The position numbers were made by a program, and so were the translations under genes. Of a stretch of 64,000 nucleotides of DNA, positions 1 through 64,000 are shown in pieces; the first letter of the stretch is position 1; every line of letters begins with the position of its first letter. The DNA comes from Prasinococcaceae sp. CCMP 1430 (Eukaryota; Prasinodermophyta; Palmophyllophyceae; Prasinococcales; Prasinococcaceae): the NCBI GenBank assembly GCA_013416795.1, contig RQSC01000029.1:657744-721743 (forward strand), in the 5' to 3' direction. Below the pieces are notes generated by a model, which ran no database searches, had not been told where the DNA came from, and saw nothing but the letters and a program-made list of their open reading frames with translations.

Positions 1-1
1 G

Positions 2-1435
2 GCGGGGGACGCGCTCGACGCCGACGGCGCGGAGCGCGCCGCGGCGCTCGACGCGGCGCTCTCGCGCGTCGTGCTGCGATGCCATGCGGCGCTTGAGGCA
101 GAGCTCGCCCTCGCCGAGCGGCGTGGCGCCGCGGGCGCGCGACAGGCCGTCACCGCCGCCGAAGCCGTGCAGAGCGCGTTCCACCTCGCGCTGCTGGGCG
201 CGCACCTCGAGCACGACACGCGCGGCGCGGCGTCGCTCATGCCGTACGCGGGCGACTCGCCCGAGTTTGCGCGAGTGGAGCGCGCTGTCATCGACAGCTA
301 CGACACACAGCGCGCGCTGCGCGGTGTGCCTCCCGCCGTCGCCAGCGGCATTGCCGTCGTCTACGTCGCGCGAGTGACCAACGAGGCGCTCGCCACGCAG
401 TTCGCGTCCACGCGCGCCGCACTGGAGCTCGCAGCGGCGACGGAGACGCGCGCGGCGGCCTCGAGTGATGGCAGGGCTGAGGCGGTGACCGCCGGCGCCA
501 ATGCAGACGCCAACGATACCGACGCCGCGGCCGCGGCACGCGGGCGCGACGCAGCCACCACCAAGGGCCTCTTCTGCTGCCTGCGCACGGAGCAGATCGA
601 GCGCGCGCTCGTGGCTGGCGTAGGCGCCGTGAACGCCGCGAACAGCGTGACGCGCTCGCTCTTCGAGCAGTGGCCACCGCCGCCGCCCGCAGAGGGCGCG
701 GGGTACATCCGCACGCTGCTCGCCGACTCGCAGCCGATCGAGCTCCCCCTCACCTTTTCCAAGTCCTCCGACCTGCGCGCGGCGCGCTCGCGGCTGCTCG
801 ATGCGGCAGCGCAGGGCTTGCCGCCGCCCGAGGGGGAGTATCTGCTGCTCTGCCGCGTGGTTACAGGGCGCTCGCAGCGAGTGTTGCGGAGGCAGCCGCC
901 CGCGCAGGGCTTCGAGAGCACGCACGCGCGAGTGGGCGCCCACCCGCACGAGACGCTGCCCGAGGCGGCAGGGGATGCGGGCGCAGACGACGTCGAGTAC
1001 TACATCTCACGCTCGGCACAAGTACTACCTGAGTACCTCATTCGCCTGCAGTACGTCCAGGACGAGAGCGCGGGCGACGGCGGCGGCGACCCCGCACACC
1101 AGGTGGTACCCACGCCAAGCGGGCCGGCGCCGGCCGTGCGCGACGCGCTGCAGGCGCACCTCAACGACGCTGCGGACGTCATCGAGCAAGCGCAGCATGC
1201 GGCGGGGCTCGGACCGCGCGCGGCGGCGCGCGCGGCTATGCGTGCCGCATCCGAGCGGCGCGCGTGGCTCGAGGCGCAGGTGGACGCCGCGCAGCAGGAG
1301 CTGCAGCACGAACGCGGTCGCACGCTCGCTCTCGCGCGGCGCCTCGGCCGTCCTACGTCCGCGGGGTGCGCGGCAGAGCGCGGCGCGCGCGCGGCAGGGG
1401 GGCGCGGCACGCGCGCATGGTGGCGGAGAGGATGA
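2..1435 (+). CDS. PARP-like protein, C-terminal part (5' end outside window)
   Basis: The reading frame is open from the first bases of the window to a TGA at 1433-1435, so the gene begins upstream. The last third resembles the C-terminal half of a poly(ADP-ribose) polymerase catalytic fold: a hydrophobic strand EYLLLCRVVTGR, then GFESTHAR, then VEYYISRSAQVLPEYLIRLQY-type residues around 990-1055. In PARPs the matching segment reads like EYIVYD-x-QV-x(3)-YL, and its first Glu is catalytic; that Glu is present here. I do not see the usual HG(T/S) and the conserved Tyr of the H-Y-E triad upstream, so activity is doubtful. After the fold comes an Ala/Arg-rich helical tail. A TGTAA motif lies 3 nt after the stop. 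Membership of the PARP superfamily is an inference from motif order. Confidence 0.5.
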   Translation, partial: AGDALDADGAERAAALDAALSRVVLRCHAALEAELALAERRGAAGARQAVTAAEAVQSAFHLALLGAHLEHDTRGAASLMPYAGDSPEFARVERAVIDSYDTQRALRGVPPAVASGIAVVYVARVTNEALATQFASTRAALELAAATETRAAASSDGRAEAVTAGANADANDTDAAAAARGRDAATTKGLFCCLRTEQIERALVAGVGAVNAANSVTRSLFEQWPPPPPAEGAGYIRTLLADSQPIELPLTFSKSSDLRAARSRLLDAAAQGLPPPEGEYLLLCRVVTGRSQRVLRRQPPAQGFESTHARVGAHPHETLPEAAGDAGADDVEYYISRSAQVLPEYLIRLQYVQDESAGDGGGDPAHQVVPTPSGPAPAVRDALQAHLNDAADVIEQAQHAAGLGPRAAARAAMRAASERRAWLEAQVDAAQQELQHERGRTLALARRLGRPTSAGCAAERGARAAGGRGTRAWWRRG

Positions 1436-1549
1436 TCTGTAAATCTTGGCTTGTACATGTACGCTATTAGGTCAATGTGGAGGGGGTGAAGACACGAACG
1501 CCCGCAGCTCGCGTTGGCGACGGCGGCGGTGGTGGCTGGGCCGGCAGCG

Positions 1550-2509
1550 TCACGAGGCCGTCCAAAAACCAGCAGCCACGAACACCCGCAGCTCGCCCAG
1601 GCGCGAGCGGGTGACGAGAACACCCGCGCCGAGCCCAACCACATCGAGCTCGCTCGCGTCACGCTCAAAACGCTCGAGCTCTTTCGCAGCGTCGCCCAAC
1701 AGCGGCAGCCCCGCCGCAGCGGCGGGCGCGCCCTCGAGGGCGTCGAGGACGGCAGTCGCGGCATCGCGCGCAGCGCCCTCCGGAGCGGACGGGACCAGGT
1801 GGTAGCGCGCGCCTCTGAGGAGCCTCTGCGGCCCCGGGAGCTCCACTTTGCCCCTCACCCCGGTCAGGCGCACCACGGTCTCCTCGAACACGATGCGCAG
1901 CGTTGACTCGCCCTGCTCGGCGCTCAGCTTGTGGGCGAGCGTGGCGCGCACCGCCGGGTTGCGCATCTGCGGTGGCAGCTGCACGGGGAGCGCCGGCGGC
2001 GCCGGCGCGCGCAGCGTCACGAGGTTGTCGAGAAACCACTCGCCCTTTTTCGAGTCGCGGCGGATGTCCTGAAACACCGCCCCGAGACCGGGCGGCGCGC
2101 CGCTGAAGCCCTGTGAGAGCGCCGCGGGCCGCGCGTTGCCGCTCGTCGTCACTCGGGCAAACGTCGAGCTGTACACGAGGCGCCAGCGCCCTTCGATGGC
2201 CTCGAGTAGGGTCTCGCCTGTGGGAATCTGCCCACTCGTGGCGACACATGTGCGCTCGAAAACGTCGGCTGCGGCGCTGACGCGCGCGGCCTCCGACGCG
2301 GTCGCCGCGGCGCCACGGTCCAGGCCCGCCGTCGCCGAGAGCAGCGCGGTCGCCGCCTTGCGGAGAAGCTCTTCGCCGCCGTCTGCGTCAACCTCGTCGC
2401 TCGTTTCGGTGGCCAAATCCCCGCGCGCATCGCCAGCCACCGCGGCAACGGCATCCCCGTTCACGTCGGCGCCCGCACCCGCTCCGAGCTCTGCGCCCCC
2501 CTCGCCCAT
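1550..2509 (-). CDS. PAP/fibrillin (plastid-lipid-associated) domain protein
   Basis: About 319 residues from an ATG at 2507-2509. The segment GETLLEAIEGRWRLVYSSTF is the classic start of the PAP/fibrillin domain (PF04755), followed by GLGAVFQDI, a strand-rich middle and a terminal SELDVVGLGAGVLVTRSRLGE-like lipocalin-type strand. Fibrillins bind lipids and quinones at plastoglobules or thylakoids. The start is uncertain: the frame is open upstream only to a stop at 2603-2605 and contains no further ATG. A separate frame just upstream (ATG near 2614) begins MALMASRAMPRSGAAARG, which looks like a plastid transit peptide and may be a first exon. The gene is divergent from the coiled-coil gene at 3179, across an AT-rich spacer. 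Confidence 0.72.
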   Translation of the reverse strand: MGEGGAELGAGAGADVNGDAVAAVAGDARGDLATETSDEVDADGGEELLRKAATALLSATAGLDRGAAATASEAARVSAAADVFERTCVATSGQIPTGETLLEAIEGRWRLVYSSTFARVTTSGNARPAALSQGFSGAPPGLGAVFQDIRRDSKKGEWFLDNLVTLRAPAPPALPVQLPPQMRNPAVRATLAHKLSAEQGESTLRIVFEETVVRLTGVRGKVELPGPQRLLRGARYHLVPSAPEGAARDAATAVLDALEGAPAAAAGLPLLGDAAKELERFERDASELDVVGLGAGVLVTRSRLGELRVFVAAGFWTAS

Positions 2510-2769
2510 CGGGCCGCCGGCGTCCGCACCGGCGCCGGCGCCGGCGCCGGAGCCGGCACCCGCGCGCGGCCGCGCCCGATCGCGGCATGGCGCGGGAAGC
2601 CATCAGCGCCATCGCGTCCCAGCAAAGGAGGCGCGGCCGCGGACGGACGGGGGCGGCCCGGGGCGGGGAGGGGTGGAGGGAGGGGAGCGCCCGCCGCCGC
2701 ACGTGTGGCGCCACGCGCACCGCGCCGTGGCCAGGCGTCCAATTCGCGCGCGTTCCCGACGCAATACGC

Positions 2770-3178
2770 GGAACCATTCAATTCACTCAGATTTACGTGT
2801 AAATCCCGCGTATGTGATTCATTTTTATTTGTTAAAAGGTTGCCAATCTGATAGAACAAATCCGTCACATAAAACGGAAGAAATTTCATGCGCACATTCC
2901 GCGCAATTGAATTGGAGGGACGGCACACGACGAGCATGCGCCAGTCGAACCCATTGGATAGAATCAACGCCTCCTGCAGCATATTTAGGGTCCTTACATA
3001 GGTCTTATTTGATGTTCCTATTATCTTTTGGTGAGTTTGGGTTAACCATAAACCCAAATACTGTGTCGCGCGGGCCCGCTCGCGAACGAGCCGTTCCCCG
3101 AGAGCGCGGGGAGGTGGCGAGGCGGGTCACGCTGGCCCGCGCCATCTCGCGGGCTCGGCGCGCGCGCACGCCCCAGCG
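2770..3178. promoter_or_regulatory. AT-rich divergent intergenic region (putative bidirectional promoter)
   Basis: About 290 bases (2770-3060) drop sharply in GC relative to the surrounding coding DNA and lie between the minus-strand fibrillin and the plus-strand coiled-coil gene. They hold runs of A/T, a CTTATTTGATGTT-type stretch and a TTGGGTTAACCATAAACCC element at about 3038-3056. No ORF in it looks coding. A shared promoter region is the simplest reading; no TATA box can be assigned with confidence. Confidence 0.4.
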
Positions 3179-4060
3179 ATGGCGCCCCGCGGCCCGGGCG
3201 CCTGGGACGACGACGACGGGGCGATGGGCGCGATGGACGCCCTCGACGCGGCGCTCGAGCGGGCCGAGGTCAAGGACAGGGAGGTGCGCCTGGTCAAGCA
3301 AATGCTCGCCTCGGCCAAAGAGGAGCTCGCAGCGCGCGACGACGAGATGAGCGCACTGCGCGGCGCGCTGGATGCTGCCACGCGGCCATGGAGCGACGGC
3401 AACGCGCAGGGAGAGTGGGGGACGCCAACAGGTCCGCCGGTTGGCGACAGCGAGAGCGCAGCCTTCGCGCTGGTGGAGCGGCTAGAGCGCGAGCTCTACG
3501 AGCGCGACCTCGCTGTGGAGCGCCTCGGCCGGGCCCTGGACGAGGCACGCGCCGAGTGCGCGCGCAAGGACGAGGCCATTGCTGACATGGCCACGCAGTG
3601 GGACCGGTCCATCCACGAGCTCAAGGCCGCGCGAGATCAGGAGGCTTCGCAGCTGCGGAAGCGCTTGTGGACGCTCGAGCACGAGGAGCTCCCCACTGCC
3701 GCGCGGCGCATCGCGGACCTCGTTGACCAGCTGTCGCGCACGCGCGGCGAGCTCGCCAGCGAGCAGATACGCGCGGCGCGAGAGAGCGCCGAGTCAAAAG
3801 AGGCGCTCGCGCAGCGAGACGCCATCGTGGAGGAGTCCAAGCAGCGCTGCCTCGAGATTCTCGCCAACGCGGGGCTGCAGCTTGCCACGCAGGGCCATCC
3901 GCCAGAACATCCCGCTGGCGCGCCCGCGCGGCTGCCCTTCACGTCATCCAACGCCGCGACGCCGCGCGATGCTAACGGCGGCACGTCGTCGGGCTTCCTC
4001 TCTCAGCTGCTGCCGGGCACGCCTGAGCCGCCTGAGGACGCCCCGGAGGACGCCGGATGA
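3179..4060 (+). CDS. coiled-coil protein of unknown function
   Basis: Uninterrupted 293-residue frame from ATG 3179 to TGA 4058-4060. The N-terminus is acidic and Gly/Ala rich. Residues about 18-60 and 95-225 are heptad-like helices rich in Glu, Arg, Leu and Ala (for example ALERAEVKDREVRLVKQMLA and LVERLERELYERDLAVERLG). The C-terminal 70 residues are Pro/Ala rich and probably disordered. No catalytic or binding motif is recognised, so a structural or scaffold role is all that can be suggested. It converges on the Hip gene, whose stop lies at 4303. The frame is long, starts with ATG, and has the third-position GC bias of neighbouring genes, which supports it as real. Confidence 0.6.
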   Translation: MAPRGPGAWDDDDGAMGAMDALDAALERAEVKDREVRLVKQMLASAKEELAARDDEMSALRGALDAATRPWSDGNAQGEWGTPTGPPVGDSESAAFALVERLERELYERDLAVERLGRALDEARAECARKDEAIADMATQWDRSIHELKAARDQEASQLRKRLWTLEHEELPTAARRIADLVDQLSRTRGELASEQIRAARESAESKEALAQRDAIVEESKQRCLEILANAGLQLATQGHPPEHPAGAPARLPFTSSNAATPRDANGGTSSGFLSQLLPGTPEPPEDAPEDAG

Positions 4061-4302
4061 GGCGACGACGTGTCTCTGTTGTACACTGGTACTGTTGTAG
4101 AATACCCCTCTTACTTATTCTTGCGCGAGCGCAGCTCGTTACCCACGGGGTGTCAGTCGGGGCTGCGCCGCGAGGGCGAGGGGGCACGCGCGCGTGGGAA
4201 CGCAGGTCAAATCCGGCGGGGCAAAATGGGTTCGCTACGAATGTGCCCTCGCGGCCCGCGGCGGGCGCACGCGCACGCGCAAGCGTGAGCGCGCGCGCGC
4301 TG

Positions 4303-5663
4303 TCACCAGTGGTGCGTCCAGCTCTTCGCCGCCTCCTCGGCGCCCGCCTTGATCAGGCATTTCCTCAGGATGGTGGCCATGCGCGGGTTGGCGGCGTAGC
4401 GCGCAGCGTTCGCTGGGTTCCGCAGGACGTCGGTGACGAGCGGCGTGAGCGCTGGGTCGCGCAGCGCCGCCTGCACGTCGGCGTCGCCCCACATTGCGCT
4501 CAGGTCGACGTTCGCCAGGCCACGCATACCTTCGGCGTCCATACCCGGAAGCTTACCAGCAGCTTGGCTGCTGGCGCTGCTGTGTCCTCCACCGCCGCCC
4601 AGGCGTGCTCCCGGTGCAACCTCGTCGCCAAGTGCTCCGTCGCCGCGCGCCGCGGCATCTGCGGCCTCGATTTCATGCTCAGCATCGTAGGCAGCCTTCG
4701 CAGCAGCTCGACGCTGCGCAGCCTCGGCCCTCAGACGCTCGCTCATCCTCGCCTCGCGTCGATCAGCGCGCGCGCTGCGCCGCCGGCGCACCGCTGCACG
4801 TCGTGCATTGATGCGTTCCACGCGGGGCCCCACCACCTCTGACAATAGCCTTAGCGTCTCGTCGTCGTAGTCCATGCGAGCGGCAGACTGAAGCTCACGA
4901 TGTGCGTCCTCCCAACGCCCAAGCGCTGCCAACGCCTCGCCTGCGAACGAGGAGGGGAACGGACGCGTCAGTGAGCCACAAGACTTCCTCGCGTCCAGGC
5001 GCGCGTCATGCGCAATACATCTGCTGGCGCAGAGGCGCACCTTTGCATCGCTTTGCACGCGCATAATCTGCGTTGAGGCGCAGAGCCTCGTCGCAATCGG
5101 CGAGCGCCGCGCGCGGTCTGCCGAGCGCTAGCAGTGCCGCCGCGCGCGCCCCGTAGAGCATTGCCGAGCGTGGATTGAGCAGGACGGCATCGGTGAGCGC
5201 GTGCATCGCCTCCGCGGCGTCGCCCGAGGATAGCACCTCTGACGCAGAGCGCTTGAGGTCCGCTGCACGCTCTGCTGCAGCAGCGCTCACCTGCGCGTGA
5301 GACCACCGAGCGTGGAATGTCGGCGCACCCGTGCGTCTGCGTCAGCGCGCTCCAGCTCTGCAGGGGACGCGAGCTCGCGAGCGTCTACACACGCACCTCC
5401 GCTGTTGGGTCCCCGCGCGGTGGGAACGGCGCGCGGTCGGCTGCTGACACGTCGACGCGCGGCAGTAGGTCACAGTCAAGCTCGGAGCCCGATGTGTCGC
5501 TCTCTGAGTCGGTGACGACAGCCGCGGGCGGAAGGGGAAGTGCCGCGCCGAGCGAGACCAGGTACTCGCGCAGAAAAGCGAGCTCGGGGCGTTGCACAGC
5601 ACCCGGCTCCGCGCGCAGCATGCTCACGGCCTTGCGCAGGGCTCGCAGCTCGGTGACATCCAT
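4303..5663 (-). CDS. ST13: Hsc70-interacting protein (Hip/ST13/FAM10)
   Basis: Three exons join in phase: 5663..5397, 5290..5041 and 4940..4303 (384 residues). Donors are GTGCGT and GTGCGC; acceptors are CGCAG and TCGCAG. Exon 1 has the Hip N-terminal dimerisation motif PELAFLREYLVSLGAALP. Exon 2 starts the TPR domain (DAVLLNPRSAMLYGARAAAL, then ADCDEALRLNADYARAKRC). Exon 3 continues with GEALAALGRWEDAHRELQSA and MDYDDE, a charged Arg/Glu helix, and a C-terminal STI1/DP domain (ADVQAALRDPALTPLVTDVL ... NPRMATILRKCL). The domain order is that of eukaryotic Hip, a cytosolic cochaperone that stabilises ADP-bound Hsp70. The family GGMP-type repeat is reduced to a short Gly-rich linker (GGGGGH). 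Identification is strong. Confidence 0.9.
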
Positions 5664-6551
5664 GCCGCCTCCGCGTTAGCTCCGATTCGCGCCTGGGCGT
5701 TCCCGCACGCGCCTTGGACGCGCCTCGGGCTGCGAGCGAGTCCGCCTCCGCGGGCGGCCCAAGCGTCACCGCCGGTGGCTGCGCCCCCGTCCCGGCGGCG
5801 GCGGGACGCGCGAGCGCGCCCCGCGGGCGAGGCGAGGCGAGGGGTGGGGGAGGGGTGAAGGGGGAGGCCCACCCGCTTCTATGCGCTCCCCTTCGCCGCT
5901 CACTCGCCCGCGCCCGCCCACACGCGCCGCCCCGCGGATGCGCTGTGGTGCGCGCGCAGGCGCTGCTACGGAGTGGCGCGAGTCCTTTTTTTTTTTTTTT
6001 TTTTTTTGCCGGCAGAGGAATCTCGGCTGGGGTGACGTCGCAGCCCGGGCGGCGGCGCCGCACCACACCGCGCTCCGCGAGCGCGAGCGCGGAGCGCGCG
6101 CTAAGCGCGCCCCTCGGCGCGCAACCAGCGTCTGCCACGCCCCGCCGCCCCCCCTCACAGCGCAGGCGCTCCCCGCCTCGCGCCTTTTTCCTTGGAATGT
6201 TTTCTGCGCATTTTCGAGCCCCGCGCGTACAGAACCGGGTCATCATCGAAAATTCCGGGTTCATCAGACGCGATCTCGGCGTTCGAAGCGGACTTGAACC
6301 GGGTGCGTGCGTAATATCTCGGGTTCGCACTTTCGGTGAAAAAAAAATAAAAAGTGCAGGAGGTAGTGGGACGGGGGTGGCGTGTGGCGTGGGGGGAGGG
6401 GGGGGGGGCGGGGGAGGAGGGGGCGAGGGCCTCGCGCGGTCGCGCGCGGGGGAGGTGGGCGCTCGGAGGGGACGCGGCGTTGCGTTACCGTGAGGCGCGC
6501 GAGCGGCCGCGCCTCCCCCTTCACCTCCTCGTTTCTAGTCCTAGCGCCCGC
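5664..6551. other. non-coding stretch with a poly-T tract and possible 3' splice site
   Basis: Between the Hip start and the recognisable part of FAM32A I see no supportable gene. It contains 22 consecutive T at 5986-6007 followed directly by GCCGGCAG, which looks like a polypyrimidine tract plus plus-strand 3' splice site (possibly a 5'-UTR intron of FAM32A). It also contains an AT-richer patch (6185-6360) and G-rich runs around 6390-6425. Confidence 0.4.
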
Positions 6552-6786
6552 CTGGCGAGCCCGAGCGCGAGCGGCTGCGGCGCGCCGGCGGCGGCGAGCG
6601 GGCTGGGGTCGCGCGGCGGCGTGGCGAAGGGAGGCTTTTCCGAGCGGCGCCGCGCGCCTGTGCTCAGCAGCCGCTTCGACCGCAACGACCTCGGCGGCGG
6701 TGGTGGCGGCAGCGGCCGCACGGCTGCGCAGAAGAAGGCTGCAGCGGTGCAGCTCGCGCGAGAGGAGAAGGAGTTGGAGAAGGTGC

Positions 6787-6820
<34 letters not shown>

Positions 6821-7010
6821 GTAGCGCGTGCTCGCATTCACGTCGGGTCTAAGACGGGGGGCGCTGCACCTGCAGAAACTGACCCGCCTCAATGCTCGCG
6901 CGCAGAGCGGTGGCACCGGCGACACCTACCGCGACAAAGTCAACAAGTTCAACGAGCACCTCGCGGGGCTGTCCGAGCACCACGATATCCCGCGCGTTGG
7001 TCCAGGATAA
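6552..7010 (+). CDS. FAM32A: FAM32A-like nuclear/spliceosomal protein (start unresolved)
   Basis: Exon 2 (6906..7010) ends with TYRDKVNKFNEHLAGLSEHH then DIPRVGPG, a close match to the conserved FAM32A C-terminus (HKQRVEDFNRHLDTLTEHYDIPKV). Exon 1 ends at 6782 (GAGAAG before GTGCGG) and encodes SSRFDRNDL and RTAAQKKAAAVQLAREEKEL, matching the basic middle of the family. The 123-nt intron keeps phase 0. In metazoans FAM32A is a C-complex spliceosome factor that helps position the 3' splice site. No ATG lies in frame upstream in exon 1, so the first codons are probably in an earlier exon; the start given here is approximate. The intron begins with an unusual (GCGCGG)n-like repeat. Confidence 0.72.
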
Positions 7011-7108
7011 GACGACATATAGGCATGCATAAGCACATTGCGCCTGACTTATGCGTAGACTATGCAAGTGCAGCGCGCACGTGGCTTCGCGTAACGTAAA
7101 GGTACATT

Positions 7109-8401
7109 TTACTGCTGCGCATCTGTGGTTGCTCCACTGTCAGGAGCCGCGGGTGCGTCCTCATCCGCCACCGCTGCACGCCCGGCTTGTTCCGTCCCAG
7201 CCGCGCATGCTGCGGCGAGCTCTTCGAAGCTCTCGTCGGCCTCCACACTGACGTCCGCAAGATCCGTACCGCTGTCCACGGACGCAGGTGTCGCGTCGTC
7301 CCGCGCATCAGCGCTCTCTCCCATCGAAGCCTTGGCGAGCGCGCCCGCATCCTCGTCAGCACCGCCCGAGGCCGTGCGCCTGCCGCGCTCACTGCCGCCC
7401 TCGATCCTCCGCATCGCAACGGCGAGCTCGTCCTGCAGCGAGCGCACGGACGCGCGCAGCTCGGCATTTTCCAACAACAGCTCCTCTTGCTTCCGCTCGT
7501 AGGTGCCCACGATCATGCGCCAGAAATCGGCGCTTTCCTTGGCGCCCGACTTTCCTGCCCACGCCCCGCGCGCACCGGCGCCGGCCGGCGAGCTCCCCGC
7601 ACTGCCGCTCAGAGAGGGCGAGCCAGCTGTCGGCGCCGTACTCGGCGAGGCGTGCGGGAGCACGGGCGTCGCATTGCCACTCGGATAGGGGCTGCCACCC
7701 GCTGTGCGCGTGCTGGGGCGCTCCTCTAGCAGGCTGGCGACCTTGGCCCGCAGCTTGTCGGCTTCGCGTTCGCGCCGGCGCAGCTCGTTCTGATACTGCG
7801 CGTCGCGGCGCTGCGCACCAACCGCGCCGGAGCGTGCCTCATCGCGCTCAGCGCGTGCCGCGCGCAGCGCTTCGGATGCGGCCGACGCGGCCTTGCGCGC
7901 GCGGCCCTCGGCGGTGCCCAGTGCGCGCTCCTTGGCGTCCAGCTCGTGCTGCAGGCGCTCGCACCGCTGTTCCGCCAGCCGGCGGTCCGAGGCCAGCCGC
8001 GCGCGCGCCTCGGTCATCTCCGCACGCGCGGCCGCGTCTTCCCGATGCTGCTCGAGCAGGCTCGACACGACGTCGCACACGCGCTCGAGCGCGGCGGTGG
8101 GCTCTGCCTCCAGGTCCGCCATCGTCGGCAGCGCGCCGAATCCCTGGGCCTCGAGCGCGCGGCTCACGTAGGAAATCGACGCGCCGCCCGGCGCGGCGAC
8201 GCCCTGCTGGGCGGCGGTCGCCGCACCCAAGGGGCCCGCGCTGCCGCATCCCTCCCCGCACGCGCCACTTATCCCTCCCACGCCCGCTGCACCGTCGCCG
8301 CGCCCCCCTCTACCCCCCGCCCTCGGGCCCACCAGGTGGTCCACGCCCAGCAGCGCCAGCATCTCCGCGCTGACGAGCCCGCCGTCCGCCGACGCCGCCA
8401 T
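7109..8401 (-). CDS. SSX2IP/ADIP-family coiled-coil protein (centrosomal/microtubule anchoring)
   Basis: Single exon from ATG 8399-8401 to TAA 7109-7111 (430 residues). The region ISYVSRALEAQGFGALPTMA, VVSSLLEQHREDAAARAEM and QYQNELRRREREADKLRAKV follows the order of the ADIP domain (PF11559): LNQEL..LGF, a helical middle, and the TQYNHDVKRKEREYNKLK-like motif. After a Ser/Pro/Gly-rich linker, FWRMIVGTYERKQEELLLEN matches the distal SSX2IP coiled coil. Known members (SSX2IP/Msd1, yeast Msd1) anchor microtubules at centrosomes and centriolar satellites. The C-terminal about 90 residues are acidic and disordered. The gene converges on FAM32A (98 nt between stops). Confidence 0.72.
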   Translation of the reverse strand: MAASADGGLVSAEMLALLGVDHLVGPRAGGRGGRGDGAAGVGGISGACGEGCGSAGPLGAATAAQQGVAAPGGASISYVSRALEAQGFGALPTMADLEAEPTAALERVCDVVSSLLEQHREDAAARAEMTEARARLASDRRLAEQRCERLQHELDAKERALGTAEGRARKAASAASEALRAARAERDEARSGAVGAQRRDAQYQNELRRREREADKLRAKVASLLEERPSTRTAGGSPYPSGNATPVLPHASPSTAPTAGSPSLSGSAGSSPAGAGARGAWAGKSGAKESADFWRMIVGTYERKQEELLLENAELRASVRSLQDELAVAMRRIEGGSERGRRTASGGADEDAGALAKASMGESADARDDATPASVDSGTDLADVSVEADESFEELAAACAAGTEQAGRAAVADEDAPAAPDSGATTDAQQ

Positions 8402-9006
8402 CGCGCCGCGGCGCCGCGCGGAGCCCTCACTGCCTCTGACCGCGACTCGCTCGCGCCCCTGCCCCCCCCTACCCTCGCAGGGCGAGGAGGCCGCGTCCCC
8501 TCTCGCGTCCGAACGTGCGCCCGAACCTGCGCCCCGCGCCCGCCCGCGCGCGCGCGCTTTCGCCCCCACCGCAATTTCGCGCTCCGCGAATCTCCCTCCG
8601 CTTCCCCGCCTCCCCATTCCCGCGAACCTCCCAAGCGCCGACGCGTCCCGCGGAGTTTCCCCGCATACGACGCGCCCTCGGCGCTTTTTCGCGTTCGCGC
8701 GCGCGCTTCCCGCCGCCCCGGGCCCGATCGGAACCCGAGGTACGACCAGGTCTCAACTCCCCAGACCCGGTAGATCTTGAGCGAAACGGGTCAGGCGATG
8801 TCACATCAGAAGATATACCGGGGTCACGCACCGCAACCCGGGGAACCGAGGTTCCGCGCGATGGTCCCGCATTTGCACGTGCGTTTTGATGGTGGAAATT
8901 GGGGCGCGTGCCCAATTGTGCGGGAGGGCCCGCGAGTTTGAAGCGAGGTCAAAACGCATGCGATCACGCGCGCGGCGCGGCGGGGCGCCACAGCCGCGCT
9001 CGCGCG

Positions 9007-9063
<57 letters not shown>

Positions 9064-9395
9064 AAGGCTGCGCGGCGCGCGCGGCACGCCGCTGGCGTGC
9101 TGCGCCAACCCAAAACAGTGGGCGCCGGCGCCTCTGGGAGGTCACAAGGGGGTGGGGGGGACGGGGGAAAAGGAAGCGGGGGGGGGGAGGCGACGGAGCG
9201 CGCTTTCCGCGTGCGCGTGCACCTGGCTGCAGCGTGGATTGTGCGCGTGGTGCGCGAGTGGATGCGGCTGACGCCTTGGCGCTGCGCGTGCTCTGTCCGC
9301 GCTTGCGCCGACCTGCTGCGGCCTGGTCGGCGATCGGTGCGCGCGGCTGCGGCGGGGTGCGCCACATTCCCGCGGGCGATACGGCGCGCGCGCAG
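8402..9395. promoter_or_regulatory. divergent intergenic region containing a CTG microsatellite
   Basis: About 1 kb between the ADIP-family start (minus) and the CHCH protein start (plus). It is GC-rich except for a moderately AT-rich segment at 8755-8905. It contains the CTG array at 9009-9062 and G-rich runs (9148-9190). No convincing gene is seen; the plus-strand frame through the CTG array would only give a poly-Leu run in a compositionally odd leader. Confidence 0.4.
9009..9062 (+). repeat. (CTG)18 trinucleotide microsatellite
   Basis: Eighteen perfect CTG units with no interruption, about 335 nt upstream of the CHCH protein ATG and therefore probably in its promoter or 5' UTR. Confidence 0.97.
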
Positions 9396-9863
9396 ATGTC
9401 GCCCTCGCTCGTTTACCACCTGCTGAAGGTCCCGGAGAAGCGCATCGTCGGCCCTGGCGGCGCGGTGCTCAACCCGCGGCCCGTAGAGGCACCTGCGCGC
9501 AAAAGCGTCGAGCAGGCGCCGCTGTACACGCCGGCGTACGTGCAGCGACTACAGGCAACGGTCGAAGAGACAATTGCGCATTCGCGCGAGCTGCTGGCGA
9601 GGCTCAAGGATCAGCGCCAGCGCGTGGACGACATGGCCGACGAATTGCTGCGCGACGACGGCACGTTCGCGCCGCCGGCTGAGCCCGCATGCACGGACGA
9701 GCGCGCCGCGTGCATCGCGTGCTACGGCGAGCACATCGGCAACAGCAGTGTCCTCAAGTGCGCACCACAGGTCAAGGCGTTCTCAGAATGCGCGCTCAGG
9801 GTGCAGGAGGAATTTTTGCGCGCGCACACTCCAGCCGCCGCACCAGCTGCGGCGGCTCAATAG
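9396..9863 (+). CDS. CHCH-domain protein, MIC19/CHCHD3-like
   Basis: 155 residues from ATG 9396 (first in-frame ATG with plausible composition) to TAG 9861-9863. The N-terminus MSPSLVYHLLKVPEKRIVGP is followed by a helical middle (VEETIAHSRELLARLKDQRQ) and a C-terminal CHCH domain: CIACYGEHIGNSSVLKC then CAPQVKAFSEC, the latter a perfect CX9C with the F-x-x-C pattern of MIC19/MIC25. CHCH proteins are imported into the mitochondrial intermembrane space by the Mia40 relay; MIC19 bridges MICOS and the outer membrane. The first Cys pair is spaced wider (CX12C) than in classic twin CX9C proteins. The MIC19 assignment is tentative; the CHCH domain is clear. Confidence 0.62.
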   Translation: MSPSLVYHLLKVPEKRIVGPGGAVLNPRPVEAPARKSVEQAPLYTPAYVQRLQATVEETIAHSRELLARLKDQRQRVDDMADELLRDDGTFAPPAEPACTDERAACIACYGEHIGNSSVLKCAPQVKAFSECALRVQEEFLRAHTPAAAPAAAAQ

Positions 9864-10082
9864 CGCTGGCGGCGCGAGCGACCGCGCGAGAGCGCACGCC
9901 ACGCACGGCCTTCATGGCCGCGCCTGCGTGCGTCGGGAGCATGTGCACGGAGGTCGACGAGTGGTCTGGCGCCTGCTCTATTCACTAATACTCGACATGG
10001 AATACATGTGCGATTGGATACATTATTGTACACACAAGATTGTCGCGGCTGCAGCGTGCGCGCGTGCCGTGCTCGCACGCGC

Positions 10083-11933
10083 TCACACACTCCGTCGTGC
10101 CTCGCGCGGCTGATGCCGCAGTCGCCACTTGGTCTGCAATCGCCATCGGCTCTTGTCGACCGCCGCGAGCTCTGTCTGCTTGCCGCCCGTGCACTCGGTG
10201 GCAAGCTCCGCCAGATAGCTCTGCAGTAGGAAGAGCTCGCTGTCGGTGCTTCGTCCGCCCTCGCTCGCGAGCGCGTGGTACGTGCCAACGCGTATGCCGC
10301 TGCTGGCGTTGAGGGCGAAGTTGCGAGCGTTGTCATCCACCATCACGCTCGTGTCACGAGAGTAGGAGCGCCCCAAGCTCGCGTGCGCCCAAACCACCTC
10401 GAGCGGCTTGCACGCGCACGCGGGCGCATGCCCCGTCTGCGCGGTGCTGTCGTGCGCCTCCGCTTGCGGTGGCACGGCCTCGCACATCGCCTCGACGCCG
10501 AGCACGCACACGAAGCGCACATCGGTGCGCCCGAGCAGCCCGAGCGCGTGCAGCTTGGTCCACACAACATCACTGGGCGTTTGCGACCACACGCCGAGGT
10601 CGAAGTGCAAGTTCGTGTTCCTAAGGAACTCCTCGAGTCCTGGCCTTGCTGCCGTCGCCGCCTCTGCCGCGTCCCCCCTCCAGCTGGCGTCCGCCAAGGT
10701 GCCGTCTATGTCGAGCACGCACAGCGGCATGCCCTCGCGTGGTGAGTGCAAACGCGAGTCCGTACCCGCATGTGCCACGAATTGCGCACACTCGCGCGCG
10801 TGCGACGCGAGTGCGGTAGGGCCCTCGGGGCTGCGCAGGTCAACGGGCTCGCGAGCGCGTGCGTGCGCACCGCGCGTCCCTGACGGCCTAGCCGTTGGCC
10901 GGCTCGAAGCGTGCGCGCCCGGGGAACGGCCGCTTGCGTTCCACACATTGTGCGGCGGCATTTGCGCAGTGTTTTCAGCTGCGTCTGCGTCGACTCCCCT
11001 CGCGATAGGGGTGCGACAAACGGGGCACTCTGCCGCAGCGCTGAGGCACACACGCGCGTGACAGTCTTCGCACATCACGCGGTGGCCGCACGCGCGTAGC
11101 GTCACAGTGGGCGCCAGGTCCATGCATATCACGCACGTGAGCTCCTCGCACCCGTCGTGTGCATCCGCGTGACGCGTGGTCTGACCACCCCCCTGCTGCC
11201 TGTGGTCTTCCAACCGCGCGTCCACCAGCTTCTGGTACTTCGTGAGCGCGATGTCAAGTACCTCGAGCGCGCCAAATAGCGCTTCCACGTCTGCGGGAGC
11301 CACAGCGTCAGCGGCGCCACCACCACCGATAGCGGCGTGGCGGAGCACCTCCTGGGCCCCCGCACAACTTGTCGCCAGATCGCGTATGAGCGAGTCAGCT
11401 CCTCCGCCCCCACCCGCGCCAGCGCACACGCCATCGCTCGCGTGCACACCGGGCACGCTTGTCGCGCGCCGACGCTCGAACTCCGACTCAAGGACCTCGC
11501 TCAACACCTCGGCGTAGCCGCGCGCGTCGCGGATGGTCGAACGGAAAGCTGACTTGCCGTGCGCCGTTGCGCGCGCATGTGTGTTGCTACCCTCCTCTTC
11601 CCAGCGCGCATGTGTCCCGCCCTCCGCTGGGGGCGTCCCCGGCCACAAGGGCGCGGAGGGCCCTGCGGGCGTCGACGGCGACGACGGCAGGCTTAGCGAG
11701 CGCGGTAGCGCTGTGGCATCCATCGAGGGCGGTCGCAGAGACACACTCGCGAGCGGATCATCTCTGTCGCCACCCACAACATCAACCTCAACAGCCACGA
11801 ACACGTCGTCAAGGGAGGTGGCAGCGCATGCACGTGGGCGCGGGTGCGGGAACATGGGCGAAGTGAAGCCCTGATCGTCGCGCGCTCCCCCGCGCGGGTA
11901 TGCACGTGCGGAAGAAAAGGAGACCGAGCCCCC

Positions 11934-11965
<32 letters not shown>

Positions 11966-12614
11966 CCCCGCCGCCGCTGCCGCCGCTGCCCCCGCCGCCG
12001 CTGCCGCCACCGACCCTGCCGCCACCGTCGCTGTCGCCACCGCCGCTGCCACTTGCGTTCCCCACCACACCACGCAGACCGCTCACGTCTTGCACATTTC
12101 CTCCGTCTGTCTCGCGCGCCCACAAGCTCAGTTGCTCGCCCGCGAGTACACGTGGGTGCGGGAAGTGCACGTCGTTCTGCGCGTGCATGTGCACGTAGAC
12201 CTCGACAAGCGGGCCGAGCGGCTCTCCGGAGTGTTGCGCGCACTCAGCCCAGGCACGAACGAGCGCGAGGCAGCCAGCGAACGCCGCGTCGCGCCCCTCA
12301 CCCCCGCCGCGTGCGCCCTCCTTGAGAAAGCGTAGCGAGTTGAGGCCATGGAGCAACGGGTCGAGCAGCGCGCGCTCGCATGCGGCTGCGCGTAGCCGCG
12401 GTCCGCCGCGCGCGAGGCAGGCGTCCAGCGCGACGAACGCCGCGTACGTCGCGCGCGCTCCCCTACCGCGCCGCTTGGCGCGCGCACCGAGCGCCGCGAC
12501 ACACGCATGCGGGTCCGCTCGCGCCAGCTGCAGGAGGCGCTGGCCCGCGGACGACTGGAGCTCGAAGCAGTCGCCGAGCGTCGCCTCCGCCACGATGCGC
12601 TCGGCGACCTTCAT
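10083..12614 (-). CDS. VHS/ENTH-like + RING finger + FCP1/UBLCP1-like HAD phosphatase fusion
   Basis: Single exon of 843 residues from ATG 12612-12614. Residues 1 to about 170 are an all-helical VHS/ENTH-like domain (MKVAERIVAEATLGDCFELQ ... ARATYAAFVALDACLARGG). A low-complexity Gly/Ser linker follows (11930-12060 in the DNA), then a helical segment resembling a GAT/TOM1 core (ALFGALEVLDIALTKYQKLV). About 490-535 is a RING finger, CVIC...CGHRVMCEDC...CPVC, with C3HC4 spacing. About 625-790 is a HAD phosphatase of the FCP1/UBLCP1 type: LDIDGTLAD (catalytic DxDGT), FDLGVWSQT, CKPLEVVW and MVDDNARNF. UBLCP1 dephosphorylates the proteasome and VHS-GAT proteins bind ubiquitin, so a ubiquitin-linked E3/phosphatase role is inferred. 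The start at 12614 is chosen because upstream residues are Arg-rich noise. Confidence 0.72.
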
Positions 12615-12959
12615 CGCCGCGCAGGCGCGCGCGGGCGGGAGGGCGCGGGGGGCGGGCGGATGGGTGTGATGCCGCCCGCCCCGCCCGAGCGCGCGCGCCG
12701 CCGCGCGCGCTCTGACAGCACCCGCGCTACGACGCCAACCGTCACATCGCCCCCCACCCGCGCCCACCCAAAAAACAAGCGTGCGCTCTCGCCTGCGCCA
12801 CATTTCACGCGCGGTGCGCGGGAGCGCGTGCGCCCGGCGCCCAGGCGCCGTGGCCACGCCGAGCGCCGACGAGGAGCCCGCCGTGCCGAGCATCTGTGGG
12901 GAGTCGGGCGGGCGGTCGGCAGGGGCAGTCCAGGCTCGGGCGCGAGCGCGTCGCTGACG
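12615..12959. promoter_or_regulatory. compact divergent promoter region
   Basis: 345 nt between the start codons of the VHS-RING-HAD gene (minus) and the BLOS1 gene (plus). GC-rich, with a short AACAAGCG-type patch near 12773. A shared bidirectional promoter is inferred from geometry only. Confidence 0.35.
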
Positions 12960-13477
12960 ATGGCGGCGCCGCGGGGGTCGCTGGGCGAGGACTTGGCTGC
13001 GCAGCCCGAGGAGGCGCCAGTGCTACCTGTGGCGGCGGCCATGGCGGCGGCGCAAAGGGCGCTGGGCGACGCGGTGCATGCAGATGCCCGTGCTGCGTAC
13101 GCCACGCAGCGCGCGCTCGAGGAGGAGTGCCGCGAAGCACGTGACGCTGCGAGGCGCTTCGCAGCAGCGGCTGCGCGCTGGCGGAAGGTAACGCACTGCT
13201 CAGAGCGCTGAGGCGCGTGCGTCGATGCAAGCGTGCGCCTGTATACTTACATAGTCTCCCCCGCACTCCCACGCGCGCGTTGTCCCTCTGATCCCCACGC
13301 CATCCCACATCTCCTCTCTCTCAGGAGGTGGGCCAGTTCGACGCCGCGCTGCGCACGATGGGCGACGTGGACAACTGGGCAGCGTGCGTGGCGGCTGACG
13401 TAGCGACCGTCGCGAAGACGCTCGAGAAAGTCGCCGCGAAGAATGCAGATGCGGGAGGCTCACTGGGCCGACAATAA
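12960..13477 (+). CDS. BLOC1S1: BLOC-1 subunit 1 (BLOS1/GCN5L1)
   Basis: Two exons, 12960..13187 and 13325..13477 (126 residues; human protein 125), with donor AAG/GTAACG and acceptor CTCTCTCTCAG. The run VLPVAAAMAAAQRALGDAVH, YATQRALEEECREARDAARR, then exon 2 EVGQFDAALRTMGDVDNWAA and VATVAKTLEKV parallels the whole BLOS1 sequence (QRKLDHEVKTLQ, NFNQALKEIGDVENWARSIE, ATALEYV). BLOS1 is a coiled-coil subunit of BLOC-1/BORC complexes that position endosomes and lysosomes, and is also known as GCN5L1 in mitochondria. The length and both conserved blocks make the assignment secure. It converges on the EXS gene. Confidence 0.88.
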
Positions 13478-13616
13478 GTCCATAATATTTTGCGCGAGCG
13501 ACCGCGCATGCCAGCTAGGGGCGTGCGCAGCGCGAGAGGCAGCGCGCCGAGACTGTCGCAAATAATTGCACGTGGTTTGTAGATACTGTAGAGACATCAA
13601 CCAACGCGGCTCGTGA

Positions 13617-15386
13617 TTACACCGCACCTAGCAGAATGAGCCCGCCCAGCAGGCCTAGCGCCCCCGTGAGCGCAAACGCAGACCAAGCGTCGCCTCTGTT
13701 GCCTCCAGCTTGGGGCTGCCCGGCCCCGACGGCGGCGCCGGCCGGGGCAGCGGCGTCGCGGGGCAGCAGCGGTGTTTTCCCCGTCTTCGAGGAGGCAAGC
13801 GACCCAGAACCCATCGGCAGCATGCCAACGCGCCCCGACTCCGATCTCGGCATCAGCGCGAAACTTTCTACCGAGCGCAGCGCTCTGCCTCGCGTGGCGT
13901 TTTCCAGCCTGAAGAGCACCCACACGCCGCGCCGCGCGATCTCTGTCGCCTGCAGCGCCATCGAGATACTCCGCGTAGATGCACCGAGGAGGTCGGGAGG
14001 CAGGACCCAGACCAGCCACGCGTATCGTGCCACTGCATTCCACACAAGTGCGAGCCTAAAGGCCGGGCGCGAAAAGTGCCCCAGGGTGGAGCGGAGCCTC
14101 CACGCGAACAGTCCGCCGCCGAAATCCACACAGTCCCAGTCGAAGCGCACGTCCCACAGGCAGGCATACGTCGAGGCGAGCGCTGCCGCTGCCACCCAGA
14201 GCTTGAATACGTGTGGTGCCTTCGGACTGCCTGCCATCGCGAGCCTCGCGTACTCCGCCTGCAACGCCCCGCGGGGGAACGCGCAGCAGTACTTCAGCGC
14301 ATTGAAGAACGGCACGTACTCGCGGTCGTCCCGGCACTGACGCGCGCACTGCGCCAGCCGTATGGCGAAGGGCCACATCAGGAACAGCGCTGCCACACCC
14401 AGCGGGGGATGCAAACACATCCGCGCCCCTTCGCTGGCACCCATGAAGGGTGCCAACACCCATCCGCCCACACTCGCCACGAACGGCTGCAAGAGTGTGC
14501 ACAGAGCGAGGGGGGCGTCATGAAAGGCCCCCGCGAGGCTTGTCAGGACATCCGCGAGAATGCCGTCCGCGAAGTGCGTAGGCACGAAAGGCGAGGCGAC
14601 GCATCGTGCCAGCGACTTGCCGAGAGCGCGCAGGCGCACGGAGGTCTCGGCGCACATTGCCGCAGATACCACGATTCCCACCGGCAAGGCCACTACAGTC
14701 ACGAGCTGCAGCACGCTGGCCTGCTGTTGTGACCATAGATTCAGGCCTACCATGTCTTCGCATCCAAGGATGACTCCCACGGCACATGTCCACGTCGAGG
14801 CCGCCACCAGTGCAAGGCGCATCGCATGCACATGCTCTGCGTTGCCGGCGCCGGGGTACGAGCTGCGAAGTGCCGCTTCGGCGTCGAGCCGTGCCGAATG
14901 CATCGCCAACTGCGCCGCGCCCCACGCCGCGAGCATGAGCACACACATCGCTGGCGGTCGAAGAGCGCTGTCGAATCGCCTGAGAGCTGCGTCTTCGCGC
15001 GCCACCGACGCGAGGTACGCTTCGGACAAACCTCCGGCGTGCTGTTGCGCTGCGCGCTGCGCGGCGGCGGCGGCCTGTTGGGACAGGGCGTGACTAGCGT
15101 CTGCAGCCAGCAGCAGCGATGCCGCTGACGCCCCCTCGTGCGCCGCAGCGTCTCTGGGAAGCGCCGGCCCCCCGCCGGCACCCTCAGACGCCACGCGCAG
15201 CCCCAGCGCAAAGGCGATGCGCGCCGCCGCCGCGAGCGGCGCGAGGCGTCCCCCTGCCGCCCGCACTGCCGCTGCCACCGCCGCAGCCACCCGCCGCCCG
15301 CCGCCGGGCACCCGCGCCCCGCCCGCCGAGGACGGGAGGACGACGAAGAATGCCGCGCCGGCCGCCCAACAAAAACCCGCGCCCAC
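13617..15386 (-). CDS. EXS-domain multi-pass membrane protein (ERD1/XPR1 family)
   Basis: 589-codon frame ending at TAA 13617-13619. Several hydrophobic helices (RPPAMCVLMLAAWGAAQLAM, SVLQLVTVVALPVGIVVSAA, LGVAALFLMWPFAIRLAQCA) precede EXS hallmarks: VPTHFADGILADVLTSLAGA, FFNALKYCCAFPRGALQAEY, KLWVAAAALASTYACLWDVR FDWDC and RLALVWNAVARYAWLVWVLP. EXS (PF03124) proteins include yeast Erd1 (Golgi retention and phosphate recycling) and XPR1/PHO1 phosphate exporters. No SPX domain is seen, favouring an ERD1-type Golgi protein. The frame begins with GTG and has no ATG before residue about 147, so a first exon probably lies upstream. Confidence 0.8.
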   Translation of the reverse strand: MGAGFCWAAGAAFFVVLPSSAGGARVPGGGRRVAAAVAAAVRAAGGRLAPLAAAARIAFALGLRVASEGAGGGPALPRDAAAHEGASAASLLLAADASHALSQQAAAAAQRAAQQHAGGLSEAYLASVAREDAALRRFDSALRPPAMCVLMLAAWGAAQLAMHSARLDAEAALRSSYPGAGNAEHVHAMRLALVAASTWTCAVGVILGCEDMVGLNLWSQQQASVLQLVTVVALPVGIVVSAAMCAETSVRLRALGKSLARCVASPFVPTHFADGILADVLTSLAGAFHDAPLALCTLLQPFVASVGGWVLAPFMGASEGARMCLHPPLGVAALFLMWPFAIRLAQCARQCRDDREYVPFFNALKYCCAFPRGALQAEYARLAMAGSPKAPHVFKLWVAAAALASTYACLWDVRFDWDCVDFGGGLFAWRLRSTLGHFSRPAFRLALVWNAVARYAWLVWVLPPDLLGASTRSISMALQATEIARRGVWVLFRLENATRGRALRSVESFALMPRSESGRVGMLPMGSGSLASSKTGKTPLLPRDAAAPAGAAVGAGQPQAGGNRGDAWSAFALTGALGLLGGLILLGAV

Positions 15387-16007
15387 GCCGCCCGCGCTCC
15401 CTCTGGCACCGCGGGCGGACCTCCCAACACCCAGGCCGCCCCTCCCCCGCGCCCCGCGCGGCGCAGCTCAGTGTTGCCAACGCTGGCGCGCAGTCCGTCC
15501 GATATGCAAATGCGTTTTGATATCTGCATTGCATTATGATATGCGCTATCCGACATGGCTCGGGGCCTGCGCTGCTTGGCGCGCATTCGATCAGACCTTC
15601 CCGCACGCTCGTATCATGTCTCATTGGATGTGTGCTGTGACATTCATTTCGATATGAGATTTCACGCACACAATGACTCCGATGTGCCGCGCTGTGGTGT
15701 GCTGCGCGCAGGCGATTGATTGGATTGCGGGATGAGCGCGGGCGAAGGTGGGGGAGGTGTGTGTGGGTGTGTGTGTGGTGTGGTGCTGGGCGCCTCAGGC
15801 TCGCGTGCCGTGCCGGGCGGCGCCACAGCCCGCGCGGGGTGCGCGGGCGAAGGCGGGGGTAGGTAGGTAGGAGGTAGGTGGGGGGCGCGGCGGCGGTGGA
15901 GGCTGCGGCGGTGCCGATGGCGGCCGCGATCGTGCGGGCGTCGGCGGTCGGCGGCGGGCGGGGAGACGCGCGCGCGCCGGCTCCGCGGGCGCATTTTGCG
16001 CGCAGCA
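15387..16007. promoter_or_regulatory. divergent intergenic region with lower-GC core and GT/AGGT repeats
   Basis: 620 nt between the EXS gene (minus) and the DUF1769 gene (plus). The core at 15480-15690 is clearly lower in GC, with several ATATC/GATAT and ATGCAAATGC motifs. 15750-15780 is a GTGT-rich run and 15855-15880 carries GTAGGTAGGTAGGAGGTAGG. No gene is seen. Confidence 0.4.
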
Positions 16008-17897
16008 ATGTCGGCTGCGGGCGCTGGGGACGCGGACGCGGGCAGCGAGTCTCGCGAGCGCGCAGGGAGGGCGACGACCAAGCGCGCGCGGTTGCCGATG
16101 CGGATGGGCGCCCGTTTCGCACGGGCGTGCTGGCGGTGGGTGCTCGGCGGGCTCGCTGGCGGCGGGGCAGCTCTGGAGGGCGCGTGGCGATTCGCCGGGC
16201 AGCACCCTGAGGACGCGATCCTGAGCCCCATCACGCTCGCGGCGGCGCTTGTCGCGCGCCGACGCTGGCTGCACGGCAGGCATCGTGAGCAAGAAGACGC
16301 ACGACGCGTGGCATGTATGGACGAGGATGACAACAACAGCCGGGGAGCTGCGGCAATGTTCGTTAACGGCCCTGGCGCGCTCAGACTTAGGGGCAGTCGC
16401 AGCGTCGGCGCTCTCACCGGACACCGCCATCATCGTTCCGGCGGCAGCAGCAGCTCGCTCGAGTCATACCCTGACGATGCCAACGCAGTAGCAACAGGGA
16501 CGTTCCCGAGGCCAGCGATGGCATCGAGGAGAGCGCTCAGTGCTGGCAGCCTGGCCACGCGCACACGACAGGGACTTGAAGGCCGCGCGGGCGCATCGAC
16601 AGCAGGCGACGGCGAGCACGAGGGCTCTGATACCGACACCGCATCGAGCGCGACAAGGGGGGCACTCGCGCACTGGCCGAACCATCCAGTGATGATCGTA
16701 GATGCAGGCAACGATCGCGCGATCCGACACTCGACCCACGGCAACGTAGGCGCGAGCGGCGCTGGTGAACCGATTAGCGGCTCAGATACAGAATCCGAGC
16801 ACTTGGCACAGCCTGAGCAGCGGCACCTCCCTCATGGGCTCCCCTTCGCTTTCGAGACAGATATTTTTAGTGGGCAAGCCGTGATATATCTCCGCGGCGT
16901 CCCAAGCGATGACGAGGATGCCAATGCTGCATACTTTGCGGGGCGCAAGCGCACGTACGCGTACCGAGTGCAGGGGCGTTTCAAGCGGCGCTGCCGCGGG
17001 GACGAGCTGCTCTCTGGCTACGCTTATCAACGCGGCTTCACGGATATGCCAGCGCCCTGGCTGGTGGCAGTGGGGTGCACATTGATTGCCCGCCTTGTGC
17101 CAGGCGTGTCATTCAACCTCAATGGAGCAACGCCGCACATACTCGGGCGGCTCGGGGCGACCGTGCAGCGCATGTCAGTTGACGTGCCTGGCGACGAGCC
17201 GGACCTTGCATCTCACGAGGTGCATGAAAAGTGCGCTCTCCTTGGTGGAGAGTTTGCGCGCAATGGGGCATCTACCGGCCCGCGCCAGGCGCGCCTCCGG
17301 AAGAAATTGTTCTCGACTGACGCTGCCGCGGAGTATTTTTTCTCTCCAGAAGTGCGTCAGACAGGCATGGCTCTGACTTCGCCAATGGCGCTTCCTCGCT
17401 AATGGCGCTTCCTCGCTCACCGCTGCGAGTTGTGCGCGGCGGCGACTACGCACGTCTAGTTGTTTGCCTGTGGCTCCTTAGCGTGGCGTAGCGCACTTTT
17501 TAGCACGCAACTGACGCCTGCCGAATCTCGATGTGCTTGCCTGCCGATGTCTGCCATACACTATCGACTGCGCTGCGTCCACATACCGGCGACCACGTGA
17601 CCCTTCTGTGCGCAGCACGTCTACACATTTGATGTGTACAACAACAACCTGTCCTTCACGCCGTCCGTGGAACTCTCGCTCGGCGGCGGGATGGTTCGGC
17701 TCGACCTGGCCCATCGTCTCAATCACCAGCCAGTCCAAGTGCTGGCGTTGTACGCGCAGCGGCCCGACTCCGGCGCGGTCGTTCGTGTCGGCGCCACCGC
17801 GGATGCGAACTGGGAGGCGCTGTGGGACTGGGAGCTGTGGCATGCCGACTTGCTCCTGCCGAGAGCCGCGGAGCGCGATGGCGCGGGCGACTACTGA
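16008..17897 (+). CDS. DUF1769-domain protein
   Basis: Two exons, 16008..17351 and 17616..17897 (541 residues), donor GAA/GTGCGT, acceptor TGCGCAG, phase 0. Residues 1-270 are basic then Ser/Gly/His rich and likely disordered, apart from an Ala/Trp-rich hydrophobic patch near 30-60. The C-terminal half matches DUF1769 (PF08588) in order: FETDIFSGQAVIYLRG, TYAYRVQGRFKRRCRGDELL, SGYAYQRGF, LIARLVPGVSFNLNGATPHI, then HVYTFDVYNNNLSFTPSVEL and RLNHQPVQVLALYAQ. The family, known mainly from fungi and protists, has no established function that I know of. Exon 2 continues the conserved block exactly, which validates the splice. Confidence 0.75.
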
Positions 17898-18407
17898 CAA
17901 GACCAGACCCGCGCATGCCTATGGACGCCCGGCCGCGGGCGCGAGCTCTCGACTCGACAAGATGGCCAACATCGAAGCTCTCGCGCCACCTCTCTAGAGT
18001 TAGCTAGCCAGTTGCCACGACGCCACATGACTGAAATGCTGTCTGATGTGCAGGCGGTGCATTTTACCACCCTTTCGGACGCGACGAGGGCGACCCGCGC
18101 CACACAGCGCACCGGGCGGGGCGCCAACCTGCGCGCGTGCGGGCGCGGGCGTGGGAAACCCAGGAGGGGTGGCAAAGCCTTGCCTCCCGTGGACCAGAGC
18201 CCTGCGTGCGCCGCGCCACTCTGCGCTGCGCGCGACACGGCCCGCGGCGCGCGCCGGGCGACGCGAGCAGCGCGCCGCTGTGCGCTTCGTGCTGGCACGT
18301 GGACACGTTCGCGCGCGAGGGTGCACCCCACTCCGCTGTCCTGTAGCTCTGTTGCGAACGCACGCGCGCGCGCGTGCCCGCGGAGCGGCGCTCGTGTGTG
18401 GTGCGTC
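17898..18407. other. intergenic/5' leader, no gene recognised
   Basis: 510 nt between the DUF1769 stop and the DUF1350 start. GC-rich, with an open frame running into the DUF1350 first exon whose composition (Arg/Ala/Cys) is not protein-like; treated as promoter plus 5' UTR. Confidence 0.35.
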
Positions 18408-20075
18408 ATGCATACTTTCTTGGCGGGCGCGGCCCCATGCGCCGGCGCGCATTCGGCGCGAGCTATTGCGCGCACGCAGCGGACACCGCGGCCATGCACA
18501 GCAGGGGCAGCAAGCAGAGCTGGATCTGGCGCGGGCCTCCCCTCGCCCGGCGGCATCACATCGCTGCAAGACCTCATGGAAGCAGGTGTGCACACGCTCG
18601 CCACCCCAACCCCCACCCGGCGCCCCGCCAGTGTCACTCGCAGCAAGCTGTTCTGACGGGCTGCGCCTGCGTACGCCGATGCACGCACGCACTGCCCACG
18701 CGCGCTCGTACGCGCAGGCGCCGACGCGACGGGCATCCTGGAGCACTGGGAGGAGGTCGACGGAGGCGCCTGGGTGCTGCGCCCCCCAGTCGACCGCGAG
18801 CCAGTCGCGGCGGTCCACTTCGTCGGTGGCGCCTTCGTTGGCGCAGCTCCGCAGCTCACGTATGGCGCGTTCCTGCAGGCGCTTGCCGAGTACGGCGTGT
18901 TAGTGGTGGCCACGCCCTACCGTACGTCGCTCGACCAGTACGCCGTCGCGCAGGAGATTCAGTTCTGCTACGATCGCGCCGAGCGCGCGCTGGGCGACGA
19001 GCTCTCCTCACTGCCGTGCTTCGGACTGGGCCACTCTCTGGGCGCGCTGCTGCTCTTGCTCGGTGGCGCTCGCTTCGCGCCCGCGCGCGCGGGGAATGTC
19101 CTGATGAGCTTCAATTGCCGACGGCTGTCGGACGCGGTGCCGCTGTTCGACCCCGCGCTCGCGCCGCTCACGGAGGCGCTCGGCCCGCCGCTGCGCGAGA
19201 CCTTCGTCGCGCTGGGTGGCGCGCGCGCACGCGAGGCGCTGCGCGCGCCGCTTGGGGCGGCCGCAGAGGCGCTGCCGCCGCTGGCGCGGCAGCTGCTGCC
19301 TCTCGTGCAGCAGCTCGATGCGCTCGCTGAGGACTTCGCGGATGCCACGGCGGCGGGCGACTTCACTCCGACGCCCGACGAGGCTCGAAAACTCATCTGC
19401 GCCAAGTACGCCGTCAGGAAGGTCCGCGCGCTCGTGCGGTTGCGGGCGAGCGCATCACGCGCGCCCCCCTGCAGGCCATCGCATGCTCACTCCTCACCCA
19501 CTGACCCTGGCGCCCTGGCGCGCCACTGCGCATCCATCCCTGCTCGAATGCGCATGCAGAACCTCCTCCTGCGCTTCCGAGAGGACGACATCGACGAGAC
19601 CTCAGCCCTCGCCGCGGCGCTGCTCGCGCCCGGTTCCGCGGCATCGTCCGAGCTGGACTTGCGCGTGGTCTCGCTGGAGGGCGGCCACGCGCGTCCCAAC
19701 GCGCAGGTGCTACCCTACCTGGACGTCGCCGTGCCGCCCGAGGTGGCGGACGCCGCGGCGGCATCAGGTGCGGTCCTGCAGGGCCTGGCGGATTCGCTTG
19801 GCCCGCTGGCGGACACGATTGTCGCCGCCGGCGTGGGCACCAACACCCCGGTGGGTGCGCTCGCGCAGGAGGCAGCGGCGAGCGCGGCGGCGAACGTGCG
19901 TGAGCTTGGCGGCGCATTCGAGGCGGCGTCCAAGGTGGGCTCGACTGCCAAGGCCACAGCTGCGCAGAACCTCGCCACGGAGGAGGATCTCTCCGACCTC
20001 GCGCGCGGCATCGCCAAGTGGATGGCCGACGGCGAGGACCCCGAGCGCACGTGCTTCCCCGAAGGGCGCCGGTGA
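18408..20075 (+). CDS. DUF1350 family protein (plastid, alpha/beta-hydrolase-like)
   Basis: Three exons, 18408..18585, 18718..19421 and 19560..20075, all in phase (465 residues). Exon 1 begins MHTFLAGAAPCAGAHSARAI and is Ala/Arg/Ser/Thr rich with few acidic residues, like a plastid transit peptide. Exon 2 carries the DUF1350 (PF07082) signature: AAVHFVGGAFVGAAPQLTY, YGVLVVATPYRTSLDQ, LPCFGLGHSLGALLLLLGG (a lipase-like GHS nucleophile elbow) and NVLMSFNCR. Exon 3 gives NLLLRFREDDIDET and LEGGHARP, with the Asp and His expected for a hydrolase triad. The C-terminus is an Ala-rich helical extension. DUF1350 proteins occur in cyanobacteria and plastids; the enzymatic role is unproven. A TGTAA lies 73 nt after the stop. 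Confidence 0.85.
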
Positions 20076-20505
20076 CGGCGCGCGCTCGCGCGCGTCGTGG
20101 GGGACCGACACTCGCGCGTGATGGCGACGGAACGCGTCGGTGCAACCTGTAACATGTCTTTGTTGTTGTGTCCTAAGAATGGCTGGGTCCTATACATTTC
20201 ACACATGGAAGTACTACCGTCTCGGACGGTAGGCAGTATCGCGCCGCTCACGCGGGTGCCCGCGCGCCCCGCGCGGTGGGTGGGCTCTGCGCGCGCGCGC
20301 TCTGTTGCTGTTGACTCACCCCAGAACCTCGTGGGTTCACGCCCTAAGCACTCCACACGTGTCACTCGGGAAGTCCCCATCAGCGCGTACGCCCTCGCCC
20401 TCGCCCTCGCCCGCGCCCACGCCCGCGCCGACGTTCTGGCACACGCCTGCGCGCCCGCTCGCGTGCTTGCGCGCGTGCCGCACGGCCCCTTGTCGCCCGC
20501 TGCGC
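20076..20505. other. convergent intergenic region, 3' UTRs
   Basis: 430 nt between two convergent stop codons. It includes a TGTAA poly(A)-like motif at 20148-20152 and a GCCCTC-type tandem repeat near 20391-20435. No gene is seen. Confidence 0.4.
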
Positions 20506-20904
20506 TTAGATGTCGTACTTGGCAGGCGTTTTCCTCGGACGCAGCGAGCGGCCCGGCGTTTTCCTGGTCCTGGGGGTCTTCATGGGCGACACCGAGCGCG
20601 CCGGCGGGCTGGGCGAGCGCGACGGGGTCTTCTTCTTGGCGGGCGTCTTCTTGGCGGGCGTCTTCTTGGCAGGCGTCTTCTTGGCGGGCGTCTTCTTGGC
20701 GGGCGCCTTCTTTGCGGGCGTCTTCTTGGCCGCGGCGGCGCGGCCGCGCTTCGGCTGCGTGCGCGGTGACACCGGCGGCGACACCGCCTTGGCCTTCGCG
20801 GCCTTCTTCGCGGGCTTCTTCTTGGCGACGAGCGTCCACAGCCAGAGCGCGGCGATGAAGCTGAACGTCGCCGCGCACACGTAGTACGCCACCGTAGCGT
20901 CCAT
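20506..20904 (-). CDS. membrane-anchored protein with histone H1-like KKTPA repeat tail
   Basis: 132 residues from ATG 20902-20904. Residues 1 to about 30 ([26 protein letters not shown]) form one strongly hydrophobic segment, immediately followed by a Lys-rich cytosolic/nucleoplasmic tail: [28 protein letters not shown], then five or six copies of [14 protein letters not shown] encoded by a 15-bp DNA repeat at about 20633-20740, and [18 protein letters not shown]. The tail looks like the C-terminal domain of histone H1 with TP/SP sites ([12 protein letters not shown]) that suit CDK phosphorylation. There is no H1 globular domain. Function unknown; tethering DNA or chromatin to a membrane such as the nuclear envelope is an inference. 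Confidence 0.62.
20633..20740 (-). repeat. 15-bp tandem repeat encoding KKTPA
   Basis: Units of the type TTCTTGGCGGGCGTC recur head to tail, with a few base changes (one unit GGCGCCTTCTTTGC) and a KK-to-KKK length change, all in frame within the H1-like tail gene. Confidence 0.85.
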
Positions 20905-21830
20905 GGTCGCCCGCGGGGGGTGGGAGGTGGGGTACGACCCGTGCGTGTGCTGCACGCGGTGTGGCGCTCCGCCGCCCGGCCGCCGCGCCCGCGCCCCGCC
21001 GCACCGCGCGCGCCGCCGCCGAGCGACGCCGTTCGAAACCGGAGAGCTAACAACGCCTCGCAAATGCCACGGAGTCCGAATTCGACCGAATCCGCGCATT
21101 GTGACATCGAAATGACATATCAAGCCCGAAACCGCGGCGTCGAAATAGCTGAATCGTAGGGGATTTTCGCGGCGTGGTATCGCCGCGGCGGACCGGGGGG
21201 GGCGAGCGAAAATGAGGGGCAAAAGTCAACAACGGACGTTTTTTCCCGCGGATCTTTCTAATTTAAATGCGCACATCCGTGTAATAATTAATCCAAATAA
21301 TAGAATAAAACCACGTGAAGTAATTCCGCGAAAATGTTGGCTAACAACGGCGCGCGCTGCGCGCGCGCGCCGGCGCGGCGCGCGCGCGTCGCCGCGCGAT
21401 ACGCGCAAACCGCGGCGATCAAAAATTTTCAGATGATCAAAATATAATGTAAAGTATTCGGAAAGTGCGCATATGAGCGCGCTTCCGCTGCCGTCGCGGA
21501 CGCTCCCTCCAGAAAAAAAACGCGTGCGGTTTGATGGCGCCGTCCGGCGCACACGCCAACGGGCACCCGCGGACCTCGCCGCGCGTGCCTGTGGCAGACC
21601 GGCCACACACACAAAAAAAAGGTCAAAAATCGCCACGGGAGGGTTGGACTTCGAGGTCAATCGGGTTTTATGGTACGTGGGCTGTGAAAGGGTACACGTG
21701 CGGGGGCTGGGACGTCGGATGCGTGAGGGGGGTACAGGTACAGCACATGCCATGCAGGGCATCATCGCGAGCGCGTGCGCGCGCGCGGGCGCGCGCACGG
21801 ACGACCCCGCCGGCCTGCCGCTCGTCCTCT
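20905..21830. other. intergenic region with a strongly AT-rich island
   Basis: 926 nt upstream of the H1-tail gene and downstream of the CFAP73 stop. 21230-21330 and 21415-21470 are AT-rich (for example AATTTAAATGCGC, AATAATTAATCC), separated by a CG-alternating block (21352-21400). No supportable ORF. Confidence 0.4.
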
Positions 21831-23000
21831 CTAGCTCTTCTTCTGATGTTGCCACTGCTTGCAGATGTAGCCCAGGTCGGACATGAAGTCGCCCACCACG
21901 GTGATCTGATCCAGCGGACTGGTGTAGTCGGGGTGGTTCACGCGCGAGCGGGCCTGAGAGTGCGCGGGCGGACGGGCGTGCGTGCGCGAGGGCGATGGTT
22001 GCGCGTGTGAGCATTGGTTGGATGCTGGCCTGGCATGCGTGCCACCGTGTGCATCTCCTGCCATGGGCACGCATGCGCAACTTTCGCGAGGGTACACGTG
22101 CTCATGTGCATGCGCGTGCGCGCATCACTACCGCGCGCGCACCTTGGACCTGAGGAAGAGATTCTCGGTCGCCGCGCGCACCTGCCCCACTTGGAGCGTC
22201 TTCTTCGAGGCCGCCTGGTCGGAGGCATCAAAGCCCGTCTGCTTGATCCCCGTCTCGCGCTCGCGCTCCTCCAGCGCCTTCTTCGTGTCCGACACAGTGT
22301 TGTTCTGCTGCAGCTGCTCGTCTGTGCGCGCCTTGACGTAAGCCTGCAGTTGCACGCGTGTGTTCTCCTGCGAGTCCTCCGTGGCCGCCGCGTGCGCGCG
22401 CAGGTCGGCGTTGGTCGCCTTGAGCGTCTCGAAGCGCAGCAGCAAGTCGTTGATTTCATGGTACTCGTCGGCCGTCTCGAGCACGGTCTCGAGGTACTGT
22501 TGTGTGCGAAGCATCTTGCGCACGATTGGACCTTCGGTGACCTTGCGGCGACGCAGCTCGCTGAGCGTTTCGTTCAGGCGCGTGACCTCGGCCTCCTTGA
22601 CATGGCGCGTCTTGATCTCGTCGGCGGCCTTCTTCTCTGCGCGCGTGCGCTTGGCGTCGTTGTCCTGCAGGAACTTGGAGAAGCGGATGAGGCTCTCTTG
22701 CAGCTCGAGGTCCTTCTTCTTTAGCCGCTCCTCGCGGCGCTTGAACATCTCCTCCTTGCGATTGAACTCCTCCTTCTGCGCCTCGAGCGCCTCCTGCACC
22801 TCGAACATCAACCTCCGCTTCTCCAGCAGCCGCGTGATCGGCGACACGTCGTCGAGCACTAGGACATGGCGCGCCTGCGAGTTGCCCTCCACCGCGCTCG
22901 TCGTACTCGCGCCAGAGCCAGCAGCCGCGCTGGGGCCAGCGTGTGTTTGTGCGCCCATGTGCAAGCCGCTACTCGCGCCAGGTGCGGCGCTGGCCATCAT
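21831..23000 (-). CDS. CFAP73/CCDC42-family flagellar coiled-coil protein
   Basis: Two exons, 23000..22143 and 21953..21831 (326 residues; CCDC42 about 316), donor AAG/GTGCGC, acceptor CTCTCAG, phase 0, stop TAG. After a 45-residue variable head, the core ITRLLEKRRLMFEVQEALEA, KEEFNRKEEMFKRREERLKK, LELQESLIRFSKFLQDNDAK RTRAEKKA and RTQQYLETVLETADEYHEIN matches the DUF4200 coiled coil of CCDC42/CFAP73 (MIA2 in Chlamydomonas). These proteins belong to the axonemal modifier-of-inner-arms complex or sperm tail structures. The C-terminal exon (SPLDQITVVGDFMSDLGYIC) fits the conserved end. It indicates a motile flagellated stage. Confidence 0.85.
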
Positions 23001-24103
23001 AGCCGTGCGTGCCTATGCGCGCGCCCACGCGCCCGCGTCGCCGCGGGAGAGTTGCACGTGCCCCGCGTCCGCCCGGGAACGCGCGCCCGCGTGGTCGTCT
23101 CGCACGCCGGGGCCGATGCTCCAGCCCGCGCCCGCGCGCGGGGCTTGCACGCGCCCGCGGATGCGCACGGCACCAGCCTGCGCCTCCCGCAGCGTCAGAC
23201 CGCCGCGTGCACGCACCCCGTCCTGCACCCTCCGCCCGCGCCCCCTCAGCGGTGCCCTCGCCGCGCACCGCTTGTGGCGCGACGCGCCCGCCCACTTGAG
23301 GAAGCCGCCATTCCATCGCCTCCTTCTTGCCCATGAGGACGCTGTTGACCGCGCGCTCCGAAAGCGGCGCGCCGCGCTCGCCCGCAGAATGAGTTAACCC
23401 TACAAACTTCGCACAAATTTAAAATCATATGGTGTTCATTCTACCCTAACTCAACCCAAACCCTTGTACCGTGCGAATTCGCATGCGCGCCTCTGCGTGG
23501 AGACTTCTGCCATCCTCATCTGACGCGCGCGCGCTCGGTCGGGGAACGCGGGCCCTTGCGGCGATGGGAGGGACGCGCGTGGGCGGGGTGGGGCGGGGGT
23601 GGCGCGGGGATGGCTGGCTGAGGGGGGGGAATGGGACGGGCCCGGAGCACGGGCAGGGAGCGGCGCAGTCGGTCCGGGCAGGGCGGATGCCCTGACCGGC
23701 CGAGCGCGCGCGCTCGCGCTGGCTGGCTGGTGCCCCCGCCCGGCCTGCGCTTGGAGGGGCATATGGCTGGCTGGCTGCTGCTGGCGGCTCGGAACTTGGG
23801 GAGCGTAGGGTGATGCCTGGCAGGGCATCGAGGTTCCCCTGGCTGGAAGTTTCTTTCACGTCCTTGGTTGGTTGGGGAACAGCCGGGGGGCGCCAGTTGT
23901 CGCGTTCCCCCGGGCGCGCGGAAGCGGCGCGCCGCCGAGCGCTCCGGCCGGGGGCCGAGGGCCGGGGGGACGCCACAGCGCGTGCGGGCGCGGGCACGCG
24001 GCGGGCGCGCGGCGACGGCGAGCGGCGCGGGGAACCGTGTCGCGGTGACAAGGAAGGAGCGCGCGAGCGCGAGCGCGGGCGCAAGAACTGTCGCGCGACG
24101 GAG
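23001..24103. promoter_or_regulatory. divergent intergenic region with telomere-like motifs
   Basis: 1.1 kb between the CFAP73 start (minus) and the small basic protein start (plus). At 23391-23465 an AT-richer patch contains TTAACCCTAC and ACCCTAAC motifs and AACCCAAACCC. The rest is GC-rich and shows only compositional frames. Confidence 0.4.
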
Positions 24104-24666
24104 ATGCCGCCCCGCGCGGCGCCGTCGGGGTCGCCGCACGCCGACGCGATGCGCACGGCCCAGGCCTCGCGCAAGCGGGCGGCCCGCGTTGCCCTCGCCG
24201 GTGGGGACGGGCCGGGTTGCTGGTGCTGGCTTGTCACTGTTGAGGAGGCAGCACACTCGCGGCGGCAGCGGCTCGGCAGAGCTGAGAACACGGGCACGCT
24301 TGCGAGGCTCACGGCCGTTAACGGCGCGTACTACCGCTTCGCCTCGGAGGTGTGCGCGCCACGTCCACTGTGTTTGCGTGCGTACACATAAGGATGCGTG
24401 CGCTCCTGCGAGCGCGCTCGATGGCTCGCGCAAAATCGAGCTGTGAACGCGCTGCTGACCCTCCTACCGCTCATCGGACGATCTTTCCCACGCAGACGCG
24501 TCCCAAAAAGAAGCGGCGGCAACGGCACCACTTGTTGCACGAGAACGAGTTCTTCCTCGGCTGGGTGCGCTCCGGTGAGGATGCGGACGGCGACGTCGTC
24601 ACAGGCGACGTGCTCGAGCCTACCTGGCAGGAACTGAGCCACATCGACCTTGGTGTGGAGGAGTAA
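24104..24666 (+). CDS. small basic protein with NLS-like motif, unknown function
   Basis: Two exons, 24104..24349 and 24496..24666 (138 residues), donor GAG/GTGTGC, acceptor CACGCAG, phase 0. The N-terminal half is Ala/Arg rich; the junction region reads LTAVNGAYYRFASE then TRPKKKRRQRHHLLHENEFF LGWVRSGED, ending in an acidic WQELSHIDLGVEE. KKKRRQR resembles a nuclear localisation signal. I do not recognise the family. It converges on ALG6 (95 nt between stops). The coherent splice and protein-like C-terminal exon support a real gene. Confidence 0.5.
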
Positions 24667-24761
24667 CATGCGGGGGAAGCGTGAGATATCTGAGCAGCGC
24701 AGCACCGACCGACGGCGACGACGCACACGCCGGCGCGCGCCTCGCGTAGTACTCTCAATTA

Positions 24762-26772
24762 TTATTGCCATTTCTTCTGTGCCGCCGCTGATGACCCAGT
24801 GCAGTCATCATCGTCGGCATCACAACGAAGCTGCGCGAGCGTACCGCAGGCGAGCGCCACCAGCACGTGAGCAGCGCTGTACGCCGAGCCTAGTGCGTCG
24901 TGCAGATACGGCAGTGCAGGCGGCGGGGCAACGAAGATGGCCAGAGCGTGTAACACTGCTACGCCGAGCAGAGACACGACGACGACCGGCCACATGAGGC
25001 AGGAGAAGTCCGTCAGGCGTGAACTCCGGACCCCACTGCCCTCGCCACCCTTCCATGCTCTGGTCTTGCTTTTGTCGTCGTCGACGCCCTGAATGCCCGC
25101 AGTCTCGGCGTGCCCCTTCGCACTCGCATCGCTGTGGTCCAGCGCACCGTAGAGCACCGCGTGCAGCAGCAGCAGCGCGGCGTACGCCACCGCCTGGCCG
25201 TCCTTGTGTAGCAGCGGCCACATCGAAAAAGCACCGATGGCCTGCGCCCAGCCAGCCAGGACCGGGTGCTCACCAGCCAAGAGAGTGAGTGGCAGCAGCG
25301 GCAAGAGGATAGACTTCTCGTGCACCTGTACGCGCGCGGCGCGCGTACGAGCCACGCGCGGGTGTCAGGCGGGCCGCCGCGCTTTGTGCGCGCCAACACG
25401 CGCACGCGCGTGCCGTCGAATATACGCCTGCCGGCGCTTGTGGCGCACCTGGAAAGAGAACAGGAAGAAGGCAAGCGAGCAGTTCATCAGGCACAGCAGG
25501 AAACCTCGGCGGCTAGGGCGCACCACCTGGTGGCATACCGCCGGCGCCATGGCTACGAGCGTCGCGAGCAGGCACAACACCGGCATGAGCTGTGGTGGCA
25601 CCAAGCGCTTCCACTTGATGGCCAGGCTCGAGGCGCACCAGAAATTCGCCACGTAGTCCTCAAAGAGGCCGCGTGAGAAGGGAAATAACCTTCTGACGAC
25701 CTGGGTCGCGGCGTCGGCAGAGCCCAACCATGGCGCCCACAAGAGAACAAAGACGCCAATGACGGTCGCTCCAAGTCGGCACACCTGAGCAGCGACGCGC
25801 GCCGCGCCGGCGGCGCCGCTGCACTGGCCCTGCGGATGCGCCTTGCGTCAGCCTTGGGCTCTCACTCAGTTTGCTCCCTCGCTCTCGAACGCTCCAACAC
25901 GCACAAGGGCAAGAGCGCTGGTTGCTCGTACGCACCTTCCCCCGTCGCAGCGCTTTGCCGAGCATGTATGCAAAAAAGGCCGGCGCGTAGTAGAGCGCCA
26001 TCTGCTTGTGGTTAAGCGCCAGGGCAAACGCGACCGCGCCTGCGATGTCAGCACCTCTCATAGCGAGAGCTGCGCCTGCAATGCTCAGGCCCAGGCTCAC
26101 GCCGTTGTACTGAAAGTGCCCGTGGTCGATGAGCAGCAGGCAAGGCTGCAGAGCGAGCGCGGCGAACGCGCGCAGGGCACGCTTCTCGCCTCGACCATCG
26201 CCTGGCTTCCTCCCGCCTTGGCGCGAGTAGTACGCCATCGCAGCAGCGTAACACGCAGGAAGGTAGCACATCACATCGCCAAGGATGACGCTCAAGCGCA
26301 TGGCCGCCTTGCTCGCCTCCGACTCGAAGCCGCGGCTCCGCTTGCCGAGCGCGAGCGCCTCCGGCCCTGCGAGCGCCGCGACGAGCCCCCCGCACGCGCG
26401 CGAGTGGTACGCCGTCAGTGGCGGGTAATCGAGGCCCCAGTACTGCAGGTCGTTGTGCTCGCCCTGCTCGTACCACTCGCGCGCCGGCAGGTGCAGCGTG
26501 AGCTCCATCCAGTGGCGCTGCGCTTCGTAGTCGCCGTACATCGGCGGCGTGGATTCGCCCGAGTGTGGCCCGAGCCCGACGGCGGCGCGCGCCACAAGCG
26601 CAGCCACCGCCACGCACGGCGCGCCGAGCGCGCCGAGCGCGTCCATCGTGCCCGGCGTGGCGAAGCGGCGCGTTGGCGAGCGGGCCAGCGGGCCCGCCGG
26701 CGGGCCCCGGCAGACCACCGCAGGAGCCGCGCGGCTTGTGGCATCCATCCTGGAGCGAGGATGTTGAGCCAT
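24762..26772 (-). CDS. ALG6: dolichyl-P-Glc:Man9GlcNAc2-PP-dolichol alpha-1,3-glucosyltransferase
   Basis: Three exons, 26772..25936, 25829..25449 and 25325..24762 (593 residues), phase 0 throughout. Exon 1 has the ALG6/ALG8 signatures PPMYGDYEAQRHWMELTLHL, REWYEQGEHNDLQYWGLDYP PLTAYHS and SRGFES, with luminal Asp residues of the GT57 family. Exon 2 ends LFPFSRGLFEDYVANFWC ... FFLFSFQ and exon 3 starts VHEKSILLPLLPLTLL, the invariant VHEKSIL motif. Multiple hydrophobic helices agree with an ER multipass GT-C enzyme that adds the first glucose to the lipid-linked N-glycan precursor. YWGLDYPPL with EAQRHWME favours ALG6 over ALG8. The start could instead be the internal Met at about 26646. C-terminal residues are extended relative to human ALG6 (507). 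Confidence 0.88.
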
Positions 26773-26999
26773 ATCAAAATCAAATCACGGTGGTGAAGCC
26801 GATGCCGGCGGAACCTGCCGTGTGGAAGGTGCTGATCGCCCCCCCATCACCCCCACCCCCATCCACCCCTCCTCCCTCCCGTTGCACGCCAGCGCCTACC
26901 CGCGTGCCCATGGCGCGCGCACCAGCGCCCTGCAGGCGCGGCTGGAAGCGAACGTGGTGATTAGTGGCGTTAAAAATGAGGCGCACGAAAGCAGCCGGC

Positions 27000-29372
27000 C
27001 TACACCTCCGCTCCTGCCCACTCGATGGGGCCGAGGTCCTCGGCGAGCCACGGATGCTTCAGTGCCTCTGCCGCCGTCGGCCGCTCCTCAGGGTCGCGCG
27101 TAAGCAGGTGCTCCACGAAGGCGACCAGCCCCTTCGGGGCGCCGGGCATCTGCGACGCGAGAGTTGTGCGCTTGGGAACCAGGTAGCTGAAGCGTTCGTC
27201 CTCCCCACGCTCGAAGATCCTGCCCTGTCGCGTAAAGTACTTGTGCGCGTGTCGCGAGGGCTCCAGGACCGTTGGCGGGAAGGGGCCATTGAGCGCTACC
27301 ACACGAGCCAGGAGTGAAGCAGGTCCATCGTTCTGGAATAGCACGACGCCGCTCCACAGCTCGGCGAGGATGCATCCCAGCGACCAAATGTCGATGCCCT
27401 GTGAGTACGGCGCGCCGATGATCACCTCCGGCGCGCGGTAGTTGCGACTCTGTACGTAGCTGCTTAGATGGTCCGTGAGGAAACAAGAACTTCCGAGGTC
27501 GATCACCTTGATGTCGCACGTTTTGGGGTCGCGGATGAGGATATTTTCGGGTTTCAGGTCGCAGTGGATCAGACCCAGAGAGTGGATGAACGCGAGTCCC
27601 TCGAGCACCTGACGAGCGATGCGCTGGAGCCGCGCGGGCACGAAATACGGCGCGTCGGTCCGCTCGCGCAGGCTCTTCTGCCACTCGTACAGATTGGACT
27701 GCAGCAGCTCGCACACTATGAACAGATGCTCGCGATGGTAGAAGTAGTCGAATAGCCGGAGGATGTGTTTCTCATCGGCAGGGTCGCATGAGTTCACGTA
27801 CTGCGAGGAATGGCGCGCACGCAGCGCGATCGTCAGCTGTTGCTTGTCACTGATGCGCGACCACCGGGCAGAGAGCGCCCTTCAGCGCCGCACCTTGAGC
27901 AATTTGATCTCATCGAGGCTTTGGTCGAAGAAGTCCTTATTGTTCTTGATGATCTTCATGCACACCATGGTGCCATTCTGCAAGTCCAGCGTCTGGATCG
28001 CAGTGCTGAACGCAGCCGAGCCAAGCTTGTCAATCACTTGGTATCTGCCTGCGATAACCTCGCCAAGCTGCACGGGAAAGTCCTTGCATTCCTCGAAGCC
28101 GGTGTGCCGTCGCCGATGGATCACCCGCAGCGTAAATGTCTCGTACTCCTCGCCCATGGCCTCCATACTAGCGCTGTCAGGCCTTCCACCGTGCGCCCGG
28201 CCGCCGCCGAGATGTCCCCCAATGCCTAAGCTTCCGCGGCTGCCCATGCTACTGCGCGAGCCCAGCAGGCTGCGCAGCGCGTTCATGTCGTAGAAGCCGG
28301 CCTTTTGGCCCATCTCGCCATGCTGGTCACTTCCACGCGAGGGGGGTACCTCGTTGGTCCTCGCTGAGATCACCTCAGCCTCCGAGGTCGACGGCCGCAT
28401 CTGATCCTCCCCAGCCCCGGCGCCGCCAGGCACGCCCGCATCCGAGAAGCTCGTCCTGCGCCGGCGCCGGCGCTGCCTGCGCGCCTGCCAATTTCCCACC
28501 TCGCTCTCGTCTCCGATTGTGTCGTCGCCTTCCTGCGGCTGCGCGCCGCCCTCCTCCACCTCGTCCCCCGTCTCCGGATTCGACGGGAACAGCGCGTCGC
28601 CATCCATCGGCGGAGTCTCCGGGAGCACCGGGAAGGAAAATCCGCCACCACCGCCTCCACCGCCGCCGTCGAGCCCGCCGGCCTCGCTGCGCTCTTCCTC
28701 TTTCAGGCCTCCGAGGACGTCCCCGATTTCGTTCCCACTGTCCAGGTCCAAGGAGATCTCCCTGCGGTGCTTCCCGCGCGGCGCCCGCTCGCGGCTGCTG
28801 CCGTCGGCCCCCTCGGCGCCCCCATCAGCACCCTCTTCGGAGCCTCCCTCCTCGGCGCCTCCGTCCTCGGCGCCCTCGTCGGCGCTGGCGAAGTCATCGC
28901 TCAGCGTCATGTCCCCCTCGTGAGTGCTGTCCAGCTCGTCCTCTTTGCTCCCGCTAGCGTTCCCGTCGCCGTCATCGTCCGTCTCCTCATCCGTGAGCGA
29001 ACCAACCAGCTCTTCCCCGTAGAAGCGCTCCATGTCGTCGACTGGCACGCGGTAGTAGCCCAATTCGTCCTCCTCCCAGCTCTCGTCCATCTCGGGTGGG
29101 CACGAGTCAGCAGGGCTCAGCGGCGGGGCCGGACGCGAGCGAGCAGCAGAGCCAGACGCGCTGCTGCGCGTGGCGCTGCTCGCGCCACTGCTGGGCCGCG
29201 ACGCCACGGCATCCTCATCGCGCGCATCCGATACCGCCACGCGCTCGGCTCCCGCTCCGACAGCGGTCCCCTTCCCTGCTTCCCCGGCACGCGCCAGCGC
29301 CGCCTCGAGGAGATTCGCCGAGCTGTCCTCGCCAGCCTGCCGCAACAACTCGATCGCCCACGCGGCCGACAT
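27000..29372 (-). CDS. DYRK-family protein kinase, plant (DYRKP)-like
   Basis: Two exons, 29372..27894 and 27800..27000 (759 residues), donor AAG/GTGCGG, acceptor CTCGCAG. MSAAWAIELLRQAGEDSSAN at the start looks like a LisH-type helix. Then about 420 residues of acidic/Ser/Gly linker. The kinase begins GEVIAGRYQVIDKLGSAAFS, with VCMKIIKNNKDFFDQSLDEI (catalytic Lys), exon 2 YVNSCDPADEKHILRLFDYF, HCDLKPENIL (HRD is HCD), KVIDLGSSCF (DFG is DLG) and SSYVQSRNYRAPEVIIG, where the second Tyr of the YxY loop is kept and the first is Ser. KNNKDFFDQSLDEI and the HCD/DLG forms are typical of plant-type DYRKs. Autophosphorylation-activated Ser/Thr kinase activity is expected. The Met at 29372 is preferred over upstream frames of odd composition. 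Confidence 0.85.
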
Positions 29373-29914
29373 CCTGGCGGAGGCTGAAGCAGCCGCGAGT
29401 GAGGCCGGGGCGAGCAGCCCGGGCGGGTGCAGGAGGGGCCAGCGACCCTTGCCGCGAGGGGACGCTCGCCGCCAGCAGGGCCGGGGGTCGCGGCCGCTCC
29501 CTGTGGCGCCCCCGCCCGGCAACGCCCAACACCCGCGCGCCAGCGCGCGCTTGTGCGGTCCGCCTCGACGAAATGCTTTTATTCCGCAAACGCTTCCATC
29601 TTTTCGAGTTGACCGCCCAAGAAAAGCGGCCGCGGAAAACGAGAGAGGATCGCGCGTTTGGCGCGCGCCACCGCGCCGCGCGGGGACGCGCATATGGGGT
29701 TTTAAAAAGGGTTTACAGTATACATGTGCTGTGTCTCTGTGTGCCTGTGTACCTGGGGCCACACGGCGCGCGGGCGCGGCGCGCCGCGAGGTGTGGGAGG
29801 GAGCGGGTGGGGGAAGGGCGGCGCGCGGTGCGGGGCCGGTGGGTGTTTGCTGCGGTGGTCGCGTGGGCGCGAGCGCGTGGGCGCGGGCGCGTGGGCGCGA
29901 GCGCGTGGGCGGTG
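29373..29914. promoter_or_regulatory. divergent promoter region with 12-14 bp tandem repeats
   Basis: 540 nt between the DYRK (minus) and selenoprotein S (plus) starts. 29575-29730 is comparatively AT-rich; 29855-29910 carries repeats of GCGCGTGGGCGCGA just upstream of the selenoprotein ATG. No gene is seen. Confidence 0.4.
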
Positions 29915-30436
29915 ATGGCGTTCCCCGGGGACGGCGCGCCGCATGGCACGGCGCCGTTCTACTCGTGGGCGCTTGCGTTCTTGCGCGACTTCCTCGCGGC
30001 GCACGGCTGGTCCATCGTGTTCGGCACGGTCGCGCTCGCGCTCGCGCTGCCGCCGCTGTGCGCCCGGCTGGGCGCCGTACGTGAGCGTCTCGAGGAGAGC
30101 GCAGACCCTGGCAGGCGGGATCGCCTCAACAACGGCGCGGCCGCCGCGCGCGCGCGCCAGCAGGCCGCGCTCGAGAAGGCTGCCGCCGAGCGCCGCGAGC
30201 AGGAGCGCGCACAGGCCGAGGAGCGCAGGCGCGCGGCGCAGGCGGCGCGCAACGCGCGCACGACCGGCGGCGACAGCGAATCCAGCGAAGCGCTCAAGTC
30301 GCTTGCGTCCACCAAACCCAAGCAAAAGCCCAAGCCCTCATACACCCTCGGCGGTAGCGCAGGAGCGAGCGGGAGCGGCGTCTACCGGCCCGGCGGTCCC
30401 TCTGCGCGCTACCGCAGTCGTGGTGGCTGAAGTTAG
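29915..30436 (+). CDS. SELENOS: selenoprotein S (VIMP) homologue, probable UGA-Sec at 30428-30430
   Basis: From ATG 29915, residues 17-50 (YSWALAFLRDFLAAHGWSIV FGTVALALALPP) give one transmembrane helix, followed by a long charged helix (ARQQAALEKAAAERREQERA, QAEERRRAAQAARNAR) and a Gly/Pro/Ser-rich tail ending PSARYRSRGG. This is the layout of SELENOS/VIMP, an ER protein that recruits p97 to Derlin complexes. The frame meets TGA at 30428, then AGT, then TAG at 30434-30436. Human SELENOS ends GG-Sec-Gly-stop, so the TGA sits where selenocysteine is expected, one codon before the true stop. I therefore call the CDS through TAG (173 residues including Sec). No SECIS element could be confirmed by eye. 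Confidence 0.75.
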
Positions 30437-30836
30437 TGCACGCGGCGGGTGAAGGCTCGCCGCGCCAGCGCCAGCGCGTCCATGCGCACGGGCCGCACGA
30501 GCCTACACCGCCGCGAGCACGCACTTGCCGCTCGCCCACTGAGCGGGACACGTGCCGCCGTGCGGAACGGACAAGAGAGGAGAGAGGAGCAGGTAGCCGG
30601 GACGGCGCGCTATGACGGCGCGCGCGCGCAAGCACGGGCCGAGCCCTCGCCGCAGGCGGGAGGCGACCCACGCCGCGTAGCCTGAGAACACACAGCGCCG
30701 ACCCCACCCCTCAACACCTGTAATTGTGCTGTACCATACAAGCTTTTGCAATCTTCTGACCGGCGCAGCCCGCGGTTGCCACACTACGCGCGCGCGCACG
30801 CGTTCGCGCAGGAGCGCGCTCGCGCCCAGCCGCCCG

Positions 30837-32198
30837 ATGACGGCGATCGCAGCGCGTGCGCTCGCGGCTGTAGGGGCGCTACCGCGCGTGCGGCTGCGGT
30901 TGCGGCCGCCGCAGCGCCTGCGTGGCCGCTGCCGCGCGCTCGCAGCCGCCACCGCAGGCGATGACGCCATCGATGATGACGGCCCATTCGCGCCTGAGAT
31001 GGAGGGCGTGGGCGCGCACGCGCAGCGCGTGAGGGTATGCGACACCTTCTTGGAGCCATCACTAGCCTCTTCCCTACGGGCCACCTTCGATGCGCGCCAC
31101 GCAGACCCGCGCTCCCTCGGCGCCGAGCGCTTCGTCTGGGACTACTGGCATATGCCCGGGCAGTATCGGCAGCTGCGCACGCCGGCCCAGGACTACTTTA
31201 GCAGGTGAGCGGCAGGCAACCGCAGACCTAGCTCTACACCCAGTTCTGTGCTTCGCGCCTGTGCTGACAGAGCTTTCCCTCACGCGCCCCCTGCGTGCAC
31301 GTCGCGCGTGCTGCGCACAGCGGCGAGGGCAGCACCGCGGGGGACTGGGAGGCACTAGAGCGCGCGCTGTTGGACTTCGGCCGGCGCGAGCTCGGTTGCT
31401 CGGCTCTCACGCCGCCATGGCTCTCGTCGTACGTGAGCGGCATGCAGCAGGAGTGGCACACGGACAACGTGCACGGGCCGTGGGCATTCGTGCTCTCCCT
31501 CACGCACTGGGACGAGAGGAAGTTCTCCGGCGGCGAAACCGAACTCCTCACGCAACAAACCCTCGACTACTGGTCGACGTCTGGGGCCTCCTCCGGTGTT
31601 GCCGAGGCACCGCAACTCGTAGAGCGCGTTGAGCCCCTCTTCAACCGCCTTACTCTCTTCGACCCGCGGCTCCCGCACGGCGTCAGAGAGGTACAGGGCG
31701 AGATGGACCCACGCAAGGGCAGGCTCGTGCTGCATGGCTGGTTCACGGAACCTGTGCCTTACTACGAGGTATTCGCGCGCACGCGCGCCGGAGAGTGCTT
31801 GTCTGCGCCGGCGTTTGGAATTCCGCCGGCCACTAACAGCGCGCATGTGCCTCGCGCGCGCACACACGCAGGGCCCTGTGGCTGAAAGTGACTCGAAGCT
31901 CGCTGCTGCGGAGGAGACCATCAACGAGCGTCTGGCTGCACTCTTCGGCGAGCTCGAGCAGCTGCCTCCGTGTTTGGGTACGCTGGTGGTGCGCATGGAC
32001 ATCTCCGGCAAGGACGGCGCAGTGCGCTCGGTGAGGCCACTCACTGACACAGTGGTGGTTCGCCCCTGCGGCGCGGACGCCGAAGAGGTGCGCGCACAGG
32101 TGATGGCTGAGATCGGGGATGCGCTAGGTACTCTGTGGTTCGACGGTGCCATCGGCGCAGAGGATAGCGAGATCGTTCTGCCGCTCGTCTTTGAGTGA
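30837..32198 (+). CDS. 2-oxoglutarate/Fe(II)-dependent dioxygenase (prolyl-hydroxylase-like)
   Basis: Three exons, 30837..31204, 31321..31768 and 31872..32198 (380 residues), phases 2 and 0 consistent; donors GTGAGC and GTATTC, acceptors GCACAG and CACGCAG. The N-terminus (MTAIAARALAAVGALPRVRL then Arg-rich) looks like an organelle-targeting sequence. Exon 1 has RVCDTFLEPSLASSLRATFD; exon 2 has the double-stranded beta-helix iron site MQQEWHTDNVHGPWAFVLSL (HxD), GGETELL, then LFDPRLPHGVREVQGEMDPR KGRLVLHGWFTEP with the distal His and the Arg that binds 2OG. Exon 3 adds an about 110-residue C-terminal domain (VAESDSKLAAAEETINERLA ... GTLWFDGAIGAED) that I do not recognise. Substrate unknown. 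Confidence 0.78.
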
Positions 32199-32340
32199 CG
32201 ACCTCCCTCAAAGTCACGGTAGGGCGTTTGCGTCATCGCGCTGGCATGGGCGTGGGCTGGTGAACGCCAGGCACGTACCACATCCGCATGATGCTGGCGA
32301 GCTGCAGCTTCCTCTCAGCCGAGCGGAAGAGATCGCGCCG

Positions 32341-32598
32341 TCATTCCTGTAGCAATACCAAACCTTTACCAGCCGTCACTGGAAAGATCAGGCTTGCATC
32401 GCTCACGACGCCTACAGAGCCTCCTACGCGCGCGGTAGCACTGCACGCAGATATCAGTGTGTCTTGAAGCACGATGGGCTCCTCCTCCTCCTCCTCCTCC
32501 TCCTCCTCCTCCGCCTGCTGCAGCAGCTGCTTCTGCTCCCCCTTTTTCTTGCGCGGTGGGAGCGCAGTCAGCTCGCCGCCGCCACCGCCGCCGTCCAT
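32341..32598 (-). CDS. small acidic protein, hypothetical
   Basis: An 85-residue frame from ATG 32596-32598 to TGA 32341-32343. It has a Gly run, a KKK patch, then eleven Glu encoded by a CTC/TCC-type repeat (32480-32512 on the plus strand), followed by PIVLQDTLISACSATARVGG and SVGVVSDASLIFPVTAGKG. The last 45 residues look more protein-like than the surrounding noise. It converges on the dioxygenase. It may be a real short protein or the terminal exon of a gene whose other exons I cannot place. Confidence 0.33.
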   Translation of the reverse strand: MDGGGGGGELTALPPRKKKGEQKQLLQQAEEEEEEEEEEEPIVLQDTLISACSATARVGGSVGVVSDASLIFPVTAGKGLVLLQE

Positions 32599-34127
32599 CC
32601 CCGCAGTGATGGGCGCGGGGTGGGGTGAGATGGGGTGGGGGGAGGCGCCGGGCCAGCGCGCTCGCCTGCGCACTGGCGCGCCGCGCGACAATGGCGGCAC
32701 CGTCCCCCGGCGCCGCGCGCGCCCCGCCGCCCGTTTTTTCCGCGAATCAGCAGTTTGATGGCATTTCGCTCCCGTCCGCGCTGTCGTCGCCGCCGAGAAG
32801 ATTCCAGCATCTGCGGCGCAAACATCGGGGAGGGAGCGCAAACATCCGCCAGGGAGGACGAGCGAGACGAGACGCCTCATAAAAATCCAGAATAAAAAAT
32901 CAAAACAATCGCCCTCGTTTTGATGGACGCCCCCTTTTTTTGATATCCTTATTTTTTCGTCGACTATGCTTGTGAGAGAGAGACACTGTGCTGTTTGTTG
33001 GTGTCCGGCCGGGAGGGCCGGCCGCCGCGACGAACACCCCCGAGAACACGCGCGCGCGCGCCGCGCCCCTTTTTCGCGCGGCGCGAACCGGCGAACGGCG
33101 CCTGGGCGGCGCCATCCGAACGCATCCGAACGGCCAAAAACCGCGGCGGGCGCCGATCGGCGCGCGCGTCCGGCAAACCTTTTTTTTTTTTTTTTGGCTC
33201 CCCCCCGCGCGCGCCTCGAAACCGCCGCTGCCTCGCCGTGCCGGGAAGCGCAAAGGCAAAGCCAAATGTCCCGGAATCCCATTTCAAATTAGAGAATACT
33301 TGTAAAATATATTGCTAATTGACCTGATTAATAATAATAGCGGATTTGAAATTGGGGGTTGATCTTCTTCATCAGCATCAGCCCTGCAGCGGGGGCGCCT
33401 GCGGGCGCCACAACGCGCGCGGCAGCTCTGGAAGGAAGACCGAGCAGGGTGCGCCGTCGCATACTTCCACGAGGCGGCGGCGCCGGTGTGGCGGTGGCGG
33501 CGCGTACGGCGCCAGGGGGGCTCGGGCGCGTTTTTTTTTTTCGCAGGCGCAGCGTGCGGGCGAGTGTTAGGGGTTGGCTGCGCCCCCGGGGAGGGGAGGG
33601 CCCGGTCCGGAGGGAGGGGCTGTGCGCGCTCCTGGGAGCGGAGGGACGCCCGCGCGCGTTGCGAGGAACCGATCGGGACTCGTGGGGGCGCCCTAGCTCC
33701 CGCGAGCCCCGATCGTCGCCCGCGGGCCCGCGCGCTGAGCGTGCTCTGCAGTGGCGACGTCAGCGTCAGCCGCAGCAGCTGGGCGGCGGCGGGACGTGGC
33801 GGATGCAGCGCACGTGGCGGCGGCAACGGCGCCGCGCCGAGCTTGCCTCACGATGCGGACGCGTGCGCGACTTCATGTTGCAAATGCCCGCAAGCGACTG
33901 GCCCCGCTACGCAGTGGCGGGCGATCGATCGCTTGGCGCCGCGCACAATGGGGACGCGCTGGCGAGGGCTCGACGCTAACACCCCGAGCCGCTCCTTGTT
34001 GTATGTGCCTGCATGCTAACTGTGGCGGCGCCTGCTGGCCTGGCCGATCCCATCCCTCACCCCCTCACCCCCATCCGACCCCACCCGCTTCACCTACCGC
34101 AACACCTGCTGGCACATGCGCACATAG
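32599..34127. promoter_or_regulatory. long non-coding stretch upstream of clathrin heavy chain
   Basis: 1.5 kb with no convincing ORF. It contains an AT-rich patch at 32880-32970, 16 T at 33180-33195, an AT-rich core at 33270-33365, and T11 at 33531-33541 followed by CGCAG, a plausible 3' splice site. The missing first coding exon of clathrin (about 20 codons) should lie here or be absent from the assembly. I searched for the family N-terminal motif and did not find it. Confidence 0.4.
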
Positions 34128-37100
34128 TTGCCCAACGTTGGCATCAACAGCCAGTTCATCACGTTCACCCATGTGACGATGGAAAGCGAGAAGTACGTGT
34201 GTGTGCGCGAGACCGGCGGCAACAATTCTGTCGTGATCATCGACATGGCAAACCCCATGCAGCCGCTGCGCAGGCCCATCACGGCCGACTCGGCACTCAT
34301 CAACCCCAACTCCAAGGTGATCGCACTGAAGGCCGCCATCCCCAACACGACGCAGGACCATCTGCAGATCTTCAACATCGACGCCAAGGCCAAGATCAAG
34401 TCCTTCCAGATGCCTGAGCAGGTGGTGTTCTGGAAGTGGATCACGCCCGGCATGATCGGCATCGTTACGGCCGGCGCGGTGTACCACTGGGGAATGGATG
34501 GCGCCTCCGACCCTGTGAAGGTGTTCGACCGCACCGCCAACCTCGAGGGCAACCAGATCATCAACTACCGCTGCTCGCCGGACATGAAGTGGCTGGTTCT
34601 GGTGGGAATCACCGCGGGCAGCCCCGAGCGCCCGCAGCTGGTCAAGGGCAACATGCAGCTCTTCTCGGTGGAGCAGACGCGCTCGCAGGCGCTGGAGGCG
34701 CACGCCGCCGCCTTCGGTCAGGTGAACGGCACCAACGTCATCACCTTCTCCACCAAGACGGTGGCGAACGGCGCGCTCACCTCCAAGCTGCACATTGTGC
34801 CTCTGGGAGGCACCGGCTTCACCAAGAAGCAGGCGGACCTCTTCTTTCCGCAGGAGTTCGCCGATGACTTCCCGGTGTCCATGCAGGTGAGCGAGAAGTA
34901 CGGCCTGATCTACGTGATCACGAAGCTCGGCCTGCTCTTCGTGTACGACCTCGAGACTGCCACCGCCGTGTACCGCAACCGCATCTCGCCGGACCCCGTT
35001 TTCCTCACGGCGTCCTCCGAGGCCACCGGCGGCTTCTACGCGATCAACCGCCGCGGCCAGGTTCTGCTCGCCACTGTCAACGACCAGACGATCGTACCCT
35101 TCATCAGCGGCCAGCTGAACAACGCGGAGCTCGCCATGAGCATCGCCAAGCGCGCCAACCTCGCGGGCGCCGGTGACCTGGTCTTCCGCCAGTTCGACCA
35201 GCTCTTCGCGCAGGGCAACTACAAGGGCGCGGCCGAGCTCGCGGCGCAGAGCCCGCAGGGCGCGCTGCGCACGCCGGAGACCATCGCCAAGTTCCAGCAG
35301 GTGCCGGTGCAGCCGGGGCAGACCTCGCCGCTGCTGCAGTACTTCGGCACGCTGCTCACCAAGGGCGGCCTTAATGCCATCGAGTCCGTGGAGCTCGCGA
35401 AGCTGGTCATCTCGCAAAACAAGAAGCAGCTGCTGGACAACTGGATGGGCGAGAACAAGCTTGAGTGCTCCGAGGAACTCGGCGACCTGCTCGCGCAGTC
35501 GGACCAGGACATGGCCCTCAAGGTGTACGTCAAGGCGCAGGCGAGCCCGAAGGTCGTCATGATGCTGGCGCAGAAGAAGGAGTACGAGAAGATCGCGAAG
35601 TACTCGCAGCAGGTGGGCTACACGCCGGACTGGCTGCAGCTGATGATGCAGATGCTCATGCACGACGGCCAGGGCGCTGTCAACCTCGCGCTGATGATCG
35701 TGCAGCAGGACCCGCCCGGCCTCGACCTCAACACCATTACGGATCTGTTCCTCCAGCGGAACATGATCCGCGAGGCCACGAGCTTTCTGCTGGACGTGCT
35801 CAAGCCCAATCTGCCCGAGCACGCCATGCTGCAGACGAAGGTGCTCGAAATCAACCTCATCACCTTCCCAAATGTTGCCGACGCCATCCTGGGCAACGGC
35901 ATGTTCACGCACTACGACCGCCCGCGCATCGCGCAGCTGTGCGAGAAGGCCGGCCTGTACCTGCGCGCGCTGTCGCACTACACCGACTTGCCGGACATCA
36001 AGCGCTGCGTGGTGAACACGAACGCCATTGAGCCGCAGGCCCTCACCGAGTTCTTCGGCACGCTCAGCCGCGAGTGGGCGCTCGACTGTCTCAAGGAGCT
36101 TCTCACGCTCAACCTGCGCCAGAACCTGCAGCTGGCCGTGCAGATCATGAAGGAGTACACCGAGCAGCTCACCGCCGAGTCGTGCATTGAGCTGCTCGAG
36201 TCCTTCAACTCGTACGAGGGCCTGTACTTCTACCTGGGCTCGTACATCGCCTTCTCGGAGGACAAGGACGTGCACTACAAGTACATCGAGGCCGCCGCAA
36301 AGACCGGCCAGATCAAGGAGGTGGAGCGCGTGACGCGCGAGTCGAACAACTTCGAGCCTGAGCCCGTCAAGCAGTTCCTCATGGAGGCCAAGCTCCCGGA
36401 CGCGCGCCCGCTGATCAATGTGTGCGACAGGTACGGCTTCGTCCACGACCTGACGACCTACCTGTACGACAACTCGATGCTGCGCTACATCGAGGGCTAC
36501 TGTCAGAAGGTGAACCCCAGCAACACCCCCGAGGTGGTCGGCGCGCTGCTCGACAAGGAGTGCGACGAGGACTTCATCAAGAACCTCATCGTGTCGGTGC
36601 GCTCGCTGATCCCGGTCGAGAAGCTCTGCGAGGAGGTGGAGAAGCGCAACAAGGTCAAGATCTTGAGCGCCTTCCTCGAGCACCTCGTCAACGAGGGCTC
36701 TACCGACGTGCACGTGCACAATGCGCTCGGCAAGATCATCGTTGACTCCAACAACAACCCTGACCACTTCCTCACCACCAACCCGTACTACGACAGCGTG
36801 GTGGTCGGCAAGTACTGCGAGAAGCGCGACCCCAACCTCGCGTGCGTTGCGTACAAACGCGGCCAGTGCGACATGGAGCTGGTGGCCGTCACCAACAAGC
36901 ACTCGCTCTTCAAGCTGCAGGCGCGCTACATCACCGAGCGCATGGACCTGGAGCTGTGGGAGCAGGTGCTCGACGAAGGGAATGAGTTCCGCCGCCACCT
37001 GATCGACCAGGTCGTTTCGACCGCGCTACCCGAGGCCAAGAACCCTGAGCAGGTGTCTGTGACCGTCAAGGCCTTCATCAACGCAGACCTTCCCAACGAG

Positions 37101-39113
37101 CTCATCGAGCTGCTGGAGAAGATCGTGCTACAGAACTCGGCATTCAGCGGCAACCCCAACCTGCAGAACCTGCTTATTCTGACGGCGATCAAGGCCGACA
37201 AGACGCGCGTGATGGACTACGTCAACCGCATGGACAACTTTGACGGCGCTGCGGTGGGCGACATCGCAGTGGGCTCGGAGCTGTACGACGAGGCCTACGC
37301 CATCTACAAGAAGTTCAAGCTGCACTCGCAGGCCATCTCGGTCCTCATCGACAACCTGCAGGACTTCGAGCGCGCGCAAGATTTCGCGAGCAAGGTGGAG
37401 GAGCCGGAGGTGTGGGCTGTGCTGGCGCGCGCCATGCTCAATACGGGCGACGTCGCAGGCGCCATATCTGGCTTCCTCAAGGCGGGCGACTCCACAGACA
37501 ATGCGGCCGTCATTGAGGCCGCCGAGGCTGCGGGCGAGTACGAGGCGCTCGTCAAGTATCTGCAGATGACGCGCAAGAAGGTCAAGGAGGCGCGCGTGGA
37601 CAGCGCGCTGTGCTACGCGTTCGCGAAAACCGGCGCGCTCGGTGAGCTCGAGGAGTTCCTCACGGTGCCCAACTCGGCGGACATCAGTGCGTGCGGCGAC
37701 AAGTGCTACGACGAGGGCCTGTACGAGGCCGCCAAGGTGCTCTTTACAAACGTGTCCAACTGGGCGCGCCTCGCGAGCACACTTGTCAAGCTTGGGCAAT
37801 ACCAGGCGGCCGTGGACGCCGCACGCAAGGCCAACTCGATGCGCACCTGGAAGGAGGTGTGCTTCGAGTGCGTTCTGCGCGACGAGACGCGCCTGGCGCA
37901 GGTGGCTGGTCTGAACATCATTGTGCACGCGGATGAGCTCGACGAGGTGTCCGAGTTCTACCAGCGCAAGGGCAAGTTCGACCAGCTCCAGGCACTGCTC
38001 GAGGCCGGTCTGGGGCTGGAGCGCGCGCACATGGGCATCTTCACCGAGCTCGGCATCATGTACGCCAGGTTTGCGCCCGAGAAGCTCATGGAACACATCA
38101 AGCTCTACGCCACGCGCGTGAACATCCCGCGCCTCATCCGCACGTGCGACGAGCAGCAGCACTGGAAGGAGCTCGCGTTCCTTTACTGCCAGTATGACGA
38201 GTACGACAACGCCGCCGTCACCATCATGACGCACTCGCCGGACGCGTGGGAGCACTCAACCTTCAAGGATGTGCTGGTCAAGGTGGCAAACATGGAGCTC
38301 TACTACCGTGCGATCAACTTCTACCTCGACGAGCAGCCTCAGCTTGTCAACGAGCTGCTGGCGGTGCTGTCGAGCCGCGTGGATCACTCGCGCGTGGTCG
38401 ACCTGCTGCGTCGCGCAGGCCAACTGTCGCTCGCGAGGCCTTACCTGGAGCAGGCGCAGCAGGCCAACCTTGCCGCGGTCAACGAGGCCGTCAACCAGCT
38501 GTGCGTGGACGAGGAGGACTACGAGGCGCTGCGCGCTTCCATCGATACCTATGACAACTTTGACGCTGTGGCACTCGCCGTCAGCATCGAGAAGCATGAG
38601 CTGCTCGAGTTCCGCCGCGTGGCCGCCACGCTGTACAAGAACAACAAGCGCTACCGCAAGTCGATGGAGCTGTCCAAGGAGGACAAGCTCTACAAGGACG
38701 CGATGGAGACTGCGGCGATGAGCGGTGAGCACGAGCTGGTGCAGGAGCTCATGCACTTCTTCGTGGACAACCAGATGAAGGAGTGCTTCGCCGCCTGCCT
38801 GTACACGTGCTACGACCTGGTGAAGGTTGACGTGGCTCTCGAGCTCGCGTGGCTCAACGGTATGATGGAGTTCGTCATGCCCTACCTCATCCAGTCGATC
38901 CGCCACTACACCGGCCTCGTGGACAAGCTGGAGCAGGCGCGCCTCGACGCCGTCGCCGAGGAGGCCAACAAAAAGGCTGCGGAGAAGCAGGAGGAGCAGC
39001 AGGCCAACATGTACCAGCAGCTGCTGCCGCCGGCGCTTCCTGCTCCGGAAATGCCCAACGGGCAGCAGGGCTACCCAGGACAGCCGGGCTTCGGCGGCCC
39101 TGGGGGCTACTAA
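34128..39113 (+). CDS. CLTC: clathrin heavy chain (first few codons missing)
   Basis: A single open exon of 1,661 codons. The acceptor CACATAG at 34121-34127 is followed by TTGCCCAACGTTGGCATC, encoding [28 protein letters not shown], which aligns with residue about 16 onwards of clathrin (NLGINPANIGFNTLTMESDK). The beta-propeller ([27 protein letters not shown]), ankle and seven CHCR leg repeats follow without a break, ending with [25 protein letters not shown] and a Gly/Pro/Gln tail. Length matches the family (about 1,675). It forms triskelia that coat endocytic and Golgi vesicles. Only the N-terminal about 15-20 residues, presumably in an upstream exon, are not located. Strong C-ending codon bias suggests high expression. 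TGTAA motifs occur 6 and 78 nt after the stop. Confidence 0.96.
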
Positions 39114-39225
39114 AGAGGGTGTAATCGGGGCAGGAAAAAGGAACTAAATGAATGCCGCAGGGGCGCGCACCAGCTGCGGCGACCTGTGACCTGTAAACAT
39201 TGAAAGAATGTCATAAGATGCGCGT

Positions 39226-41154
39226 CTAGTTCCACCACGCGGTCCAAGCGCCGTTGTCGTGCTCGCCGCAGCCAGGCAGCTTGTCCATCGTGTCGATTCG
39301 CTGGCCCTCCGATAATTGCATGCTGCTGCCGTCGGGCAGCAGCGCGTACAGCGGGAACTCCGCGCGCGGAAGCCTCTCCATGGCTGGCAGCATTGTGCAG
39401 CAGGGACAGCCCCCGCTCCCGTCGCCATCCGAGCACAACATGACGCGCGAGCCCTCCTCCACGTCGCGGAAGAATGTGTGGCTTGCCACGATGCCCCTGT
39501 CTAGCTCGCCGTCGTCGTTGGACGGATCAAAACAGCCGCCGACGAGGTCCTCGGGCGGCGGGCGAGGCGCGTCCGCGCGCGCGCACGCGCGCGTGCCGTT
39601 GGCGAAGTGCAACGTCTCCTCGCCAAGTGGGCACACGTCCCAGACGCCGAAGAGGTCCAGAATATTCGCGCGCTTCGGAGCCATCGCGTACACCATGTGC
39701 ACGCCCACCAGCGCGTGGCCGAGCGGGCCCGGTGCTGGCATCACCGGCGCTGAGGCGAAGCCCTCGAACCCGCATGTACTGCGCGCACGTCCCTGCCGCC
39801 CGAGCAGCTCGCGCGCATACGCGCCCGGGCGCACGTGCGCGCCCGCTTGTGCAGGCGCGCGCGCGCGCCTGTCGGTGCTTGCGAGCGCCCTGCGCGCCGA
39901 GGGCTGTGCGGGCGGCGCGCTGGGGTGGTACTTGCGCATAAGAGGCGAGGCGTGCGTGAGTAGCTTGGCGCATGCCTTTCCGAAGAGCCAATCAGGCGCG
40001 CCTGCCACCAGCTCAACACTGCCGCTGCCAACCTTCGGCAATAGTCGCGCGTAGCGCACATCCGCGCGCGCGCGCAGCTCGTTCACGGTGTCGCACGCGT
40101 GCGCGTCATGCGGGCATGCCCCCGGCGAGTAGAAGTCGAGCGCGTCGCCCCGCGAGTTGTACCAGATTTCCCTCTCCACGCGCTTGTTGGTCTCCACGCG
40201 GAAGAGGGGCTGATCGAGCAAGGCCTCCTTTTGGACCGTCTTCCCAGCCTTCAAGATGGGGTCTCCTTCCAAGCGCCTCAGGATGGTCTCAACCGTTTCG
40301 TCGAGCACCTCCAGCACAGGTCCGTCCGACGCGACGTTTTGCACGTACAGCATCCCAATGTTCATCTCGAGACGCGTCCTGGAGTGTAAGCAGACGTCCA
40401 GGTCCGCGCCCGCGGGGTGGCGCCCGACCTCCTCGCCCAGCTGCTCCGCCACCCACTCCTCCGTCACCGGCGTCAAAGCCGTGTTGACGCGGGCATGGTC
40501 GCACGAGGGCCGCGTGAACTCCTGGAACAGGTCCACCTGCGTCAGCATGTTGAACCTGCCCATGTACGGCCCATGCAGCATGGGGTAGGGGTCCTCGCCG
40601 AAGAAGACGTCCGAGTCGAGGCGCAGCACGTTAGCGCCGCGCTCGCGCGCGGCTCGCGCGACGTAGTGCCACTGCTTTGCCCACATGATGAACATCTCGT
40701 CGTGGGACACCCCCCAGCGTGCCTGCCCTCCGTGGTCGGCCCACTTGCTACTCCACGCACAGCCGTCCACGCCGTAGCCCCGCTGCAGCCGCCTGCAGAG
40801 CGCCTCAGAGCTGGTGAGCATCAGGTAGTGCGTGATGCCCAGTCGCTCGAGGTTGCGCACGAGCGACACCGCGAAATCCACCGCGAGGGTGTTGAGAGTT
40901 GGGTCCTTCACAGCCCTCCGCGAGTCTTTGGTGTCGCCGACGCACATCATGATGAGCTCCCGCCCTGTATCGCCGCCCATACGCGCGGCGAGCGCCGCAT
41001 CGAAGACGCCCTCGGCCTCCAGGTCGCCGCCCGGGAAGGGGATAGCGCGCTGGCGCTGGGCCGTGCGCCCGCGGGCGCCGCGCGTCGGCACCAGCGCGAG
41101 CGCCAGCGCGAGCACCAGCGCCGGCGCCAGCGCCAGCGCGCCGCGCCGCGCCAT
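39226..41154 (-). CDS. secreted/Golgi glycosyltransferase, nucleotide-diphospho-sugar transferase (PF03407-like)
   Basis: 642 residues from ATG 41152-41154. ARRGALALAPALVLALALAL VPTRGARG is a strong signal peptide or anchor. The catalytic region has NTLAVDFAVSLVRNLERLGI THYLMLTS, SHDEMFIMWAKQWHYVARAA, then NVLRLDSDVFFGEDP with the DxD metal/nucleotide-sugar motif, and later RLEMNIGMLYVQN, as in PF03407 enzymes (plant RRA/XEG113-type arabinosyl or galactosyl transferases and many algal proteins). The C-terminal 250 residues carry about a dozen Cys (GGCFDPSNDDG, CSDGDGSGGCPCC) and are not in the core family. A donor substrate cannot be assigned. The gene converges on clathrin (112 nt between stops). 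Confidence 0.75.
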   Translation of the reverse strand: MARRGALALAPALVLALALALVPTRGARGRTAQRQRAIPFPGGDLEAEGVFDAALAARMGGDTGRELIMMCVGDTKDSRRAVKDPTLNTLAVDFAVSLVRNLERLGITHYLMLTSSEALCRRLQRGYGVDGCAWSSKWADHGGQARWGVSHDEMFIMWAKQWHYVARAARERGANVLRLDSDVFFGEDPYPMLHGPYMGRFNMLTQVDLFQEFTRPSCDHARVNTALTPVTEEWVAEQLGEEVGRHPAGADLDVCLHSRTRLEMNIGMLYVQNVASDGPVLEVLDETVETILRRLEGDPILKAGKTVQKEALLDQPLFRVETNKRVEREIWYNSRGDALDFYSPGACPHDAHACDTVNELRARADVRYARLLPKVGSGSVELVAGAPDWLFGKACAKLLTHASPLMRKYHPSAPPAQPSARRALASTDRRARAPAQAGAHVRPGAYARELLGRQGRARSTCGFEGFASAPVMPAPGPLGHALVGVHMVYAMAPKRANILDLFGVWDVCPLGEETLHFANGTRACARADAPRPPPEDLVGGCFDPSNDDGELDRGIVASHTFFRDVEEGSRVMLCSDGDGSGGCPCCTMLPAMERLPRAEFPLYALLPDGSSMQLSEGQRIDTMDKLPGCGEHDNGAWTAWWN

Positions 41155-41463
41155 CCGAGCCGGGGTAGCGAGCGCTGCTCCTCCCCCTTCCCCTCTCAGG
41201 TGCGTTCGCAAATGTGTGTGAGCGTGTGTGTGTGAGCGCGCGCGCGCGTGCGTGCGTGCGCGTTGGTATACCCCTCCCTTCCCCCCTCTGCCCCACTCCC
41301 GCCAACCCCCCACCCGCCCCACCCGCCCCCACCCAACCCCGCACCGCTACCAGTCTGCGCCGCCGCGGCGCAGCAGCAGCCGGCGCGCGCGGCCGGGTTG
41401 CCGGACTTGCCGGGCGCGCTCGATGCGTCCGCGCTGGCCTCGTACGTCGCGCAGGAGTGCGGC
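41155..41463. promoter_or_regulatory. divergent region with GT/GC-alternating and C-rich runs
   Basis: About 300 nt between the glycosyltransferase start (minus) and the FUN14 gene (plus). 41210-41262 is a GTGTGTGAGCG/GCGTGCGT run and 41275-41340 is C-rich. A CCAG at 41350-41353 could be a splice acceptor for the FUN14 gene. Confidence 0.35.
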
Positions 41464-41772
41464 ATGAGCGCAGTCGCCGGGGCTGCGTGCGGCGTGCTGA
41501 TTAAGACCGCCGCCAAGCTCCTCCTGGTGACCTCTGTTGGCGTCGCCGCAGTGATCTACCTCCTCACACGCCACGGCCTCGTCACCGTGCACACCGACGC
41601 GCTCGGGGTTGCCGCTCGCGCTGCGGCCGGCCTCGCTGACGTCGATGGCAACGGCGTGGTCGACGCGCGCGACCTCGACGCCGCGATCAAGGCGCTCGAG
41701 AAGAAGGCCGGCGGCGTGCTTCCCGACGTCGCTGGTTTTTCCATGGGACTCATGCTGGGCCTTAAGCTCTGA
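41464..41772 (+). CDS. FUN14-domain membrane protein with EF-hand-like insertion
   Basis: From ATG 41464 the frame gives 102 residues; similar-looking sequence (GALDASALASYVAQECG) continues upstream without an ATG, so an earlier exon is likely. SAVAGAACGVLIKTAAKLLL VTSVGVAAVIYLL matches the first FUN14 helix (GxxxGxxxxKxGK), and DVAGFSMGLMLGLKL matches the terminal GFxxGxxLG motif. Between them, where FUNDC1 has a plain helix, lies DVDGNGVVDARD, a canonical Ca-binding EF-hand loop pattern (D-x-D-x-N-G, Asp at position 12). FUN14 proteins sit in the mitochondrial or plastid outer membrane; FUNDC1 is a mitophagy receptor. No LIR (W/F/Y-x-x-L/I/V) can be assigned in the part seen. TGTAA lies at 41878. 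Confidence 0.7.
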   Translation: MSAVAGAACGVLIKTAAKLLLVTSVGVAAVIYLLTRHGLVTVHTDALGVAARAAAGLADVDGNGVVDARDLDAAIKALEKKAGGVLPDVAGFSMGLMLGLKL

Positions 41773-41954
41773 GCGGTCAGGCTTCGCGCAGGTGACACGC
41801 GCACACAACGAGGTGGACAGAGGAGGGGGGAAAGAGAGAGAGAGCACATGTCATGTCGCTCTCTGGAGAATCAGCTTGTAAAGTCTAGCTCGCTCGCTCT
41901 AGTAACGTACAGAAATGGTACACTACACAGTCGAGGGCCGGCGTGTGGGCGCAT

Positions 41955-43457
41955 TCAGTCGCTGGCGACGGTGGCTGCCGCCAGCGTGTACGCTTGCGTG
42001 TCCTCCTCGTCTTCAGAGCCGCCCGCGGGGCCTGCTCGCCCGCCCGCCGTGTCTGTGTCGTCCCGCGCAGCGAGCGCCACGCCACCGCACCCAATGGCCC
42101 CCGCGTTCCCAATGCGGCGGTGTGCCGCCGAGCCCTGCTGTGGCGCTGTCGTGGCGCCGGCGCCGGCGCCAGCAGCAGGCACGACGCCGCGCGCGTCCAC
42201 GGCGTACGCCACAACGGCATTTGGTGCCAGCGGCGACTTGGCGATGCTGAGTAGCCGCCTGCCGCCGTCGGCCTCCACCACGAGGCGGGTGTTGACGGCA
42301 TGCGCCCAGTTGTACCCGAGCGCCGCAGTCAGATACGAGTCCTTGCCCTCACCCATCCCGCCGCGGCCGCGCGCCTCCTGCTCATCTCCGCCGTCGTCAT
42401 GACCGCCTGCTCGTCGCCCAACCAGTGCGTGTGCCGCCCCCCCGCCCATCATCGTAGTCACCTGCGGCGAGTGGGGCGGCGCAAGTCAGTGGCTTTGGGA
42501 CCGCGCGCGATGCGCGTGAGGTCTCGCGATGGCATCGCCGAGCAACACGCAGCCTGTAGGCGTGCCCCGCAGGCGCGCGTGCAAGCTGGCAGCACCCGGG
42601 CACACACACCCACAAACACGCACACATCGCTCATACATCGCTCACGCAACTTGGTTCACCGTGAAGACCGGTATGTTGAAATTCTCCGCGTAGCGCTTGA
42701 GAACGGCCGCCTGCCTGCCGAGCACCTCGTTGTTGCGCTTGCGGTCCTCCGCCGTCTCAGCGCTCGCGGCGCGCACCAGTGAGGCGATGGAGTCCACCAC
42801 GATGAGGCGGATGTTGCGCATGACGATGTGTTGCTCCAGGTCGACCATCAGCTGCAGCAGCTGCGCGCCGGCGCCATCCCCTCCGCCGTGCCCCCCTTCG
42901 ACGTACGGCGAGAATACCAGGACGCGCTCAGCGAGGCTCTGCGCGGCCTCGGGCGCGTCATACTGCCCGGCAAAGCGCGCGCGCGCGATCTGCAGCAGGC
43001 GCGCCGACGAGAACTTGTTCTCGGTGTCAAAGTATGCCACCGCCCCGCCCAGCCCGCCCGCGTCTGGCGCGCGTGTGGCCACAACGCTGAGAGTCAGACA
43101 AAGCTGGGTCTTTCCCAGCCCCGCGGGCCCCACGACTTCGGTAATCGAGCCTGCAGGCACGCCGCCGCGCAGGGCAGCGTCAATCTCGTAGAGGCCGGTC
43201 GGCAGGCAGCGTCGCTCGGCCGCGCTGAGGAGGTCGAGGGCAGTGCGCTGCTTGGGCGCGGCGGCAGCACTCGCCGCAGCGACGGCCACGGCGGCCTCGC
43301 CGGGCAGCAGCCCAGCCTCGATAGCGTCCAGCGCCGACGCGCCGAGCAGCTCTTCGGCGGTGTGCACGCCGGCCGACGCTAAGCGCGCGAGCGCGCCGCT
43401 CTCCAGCCCGCAGCGCTCCAGGCGGAACTGGCCGCCTCCCACAGCAGTGGTGGGCAT
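41955..43457 (-). CDS. RAD51B: RAD51 paralogue, RAD51B type
   Basis: Two exons, 43457..42651 and 42461..41955 (437 residues). The acceptor is CCGCAG and the donor GTTGCG is unusual, but the join NQ-VTTMMGGG reproduces the family TNQ-ITT motif. The N-terminal HhH (LERCGLESGALARLASAGVH) precedes the RecA core: Walker A GPAGLGKTQ, AYFDTENKFSSARLLQIARA RF, and Walker B IRLIVVDSIASLVRA. Exon 2 has YLTAALGYNWAHAVNTRLVV and LLSIAKSPLAPNAVVAYAVD ARGVV, a specific match to RAD51B (LGNTWSHSVNTRL, IAKSPLAPFTSFVYTI). RAD51B acts with RAD51C, RAD51D and XRCC2 in homologous recombination. The C-terminus is extended by an acidic Gly/Ala tail. Confidence 0.88.
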
Positions 43458-44011
43458 CGGCAACCCCGTCGCTCTCTGCGCGCGGAAAAGCGCCCCAGCA
43501 GCGACAGCGCCGGCGAGCGGCGGCGAGCAGCGGCGAGCGGCGCGGCGCGGCCTGCCACGCGCAAGCGCGCGGCGGCAGCCGCTGCCGCGTACCCGCCAAA
43601 CCTTCCTCGCACCCGCCCGCCGCCGGCCTCGCCCGAGCACGCCTGCGTGCGCACTGTGGCTCGCGGCCCCGGCCCGCGCTGCTCCCGCCGAAAGGAGTTC
43701 GAAATTGATTTTGCTGTTACTCGGTGCGCACGCGGCGCTGCGCTCCGTGCAGGCAGCGGCGGGCGTGCTGTGGTGGGGTGTGGAAGAGGGGCGCGCCCCG
43801 CCTCCTCTCCCCCTTGAGCTCCCATTCGCGTGTGTTTTGCGCGCGCCGCGCGCGTGTGCGCTGCGCACGGGCATGCAGAGGCCGTCGCACATGCACGTAG
43901 CGTTATCACGACATGTCGACGCGGTAGGTTTGCTGCTTGCCAAGATCGCAACATGCGCTAAAAACTGATTGGCTTACACAATGGACGACCATCGATGTCA
44001 ATACAGGTCTG
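43458..44011. other. spacer between RAD51B start and the EF-hand gene stop
   Basis: About 550 nt, GC-rich, with no supportable gene. A TTACA (TGTAA on the minus strand) at 43974-43978 lies 34 nt beyond the EF-hand gene stop and probably belongs to its 3' UTR. A TTTGCTGTTACTCGG patch near 43705-43725 is the only AT-richer part upstream of RAD51B. Confidence 0.35.
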
Positions 44012-47000
44012 TCAGCAAAACGGATTGCCACCGAGCTTGATGGAGTGCGAGCCTTCGCAGTACCCATAGTAGCTCTCCTTGGTGTCACAGAAATTGTTTG
44101 AGACGGCGCCGTAGTAGCAGGGGCAGCACACGCCGGTGAAGCACGCCGCGTTGTCGTTCCAGCCGCAGTCGTCGCCGATGTTGAGCTTGTTGCCCGAGAA
44201 GTACACCGTCTCCTGCGCTTCTTCGTCGTCGTACCACATGAGCGGGTCGTTGTGGTTGTCCCAAATGGGCACGCCCACCTGGAAGAAGCCCACGTTGACG
44301 CCGCCGTTGATGTCGCCCTTGAGCAGATGCATCTTGCGATTGTCCAGTTTGGACGGGAAGTAGTAGTTGTACTCGAAGTTGCCCCAGAAGCCGACGACAT
44401 TGATCTGGCCCGAGGCACCGATGTACCCAATCGTCGGCTGATCGCTTGCCGAGCCTTGACAGATGTTACTCTTGGAGCAAGGGTGCGCGTCGGCCCCTTG
44501 CATCCCACCCAGGAAGCCGACCGTCACGACAGGTATGCCGACTTCCCAGAGGCCGACCTTGACCTGCCCCTCGCCCTTGACCTCGAAGGCGCCGGCAAAG
44601 CCTTCCTTAGGGTCAACGTCCACCTTGAGCGAGATGCCGAAGGCAAGCGGCCCCTTTTGGATCTCGCCTTCGATCTGCACCAGGCAAATCGGGTACGAGT
44701 TGGGGTTAAAGTCCTCCACGTCGTGGTTGATGCCATAGACCATCGCCAGCCCTTTCGGCAGCTCTATGCCGGAGAGCAGGCGCGGCTTGCAATGCGCGCT
44801 GAGGTCCGAGTGGGAAGCCTGCACCTGGAAGTGGCCCTTCCCTGCCGCCTTCCATAGCTTCAGCAGCTTGTTGTCGGCCTTTGCCAGCAGGTGCCGCGTG
44901 GCGTTGCCCCCGTCCGCCGCCAGCGAGGCCATCACGCCCTCAGCGGGCCCGACCACGCGCGCCGTGAGCTGATCGAGCGGCAGCGTGAGGATTTCCTCGC
45001 CCGAGTCGAGTGGCGAGGCGAACTCGATGCCATTCTCGGTGAGACGGCCCGGCACATGGCCTTCCATCAGCAGACGCCGCTGGCCCGCGTCGGGCTGGCC
45101 CATCGACACGCGGCGCTGCTCCTTGCGGATATGCGACGCCAGCTTGCGGTGACCCTCGGAGGTGCCGTCGCCGATCGAGCCCGGCGGAAAGGGGTTTGTG
45201 CCGCGGAAGGGCGTCGTGCCGCTGCCCAAGAGCGTGATGGCCGGCGCGTCGCACCCGCCTGGCAGCTCGAAGTTGAAGCTCGCAAGGTCGAAGTCGGCGG
45301 CGCGGCCATCGCATTCGGAGTCCATGCACGTGAGCACGAAGACGGTAGACTCGCCATTGAGCTGGTTGCTCACGCGGCGGGGAATATAGCTGCCGTCGGA
45401 CATCTCCTGGTCGAACAGGAAGGCCTGCAGGTATTGGATGTTTTCGTCCCCCTCGATTCGGAACTTGCGCAAGGTGGCACTCTCGTCTGACATCACGTCA
45501 GGCGCGTAGCCGTGCTGCGCCAGTCGCTCGGCTGATACAGACATCTCACCGTCGTAGTAGCCCACCGAGTGGGTGGCGAGCACGTCTGCGAAGCTCAGGT
45601 CTGCGTCATCGCCCCCGTCGAGCTTGCACTGGATCACACCAGGGAACGTCGGGTGGCTCAAAGGGTCATCTCCAAAAGCAGAGATAGAGTAGTTGAGCCC
45701 AAAGTCGGTTCGGTCGGGGTTGACCATCCACGCGGCCTTGCGATCGTCTGCCTTCGAGTCACCGTCCTCGCCGGGGTCGAAGAAGGTGACACTGACATAG
45801 CCCTCGGGGAAGAGCGTCGACTCCTTTACCTCAAATGCTCGGCCTCCTTCCATCCACATGCGCCCCTTCACGCTGCGGATGTAGTTGCTCTGCGCCTCCG
45901 TGGCGTCTTCAGCCAGCGACATGTTGACGCGGTAGTTTTCTGCTGGAAAGTCGCCGATATGGTCGTGCAGCGATAGGCAGCGGTCACGGCCGCTCGACTC
46001 GGGCCCCGTCTTGACGCAGGCGTAGTACATCTCGTACTCGACGTAAAAGCTGGCCGGGAAGCTAGGCATCGGGCCGTCGTCCTCGTCCATGCCCTCAAAG
46101 GCGTCAATCTTATTGAAGAGGCCGACCAGATCGTACAGGCTGGCCAGGCGACGGCCGCTCGCGTCCAGCGCGAAGCCTGCGTTCTCGAAGAGCGGTGCCA
46201 CCTGTGAGCTAAAGGAAAGCTGGCGGCCAGTGATTGTAACCTGCCCGATGTGCGTCTACAGCACAACGCTCGAGCCGTCGCCCTCAAAGAAGCGCGCCCA
46301 ACCGGTAATCTGCAGAACCAGCTTGGCCTCCTCGTTCTCCACGCGCAGGTAGCGCATCTCGTCAAAAGCTTCGTCGGGAAGCAGACTCGAGAGCGCGGCG
46401 GGCACCGCGTTCACCGCCGCAGAGGCCGTCTTGTTGTCGGCGGTCTTAGTGACGCCTGAGGCATCGCTGAGCCCCGCAGAGGCGGTGGGAAGGCCGGTCG
46501 CTTTGTCCAGCGTTACGCCGCCCTCGATCTTGGTCTCCTTAGAGAGCTCAACCACGGTGAAGACGAGGCCCGTGATGGCCGCAAGCATGATTCCCATGAG
46601 TAGCAGCAGTGCGGCAGCCAGCCTAGTCAGCTTCTTCACCATCTTCTTTGACTCAAGGTAGAGCTCAGCGCCGCGCGCGAGCTCCATCGGCGCCACCGTG
46701 CCATCGCCGTCGACGTCGAAGACCTTGAGAGTGGGCTGGATTTCCTTGGGCAGCGTCTTTATCGCAATCTCGCCGCTGCGGTTGGCTTTCTTGAGCGTCG
46801 CGTACGTGTCGAAGACCTCCGTGATCTGCACGACACACAGCGCCCAAGGTCAGCAATGCAGTGCGCGCGGTGCAGCCTCGGGCGCGCGCCACGCCTGCAG
46901 CAAGGAGCGCGCGCCAGCTCGCAGCGTGACGCCCTAGTTGATAGCACGCACCTCGTCAAGCTCGAGGATTCCGTTGCCCTCGTCATCGATCTCCTTCAGG

Positions 47001-47763
47001 ATGGCTGCGGACGGACGTGTGCACGGCGCCGGCGGGCGGGGGTATGGGCGCAGTCAGCGCAGGTGGCGCACTGGTCTCGCCAAGCACTGCGAGGCCCCCT
47101 TCCACGGCCAGTCGACCCCCCCCCTCCCACCCCAACACACACCGCAGCCTTCGAGGCAGCCCTGTGTCACCAGGGTGCCCGCACATACCACTCGCGTCCA
47201 CAGCCGCAACCGGAGCGCCACGCGACGCGAGGTGCGCCGCAGGCGCGCGCACGGCACGCGCGCAGGGACATGTCTACAGCGCGCGGGGGAAAGGAGGGGC
47301 CAACAACAACCAAAACAAAGAGGCCGCCGCCGGCCGCGGCGCGCGAGCCGTTCGCGCCGCAGCAAAACGCCACGGCACTGGCGGAGGGCGTCTGCCCACA
47401 CGAGCGTGCGCCCACGCCTCAGACGCCACCCTCAACGACCGGCGCAGCTCGCGAGCCGCCCCGCGACGCATTCGGTCACAGGCTGACGCGGAGTGCGCGC
47501 CCAGCGGCAAGGCGCAGAGCACTCGACGCAGGGGTGTGGATGACCAACCGAACGGCGGCGCGCATCGGTTGGGTGTGCCAGCGGTTGGGGATTTCTCACC
47601 GCACGCGGCTCGTACCGTGCAGGCTCTCGGGGAACATGTCGATGCCGATGGAGAAGGCCGCGCCGTCCGCCGGCGGGGCGGCCGGGCCATCCTCTACTTT
47701 TCCGGATGCGGAGTCATCCTCCACTTTACTGGATGCGTTGCGCCCGCCGAAGGCGAAGGGCAT
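44012..47763 (-). pseudogene. large EF-hand/transmembrane protein interrupted by an in-frame TAG
   Basis: Three exons fit in phase: 47763..47616, 47004..46952 and 46825..44012 (about 1,004 codons). Exon 1 starts MPFAFGGRNASSKVEDDSAS. Exon 2 and early exon 3 hold two EF-hand-like loops (EIDDEGNGILELDE, VFDVDGDGTVAPMEL), then a basic stretch and one TM helix (RLAAALLLLMGIMLAAITGL VF). The remaining about 800 residues look extracellular or luminal, beta-rich, with a Cys-rich end (CGWNDNAACFTGVCCPCYYG). The frame is intact except for TAG at 46258-46256, between GDGSSVVL and THIGQVTITGRQL; coding character continues on both sides. A single-base change from a Tyr codon, a sequencing error, or true inactivation are possible. 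No family function is recognised. Confidence 0.55.
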
Positions 47764-48502
47764 GGCCTGCCGCGAGAGCGCGCGGCGCCGCGCGCGCTAC
47801 GTGGCGCCGCGCGCGCTGTGTGGCGCCGCGCGCGCTGTGCCCCCTGGGCGAGACACCCAGCCCGAATGTCTCTGTCTCTCGTCACCGCGTTCAGCGCGCG
47901 CACTGATGAGCGCACGCACACACAGATACACACGCACGCGCGCACACACACGCACGCACGCACGCACGCACGCACGCGCGCACGCACGCGCGCACGCACC
48001 CCAATGCGCGCGCGCGCGGCGAGATACGCGTTCCGCGGCGTTTTCGCGGGCGCGTTCCGCGGCCTCCCGCGGCCGAGCTCGCTCGCGCGCGCCGCGGACG
48101 GGGCAGGGGGCAGGCGCCGTAGCGCGCCGTAGCGCGCGCGCGCTCGCGCGGCGGTTGGTTGGTTGGGGGAACGGGCGCGCGCGCGCGCATCAAATACGTG
48201 CACACACGCTTGACGCTGCTAACGAACTGTCCGGCGATAGGCCATTTTTGATGGTGCTGTCTGTACCAGATATTTGGCAAATCTTGCGGAATCCTCTCAT
48301 GCTGTGCAGAACTGTGTCCGGCACCCAAGGAATCCGTCTGACCTACTATTTTCGCCTTGTCTTCTGGGGAACCGACACCCGGCCTCAATTGACCCCACCA
48401 ACCAATATTACATGTCGCCGCTTCAATGGCGGCGCTCGGAGCTGCGCGCGCCGATCCGTGTCAAAGTACTGTACGGTCTCGCTCGCGGTTGTCGCCGCCG
48501 CC
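47764..48502. other. spacer with CA/GCAC repeats and a lower-GC patch
   Basis: Promoter region of the EF-hand gene and 3' flank of POLD1. 47790-47835 repeats GCGCGCTGTGTGGCGCC-type units; 47915-48000 is a CACA/GCACGCAC array; 48190-48420 is markedly lower in GC than the rest of the window and includes TTACA at 48408-48412, 90 nt past the POLD1 stop. No convincing ORF in the patch. Confidence 0.4.
47918..48000. repeat. CA/ACGC simple-sequence array
   Basis: Imperfect dinucleotide and tetranucleotide repeat (CACACA, then about eight ACGC/GCAC units interspersed with GCGC). Alternating purine-pyrimidine throughout, so potentially Z-DNA forming. Confidence 0.85.
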
Positions 48503-51500
48503 TCACCACCTGGCGAGTTCTGCGTGTTTCTCGTCGAGCTCCTTCTGCACCTTCTTGCGCCGGTAGAAAATAGCGCAATCCCTGTTGCTGCACAGCACAT
48601 CCTGGTGAAGCGTACCCGAACAGCTCTGACATTGCGTCCACAGGCGAGAGAATTGCTCTTCGAGGTCGTTAGCGGCGCTCAGGCTCTTGTAGTAGATCTC
48701 CCCCGCGCGCGGCGAGCAGTTGGGACAGAGCGCGCCCTTGGCCGCAGCGCCCGACAGCGGCGCCTTGCAGCCGAGGCATTTGGCCTGCACCTTGGCGAAC
48801 CGCATGATCCCACCGCCGGACATGCTCGGCGTCGAGATGGTGATGGCGCGCGTGTGATCGCCGGTGAGCAAGCTCTGCGCGTTTTTGAGACAAGGGTCGA
48901 AGATGCGAAGGAGGGGCGCCTTGAGCATTTCCAGGTAGTGCCGCGTATCGAGCGGCAGGTTGTGCTCGAGCGCATAGATGGGGTCCTCGGCTTTCTCGTA
49001 CGCCTTGGCGCCCTTGGCGCCCTTGACAATCACGTACGCCACGCGATCGCCGGTGGCGGGCGCGGTGGCGGGATCACGCTTGCGCATTCGCTTGGCGAGC
49101 TCGACATGCGGCGCTTTGGCGTCGTACGCCTCAACGTCCTGCGAGAGGGCCTTGGAGATCACCAGCATAGACATGTCAAGTCGGTTCTGAAGCAGGTCCC
49201 GGATGCGCTCCTTGACGTATTCGGCGGCACCATTGACGTCGCGGTCCATGAGAATCTTGTTGAGCGCGTGCGTGAGCACGTCGCGCACCAGAGCACAGTT
49301 GTCACGGCGCTGCGTCTCAATGCCCGTGGTATCCATCTTGTCCCACTTGACGGGGTTGGTCCAGTACATGCCCGCGTAGCGCTTCTTGCTCAGCAGCAGG
49401 AAAGGAAAGTACACTTTCTCGAACTCGAGCTTGATGGGCTTGGGGAAGGTCTCCGTCACTAGCGCCGCGGCCTCCTCGCCGAGGCGCATCGCCTCCTTCA
49501 CCATGCCCGTGCCGTCCTTGTCGTCGGGGTCCTGGGTGAGATTGAAGTTGACGAAGACCGAGTCGGTGTCACCGTACACCACGTCGGCGTCCGCCGCATA
49601 GCCGTTCGCCACCGTGTAGCGCTTCTTGACCTCGGCCATGGTCTGCTCGATCATCTGCCGGCCGTACGCTGTAGTGGAAGAGGAGATGGCCAGGCACGGC
49701 AGCTTGCCCACGGTCGCGCCGGTGAATCCGTACACAGAATTCGCACTCACCTTCAACGCCAGCTGGCGACCGTTGAGCACGGCCTTCGCAAGCGGGTCGG
49801 TCGCTTTCTTCATGTCAGCCTTCGCCCGCTTGCGCGCGCCCAGGAGCTCCTGCAAGATCTCGGGCAGCAGACCTTTGCGCACGCTCTCCTTGACGAAGTA
49901 GTCCCCGTTAGGCGTCTTCTCGATCTGCTCTGGCGCGAAGCTGCTCGCCATCTGCGGGGGGACGAGAGTGGTGTAGCACAGGTTGTGCGCCATCATGATC
50001 GAGGGGTAAAGCGAGGCAAAATCGAGCGTGGCGATGGGCTTCTCGTAGTAGCCTGCCTTGGCCTCGAGCACGGTGGCACCCTCGTACGTGGCGTCGTTCT
50101 GTGTGCGCTGCACGACAGGCACCACAAGATCCTGCTGGCGGCACTTGCGCAGGATCTGACTCAGCACCTTGATCGACTGGCCCTTCGAGAGCAGGAAGGA
50201 GATGGGCACACCGGTCACGCGCGCCATCTCGGTGTAGTTGTACATGTACATGAGCGAGTCCAGCAGGCGCTGCGGCAGCAGGGCGTCCTTGAGACAGTAT
50301 ACGGCCAGGCGGCGACGCGTCTCGGCATTGCCCTGCTGCAGGTCGGAGATGATCGAGTGGTGTACGTCTTCCTTTTGCTCCCCCAGGAAATGCGCTGACA
50401 CGTTGTTCAGGCTGTAAGACGACAGCTTGTAGTCGCGGCGCACGGCCTGCAGCAGGTCGAATTGCACGCGCCCCTCGAGCGTGATCTCTTTGGTCTCGCG
50501 CGTGCCGTACGCCTTGGAACTGAAGGTTGTATTGCGCATCTTGATCATCGAGCCGCGAATGCGGCCGAAAACCGGGAAGTCGGTCAGGCGCAGCGTCTCC
50601 GCGCGGTCGAGCAGATACGGAAGGTCGAAGTCAACGATATTGTAGCCGATGATCATGTCGGGGTCGGTGGCGATGATGAAGTCGCGCCACGCGCGCAACA
50701 ATTGGCGCTCGTCTGCGAAAGGCATGACCTCCGCGCCCACGATGGCGCTGCAGGTACCCAGCGTCATGACGTTCTTCACGGCGGGCGAGCTCTCGCCTTG
50801 CACAGTGAGCACGCTGGCGATCTGGATCACGGGGTCGAGCTTGGCGTCGGGGAAGTGCCCCTTGCGACCCATGCACTCTATGTCCACGCTGACAATACGC
50901 AGCGGCGCGATCACCGAGTGCGGCCCCTCCGCGGGGTGGCTGATGATGTCCTTGTAGTGCACGTCGAACTCGATCTGGCAGCTCGAGGCGGGCTTGGGAT
51001 GACCGCCGTCGGTTCGCAGCTTGTACTTACCCTGCTTGGCCTCGACCCAGTTGCCACCCACGATGTCGGTGTCGATCATGTAGCGCAACACGAAGAGCAC
51101 ATTGGATTCGAAGGTGGGGAAGGAGATGCTCCCGTCGGTGGGCGTGGGCATGCCCTTCTCCAGCGCGCTGCGCGCGGCAGTCACCAGCGTGGGCAGCGCC
51201 ATGGTGATTTTGATGAATGTGCGCGACTTCTCCGACTGATAGTTCCACACAGTCTGCTTCTGCACGAGCTCCACGCGCGTCACGAGCGGGCCCTGCACGT
51301 CACGCGCCTTGGCGCCTGCGTTCTCCGCCGTGCCGCGATTCAGCACGGACTTGAAGCCCGGGAGGTCGTCCGGGCCGAACCCCGGAGGCGCCGGCGCGTA
51401 AAAGTACGGCTCGAAGCCGTGCACAAAGCAGCACACCGAGTTGCCCTCGGGCGTGACGCCGAACATGCGCAGCTGCGCGGCCTTGCCCACCTGCGAGCTG

Positions 51501-51835
51501 AAGCGCGTGTCCACCTTGTCGATCACGTAGTCGATGTCGACCTGTTGAAAGAGCAGCGACCGCGCGCCAGGGTTGACGCCCCCGGCCGGCAGCGCCGGCC
51601 GTAGCCACTTCTCCTGCACGGCGGTGTCCGTCGCCGCCACGAGCTCGATGTCATCGGGTATCATCTCCTGCATCGCGCCGTCGGCGTCCTCGAGGTCCTC
51701 GTCCCACTCGGGCGGCTCGTCGTCCTCGCCGACGTACGGGCGCTTCGGCGCGCCGCCGCCGGGCGCGGGATCCGTTTTCGGGGGCGNGCGCGCGCCCCCG
51801 CCCGCCGCGTTTCGAACGCAGTTCGAAACGCGCAC
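48503..51835 (-). CDS. POLD1: DNA polymerase delta catalytic subunit
   Basis: A single exon of about 1,100 codons. Exonuclease motifs: VSVDIECMGRKGHFPDAKLD (ExoI) and DPDMIIGYNIVDFDLPYLLD (ExoII). Polymerase motifs: LDFASLYPSIMMAHNLCYTT (A), KVSANSVYGFTGATVGKLPC (B) and VVYGDTDSVFVNF (C) with the catalytic Asp pair. C-terminal CysA (CLGCKAPL ... CPNC) and CysB (CQSCSGTLHQDVLCSNRDC) metal sites; CysB holds the 4Fe-4S cluster in Pol delta. It is the lagging-strand replicase with PCNA and the small subunit. The frame opens with GTG at 51835; one ambiguous base (51787) and an inverted repeat lie in the first 20 codons, so the true start is unresolved. It lies 209 nt upstream-facing from the SPT16 stop on the same strand. 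Confidence 0.96.
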   Translation of the reverse strand: MRVSNCVRNAAGGGARXPPKTDPAPGGGAPKRPYVGEDDEPPEWDEDLEDADGAMQEMIPDDIELVAATDTAVQEKWLRPALPAGGVNPGARSLLFQQVDIDYVIDKVDTRFSSQVGKAAQLRMFGVTPEGNSVCCFVHGFEPYFYAPAPPGFGPDDLPGFKSVLNRGTAENAGAKARDVQGPLVTRVELVQKQTVWNYQSEKSRTFIKITMALPTLVTAARSALEKGMPTPTDGSISFPTFESNVLFVLRYMIDTDIVGGNWVEAKQGKYKLRTDGGHPKPASSCQIEFDVHYKDIISHPAEGPHSVIAPLRIVSVDIECMGRKGHFPDAKLDPVIQIASVLTVQGESSPAVKNVMTLGTCSAIVGAEVMPFADERQLLRAWRDFIIATDPDMIIGYNIVDFDLPYLLDRAETLRLTDFPVFGRIRGSMIKMRNTTFSSKAYGTRETKEITLEGRVQFDLLQAVRRDYKLSSYSLNNVSAHFLGEQKEDVHHSIISDLQQGNAETRRRLAVYCLKDALLPQRLLDSLMYMYNYTEMARVTGVPISFLLSKGQSIKVLSQILRKCRQQDLVVPVVQRTQNDATYEGATVLEAKAGYYEKPIATLDFASLYPSIMMAHNLCYTTLVPPQMASSFAPEQIEKTPNGDYFVKESVRKGLLPEILQELLGARKRAKADMKKATDPLAKAVLNGRQLALKVSANSVYGFTGATVGKLPCLAISSSTTAYGRQMIEQTMAEVKKRYTVANGYAADADVVYGDTDSVFVNFNLTQDPDDKDGTGMVKEAMRLGEEAAALVTETFPKPIKLEFEKVYFPFLLLSKKRYAGMYWTNPVKWDKMDTTGIETQRRDNCALVRDVLTHALNKILMDRDVNGAAEYVKERIRDLLQNRLDMSMLVISKALSQDVEAYDAKAPHVELAKRMRKRDPATAPATGDRVAYVIVKGAKGAKAYEKAEDPIYALEHNLPLDTRHYLEMLKAPLLRIFDPCLKNAQSLLTGDHTRAITISTPSMSGGGIMRFAKVQAKCLGCKAPLSGAAAKGALCPNCSPRAGEIYYKSLSAANDLEEQFSRLWTQCQSCSGTLHQDVLCSNRDCAIFYRRKKVQKELDEKHAELARW
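51806..51832. repeat. 12-bp perfect inverted repeat (CGCGTTTCGAAC, 3-nt spacer)
   Basis: Arms 51806-51817 and 51821-51832 are exact reverse complements separated by GCA. Located at the 5' end of the POLD1 frame next to the ambiguous base; could be a regulatory palindrome or an RNA hairpin near the start. Confidence 0.8.
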
Positions 51836-52044
51836 AGCGGCGAGAATAATGCGAATATGCGGACGCCGCCGAGTGTCGCGCGCGCGAAATCGCCAACCTC
51901 AAACGAACAAACAACGCGCTCGCGGAGGTGGCGCGGCCCGGCGGCGCGCGCGGGGGGTCCGGCGCGCGCGCGAGCGCGGGGGTGCGTCGTTGCGAGCATT
52001 ACCGGCGGCGAGGCAGCGGCGCGCGTGCACCGCCGGGAGCGTCC

Positions 52045-55000
52045 TCATCTCCTGCTCTTCTTCGAGACGATCGCAGGACCGCCAGTCTTGCGCTTCCTGC
52101 CGCCGCCGCCATCGTCGAGGCCGCGCTCGCGATCTTCCTTGCGCGCTTGCTCCTCGAGCTCGTCCCAGTCCTCGCCCTCCTCGTAGTCATCATCGAAATC
52201 GCTCTCGTCCTCCTCGTCCTCGTCGAAATCGCTCTCGTCCCCCTCCTCGCTCTCGGGTTCGCTTTCTTCGGGCTCGTAGCCCTCGCTCTCCTCCTCCTCG
52301 TCCTCCTCGTCGCTCGATCCCGCCTCCATGTCGAGGAAGTTCCATCCGCCTTCCTCGATGAACTTCTGCGGGTCGTCCACAATGGTCTTGAGGATGGGCT
52401 TCCATGCGAGGTTCATCTTCGACTCGTAGTACTTGATGCCCATGCCGTTGAGCCACTCCTTGATGGACTCGAGCGACGTCGTCGGGATGGCGTCGACGCG
52501 GTGCACGTCCTTGGAAAAGTCCTTGAAGACGATGGTCATGTCGAAGTTCTTGAGGCCGAAGCCCACGCGCTCCAGGTTGACGATCTCCACCTCGTCGAGC
52601 GTCAACACGAAGAACGGCTGCTCGACCAGGCTGATGAGGCACCCCACCGATGGCATGACGGTGACGCTCTCCTTGTACGGCACGCCCTGGAACGCCAACT
52701 CCTTGTACGGAATGTCGAACTCAAGCTCGAGATTCTTCCTCGTGCGCTCCCACAGCTCCTGCACACGGCGCGTGAACTCCTGGAACTCCTTGTTGGCGCG
52801 ATTGCGCTTCTGCCGGTCGCGCTGCTCTTCGTCGATCTCATCGGGGTCGTACGCGTTGGTGCGGCGGCCGTCGAGCGCCTGGGACATGTCCACGACCTCG
52901 CGGTAGAATTGCACGTCCTCCGTCTTCTTCTTGTTGATGATGATGGGGTTGTGAAGACGGAAGTGCAGAATGACCACGGCCTCCTTTTCGGCTGCCTGGA
53001 AGAAGGCGTGCTTGATGTTCGAGTAGATCACGTCGCACACCTCGCCCTTGGGATTGCGGTAGCGGAAACCGTTGCTGTGGGCCTCCAGCGTGCCGGACGA
53101 CCGCCGTCCACGCCCGCCGAAGGTGGGCTTGATGTAGAGGTCCGGCAGGCGGAAGAGGCGGCCGGTGCTCACCTTGAGTGTCTCCTGCGTCACGAGGTTC
53201 TCGCGCTCCGTCTTCTCCTTCTCCCGGTCGAGCACCTGCTTGCGCAGCGTCTTCACGTGCTGCATGAGCTGGTTGGCGTGGCGCGCGTCCGTCGAGCGGA
53301 AGGTGGCTTCGCGAAGGAAGGTCAGGTTGGGGTACTTCTGCGCGGGCAGGTACTGCGTGCCGAAGGCACTGCCAGGCACGTTGAACTGAAGGTGGATATA
53401 CGCGCCCTGGCCCTCGGTGTGCACCGTCACGTTCTTCACCGTCGTGATGTGAAACGGCACAAGCAGGCCGCGGATGGGCAACAGCACGGCCGCGTTACGC
53501 GCGTCCACCTGCAGCTCGAGCTCCGACTTGCAGGGAATGTCTGCCACGCGCCTGTAGGCGACCTTGTCGGCCTTGCTGAGCTTCCTCTCCTCCTCCTTGC
53601 CCTTTGCGGCGTTGGCCTTGTTCAGCCGGTTGAATGTCTCCTGGTTTTTCGCGTCGAGGAGCGCCTGCTGCGACTCGAGGCGTTGGCGCTCACCCGGTGC
53701 CTCGCTGCGCAGCTGCGTGTCCTTGATCACGCTCGGACCCTGCGGGGCGGCAGCCTGACGGGCGGGCGCGGCCTCCTCCTCGCTGAGTTCGTACGCCACG
53801 TCCTTCCACTCCTTGCCCGCGCGCGACGTGATGACCTCGGGCTCGTTGCCCTCCTCCGTCTTCCTCGCCACCACCGAGTCGCCAATGACGAGGGCGTAGG
53901 TGCGCGCGCTGGGATCCTGCGCGGTCGGGTTGGACAGGTCCGAGAGGCTCACAGTCACATTGAAGACCATGCCCTCCTTGATCTCGCGCTCGTTCTTGGC
54001 GTTGAGCGCGAGCGTTCCGTCGCGGAAGTCGAGGCCGAGGCCGAAGCCAGCGTTCTTGGACATCTTGGGAACCAGCTCCGGGTCGGCCTCGGCAAGTGCG
54101 GCCGACGCGGCAGCGTACACGTCCGACGCCTTGGCGCCGGGCCTCACCGCCTTGATCGCGGCCGTCTGCGCCTTCAGCAGCGCCTTGTACGCGCGCTCCT
54201 GGGGCTTCGACGGGTCCACCATGTACGTGCGCGCGAGGTTGGTGCAGTACATCGAGTAACGCGTGCCGAGCATCGTCACGATGACGCCAGAGTTCAGAGG
54301 CGTCTCATCCGAGATGCTCGAGTACTTGAACGAGTACTTTCCACCGGACTGGAAAATGGGCGGGTACGCGATCTCGCACTTGTCCTCGCGCAGCTTGAGC
54401 TTTATCTTGGACGGCGTCAGAATGGTCTGCTCGGTCATGTCCGAGAGAGCCGAGTGTTTAACCTCCTTGCCGCTGTCCATGACGGTCTCGAGCTCCGGCA
54501 CCACGAAGTCCTTCAGCACGGTGGCGGCCAGGTGCGCGGACTTCTTGCAGTTGAGGATCTCGGCCGCGTCCTTGACGGCGAGTAGGCCCGCGATCCCCTC
54601 AGCCGCGTCGGCGGTCGCACTGCCAGCCTCCTTGAGCGCGGCGGCCCACGCGCCCGCAGGGGCGCCCTCGGGTGCCTCCTTGGCGATGACGGCGACGGTG
54701 GTGTCGCCGCCGATGCCCAGCGCCGCCACGGCCGCCTTGATCTGCTCGGCGCCGTCGTCTGCCTTGGCGCGCACGTGCGATACGATGTTCGCGCACGCGG
54801 CACTGCCCTCCTCCGTCGCCCGGAGCGCGTCGAACATGCCGGCTTTCTTGGAGGTGGCGACGACGTGCAGCGCATCCTTGGTGAAGAGGAACACCGTGTC
54901 GGTGAACTCGAACCCGAAGAGCCAGATCTGCAGCGCGGCGGACTTGAGGTACGTGAGCTCGTCGGCAGACTTGCCCGTCGCAACGGCGAGCACGCCTGCA

Positions 55001-55086
55001 CCTCCGCCGAGCGCGCCGCTGCCGATCGCATCCGCGAGCTGCCCCCAGCGGCGCGCGAAGGCTTTCTCATCGATCGCGATGGACAT
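52045..55086 (-). CDS. SPT16: FACT complex large subunit SPT16
   Basis: Single exon, 1,013 residues from ATG 55084-55086. Order: SPT16 N-terminal aminopeptidase-like lobe (MSIAIDEKAFARRWGQLADA; TYLKSAALQIWLFGFEFTDT), pita-bread domain (GLGLDFRDGTLALNAKNERE IKEGMVFNV), linker RRVADIPCKSELELQVDARN, the middle double-PH domains (GFRYRNPKGEVCDVIYSNIK HAFFQ; LAFQGVPYKESVTVMPSVGC LI) and an acidic tail of mostly Asp/Glu/Ser ending in a basic KKSRR. SPT16 with SSRP1/POB3 reorganises nucleosomes during transcription and replication. The acidic C-terminus that binds H2A-H2B is intact. It is followed on the same strand by POLD1. Confidence 0.96.
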   Translation of the reverse strand: MSIAIDEKAFARRWGQLADAIGSGALGGGAGVLAVATGKSADELTYLKSAALQIWLFGFEFTDTVFLFTKDALHVVATSKKAGMFDALRATEEGSAACANIVSHVRAKADDGAEQIKAAVAALGIGGDTTVAVIAKEAPEGAPAGAWAAALKEAGSATADAAEGIAGLLAVKDAAEILNCKKSAHLAATVLKDFVVPELETVMDSGKEVKHSALSDMTEQTILTPSKIKLKLREDKCEIAYPPIFQSGGKYSFKYSSISDETPLNSGVIVTMLGTRYSMYCTNLARTYMVDPSKPQERAYKALLKAQTAAIKAVRPGAKASDVYAAASAALAEADPELVPKMSKNAGFGLGLDFRDGTLALNAKNEREIKEGMVFNVTVSLSDLSNPTAQDPSARTYALVIGDSVVARKTEEGNEPEVITSRAGKEWKDVAYELSEEEAAPARQAAAPQGPSVIKDTQLRSEAPGERQRLESQQALLDAKNQETFNRLNKANAAKGKEEERKLSKADKVAYRRVADIPCKSELELQVDARNAAVLLPIRGLLVPFHITTVKNVTVHTEGQGAYIHLQFNVPGSAFGTQYLPAQKYPNLTFLREATFRSTDARHANQLMQHVKTLRKQVLDREKEKTERENLVTQETLKVSTGRLFRLPDLYIKPTFGGRGRRSSGTLEAHSNGFRYRNPKGEVCDVIYSNIKHAFFQAAEKEAVVILHFRLHNPIIINKKKTEDVQFYREVVDMSQALDGRRTNAYDPDEIDEEQRDRQKRNRANKEFQEFTRRVQELWERTRKNLELEFDIPYKELAFQGVPYKESVTVMPSVGCLISLVEQPFFVLTLDEVEIVNLERVGFGLKNFDMTIVFKDFSKDVHRVDAIPTTSLESIKEWLNGMGIKYYESKMNLAWKPILKTIVDDPQKFIEEGGWNFLDMEAGSSDEEDEEEESEGYEPEESEPESEEGDESDFDEDEEDESDFDDDYEEGEDWDELEEQARKEDRERGLDDGGGGRKRKTGGPAIVSKKSRR

Positions 55087-55603
55087 GGCGGCCGCCAACG
55101 CCGCGCAACCCCGCCCTGCTCCTGCCCCCGGGATGCGCCTCCCCTGCCCTCTCCCCCCTCTTCCCGCGGCTGTCGCCCCGCGCCGCGAGGGCGCCGCGCG
55201 CCGCGCGCGAAAAGGAAGTGCGCCGCCGGCTTGCTGCCGCCGCCGCCGCCGCCGCACGCCCTGTGCCGCCGCGCGCCCCGCGCGCGCGCGCGCGAATGCG
55301 CGCGAACGCGCGCGAAACACGCCGCAAAATCACGGACCCTAACCCTAATGTACCGTACACAGAGGTTTCGGTTTTGGAGGGCCGCCGGCAGCCTTACCCA
55401 CGGTTTCATCCGCGCGGGGCCTTTTTTTCTTTTTTTTTTTCTTTTTCTTTTTTCTTTTTCGTTCGCGCGTCGTCGGCGCGCGGCCTCTTTGGCGCTCCGC
55501 GCGCGCGCGGGTTCCGCGGTTTCGCCCCCATCGCGCCGAAGGCTCGTTTCGCGGACGGCGGGCGCGAAAATGCTCGGCGGCTGGGCTGGGCTGCGGCGCG
55601 TAG
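55087..55603. promoter_or_regulatory. divergent promoter region with telomere-like repeat and T-rich tract
   Basis: Between SPT16 (minus) and the SR-protein gene (plus). It contains CCCTAACCCTAA at 55337-55348 and a pyrimidine tract of mainly T at 55421-55461. No gene is seen. An in-frame stop at 55601-55603 bounds the SR-protein reading frame. Confidence 0.45.
55337..55348 (+). promoter_or_regulatory. CCCTAACCCTAA telomere-like (telobox) element
   Basis: Two tandem CCCTAA units about 250 nt upstream of the SPT16 start codon and about 300 nt upstream of the SR-protein reading frame. In plants telobox elements occur in promoters of cell-cycle and translation genes; function here is inference. 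Confidence 0.5.
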
Positions 55604-55651
55604 GGCGGCGGCGGCGGACCGCCGCCGCGTGGCGGCGGCGGGGGCGGCCGC

Positions 55652-56998
55652 GTGTCGCTGCTCGTGCGCAACCTGCCGAACGACGTGCACCCCAACGACG
55701 TGCGCCAGGAGTTCGAGCGCTTCGGCGCCGTTCGCGATGTCTACCTGCCGCGCGACTTCCACACCAAGCGCCCCAAGGGCTTCGGCTTCGTCGAGTTTGT
55801 GGAGGAGCCTGATGCCGACGCCGCGCAGCGTCAAATGGATAGGCAGGTGCGTCGCGCGCAAGTGTTCCAAGTCGCAGCGCGGCGGGCGACGGCCAGGGCG
55901 CGCCGCCCCTGCACCCTGTACCGAAGCTGCGGGGCTGGCGCCTCGCCGGCGCCGCGGAGGCGCTCGATCTGCGGCACCCTAGGCGCGGTGGCGCGGGGAG
56001 GGAGCGTCACGGGGTGGAGCGCGCGTGCTATTTTAGGGCAGGGTCCAAGCGCTCCCAACGCACGTCGCAGGGTGCTCGCGCGCTCCGCTCGTGTGCGCGG
56101 TCGCGCGCGGTCGCGCGCGCCGTGCACCCTCGTCACGCGTTTGCGCTGGACATGCGCGATCGAGTTTTGTGCGAGCGAGCCAAGTGCAAGCGACCAAGCA
56201 CGAGCGACCAAGCGCGATGAAGCCCAGCGCGAGTGAGCAATCACTTCTTTCCGCCTGCGCATTCGGCCAAGCGCAAGCAGTCCGAGCGTTCCCGCGCGTC
56301 AGGAGACGCACCCGCCCGGACTGTGAGGCATGCGCTTGCACTGTGCCGTCCTCTGCCATTGCCCCCGCGCGCCACTGCTCGGGGGGGGAGTCAGTATAGC
56401 ACCGATTGCTGACGCGCTGTGCATGTGCGCCCCTCTCTCCCCATCTGTGCGTGCTCCGCAGCACGTGTTCGGCCGCCCGATCCAGGTCGAGTTCGCGCGC
56501 CACGGGCGCAAGGACCCCAACCAGATGCGCGGCGGTGGCGGCGGTGGCCGCTACGGAGGCCCGCCGCCGCGCAGGTGGGAGCCGCCGCGCGGACGCAGCC
56601 CGCCGCGTGGCTACGACCGCGGCGGCTACGACCGCGGCTACGACCGCGGCTACGACCGCGGCTATGACCGCGATCGTGGCTACGGCCGTGGTCGCAGCCC
56701 GTCGCCACGTGGCAGGGACTACCGCCGCCGCGATTCGCGTTCGCGCAGCCGCTCGCCGCGCGACCGTGACTACCGCCGCCGTGACTCGCGCTCGCGCAGC
56801 CGCTCGCCGCGTGGGCGCGAGGACCGCCGCCGCGACTCACGCAGCCGCTCGCCACGCGACCGTGACTACGGCCGCCGCGACTCGCGCTCGCGCAGCCGCT
56901 CCCCGGGCGCCCGTCGCTACAGTCGCTCCCCGCCTCGCCGGGACTCGCGCAGCCCGCCGCCGCGCGACGCCGCCGAGGCGCCCGCCGACGACAATTAG
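55652..56998 (+). CDS. SR splicing factor, SCL/SRSF10-like (RRM + RS domain)
   Basis: Two exons, about 55652..55846 and 56462..56998 (about 244 residues), donor CAG/GTGCGT, acceptor CTCCGCAG, phase 0. The RRM has RNP2 SLLVRNL and RNP1 KGFGFVEF, with YLPRDFHTKRPKGFGFVEFV close to plant SC35-like SCL30/33 (YLPRDYYTGDPRGFGFVQF). Exon 2 starts HVFGRPIQVEFARHGRKDPN QMR, completing the RRM. Then come Gly/Arg repeats, GYDRGYDRGYDRG units from a 12-bp DNA repeat (about 56620-56670) and an RS domain with many RRRDSRSRSRSP units. It should act in splice-site selection in nuclear speckles. The start is unresolved: no in-frame ATG exists between the stop at 55601 and GTG 55652. Confidence 0.85.
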
Positions 56999-57226
56999 CC
57001 AGCAGCTACTACACAGAGAGACCGGGATGGGCGATCGCGATTGCCGCCAGGCGATGTCATGAGTTGTCCACGTCGGCGGCGCAAACGCCCAAGATCCCGC
57101 TCGCGCGAGGCCGCTCGCACATACTTAAAGCACCCACGCGAGGCACTTTTGTCACGCGGAGTCGTGAGCGCAGCTTTACAGAGCATCGGTCGTCTGGGGC
57201 GTGTCAGCCGACACGCGTGCTTGCTC

Positions 57227-57814
57227 TTACGCGGAGCGCGCCGCCTTGAAAGCGTCCACTGCAGACAGCCGCCCCGCGCTGCCGTCGCCGTCGCTAACAC
57301 CTGCGTCGGCGGCCTGCGCCTGTGCGAGCTGCGCCTGCGCAAGCTGCTTCAGCTGGCGCTCCTCGCTGTCCTCGAGCACCTCGCCCTCTCGCTCGAGCTC
57401 CCAACTGTCCTCGACAAGCGCTTGCACGCGCACAAACGCCTGCCGCAGCGCGCCGGAGAGCTTGTCCGCCTCATCCAGCAGGGTGTGCTGTAGCAGGCCC
57501 ATCAGACAGCCAACGAATCTAGTTTCCTCGAGCATCCCTGCCTCGGCGAGCTGCGGCCCAAGCACACAAATCTCTGCGATGACCTCGTCGACGCGCTCGG
57601 CATCATCCAGCGCCATCGCGCGGGCCGCGCGCGTGCAGAGCTCCCGCAAGGCCAGAGCGTATGCTGGATCCATTTCGGCCCACTCGGCTGCGGCGGCCCT
57701 CTCTAGCTCGATGTGCTCCTCGTACGCACCGAGCGCACCCTCCTGCTTCGCCCCGCGCTCGTCCAGGGCGTGGCCCTCGCGCTCGCGCCCGCCGGCGCCG
57801 GCGCCGGCGCCCCG
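57227..57814 (-). CDS. helical acidic protein, C-terminal part (N-terminus in assembly gap)
   Basis: The frame ends at 57227 and enters the N gap at 57815, so only about 195 C-terminal residues are visible. They are Glu/Ala/Leu rich and helical: YEEHIELERAAAAEWAEMDP, RAMALDDAERVDEVIAEICV LGPQLAEAGMLEETRFVGCL and LSGALRQAFVRVQALVEDSW ELEREGE, then QLKQLAQAQLAQAQAA. I do not recognise the family; repeated amphipathic helices would suit a scaffold or regulatory subunit. It converges on the SR-protein gene and is divergent from the PDZ gene across the gap. Confidence 0.5.
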   Translation of the reverse strand, partial: RGAGAGAGGREREGHALDERGAKQEGALGAYEEHIELERAAAAEWAEMDPAYALALRELCTRAARAMALDDAERVDEVIAEICVLGPQLAEAGMLEETRFVGCLMGLLQHTLLDEADKLSGALRQAFVRVQALVEDSWELEREGEVLEDSEERQLKQLAQAQLAQAQAADAGVSDGDGSAGRLSAVDAFKAARSA

Positions 57815-58060
57815 NNNNNNNNNNNNNNNNNNNNNNNNNNNNNNNNNNNNNNNNNNNNNNNNNNNNNNNNNNNNNNNNNNNNNNNNNNNNNNNNNNNNNN
57901 NNNNNNNNNNNNNNNNNNNNNNNNNNNNNNNNNNNNNNNNNNNNNNNNNNNNNNNNNNNNNNNNNNNNNNNNNNNNNNNNNNNNNNNNNNNNNNNNNNNN
58001 NNNNNNNNNNNNNNNNNNNNNNNNNNNNNNNNNNNNNNNNNNNNNNNNNNNNNNNNNNNN
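57815..58060. other. assembly gap (246 N)
   Basis: Run of 246 N flanked by very GC-rich simple sequence (GCCGGCGCCGGCGCC on the left). It removes the 5' ends of both flanking genes and their shared promoter. Confidence 1.
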
Positions 58061-58780
58061 CGGCCGCGCGTCGCGGCGGCGCGCCCGCCGACGCGGACGT
58101 TGCAGTGCGGACGAGGGCGCGGTGGGGGCAGCGGTGGGGGGCAGGGCCGCAGGGGCGGCCGCGCCGCCGCACGACCGGGGTCGGGCAGCGGTGAAGGCGC
58201 AGAGGACGACGAGGGTGTCGTTGACAGCGGCGCGCGCGACACGCTGCGCGCGCTGGAGCGCCTGTCGCGCGACGCGAGCAAAGGAAGCGACGAAACCTCC
58301 GCTGGCCTGCAGGCGAACGAGGCCGCTGCCGATGTCGTGGAGCTCGAATTTGCCCTTCCCGACGGCGAGCGTGCCCCGCTGCGCCTGCGTACGCCGCCTG
58401 TGGGTGGGCAATACGTCTATGCGCGCGCGCGTTTGCCGCTCGGAGCGACCCTGCATGATGTCGGAAGTGAAATCGTCGTGGAAAGCGTGGAGGCTGACGG
58501 GGAGGCCGACAAAGCTGGCGTGCTCCCGGGCGACGCTCTCGCTGCCATCTCGGTCGCGGTGCCACGTATGACCTACCCTGGCGGCAACTTGCTGCTTGGG
58601 GGCGTTGGTCGGCCAGGGATTGCGTCGGGGTGGTACGTTGTGGCCGATGAATCGGAGGGGTCAGAGGAACAAGAGGGAGATGAGGAGGAAGGGGCCGCTT
58701 TCGCCGCGGCGCTGCGCGCTCTTGGCACCAACGCGAGACGCGCCGACCGTAGCGTCGCGCTCGTGCTCTGCCGAAGATAG
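58061..58780 (+). CDS. PDZ-like domain protein, 5' end in assembly gap
   Basis: About 240 residues visible from the gap edge to TAG 58778-58780. A Gly/Arg-rich and acidic linker leads to DVVELEFALPDGERAPLRLR TPPVGGQ, then EIVVESVEADGEADKAGVLP GDALAAISV, the typical PDZ strand-turn-helix (V-x(3)-GxAxxAGVLPGDxL). After that come a Gly-rich loop, an acidic stretch (DESEGSEEQEGDEEEGAAF) and a short ADRSVALVLCRR C-terminus completing the PDZ fold. Algal plastid proteins of this kind are common, but location cannot be told without the N-terminus. Transcribed divergently from the gene at 57227. Confidence 0.6.
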   Translation, partial: RPRVAAARPPTRTLQCGRGRGGGSGGGQGRRGGRAAARPGSGSGEGAEDDEGVVDSGARDTLRALERLSRDASKGSDETSAGLQANEAAADVVELEFALPDGERAPLRLRTPPVGGQYVYARARLPLGATLHDVGSEIVVESVEADGEADKAGVLPGDALAAISVAVPRMTYPGGNLLLGGVGRPGIASGWYVVADESEGSEEQEGDEEEGAAFAAALRALGTNARRADRSVALVLCRR

Positions 58781-58972
58781 CGAGGCCGTGCGCTGAGGCA
58801 TGGGGCCTACTGCGCTGCGGCAGAGCCTCTTTAGCTACTGGACGGAGCTGCTGAGCCCCGTAGAGTTGATGTGATTATATTGAGTTTGTAGTCTACACTA
58901 TAGATTTGATGCGAAGCCCACCTACGAGCCTGCCTTCAAGTGCGCCTCTGCAACCACCCTTTAGCTCGCACG

Positions 58973-61498
58973 CTACCCTGAGTTGGCTTCCAGTTTTGCC
59001 TGTATGAGCTTGAACATTTCCTCGCACTCGACTTGCCGAGCAAGGGGGGCCGAACGCGTTCGGTCGGGGTGCAGTCGCAACGCAGCACGGCGATACGCCG
59101 AGCGCACTTGCGCTGCCGAGTCGCCAGCGGGCGCAAAGCCGAAGGCAGAAAGCACGCCTGGGAGGTCCAGGTGCCCACCCTGCGCGTGCACGCACACAAA
59201 TGCGCGGAAGTACGCGTATATTAGCACGTCAGGCATCGCACGAGAAGCGTCGAAGTCGACTTGACGCGCACGGATGCACGAGTGCCCATCGCAAAGTGCG
59301 TGGCGCAACGCACCTTCTCAGCCACGCGAGCTGCCACATCCGCGCGCAGATTCTCGCGCTGTGCGGCCTCCGACGCGGCCGCCGATGCCACCGCCGCGGC
59401 CTCTTGCCGACGCCGCTCGAAACGGTCAGGGGTACCGCGCTCGCCCTTGCCCTCGTCTCCACGCTCGCTCGCTCGCTCGCGAGCATTCGACTGCGCGCTC
59501 GACACTGCACTCGCAGAGGATGCAGGCCTGGCATTGCGCCGGGATTGGCAGTCAGGGCGGTCGTGGTCGTCCTGTGGTCCACGTGCGTTTGAGCCCGCTT
59601 GTGCGTCGTTTGCGTGCGCACGTGAGCCCTTGCCCGGGCTCTCGTAGCTTTCGTATCCACCCTCGTAGAGCTCCTCCTCCCAGCGGTACGGCTCCGGCGT
59701 CGGTGAGGAGCCACGCGCTCGCGCTCGAGCGTGCGCCGCCGCTGCGTCTGCCGGGGCCCGCCCACGCTGTTCCTCGGAAGCGTGGCGCGCAGTGGACTCG
59801 TTTGGAGCCCGCGATGCCAAGCTTTCCTCGTCATCCTCACCACGCGCGCCTGTAGGTGTGTCAGGCGCGTCTCCGCCCTTCGAGACGCCCGGCTCCAACA
59901 CCGTCTGACGTCCACCGATGAAGGCCTCGATGGTGACGTCAACGTCCCATCTGCACGCTTCGAGCCATGATGCGGCATCGAGCGCACCCACGCCAGTGAC
60001 GTCCATCACCTGGCATGCCGCCAGCGCGCGCGATGCGTTGCCGTCGCACATGCGGAGCGCGCGCAGCGCCTGCTCGGCGCTTAGTCCCTGCGCAAGACAG
60101 CCCAGAGCGTCGAGCTGGCGTAGCAGGCGTTGCTCCGCCAGGCCGTCCTCCTTGGCCTCCGCGGCACTCCCAACGCGGGCATCGTCGTCCATACTGCCCT
60201 CCCGTGTGTGTGGCGACGCATGTGCGTCGTCACTGCGCAGCGCCCCGACTTCGCGCGCAAGATCCACCTCGAGCGGTTCCTCGCCAAGCATCACCAGAGC
60301 GCGCGCGGACAGTTCGTCGCCGCAATAGAATGCGCCTCGCACCAGCCGCACGTGCAGGCCGGCCAATGGGGCCAGAACTTTGAAGAGGAGCGCTCGGTAG
60401 CGCGGCAAGCCGGCCTCGGTGATGTCTGCGGGCGCTCGAGCAGCGCGACGGCACGGCAGGGCGGAGTCAGAACAGCGCTCGCCTGCTCGCCTACCCCCCC
60501 CCCCTTCCCCCACCCCCCCCCCCCCCCCCCCCCCCCCCCGCTTCCCCCGCTCTCGCGCCTCAATCTACGCGCGTCGCACCTCCAAGTGGCAACGCGAGTG
60601 ACCCCCTCTCGCAACGGAGGCGCGCCGACACCTCACGCCAGCGCTCATCGGCTGCGTTCGCCTCGAACGCGGCAGCTGACTTGCTATTCGGCTGTCGTCG
60701 CTTTTTGGGAGAGACCCCGTCCATCTGGTTGGCCACGATCACAGCCAGCGCGGCTGCCCGGCCCCGTTCATCCACGCCTGCATACGGCGCCATTTCCTCG
60801 GCCACATACTCGCACAGGGCCGCCAGGGCGGCGTCCCTGCCACGGTCCACGTAGACAACCTCGCGCGTGTCGGCGTAGAACGCTTCGAAGGAGCTTGGCG
60901 CATGCGGGGGGGCATCCGCCCGCATCGCCTCCAGCGCCTGCAGCGACGGTAGCCGGCTCGTGCCTATTGCGTCTTCGTCGAACCCCCAAAGCTCGTAGTA
61001 CCCATCGCACAGCTCCTCGTTCTCACGCACGCAGCATGTCACGAAGGCCACCGCCGCTTGCGCCTGACCCTCGGCGGAGGGGGGCGGCGCGGGCGGCGGT
61101 GAGGGGGAGCGCGAGCGCGCGTGCGCGTATGCGTGCTCCGACGGCTCGTACACAGAAGTTGCGTGTGCCCGCTCGTCCGCGGCTTGGAAGCGCTGCTGCT
61201 GCGCGCGCTGCTCCTCGAAGAATGCGTACTGCGCGCGCTGTTCAGCCTCAAATTCCTCGTACGCCGTCTGCTCGGCGCGCCGCCGCCGAGCCTCCTCCTC
61301 CTCCTGCCACCGCTGGCCTCCCCCTCGCTCCCACCAGTCCTCTCCATGCGCGCGCTGCAGCGCTGGCGCGGTTGGCGACGCGCCGGCTCGCGCGCCGGCG
61401 TTGGCGCGGCGCGCGCGCTCCGCCGCAGCGGCGGCCTCGGCCTCGGAGGCGCTCAGTGCCATCGCCAGCAGCAGCTCCTCGTCGTCCTCGCCGTCCAT
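58973..61498 (-). CDS. UIM + EDR1 domain + UBA-like + J-domain fusion protein
   Basis: Three exons, 61498..60580, 60425..59314 and 59179..58973 (745 residues), phases 1 and 0 consistent, donors GTGCGA and GTGCGT. Residues about 4-20 are a ubiquitin-interacting motif (DDEELLLAMALSASEAE). A Gln/Glu/Arg coiled coil follows. About 150-375 is an EDR1 domain (PF14381): CDGYYELWGFDEDAI, RLPSLQALEAMRA, EVVYVDRGRDAALAAL, RWREVSARLRCERGSLALPL G joined to DITEAGLPRYRALLFKVLAP and HVRLVRGAFYCGD. Near 405-445 is a UBA-like three-helix segment (QALRALRMCDGNASRALAAC). After a disordered acidic region and a charged helix, exon 3 encodes a J-domain ending (AYRRAALRLHPDRT, HPD motif intact). EDR1 domains are known from plant Raf-like kinases; this combination suggests a ubiquitin-guided Hsp70 cochaperone. 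Confidence 0.78.
60494..60539 (+). repeat. poly-C tract inside an intron
   Basis: Eleven C, TT, five C, A, then 27 uninterrupted C (60513-60539), within intron 1 of the UIM-EDR1-J gene (60579..60426 on the minus strand). The transcript would carry a long G run able to form G-quadruplexes. Confidence 0.95.
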
Positions 61499-61711
61499 CG
61501 TCCGCCCGGGGCACGCACGCCCCCGCGCGCGCTCTGGAGCGGCCGGGACCGGCACGGATGCGGCGCACAGCTGGCGCTGCCGCCCCCACCAAAAAGCAAC
61601 GATACCAAGATTATCCGTTTCTTACAAAATGCGTCGTCCGGATAGAGGAGTGGCGCACAGTTGAGTGAGAGCCTGGCGGCGCGCGTCAGCAGGCTCCTGC
61701 GAGCTCCCGCG

Positions 61712-62569
61712 CTACTCGCCCGCCGGCGGCCTGCGCGCGACGAGGACCTCCGAGCACAAGAGCCCAAGGAAGTCCTCGCCTTCGCCGCACACGACGGCGC
61801 GCTCGAGCACCTCGAATCCGGCGCCCTCCGCGTATGGCGCCAGCGCCTGGGCTCGGCAGCCGCCGACGACGTGCGGCGTTAGGCTGTGAATGAGAGCCCA
61901 GACCGCCGCCGCAATGCGGCGAGCCACACCCGCTTCCTCCGGCGGTGGCGAGAGGCCCGCGAGGGCGAGCACGCCGCCAGGCCGCAGTGAGGTGCGCGCC
62001 TCGGCGAAGAACGCGCGCACGTCACTGTCGCTCAGGAGGTCCAGCATGTACGTCGACACGACCAGGTCCAGAGGGCCACCCTCCTGTGCCGCCGCAAAGG
62101 CGGCCGCCTGCGATCCGTCTGTCTCCACGACGACGGCGCGCGTATCACCTCGCAGCCGCGTCCTGGCGTTCGATGCCTGGACGCTCGAGAGATCAACGCA
62201 GGTGTAGCGCTGGCACGCAGGCGCGAGCTCGTCGCCGAGCAGCTGCGCCGCCAGCTTCCCCGAACCACTCCCCACCTCGAGCACGTGTCGCACTCGCTCA
62301 TCGGCCACGGCATGCGCGAGTGCCGCGCGCAGCGCCGCGACCGCGTTGCGCCCATACGAAGACCCTGAGTCGTCAACTGTCTGCCCGGCGCGGTCGTACA
62401 CGCGCTGTGCTGCGCTGCGGCTCAGCGTGCGGCGCGTATCAAGCGGCGCCGCGCCACGCGGCGCCGAGCGGCGGCACCGTGACTGAAGAAGGGCTCGCGC
62501 CCGTGCTCGCGCCAGCGCCTGCGGCTGCGGCTGCTGCTGCGCCGCGGGGCGTGAGGCCATCGCCCGCAT
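61712..62569 (-). CDS. SAM-dependent methyltransferase
   Basis: 285 residues from ATG 62567-62569. The first about 50 residues (RAMASRPAAQQQPQPQALAR ARARALLQSRCRRS) are Arg/Ala/Gln rich and could be an organelle-targeting peptide. The class I Rossmann fold is clear: AQRVYDRAGQTVDDSG, VRHVLEVGSGSGKLAAQLLG (motif I, GxGxG), YTCVDLSSVQASNARTRL (acidic end of strand 2), PLDLVVSTYMLDLLSDSDVR (motif IV), AEARTSLRPGGVLALAGLSP (motif VI), then a C-terminal substrate region with GAGFEVLERAVV. Substrate unknown; it resembles generic small-molecule methyltransferases (Methyltransf_11/25). Divergent from the gene at 63158. Confidence 0.8.
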   Translation of the reverse strand: MRAMASRPAAQQQPQPQALARARARALLQSRCRRSAPRGAAPLDTRRTLSRSAAQRVYDRAGQTVDDSGSSYGRNAVAALRAALAHAVADERVRHVLEVGSGSGKLAAQLLGDELAPACQRYTCVDLSSVQASNARTRLRGDTRAVVVETDGSQAAAFAAAQEGGPLDLVVSTYMLDLLSDSDVRAFFAEARTSLRPGGVLALAGLSPPPEEAGVARRIAAAVWALIHSLTPHVVGGCRAQALAPYAEGAGFEVLERAVVCGEGEDFLGLLCSEVLVARRPPAGE

Positions 62570-63157
62570 GGCTCCGCGCGTCACCTCAGGAGGGGCCGAG
62601 GCTGCGCCCGCGTGCCCGGCGTGTCGCGGCTTGGAGTGCGGTGACCAGCACCACGGCCGCGCCGCTGCGACGCGCAGCACCCCCGCGGTGCGCTGCGTCA
62701 CAGCGTGCAGGGCGATGTGGCAGCGCAGTCTCCCACCACAAACCACTCACCGCCCACCTGCCCACACCAGCGCACTCGGCGCTGCTTCGACGACACGCCA
62801 CGCCCACGAAACCATAATTCAGGTTAAACCCTAACATCTTCTTCGCTTGAAGGGTTTGTACGTTACATCAAAATGAGTGGTGTTTCACCGTCGAGGGTTT
62901 TTGGCCTTGGCGTGCAAGCTGTGTGTGTGTGTGTCTCCATCGTGCGCCGTCGGGGGTCTCGCTGGGCGGCCACCACGCAGCACGCCCGTGCGTGGGGGGG
63001 CGTGTGCGTGCACGTGCATGCGAGCGTAGGCGCGTTCGGGCGCTCGCCACAGCGCGGTCGGTCTGCGCGGCCGCGGGCGAGGGATGGCCTGCGTGGCGGC
63101 CCGCGCGCGCGCGGCGGCGCACGCGGCACGCGGCATGCGGCGCGCGGCGGCGGTCGC
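62570..63157. promoter_or_regulatory. divergent region with an AAACCCTAA telobox
   Basis: 588 nt between the methyltransferase (minus) and the next plus-strand gene. AAACCCTAA occurs at 62826-62834 in a short AT-rich patch (62815-62890); the rest is GC-rich with GTGTGTGTGTGT at 62921-62932. No gene is seen. Confidence 0.4.
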
Positions 63158-63898
63158 ATGGCGGGCCTCGGCGAGACGGCCGCCGGGGCCGAGGGCGAGG
63201 CGGCGCACCTTGCGGGCGACGATGCGGAGTTTGTGGTCATCGACAGCGAGGACGAGGCGTTCGGGCCGCCAGCCCTCGTGCTGGCCTCGTTCCTTCCTGA
63301 GGAGGTCGCGATAGTGCGCGAGGCGGTACGTCTTCGCGTGTGTGTGCACAGGTGGCGCCGTGCGCAGCCGCGCGCGGTAGAAAGAGGACGTCGCAGGGAG
63401 CAATTCCTCACCCTCGTACTTGCTTGCACGCTCGCGCTTGCGCTGGCCCTCGCGCCCGCGCTGACATCCCGCCTGCCACGCGGCGCGGTCCAGCTCGACG
63501 CCATGGGCGCGGGCTTCGTGCGCGTGTCGCGGCTGCCCACGTCGGCGCTCTCACAGCCGCTCGGGAAGGCCTTCGAGGCTGCCGACGAGACTGTGTCCTC
63601 GGTCAGCGAGCCCGCACTGGGCGTCATCCGCTGCACACTGTTCAGCGGGCTGAGCGGCGCCGAGGTCATCGCGTGCATGGACACGCTGGACGAATTGGAG
63701 CTGCCCGGTGGACCATGCGCGTTTGCGGCACTGGTGCCGCGCAACGCCAACAAGGTCTGCAAGGACGTGCTCGACGAGATACAGAAGGACCACGAGGCGA
63801 CTGCCGCGGCCGTCGAGGCGGGCGAGTTCGCCGAGCTGGCGGCCCAGGACGGCGCCGACACCCTCGTCGGCCAGCAGTACGAGGACCAGCGGCAGTGA
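63158..63898 (+). CDS. small conserved-looking protein of unknown function
   Basis: Two exons, 63158..63325 and 63494..63898 (190 residues), donor GCG/GTACGT, acceptor GTCCAG, phase 0; the 168-nt intron is stop-free and a multiple of three. FVVIDSEDEAFGPPALVLAS FLPEEVAIVREA joins LDAMGAGFVRVSRLPTSALS, then ALGVIRCTLFSGLSGAEVIA CMDTLDELELPGGPCAFAAL VPRNANKVCKDVLDEIQKDH. The alternation of a strand (ALVLASF), a helix (PEEVAIVREAL) and later CAFAALVP suggests a small alpha/beta fold. It recalls a plastid-associated family of algae and plants, but I cannot name it safely. The tail is acidic and Ala-rich. TGTAA at 63952-63956 lies 54 nt after the stop. Confidence 0.58.
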   Translation: MAGLGETAAGAEGEAAHLAGDDAEFVVIDSEDEAFGPPALVLASFLPEEVAIVREAVRLRVCVHRWRRAQPRAVERGRRREQFLTLVLACTLALALALAPALTSRLPRGAVQLDAMGAGFVRVSRLPTSALSQPLGKAFEAADETVSSVSEPALGVIRCTLFSGLSGAEVIACMDTLDELELPGGPCAFAALVPRNANKVCKDVLDEIQKDHEATAAAVEAGEFAELAAQDGADTLVGQQYEDQRQ

Positions 63899-63963
63899 GC
63901 TCGCGACACCTGTACCATACATACACAGGACGTCGCGCCGCCCGCGCACCGTGTAAGACAGCT

Positions 63964-64000
63964 CGGGTTTTTCTTTTTTTTTTTCTTTTTTTTCTTTTTT
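63964..64000 (+). repeat. pyrimidine (T-rich) tract at window end
   Basis: Nearly pure T with single C interruptions running to the end of the window, resembling the T tracts at 5986-6007 and 55421-55461. Confidence 0.9.

What the first reader, a model, noticed from the sequence alone, without database searches (positions are those of the whole stretch)
58973..61498. UIM-EDR1-UBA-J domain fusion: a candidate new class of ubiquitin-guided Hsp70 cochaperone
Seen: a UIM at the N-terminus, an EDR1 domain split across the first intron with phase-matched exons, a UBA-like segment and a C-terminal J-domain with HPD. Known: EDR1 (PF14381) occurs mainly in plant Raf-like kinases such as EDR1/CTR1; J-domains stimulate Hsp70; UIM and UBA bind ubiquitin. 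Inferred: no kinase is present, so the EDR1 domain may work here as a binding or papain-like module that hands ubiquitylated clients to Hsp70. I do not know of this domain order being described.
Basis: partly seen in the sequence, partly recalled or inferred. Interest (0 to 1): 0.85.

Follow-up and report, generated by a model that had tools for sequence, protein, structure and literature searches.

The report
Ubiquitin-binding auxilin-like Hsp70 helper protein
An algal gene encodes a protein that joins parts which should bind ubiquitin, a probably inactive enzyme-like fold known from plant signalling kinases, and a tail of the kind that switches on the Hsp70 chaperone; the combination is kept in a few related sequences and looks like a new way to bring Hsp70 to ubiquitin-tagged targets, though its function is untested.

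The parts
60580..61498 (-). exon 1 (ATG at 61498): UIM-like helix and N-terminal part of the EDR1 domain
61436..61486 (-). UIM-like helix, residues 5-21 (DDEELLLAMALSASEAE)
   Evidence: consensus fit and shuffles, best PDB matches Hrs UIM and ZFAND2B; not detected by PF02809
60580..61042 (-). EDR1 domain PF14381, first part (from residue 153)
   Evidence: per exon
60426..60579 (-). intron 1, GT..AG, 154 bases with a poly-G run
   Evidence: junction supported by P0001
59314..60425 (-). exon 2: rest of EDR1, double UBA, low-complexity linker
60238..60425 (-). EDR1 domain, second part (to residue 369); Cys and His positions lost, Asp361 kept
59905..60153 (-). five-helix double UBA (residues 398-480)
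   Evidence: profile hits, model of 59890-60153 with pLDDT 78.8 and pTM 0.70, fold matches
59180..59313 (-). intron 2, GT..AG, 134 bases
   Evidence: P0001 aligns across without a gap
58973..59179 (-). exon 3: auxilin-like J domain with HPD, then stop
   Evidence: type (on P0001)

Best explanation
An auxilin-like J protein (class C in the recalled scheme) aimed by ubiquitin. The N-terminal UIM-like helix and the five-helix double UBA bind ubiquitin on a target. The EDR1 domain, a papain/transglutaminase-type fold without the Cys and His, serves as a protein-binding scaffold. A long linker lets the C-terminal auxilin-type J domain (HPD intact) call in Hsp70 and trigger its ATP hydrolysis, so that Hsp70 unfolds, releases or uncoats the ubiquitylated target. 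Shown: gene structure, domain order, J type, loss of two triad positions, conservation in a few relatives. Inferred: ubiquitin binding, Hsp70 stimulation, nature of the target. It is said to work like an auxilin; it is not filed as a member of the auxilin family.
Confidence: 0.55

Rival explanations
1. A lineage-specific auxilin for clathrin-coated vesicles: it recruits Hsp70 to clathrin coats that carry ubiquitylated cargo, as Swa2 recruits Hsp70 to clathrin, with UIM and UBA reading the cargo.
For: J domain is closest to auxilin/JAC1. [quoted passage not shown] The genome has a clathrin heavy chain.
Against: The window protein and P0001 have none of the tested clathrin or adaptor motifs (recalled set; P0003-P0006 have one WGDF each and P0003 one DLL). 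The genome has a separate auxilin with repeated DLL motifs on contig C73, so the uncoating role looks already filled.
Confidence: 0.25
2. An EDR1 signalling scaffold in which the EDR1 domain binds the same kind of partners as in CTR1/EDR1 kinases, and the J domain is a degenerate interaction surface that does not work with Hsp70.
For: EDR1 is the best-scoring domain and J scores near its cut-off. P0003 has no J.
Against: HPD with the next Arg, and V49, E52, E53, F55, K56 and Q59 of the aligned J region, are invariant in five J sequences, and the J fold of P0001 matches auxilin in its Hsc70 complex (2qwo). No EDR1-kinase was found in this genome: one search found two EDR1 loci, the other being a stand-alone gene.
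Confidence: 0.12
3. An active papain-like enzyme (deubiquitinase or transamidase-like) coupled to Hsp70.
For: EDR1 belongs to the papain-like superfamily, near C71 and C93 (PMC10318531, passages).
Against: Pro for Cys and no His at the aligned positions. The same paper describes ARMC3's papain-like domain as lacking catalytic residues.
Confidence: 0.03
4. Two adjacent genes or a mis-joined model.
For: The 3' half also occurs as an exact 1,884-base copy on contig C87 next to a run of N, which suggests assembly trouble or a recent duplication nearby.
Against: P0001 is one 743-aa protein with the same order and gapless junctions, and P0004-P0006 also carry all parts in one protein.
Confidence: 0.03

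Closest known systems
Swa2, yeast auxilin
   Same: Ubiquitin-associated domain plus C-terminal J domain that works with Hsp70 (PMC5754090 and PMC5473770, passages).
   Different: Swa2 has clathrin-binding regions and TPR; here EDR1, a UIM-like helix and a five-helix double UBA instead, and no clathrin motif of the tested set.
JAC1 / plant AUXILIN-LIKE proteins
   Same: J domain: best sequence and structure match. PMC9798423 lists JAC1 as AUXILIN-LIKE6 (passages).
   Different: Identity in the J part only 19% in the structural alignment of P0001; JAC1's other parts, which I did not examine, are not known to include EDR1 or UBA (recalled).
DNAJB2 (human)
   Same: J domain with UIMs in one protein (recalled; its J domain 2lgw is a weak hit, E 0.73).
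   Different: J is N-terminal there, with no EDR1 and no UBA (recalled).
Plant EDR1/CTR1 Raf-like kinases (P0002, Brassica)
   Same: EDR1 domain (226.4 bits in P0002), with a UIM-like stretch before it (seen; not supported).
   Different: C-terminal kinase there; here double UBA and J.
TNK1 / ACK-family UBA
   Same: Five-helix UBA unit (TNK1 modelled as five helices in PMC8429728, passages; ACK1 fusions also).
   Different: Only the module is shared, at 18-24% identity in the TNK1 rows.

Membership tests
Auxilin family | J domain at the C-terminus | tested here: met
   exon 3 ends the protein
Auxilin family | J domain closer to auxilin/JAC1 than to conventional DnaJ, HPD kept | tested here: met
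   profile of five; on the relative P0001
Auxilin family | clathrin-binding motifs | tested here: not met
   regular expressions for a recalled motif set, none in the window protein
Auxilin family | stimulates Hsp70 ATPase | not testable with these tools
   needs biochemistry
EDR1/CTR1 Raf-like kinases | EDR1 domain PF14381 | tested here: met
   81.6 bits, cut-off 27
EDR1/CTR1 Raf-like kinases | protein kinase domain | tested here: not met
   no kinase among the 4 families listed at E up to 10
Active papain-like peptidases | Cys-His-Asp/Asn triad | tested here: not met
   Pro for Cys, no His, Asp kept, by alignment to the C59 EDR1 gene; that the Cys, His and Asp of that gene form the triad is inferred
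UIM proteins | PF02809 over cut-off | tested here: not met
UIM proteins | acidic-hydrophobic-Ala-Ser-acidic consensus | tested here: met
   consensus recalled
UBA proteins | UBA-type helical fold | tested here: inconclusive

The most novel reading that the evidence does not exclude
A distinct algal family of ubiquitin-gated Hsp70 recruiters: a UIM, a dead papain-like EDR1 domain and an overlapping double UBA together read ubiquitylated coats, condensates or aggregates, and the auxilin-type J domain then applies Hsp70 to take them apart. By extension, the EDR1 domain of plant CTR1/EDR1 kinases may descend from a ubiquitin-linked proteostasis module to which a kinase was later attached.
Probability: 0.3. 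Interest if true: 0.72.

Novelty: new variant of a known kind. Interest (0 to 1): 0.55.

Why it matters
The job of the EDR1 domain, which stands before the kinase in plant hormone and defence regulators, is not explained in the passages read here. A natural protein in which it sits between likely ubiquitin-binding modules and an Hsp70-recruiting J domain, with no kinase, gives a concrete and testable hint. It would also add a second, EDR1-based route beside Swa2 by which an auxilin-type J domain is combined with ubiquitin reading.

Tried and rejected
Pfam UIM did not detect the motif. The UIM-like stretch of the Brassica kinase P0002 found only designed repeat proteins in the PDB (2 hits); that of P0004/P0006 found ZFAND2B weakly (E 0.81) and a designed protein (E 8.1). 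So the idea that UIM-EDR1 is shared with kinases rests on looks only; P0002 and P0005 do not match my UIM pattern (P0005 has A in place of one acidic residue), and a stricter pattern matched the window protein alone of the seven scanned. My note guessed that the second EDR1 locus (contig C59) was a kinase; the sequence shows no kinase after it. Active peptidase rejected. A viral-contig scan with P0005 found no relatives (9 pattern matches, none confirmed). The whole-protein Foldseek search gave no match at E 0.001 or better (84 at E up to 10), nor did the UBA model (95 at E up to 10). VIA-align lists MurQ and designed toroids among the UBA rows at similar Z, so that fold match alone is not decisive. 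The organism could not be named: the genome is 24.5 Mb, photosynthetic (22 matches to the light-harvesting family PF00504), window GC 67.8%; Prasinoderma coloniale (25.3 Mb, GC 69.8%; PMC7455551, listing and passages) is similar but not shown to be the same. Paper searches for EDR1 with DnaJ, J-domain or UBA returned 0 papers each; EDR1 with 'ubiquitin-interacting motif' returned 1 paper, which I did not open; a Swa2 search with 'UBA domain' returned 0. The library lacks most subscription journals, so absence in print is not proven.

Full report
Observation. On the minus strand the gene runs from ATG at 61498 to a stop at 58973-58975 in three exons; the two introns begin with GT and end with AG, and the spliced protein is 745 aa. 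The best test of the gene model is P0001, found with residues 150-745 in a database of 5.8 billion proteins (1 protein at E up to 0.001 among the 7,996 candidates scored). It is 743 aa, 54% identical in the full alignment, has the same parts in the same order, and passes both splice junctions without a gap. Unspliced, exon 1 would end a few residues after LPLGG, in the middle of the EDR1 domain.

Domains. Pfam gives EDR1 (PF14381) at residues 153-369, 81.6 bits, E 8.9e-23. DnaJ scores 24.2 bits on the whole protein and 29.4 on exon 3 alone, around the 27.8 cut-off. UBA_4 scores 17.6 bits, under its cut-off of 21.8. UIM is not listed, and a PF02809 scan of the genome listed 12 places, none in this gene. 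The UIM therefore rests on pattern: DDEELLLAMALSASEAE fits the recalled UIM consensus. A pattern widened after seeing relatives has one other independent hit in 79,211 residues of the window's six frames, and 425 of 20,000 whole-protein shuffles contain it. Against 177,635 PDB sequences the peptide has four hits: the Hrs UIM (E 0.076), ZFAND2B (0.16), SLX4 (0.6) and USP25 (5). I rate the UIM as likely, not certain.

Relatives. A second search with residues 128-460 of P0001 added only a Brassica EDR1 kinase, P0002 (2 proteins at E up to 0.001). A third with residues 268-345 returned 5 proteins at E up to 10 among 273 candidates: P0001 and P0003-P0006. P0004, P0005 and P0006 (862-873 aa) carry EDR1 and UBA_4 over cut-off and DnaJ at 23.9-24.4 bits, under cut-off but with HPD; P0003 (714 aa) has EDR1 and UBA_4 and no J. 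All four have a UIM-like stretch some tens of residues before EDR1. So the full order is seen in the window gene, in P0001 (where Pfam lists no UBA, but the region aligns at 65% identity) and in three of four more distant proteins; those three are close to one another and may stand for one lineage.

Mechanism. Shown: one gene model with support from relatives, the order, the J type, the loss of two triad positions. Inferred: UIM and double UBA hold ubiquitin on a target, EDR1 adds specificity, the linker lets the J domain bring Hsp70 to it. [quoted passage not shown] None of a recalled set of clathrin motifs is present in the window protein, so the target may be something other than clathrin coats.

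Novelty. Ubiquitin-binding J proteins and EDR1 proteins are known. I found no description of their union in three full-text searches (0 papers each) or in the passages read from two of the three papers that mention PF14381 (the third was seen as a listing only). The library is incomplete. I call it a new variant of a known kind.

Noticed in passing
window 58061-59944; contig C87:4364-6247 (L012): An exact 1,884-base copy of the gene's 3' half lies on another contig, starting right after a 4,363-base run of N there and at the edge of the window's N run 57815-58060; recent duplication or assembly artefact. J hits on C59:198006 and C75:15266 with equal scores hint at more such duplicates.
   Followed up: partly
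L013 about 7381-5945 (minus), contig C59: A stand-alone EDR1-family gene without kinase that keeps Cys, HAW and LD at the positions of the papain-like triad, possibly an active member; with the window gene it is one of the two EDR1 loci that one search found.
   Followed up: partly
window about 35721-38786 (+): Clathrin heavy chain repeats (seven of eight PF00637 matches, in one 1,661-aa frame) lie about 20 kb from the gene, in the same window (coordinates converted from C76).
   Followed up: no
L021, contig C73:222544-222678: Auxilin-like gene with repeated DLL motifs and a C-terminal J domain.
   Followed up: partly
window 61712-62746 (-): Upstream ORF with a SAM-methyltransferase-like motif (VLEVGSGSGKLAAQLL), judged by eye only.
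   Followed up: no
window about 60494-60539 (within intron 1): Long poly-G runs inside intron 1, a likely sequencing-length uncertainty that does not touch the coding frame.
   Followed up: no
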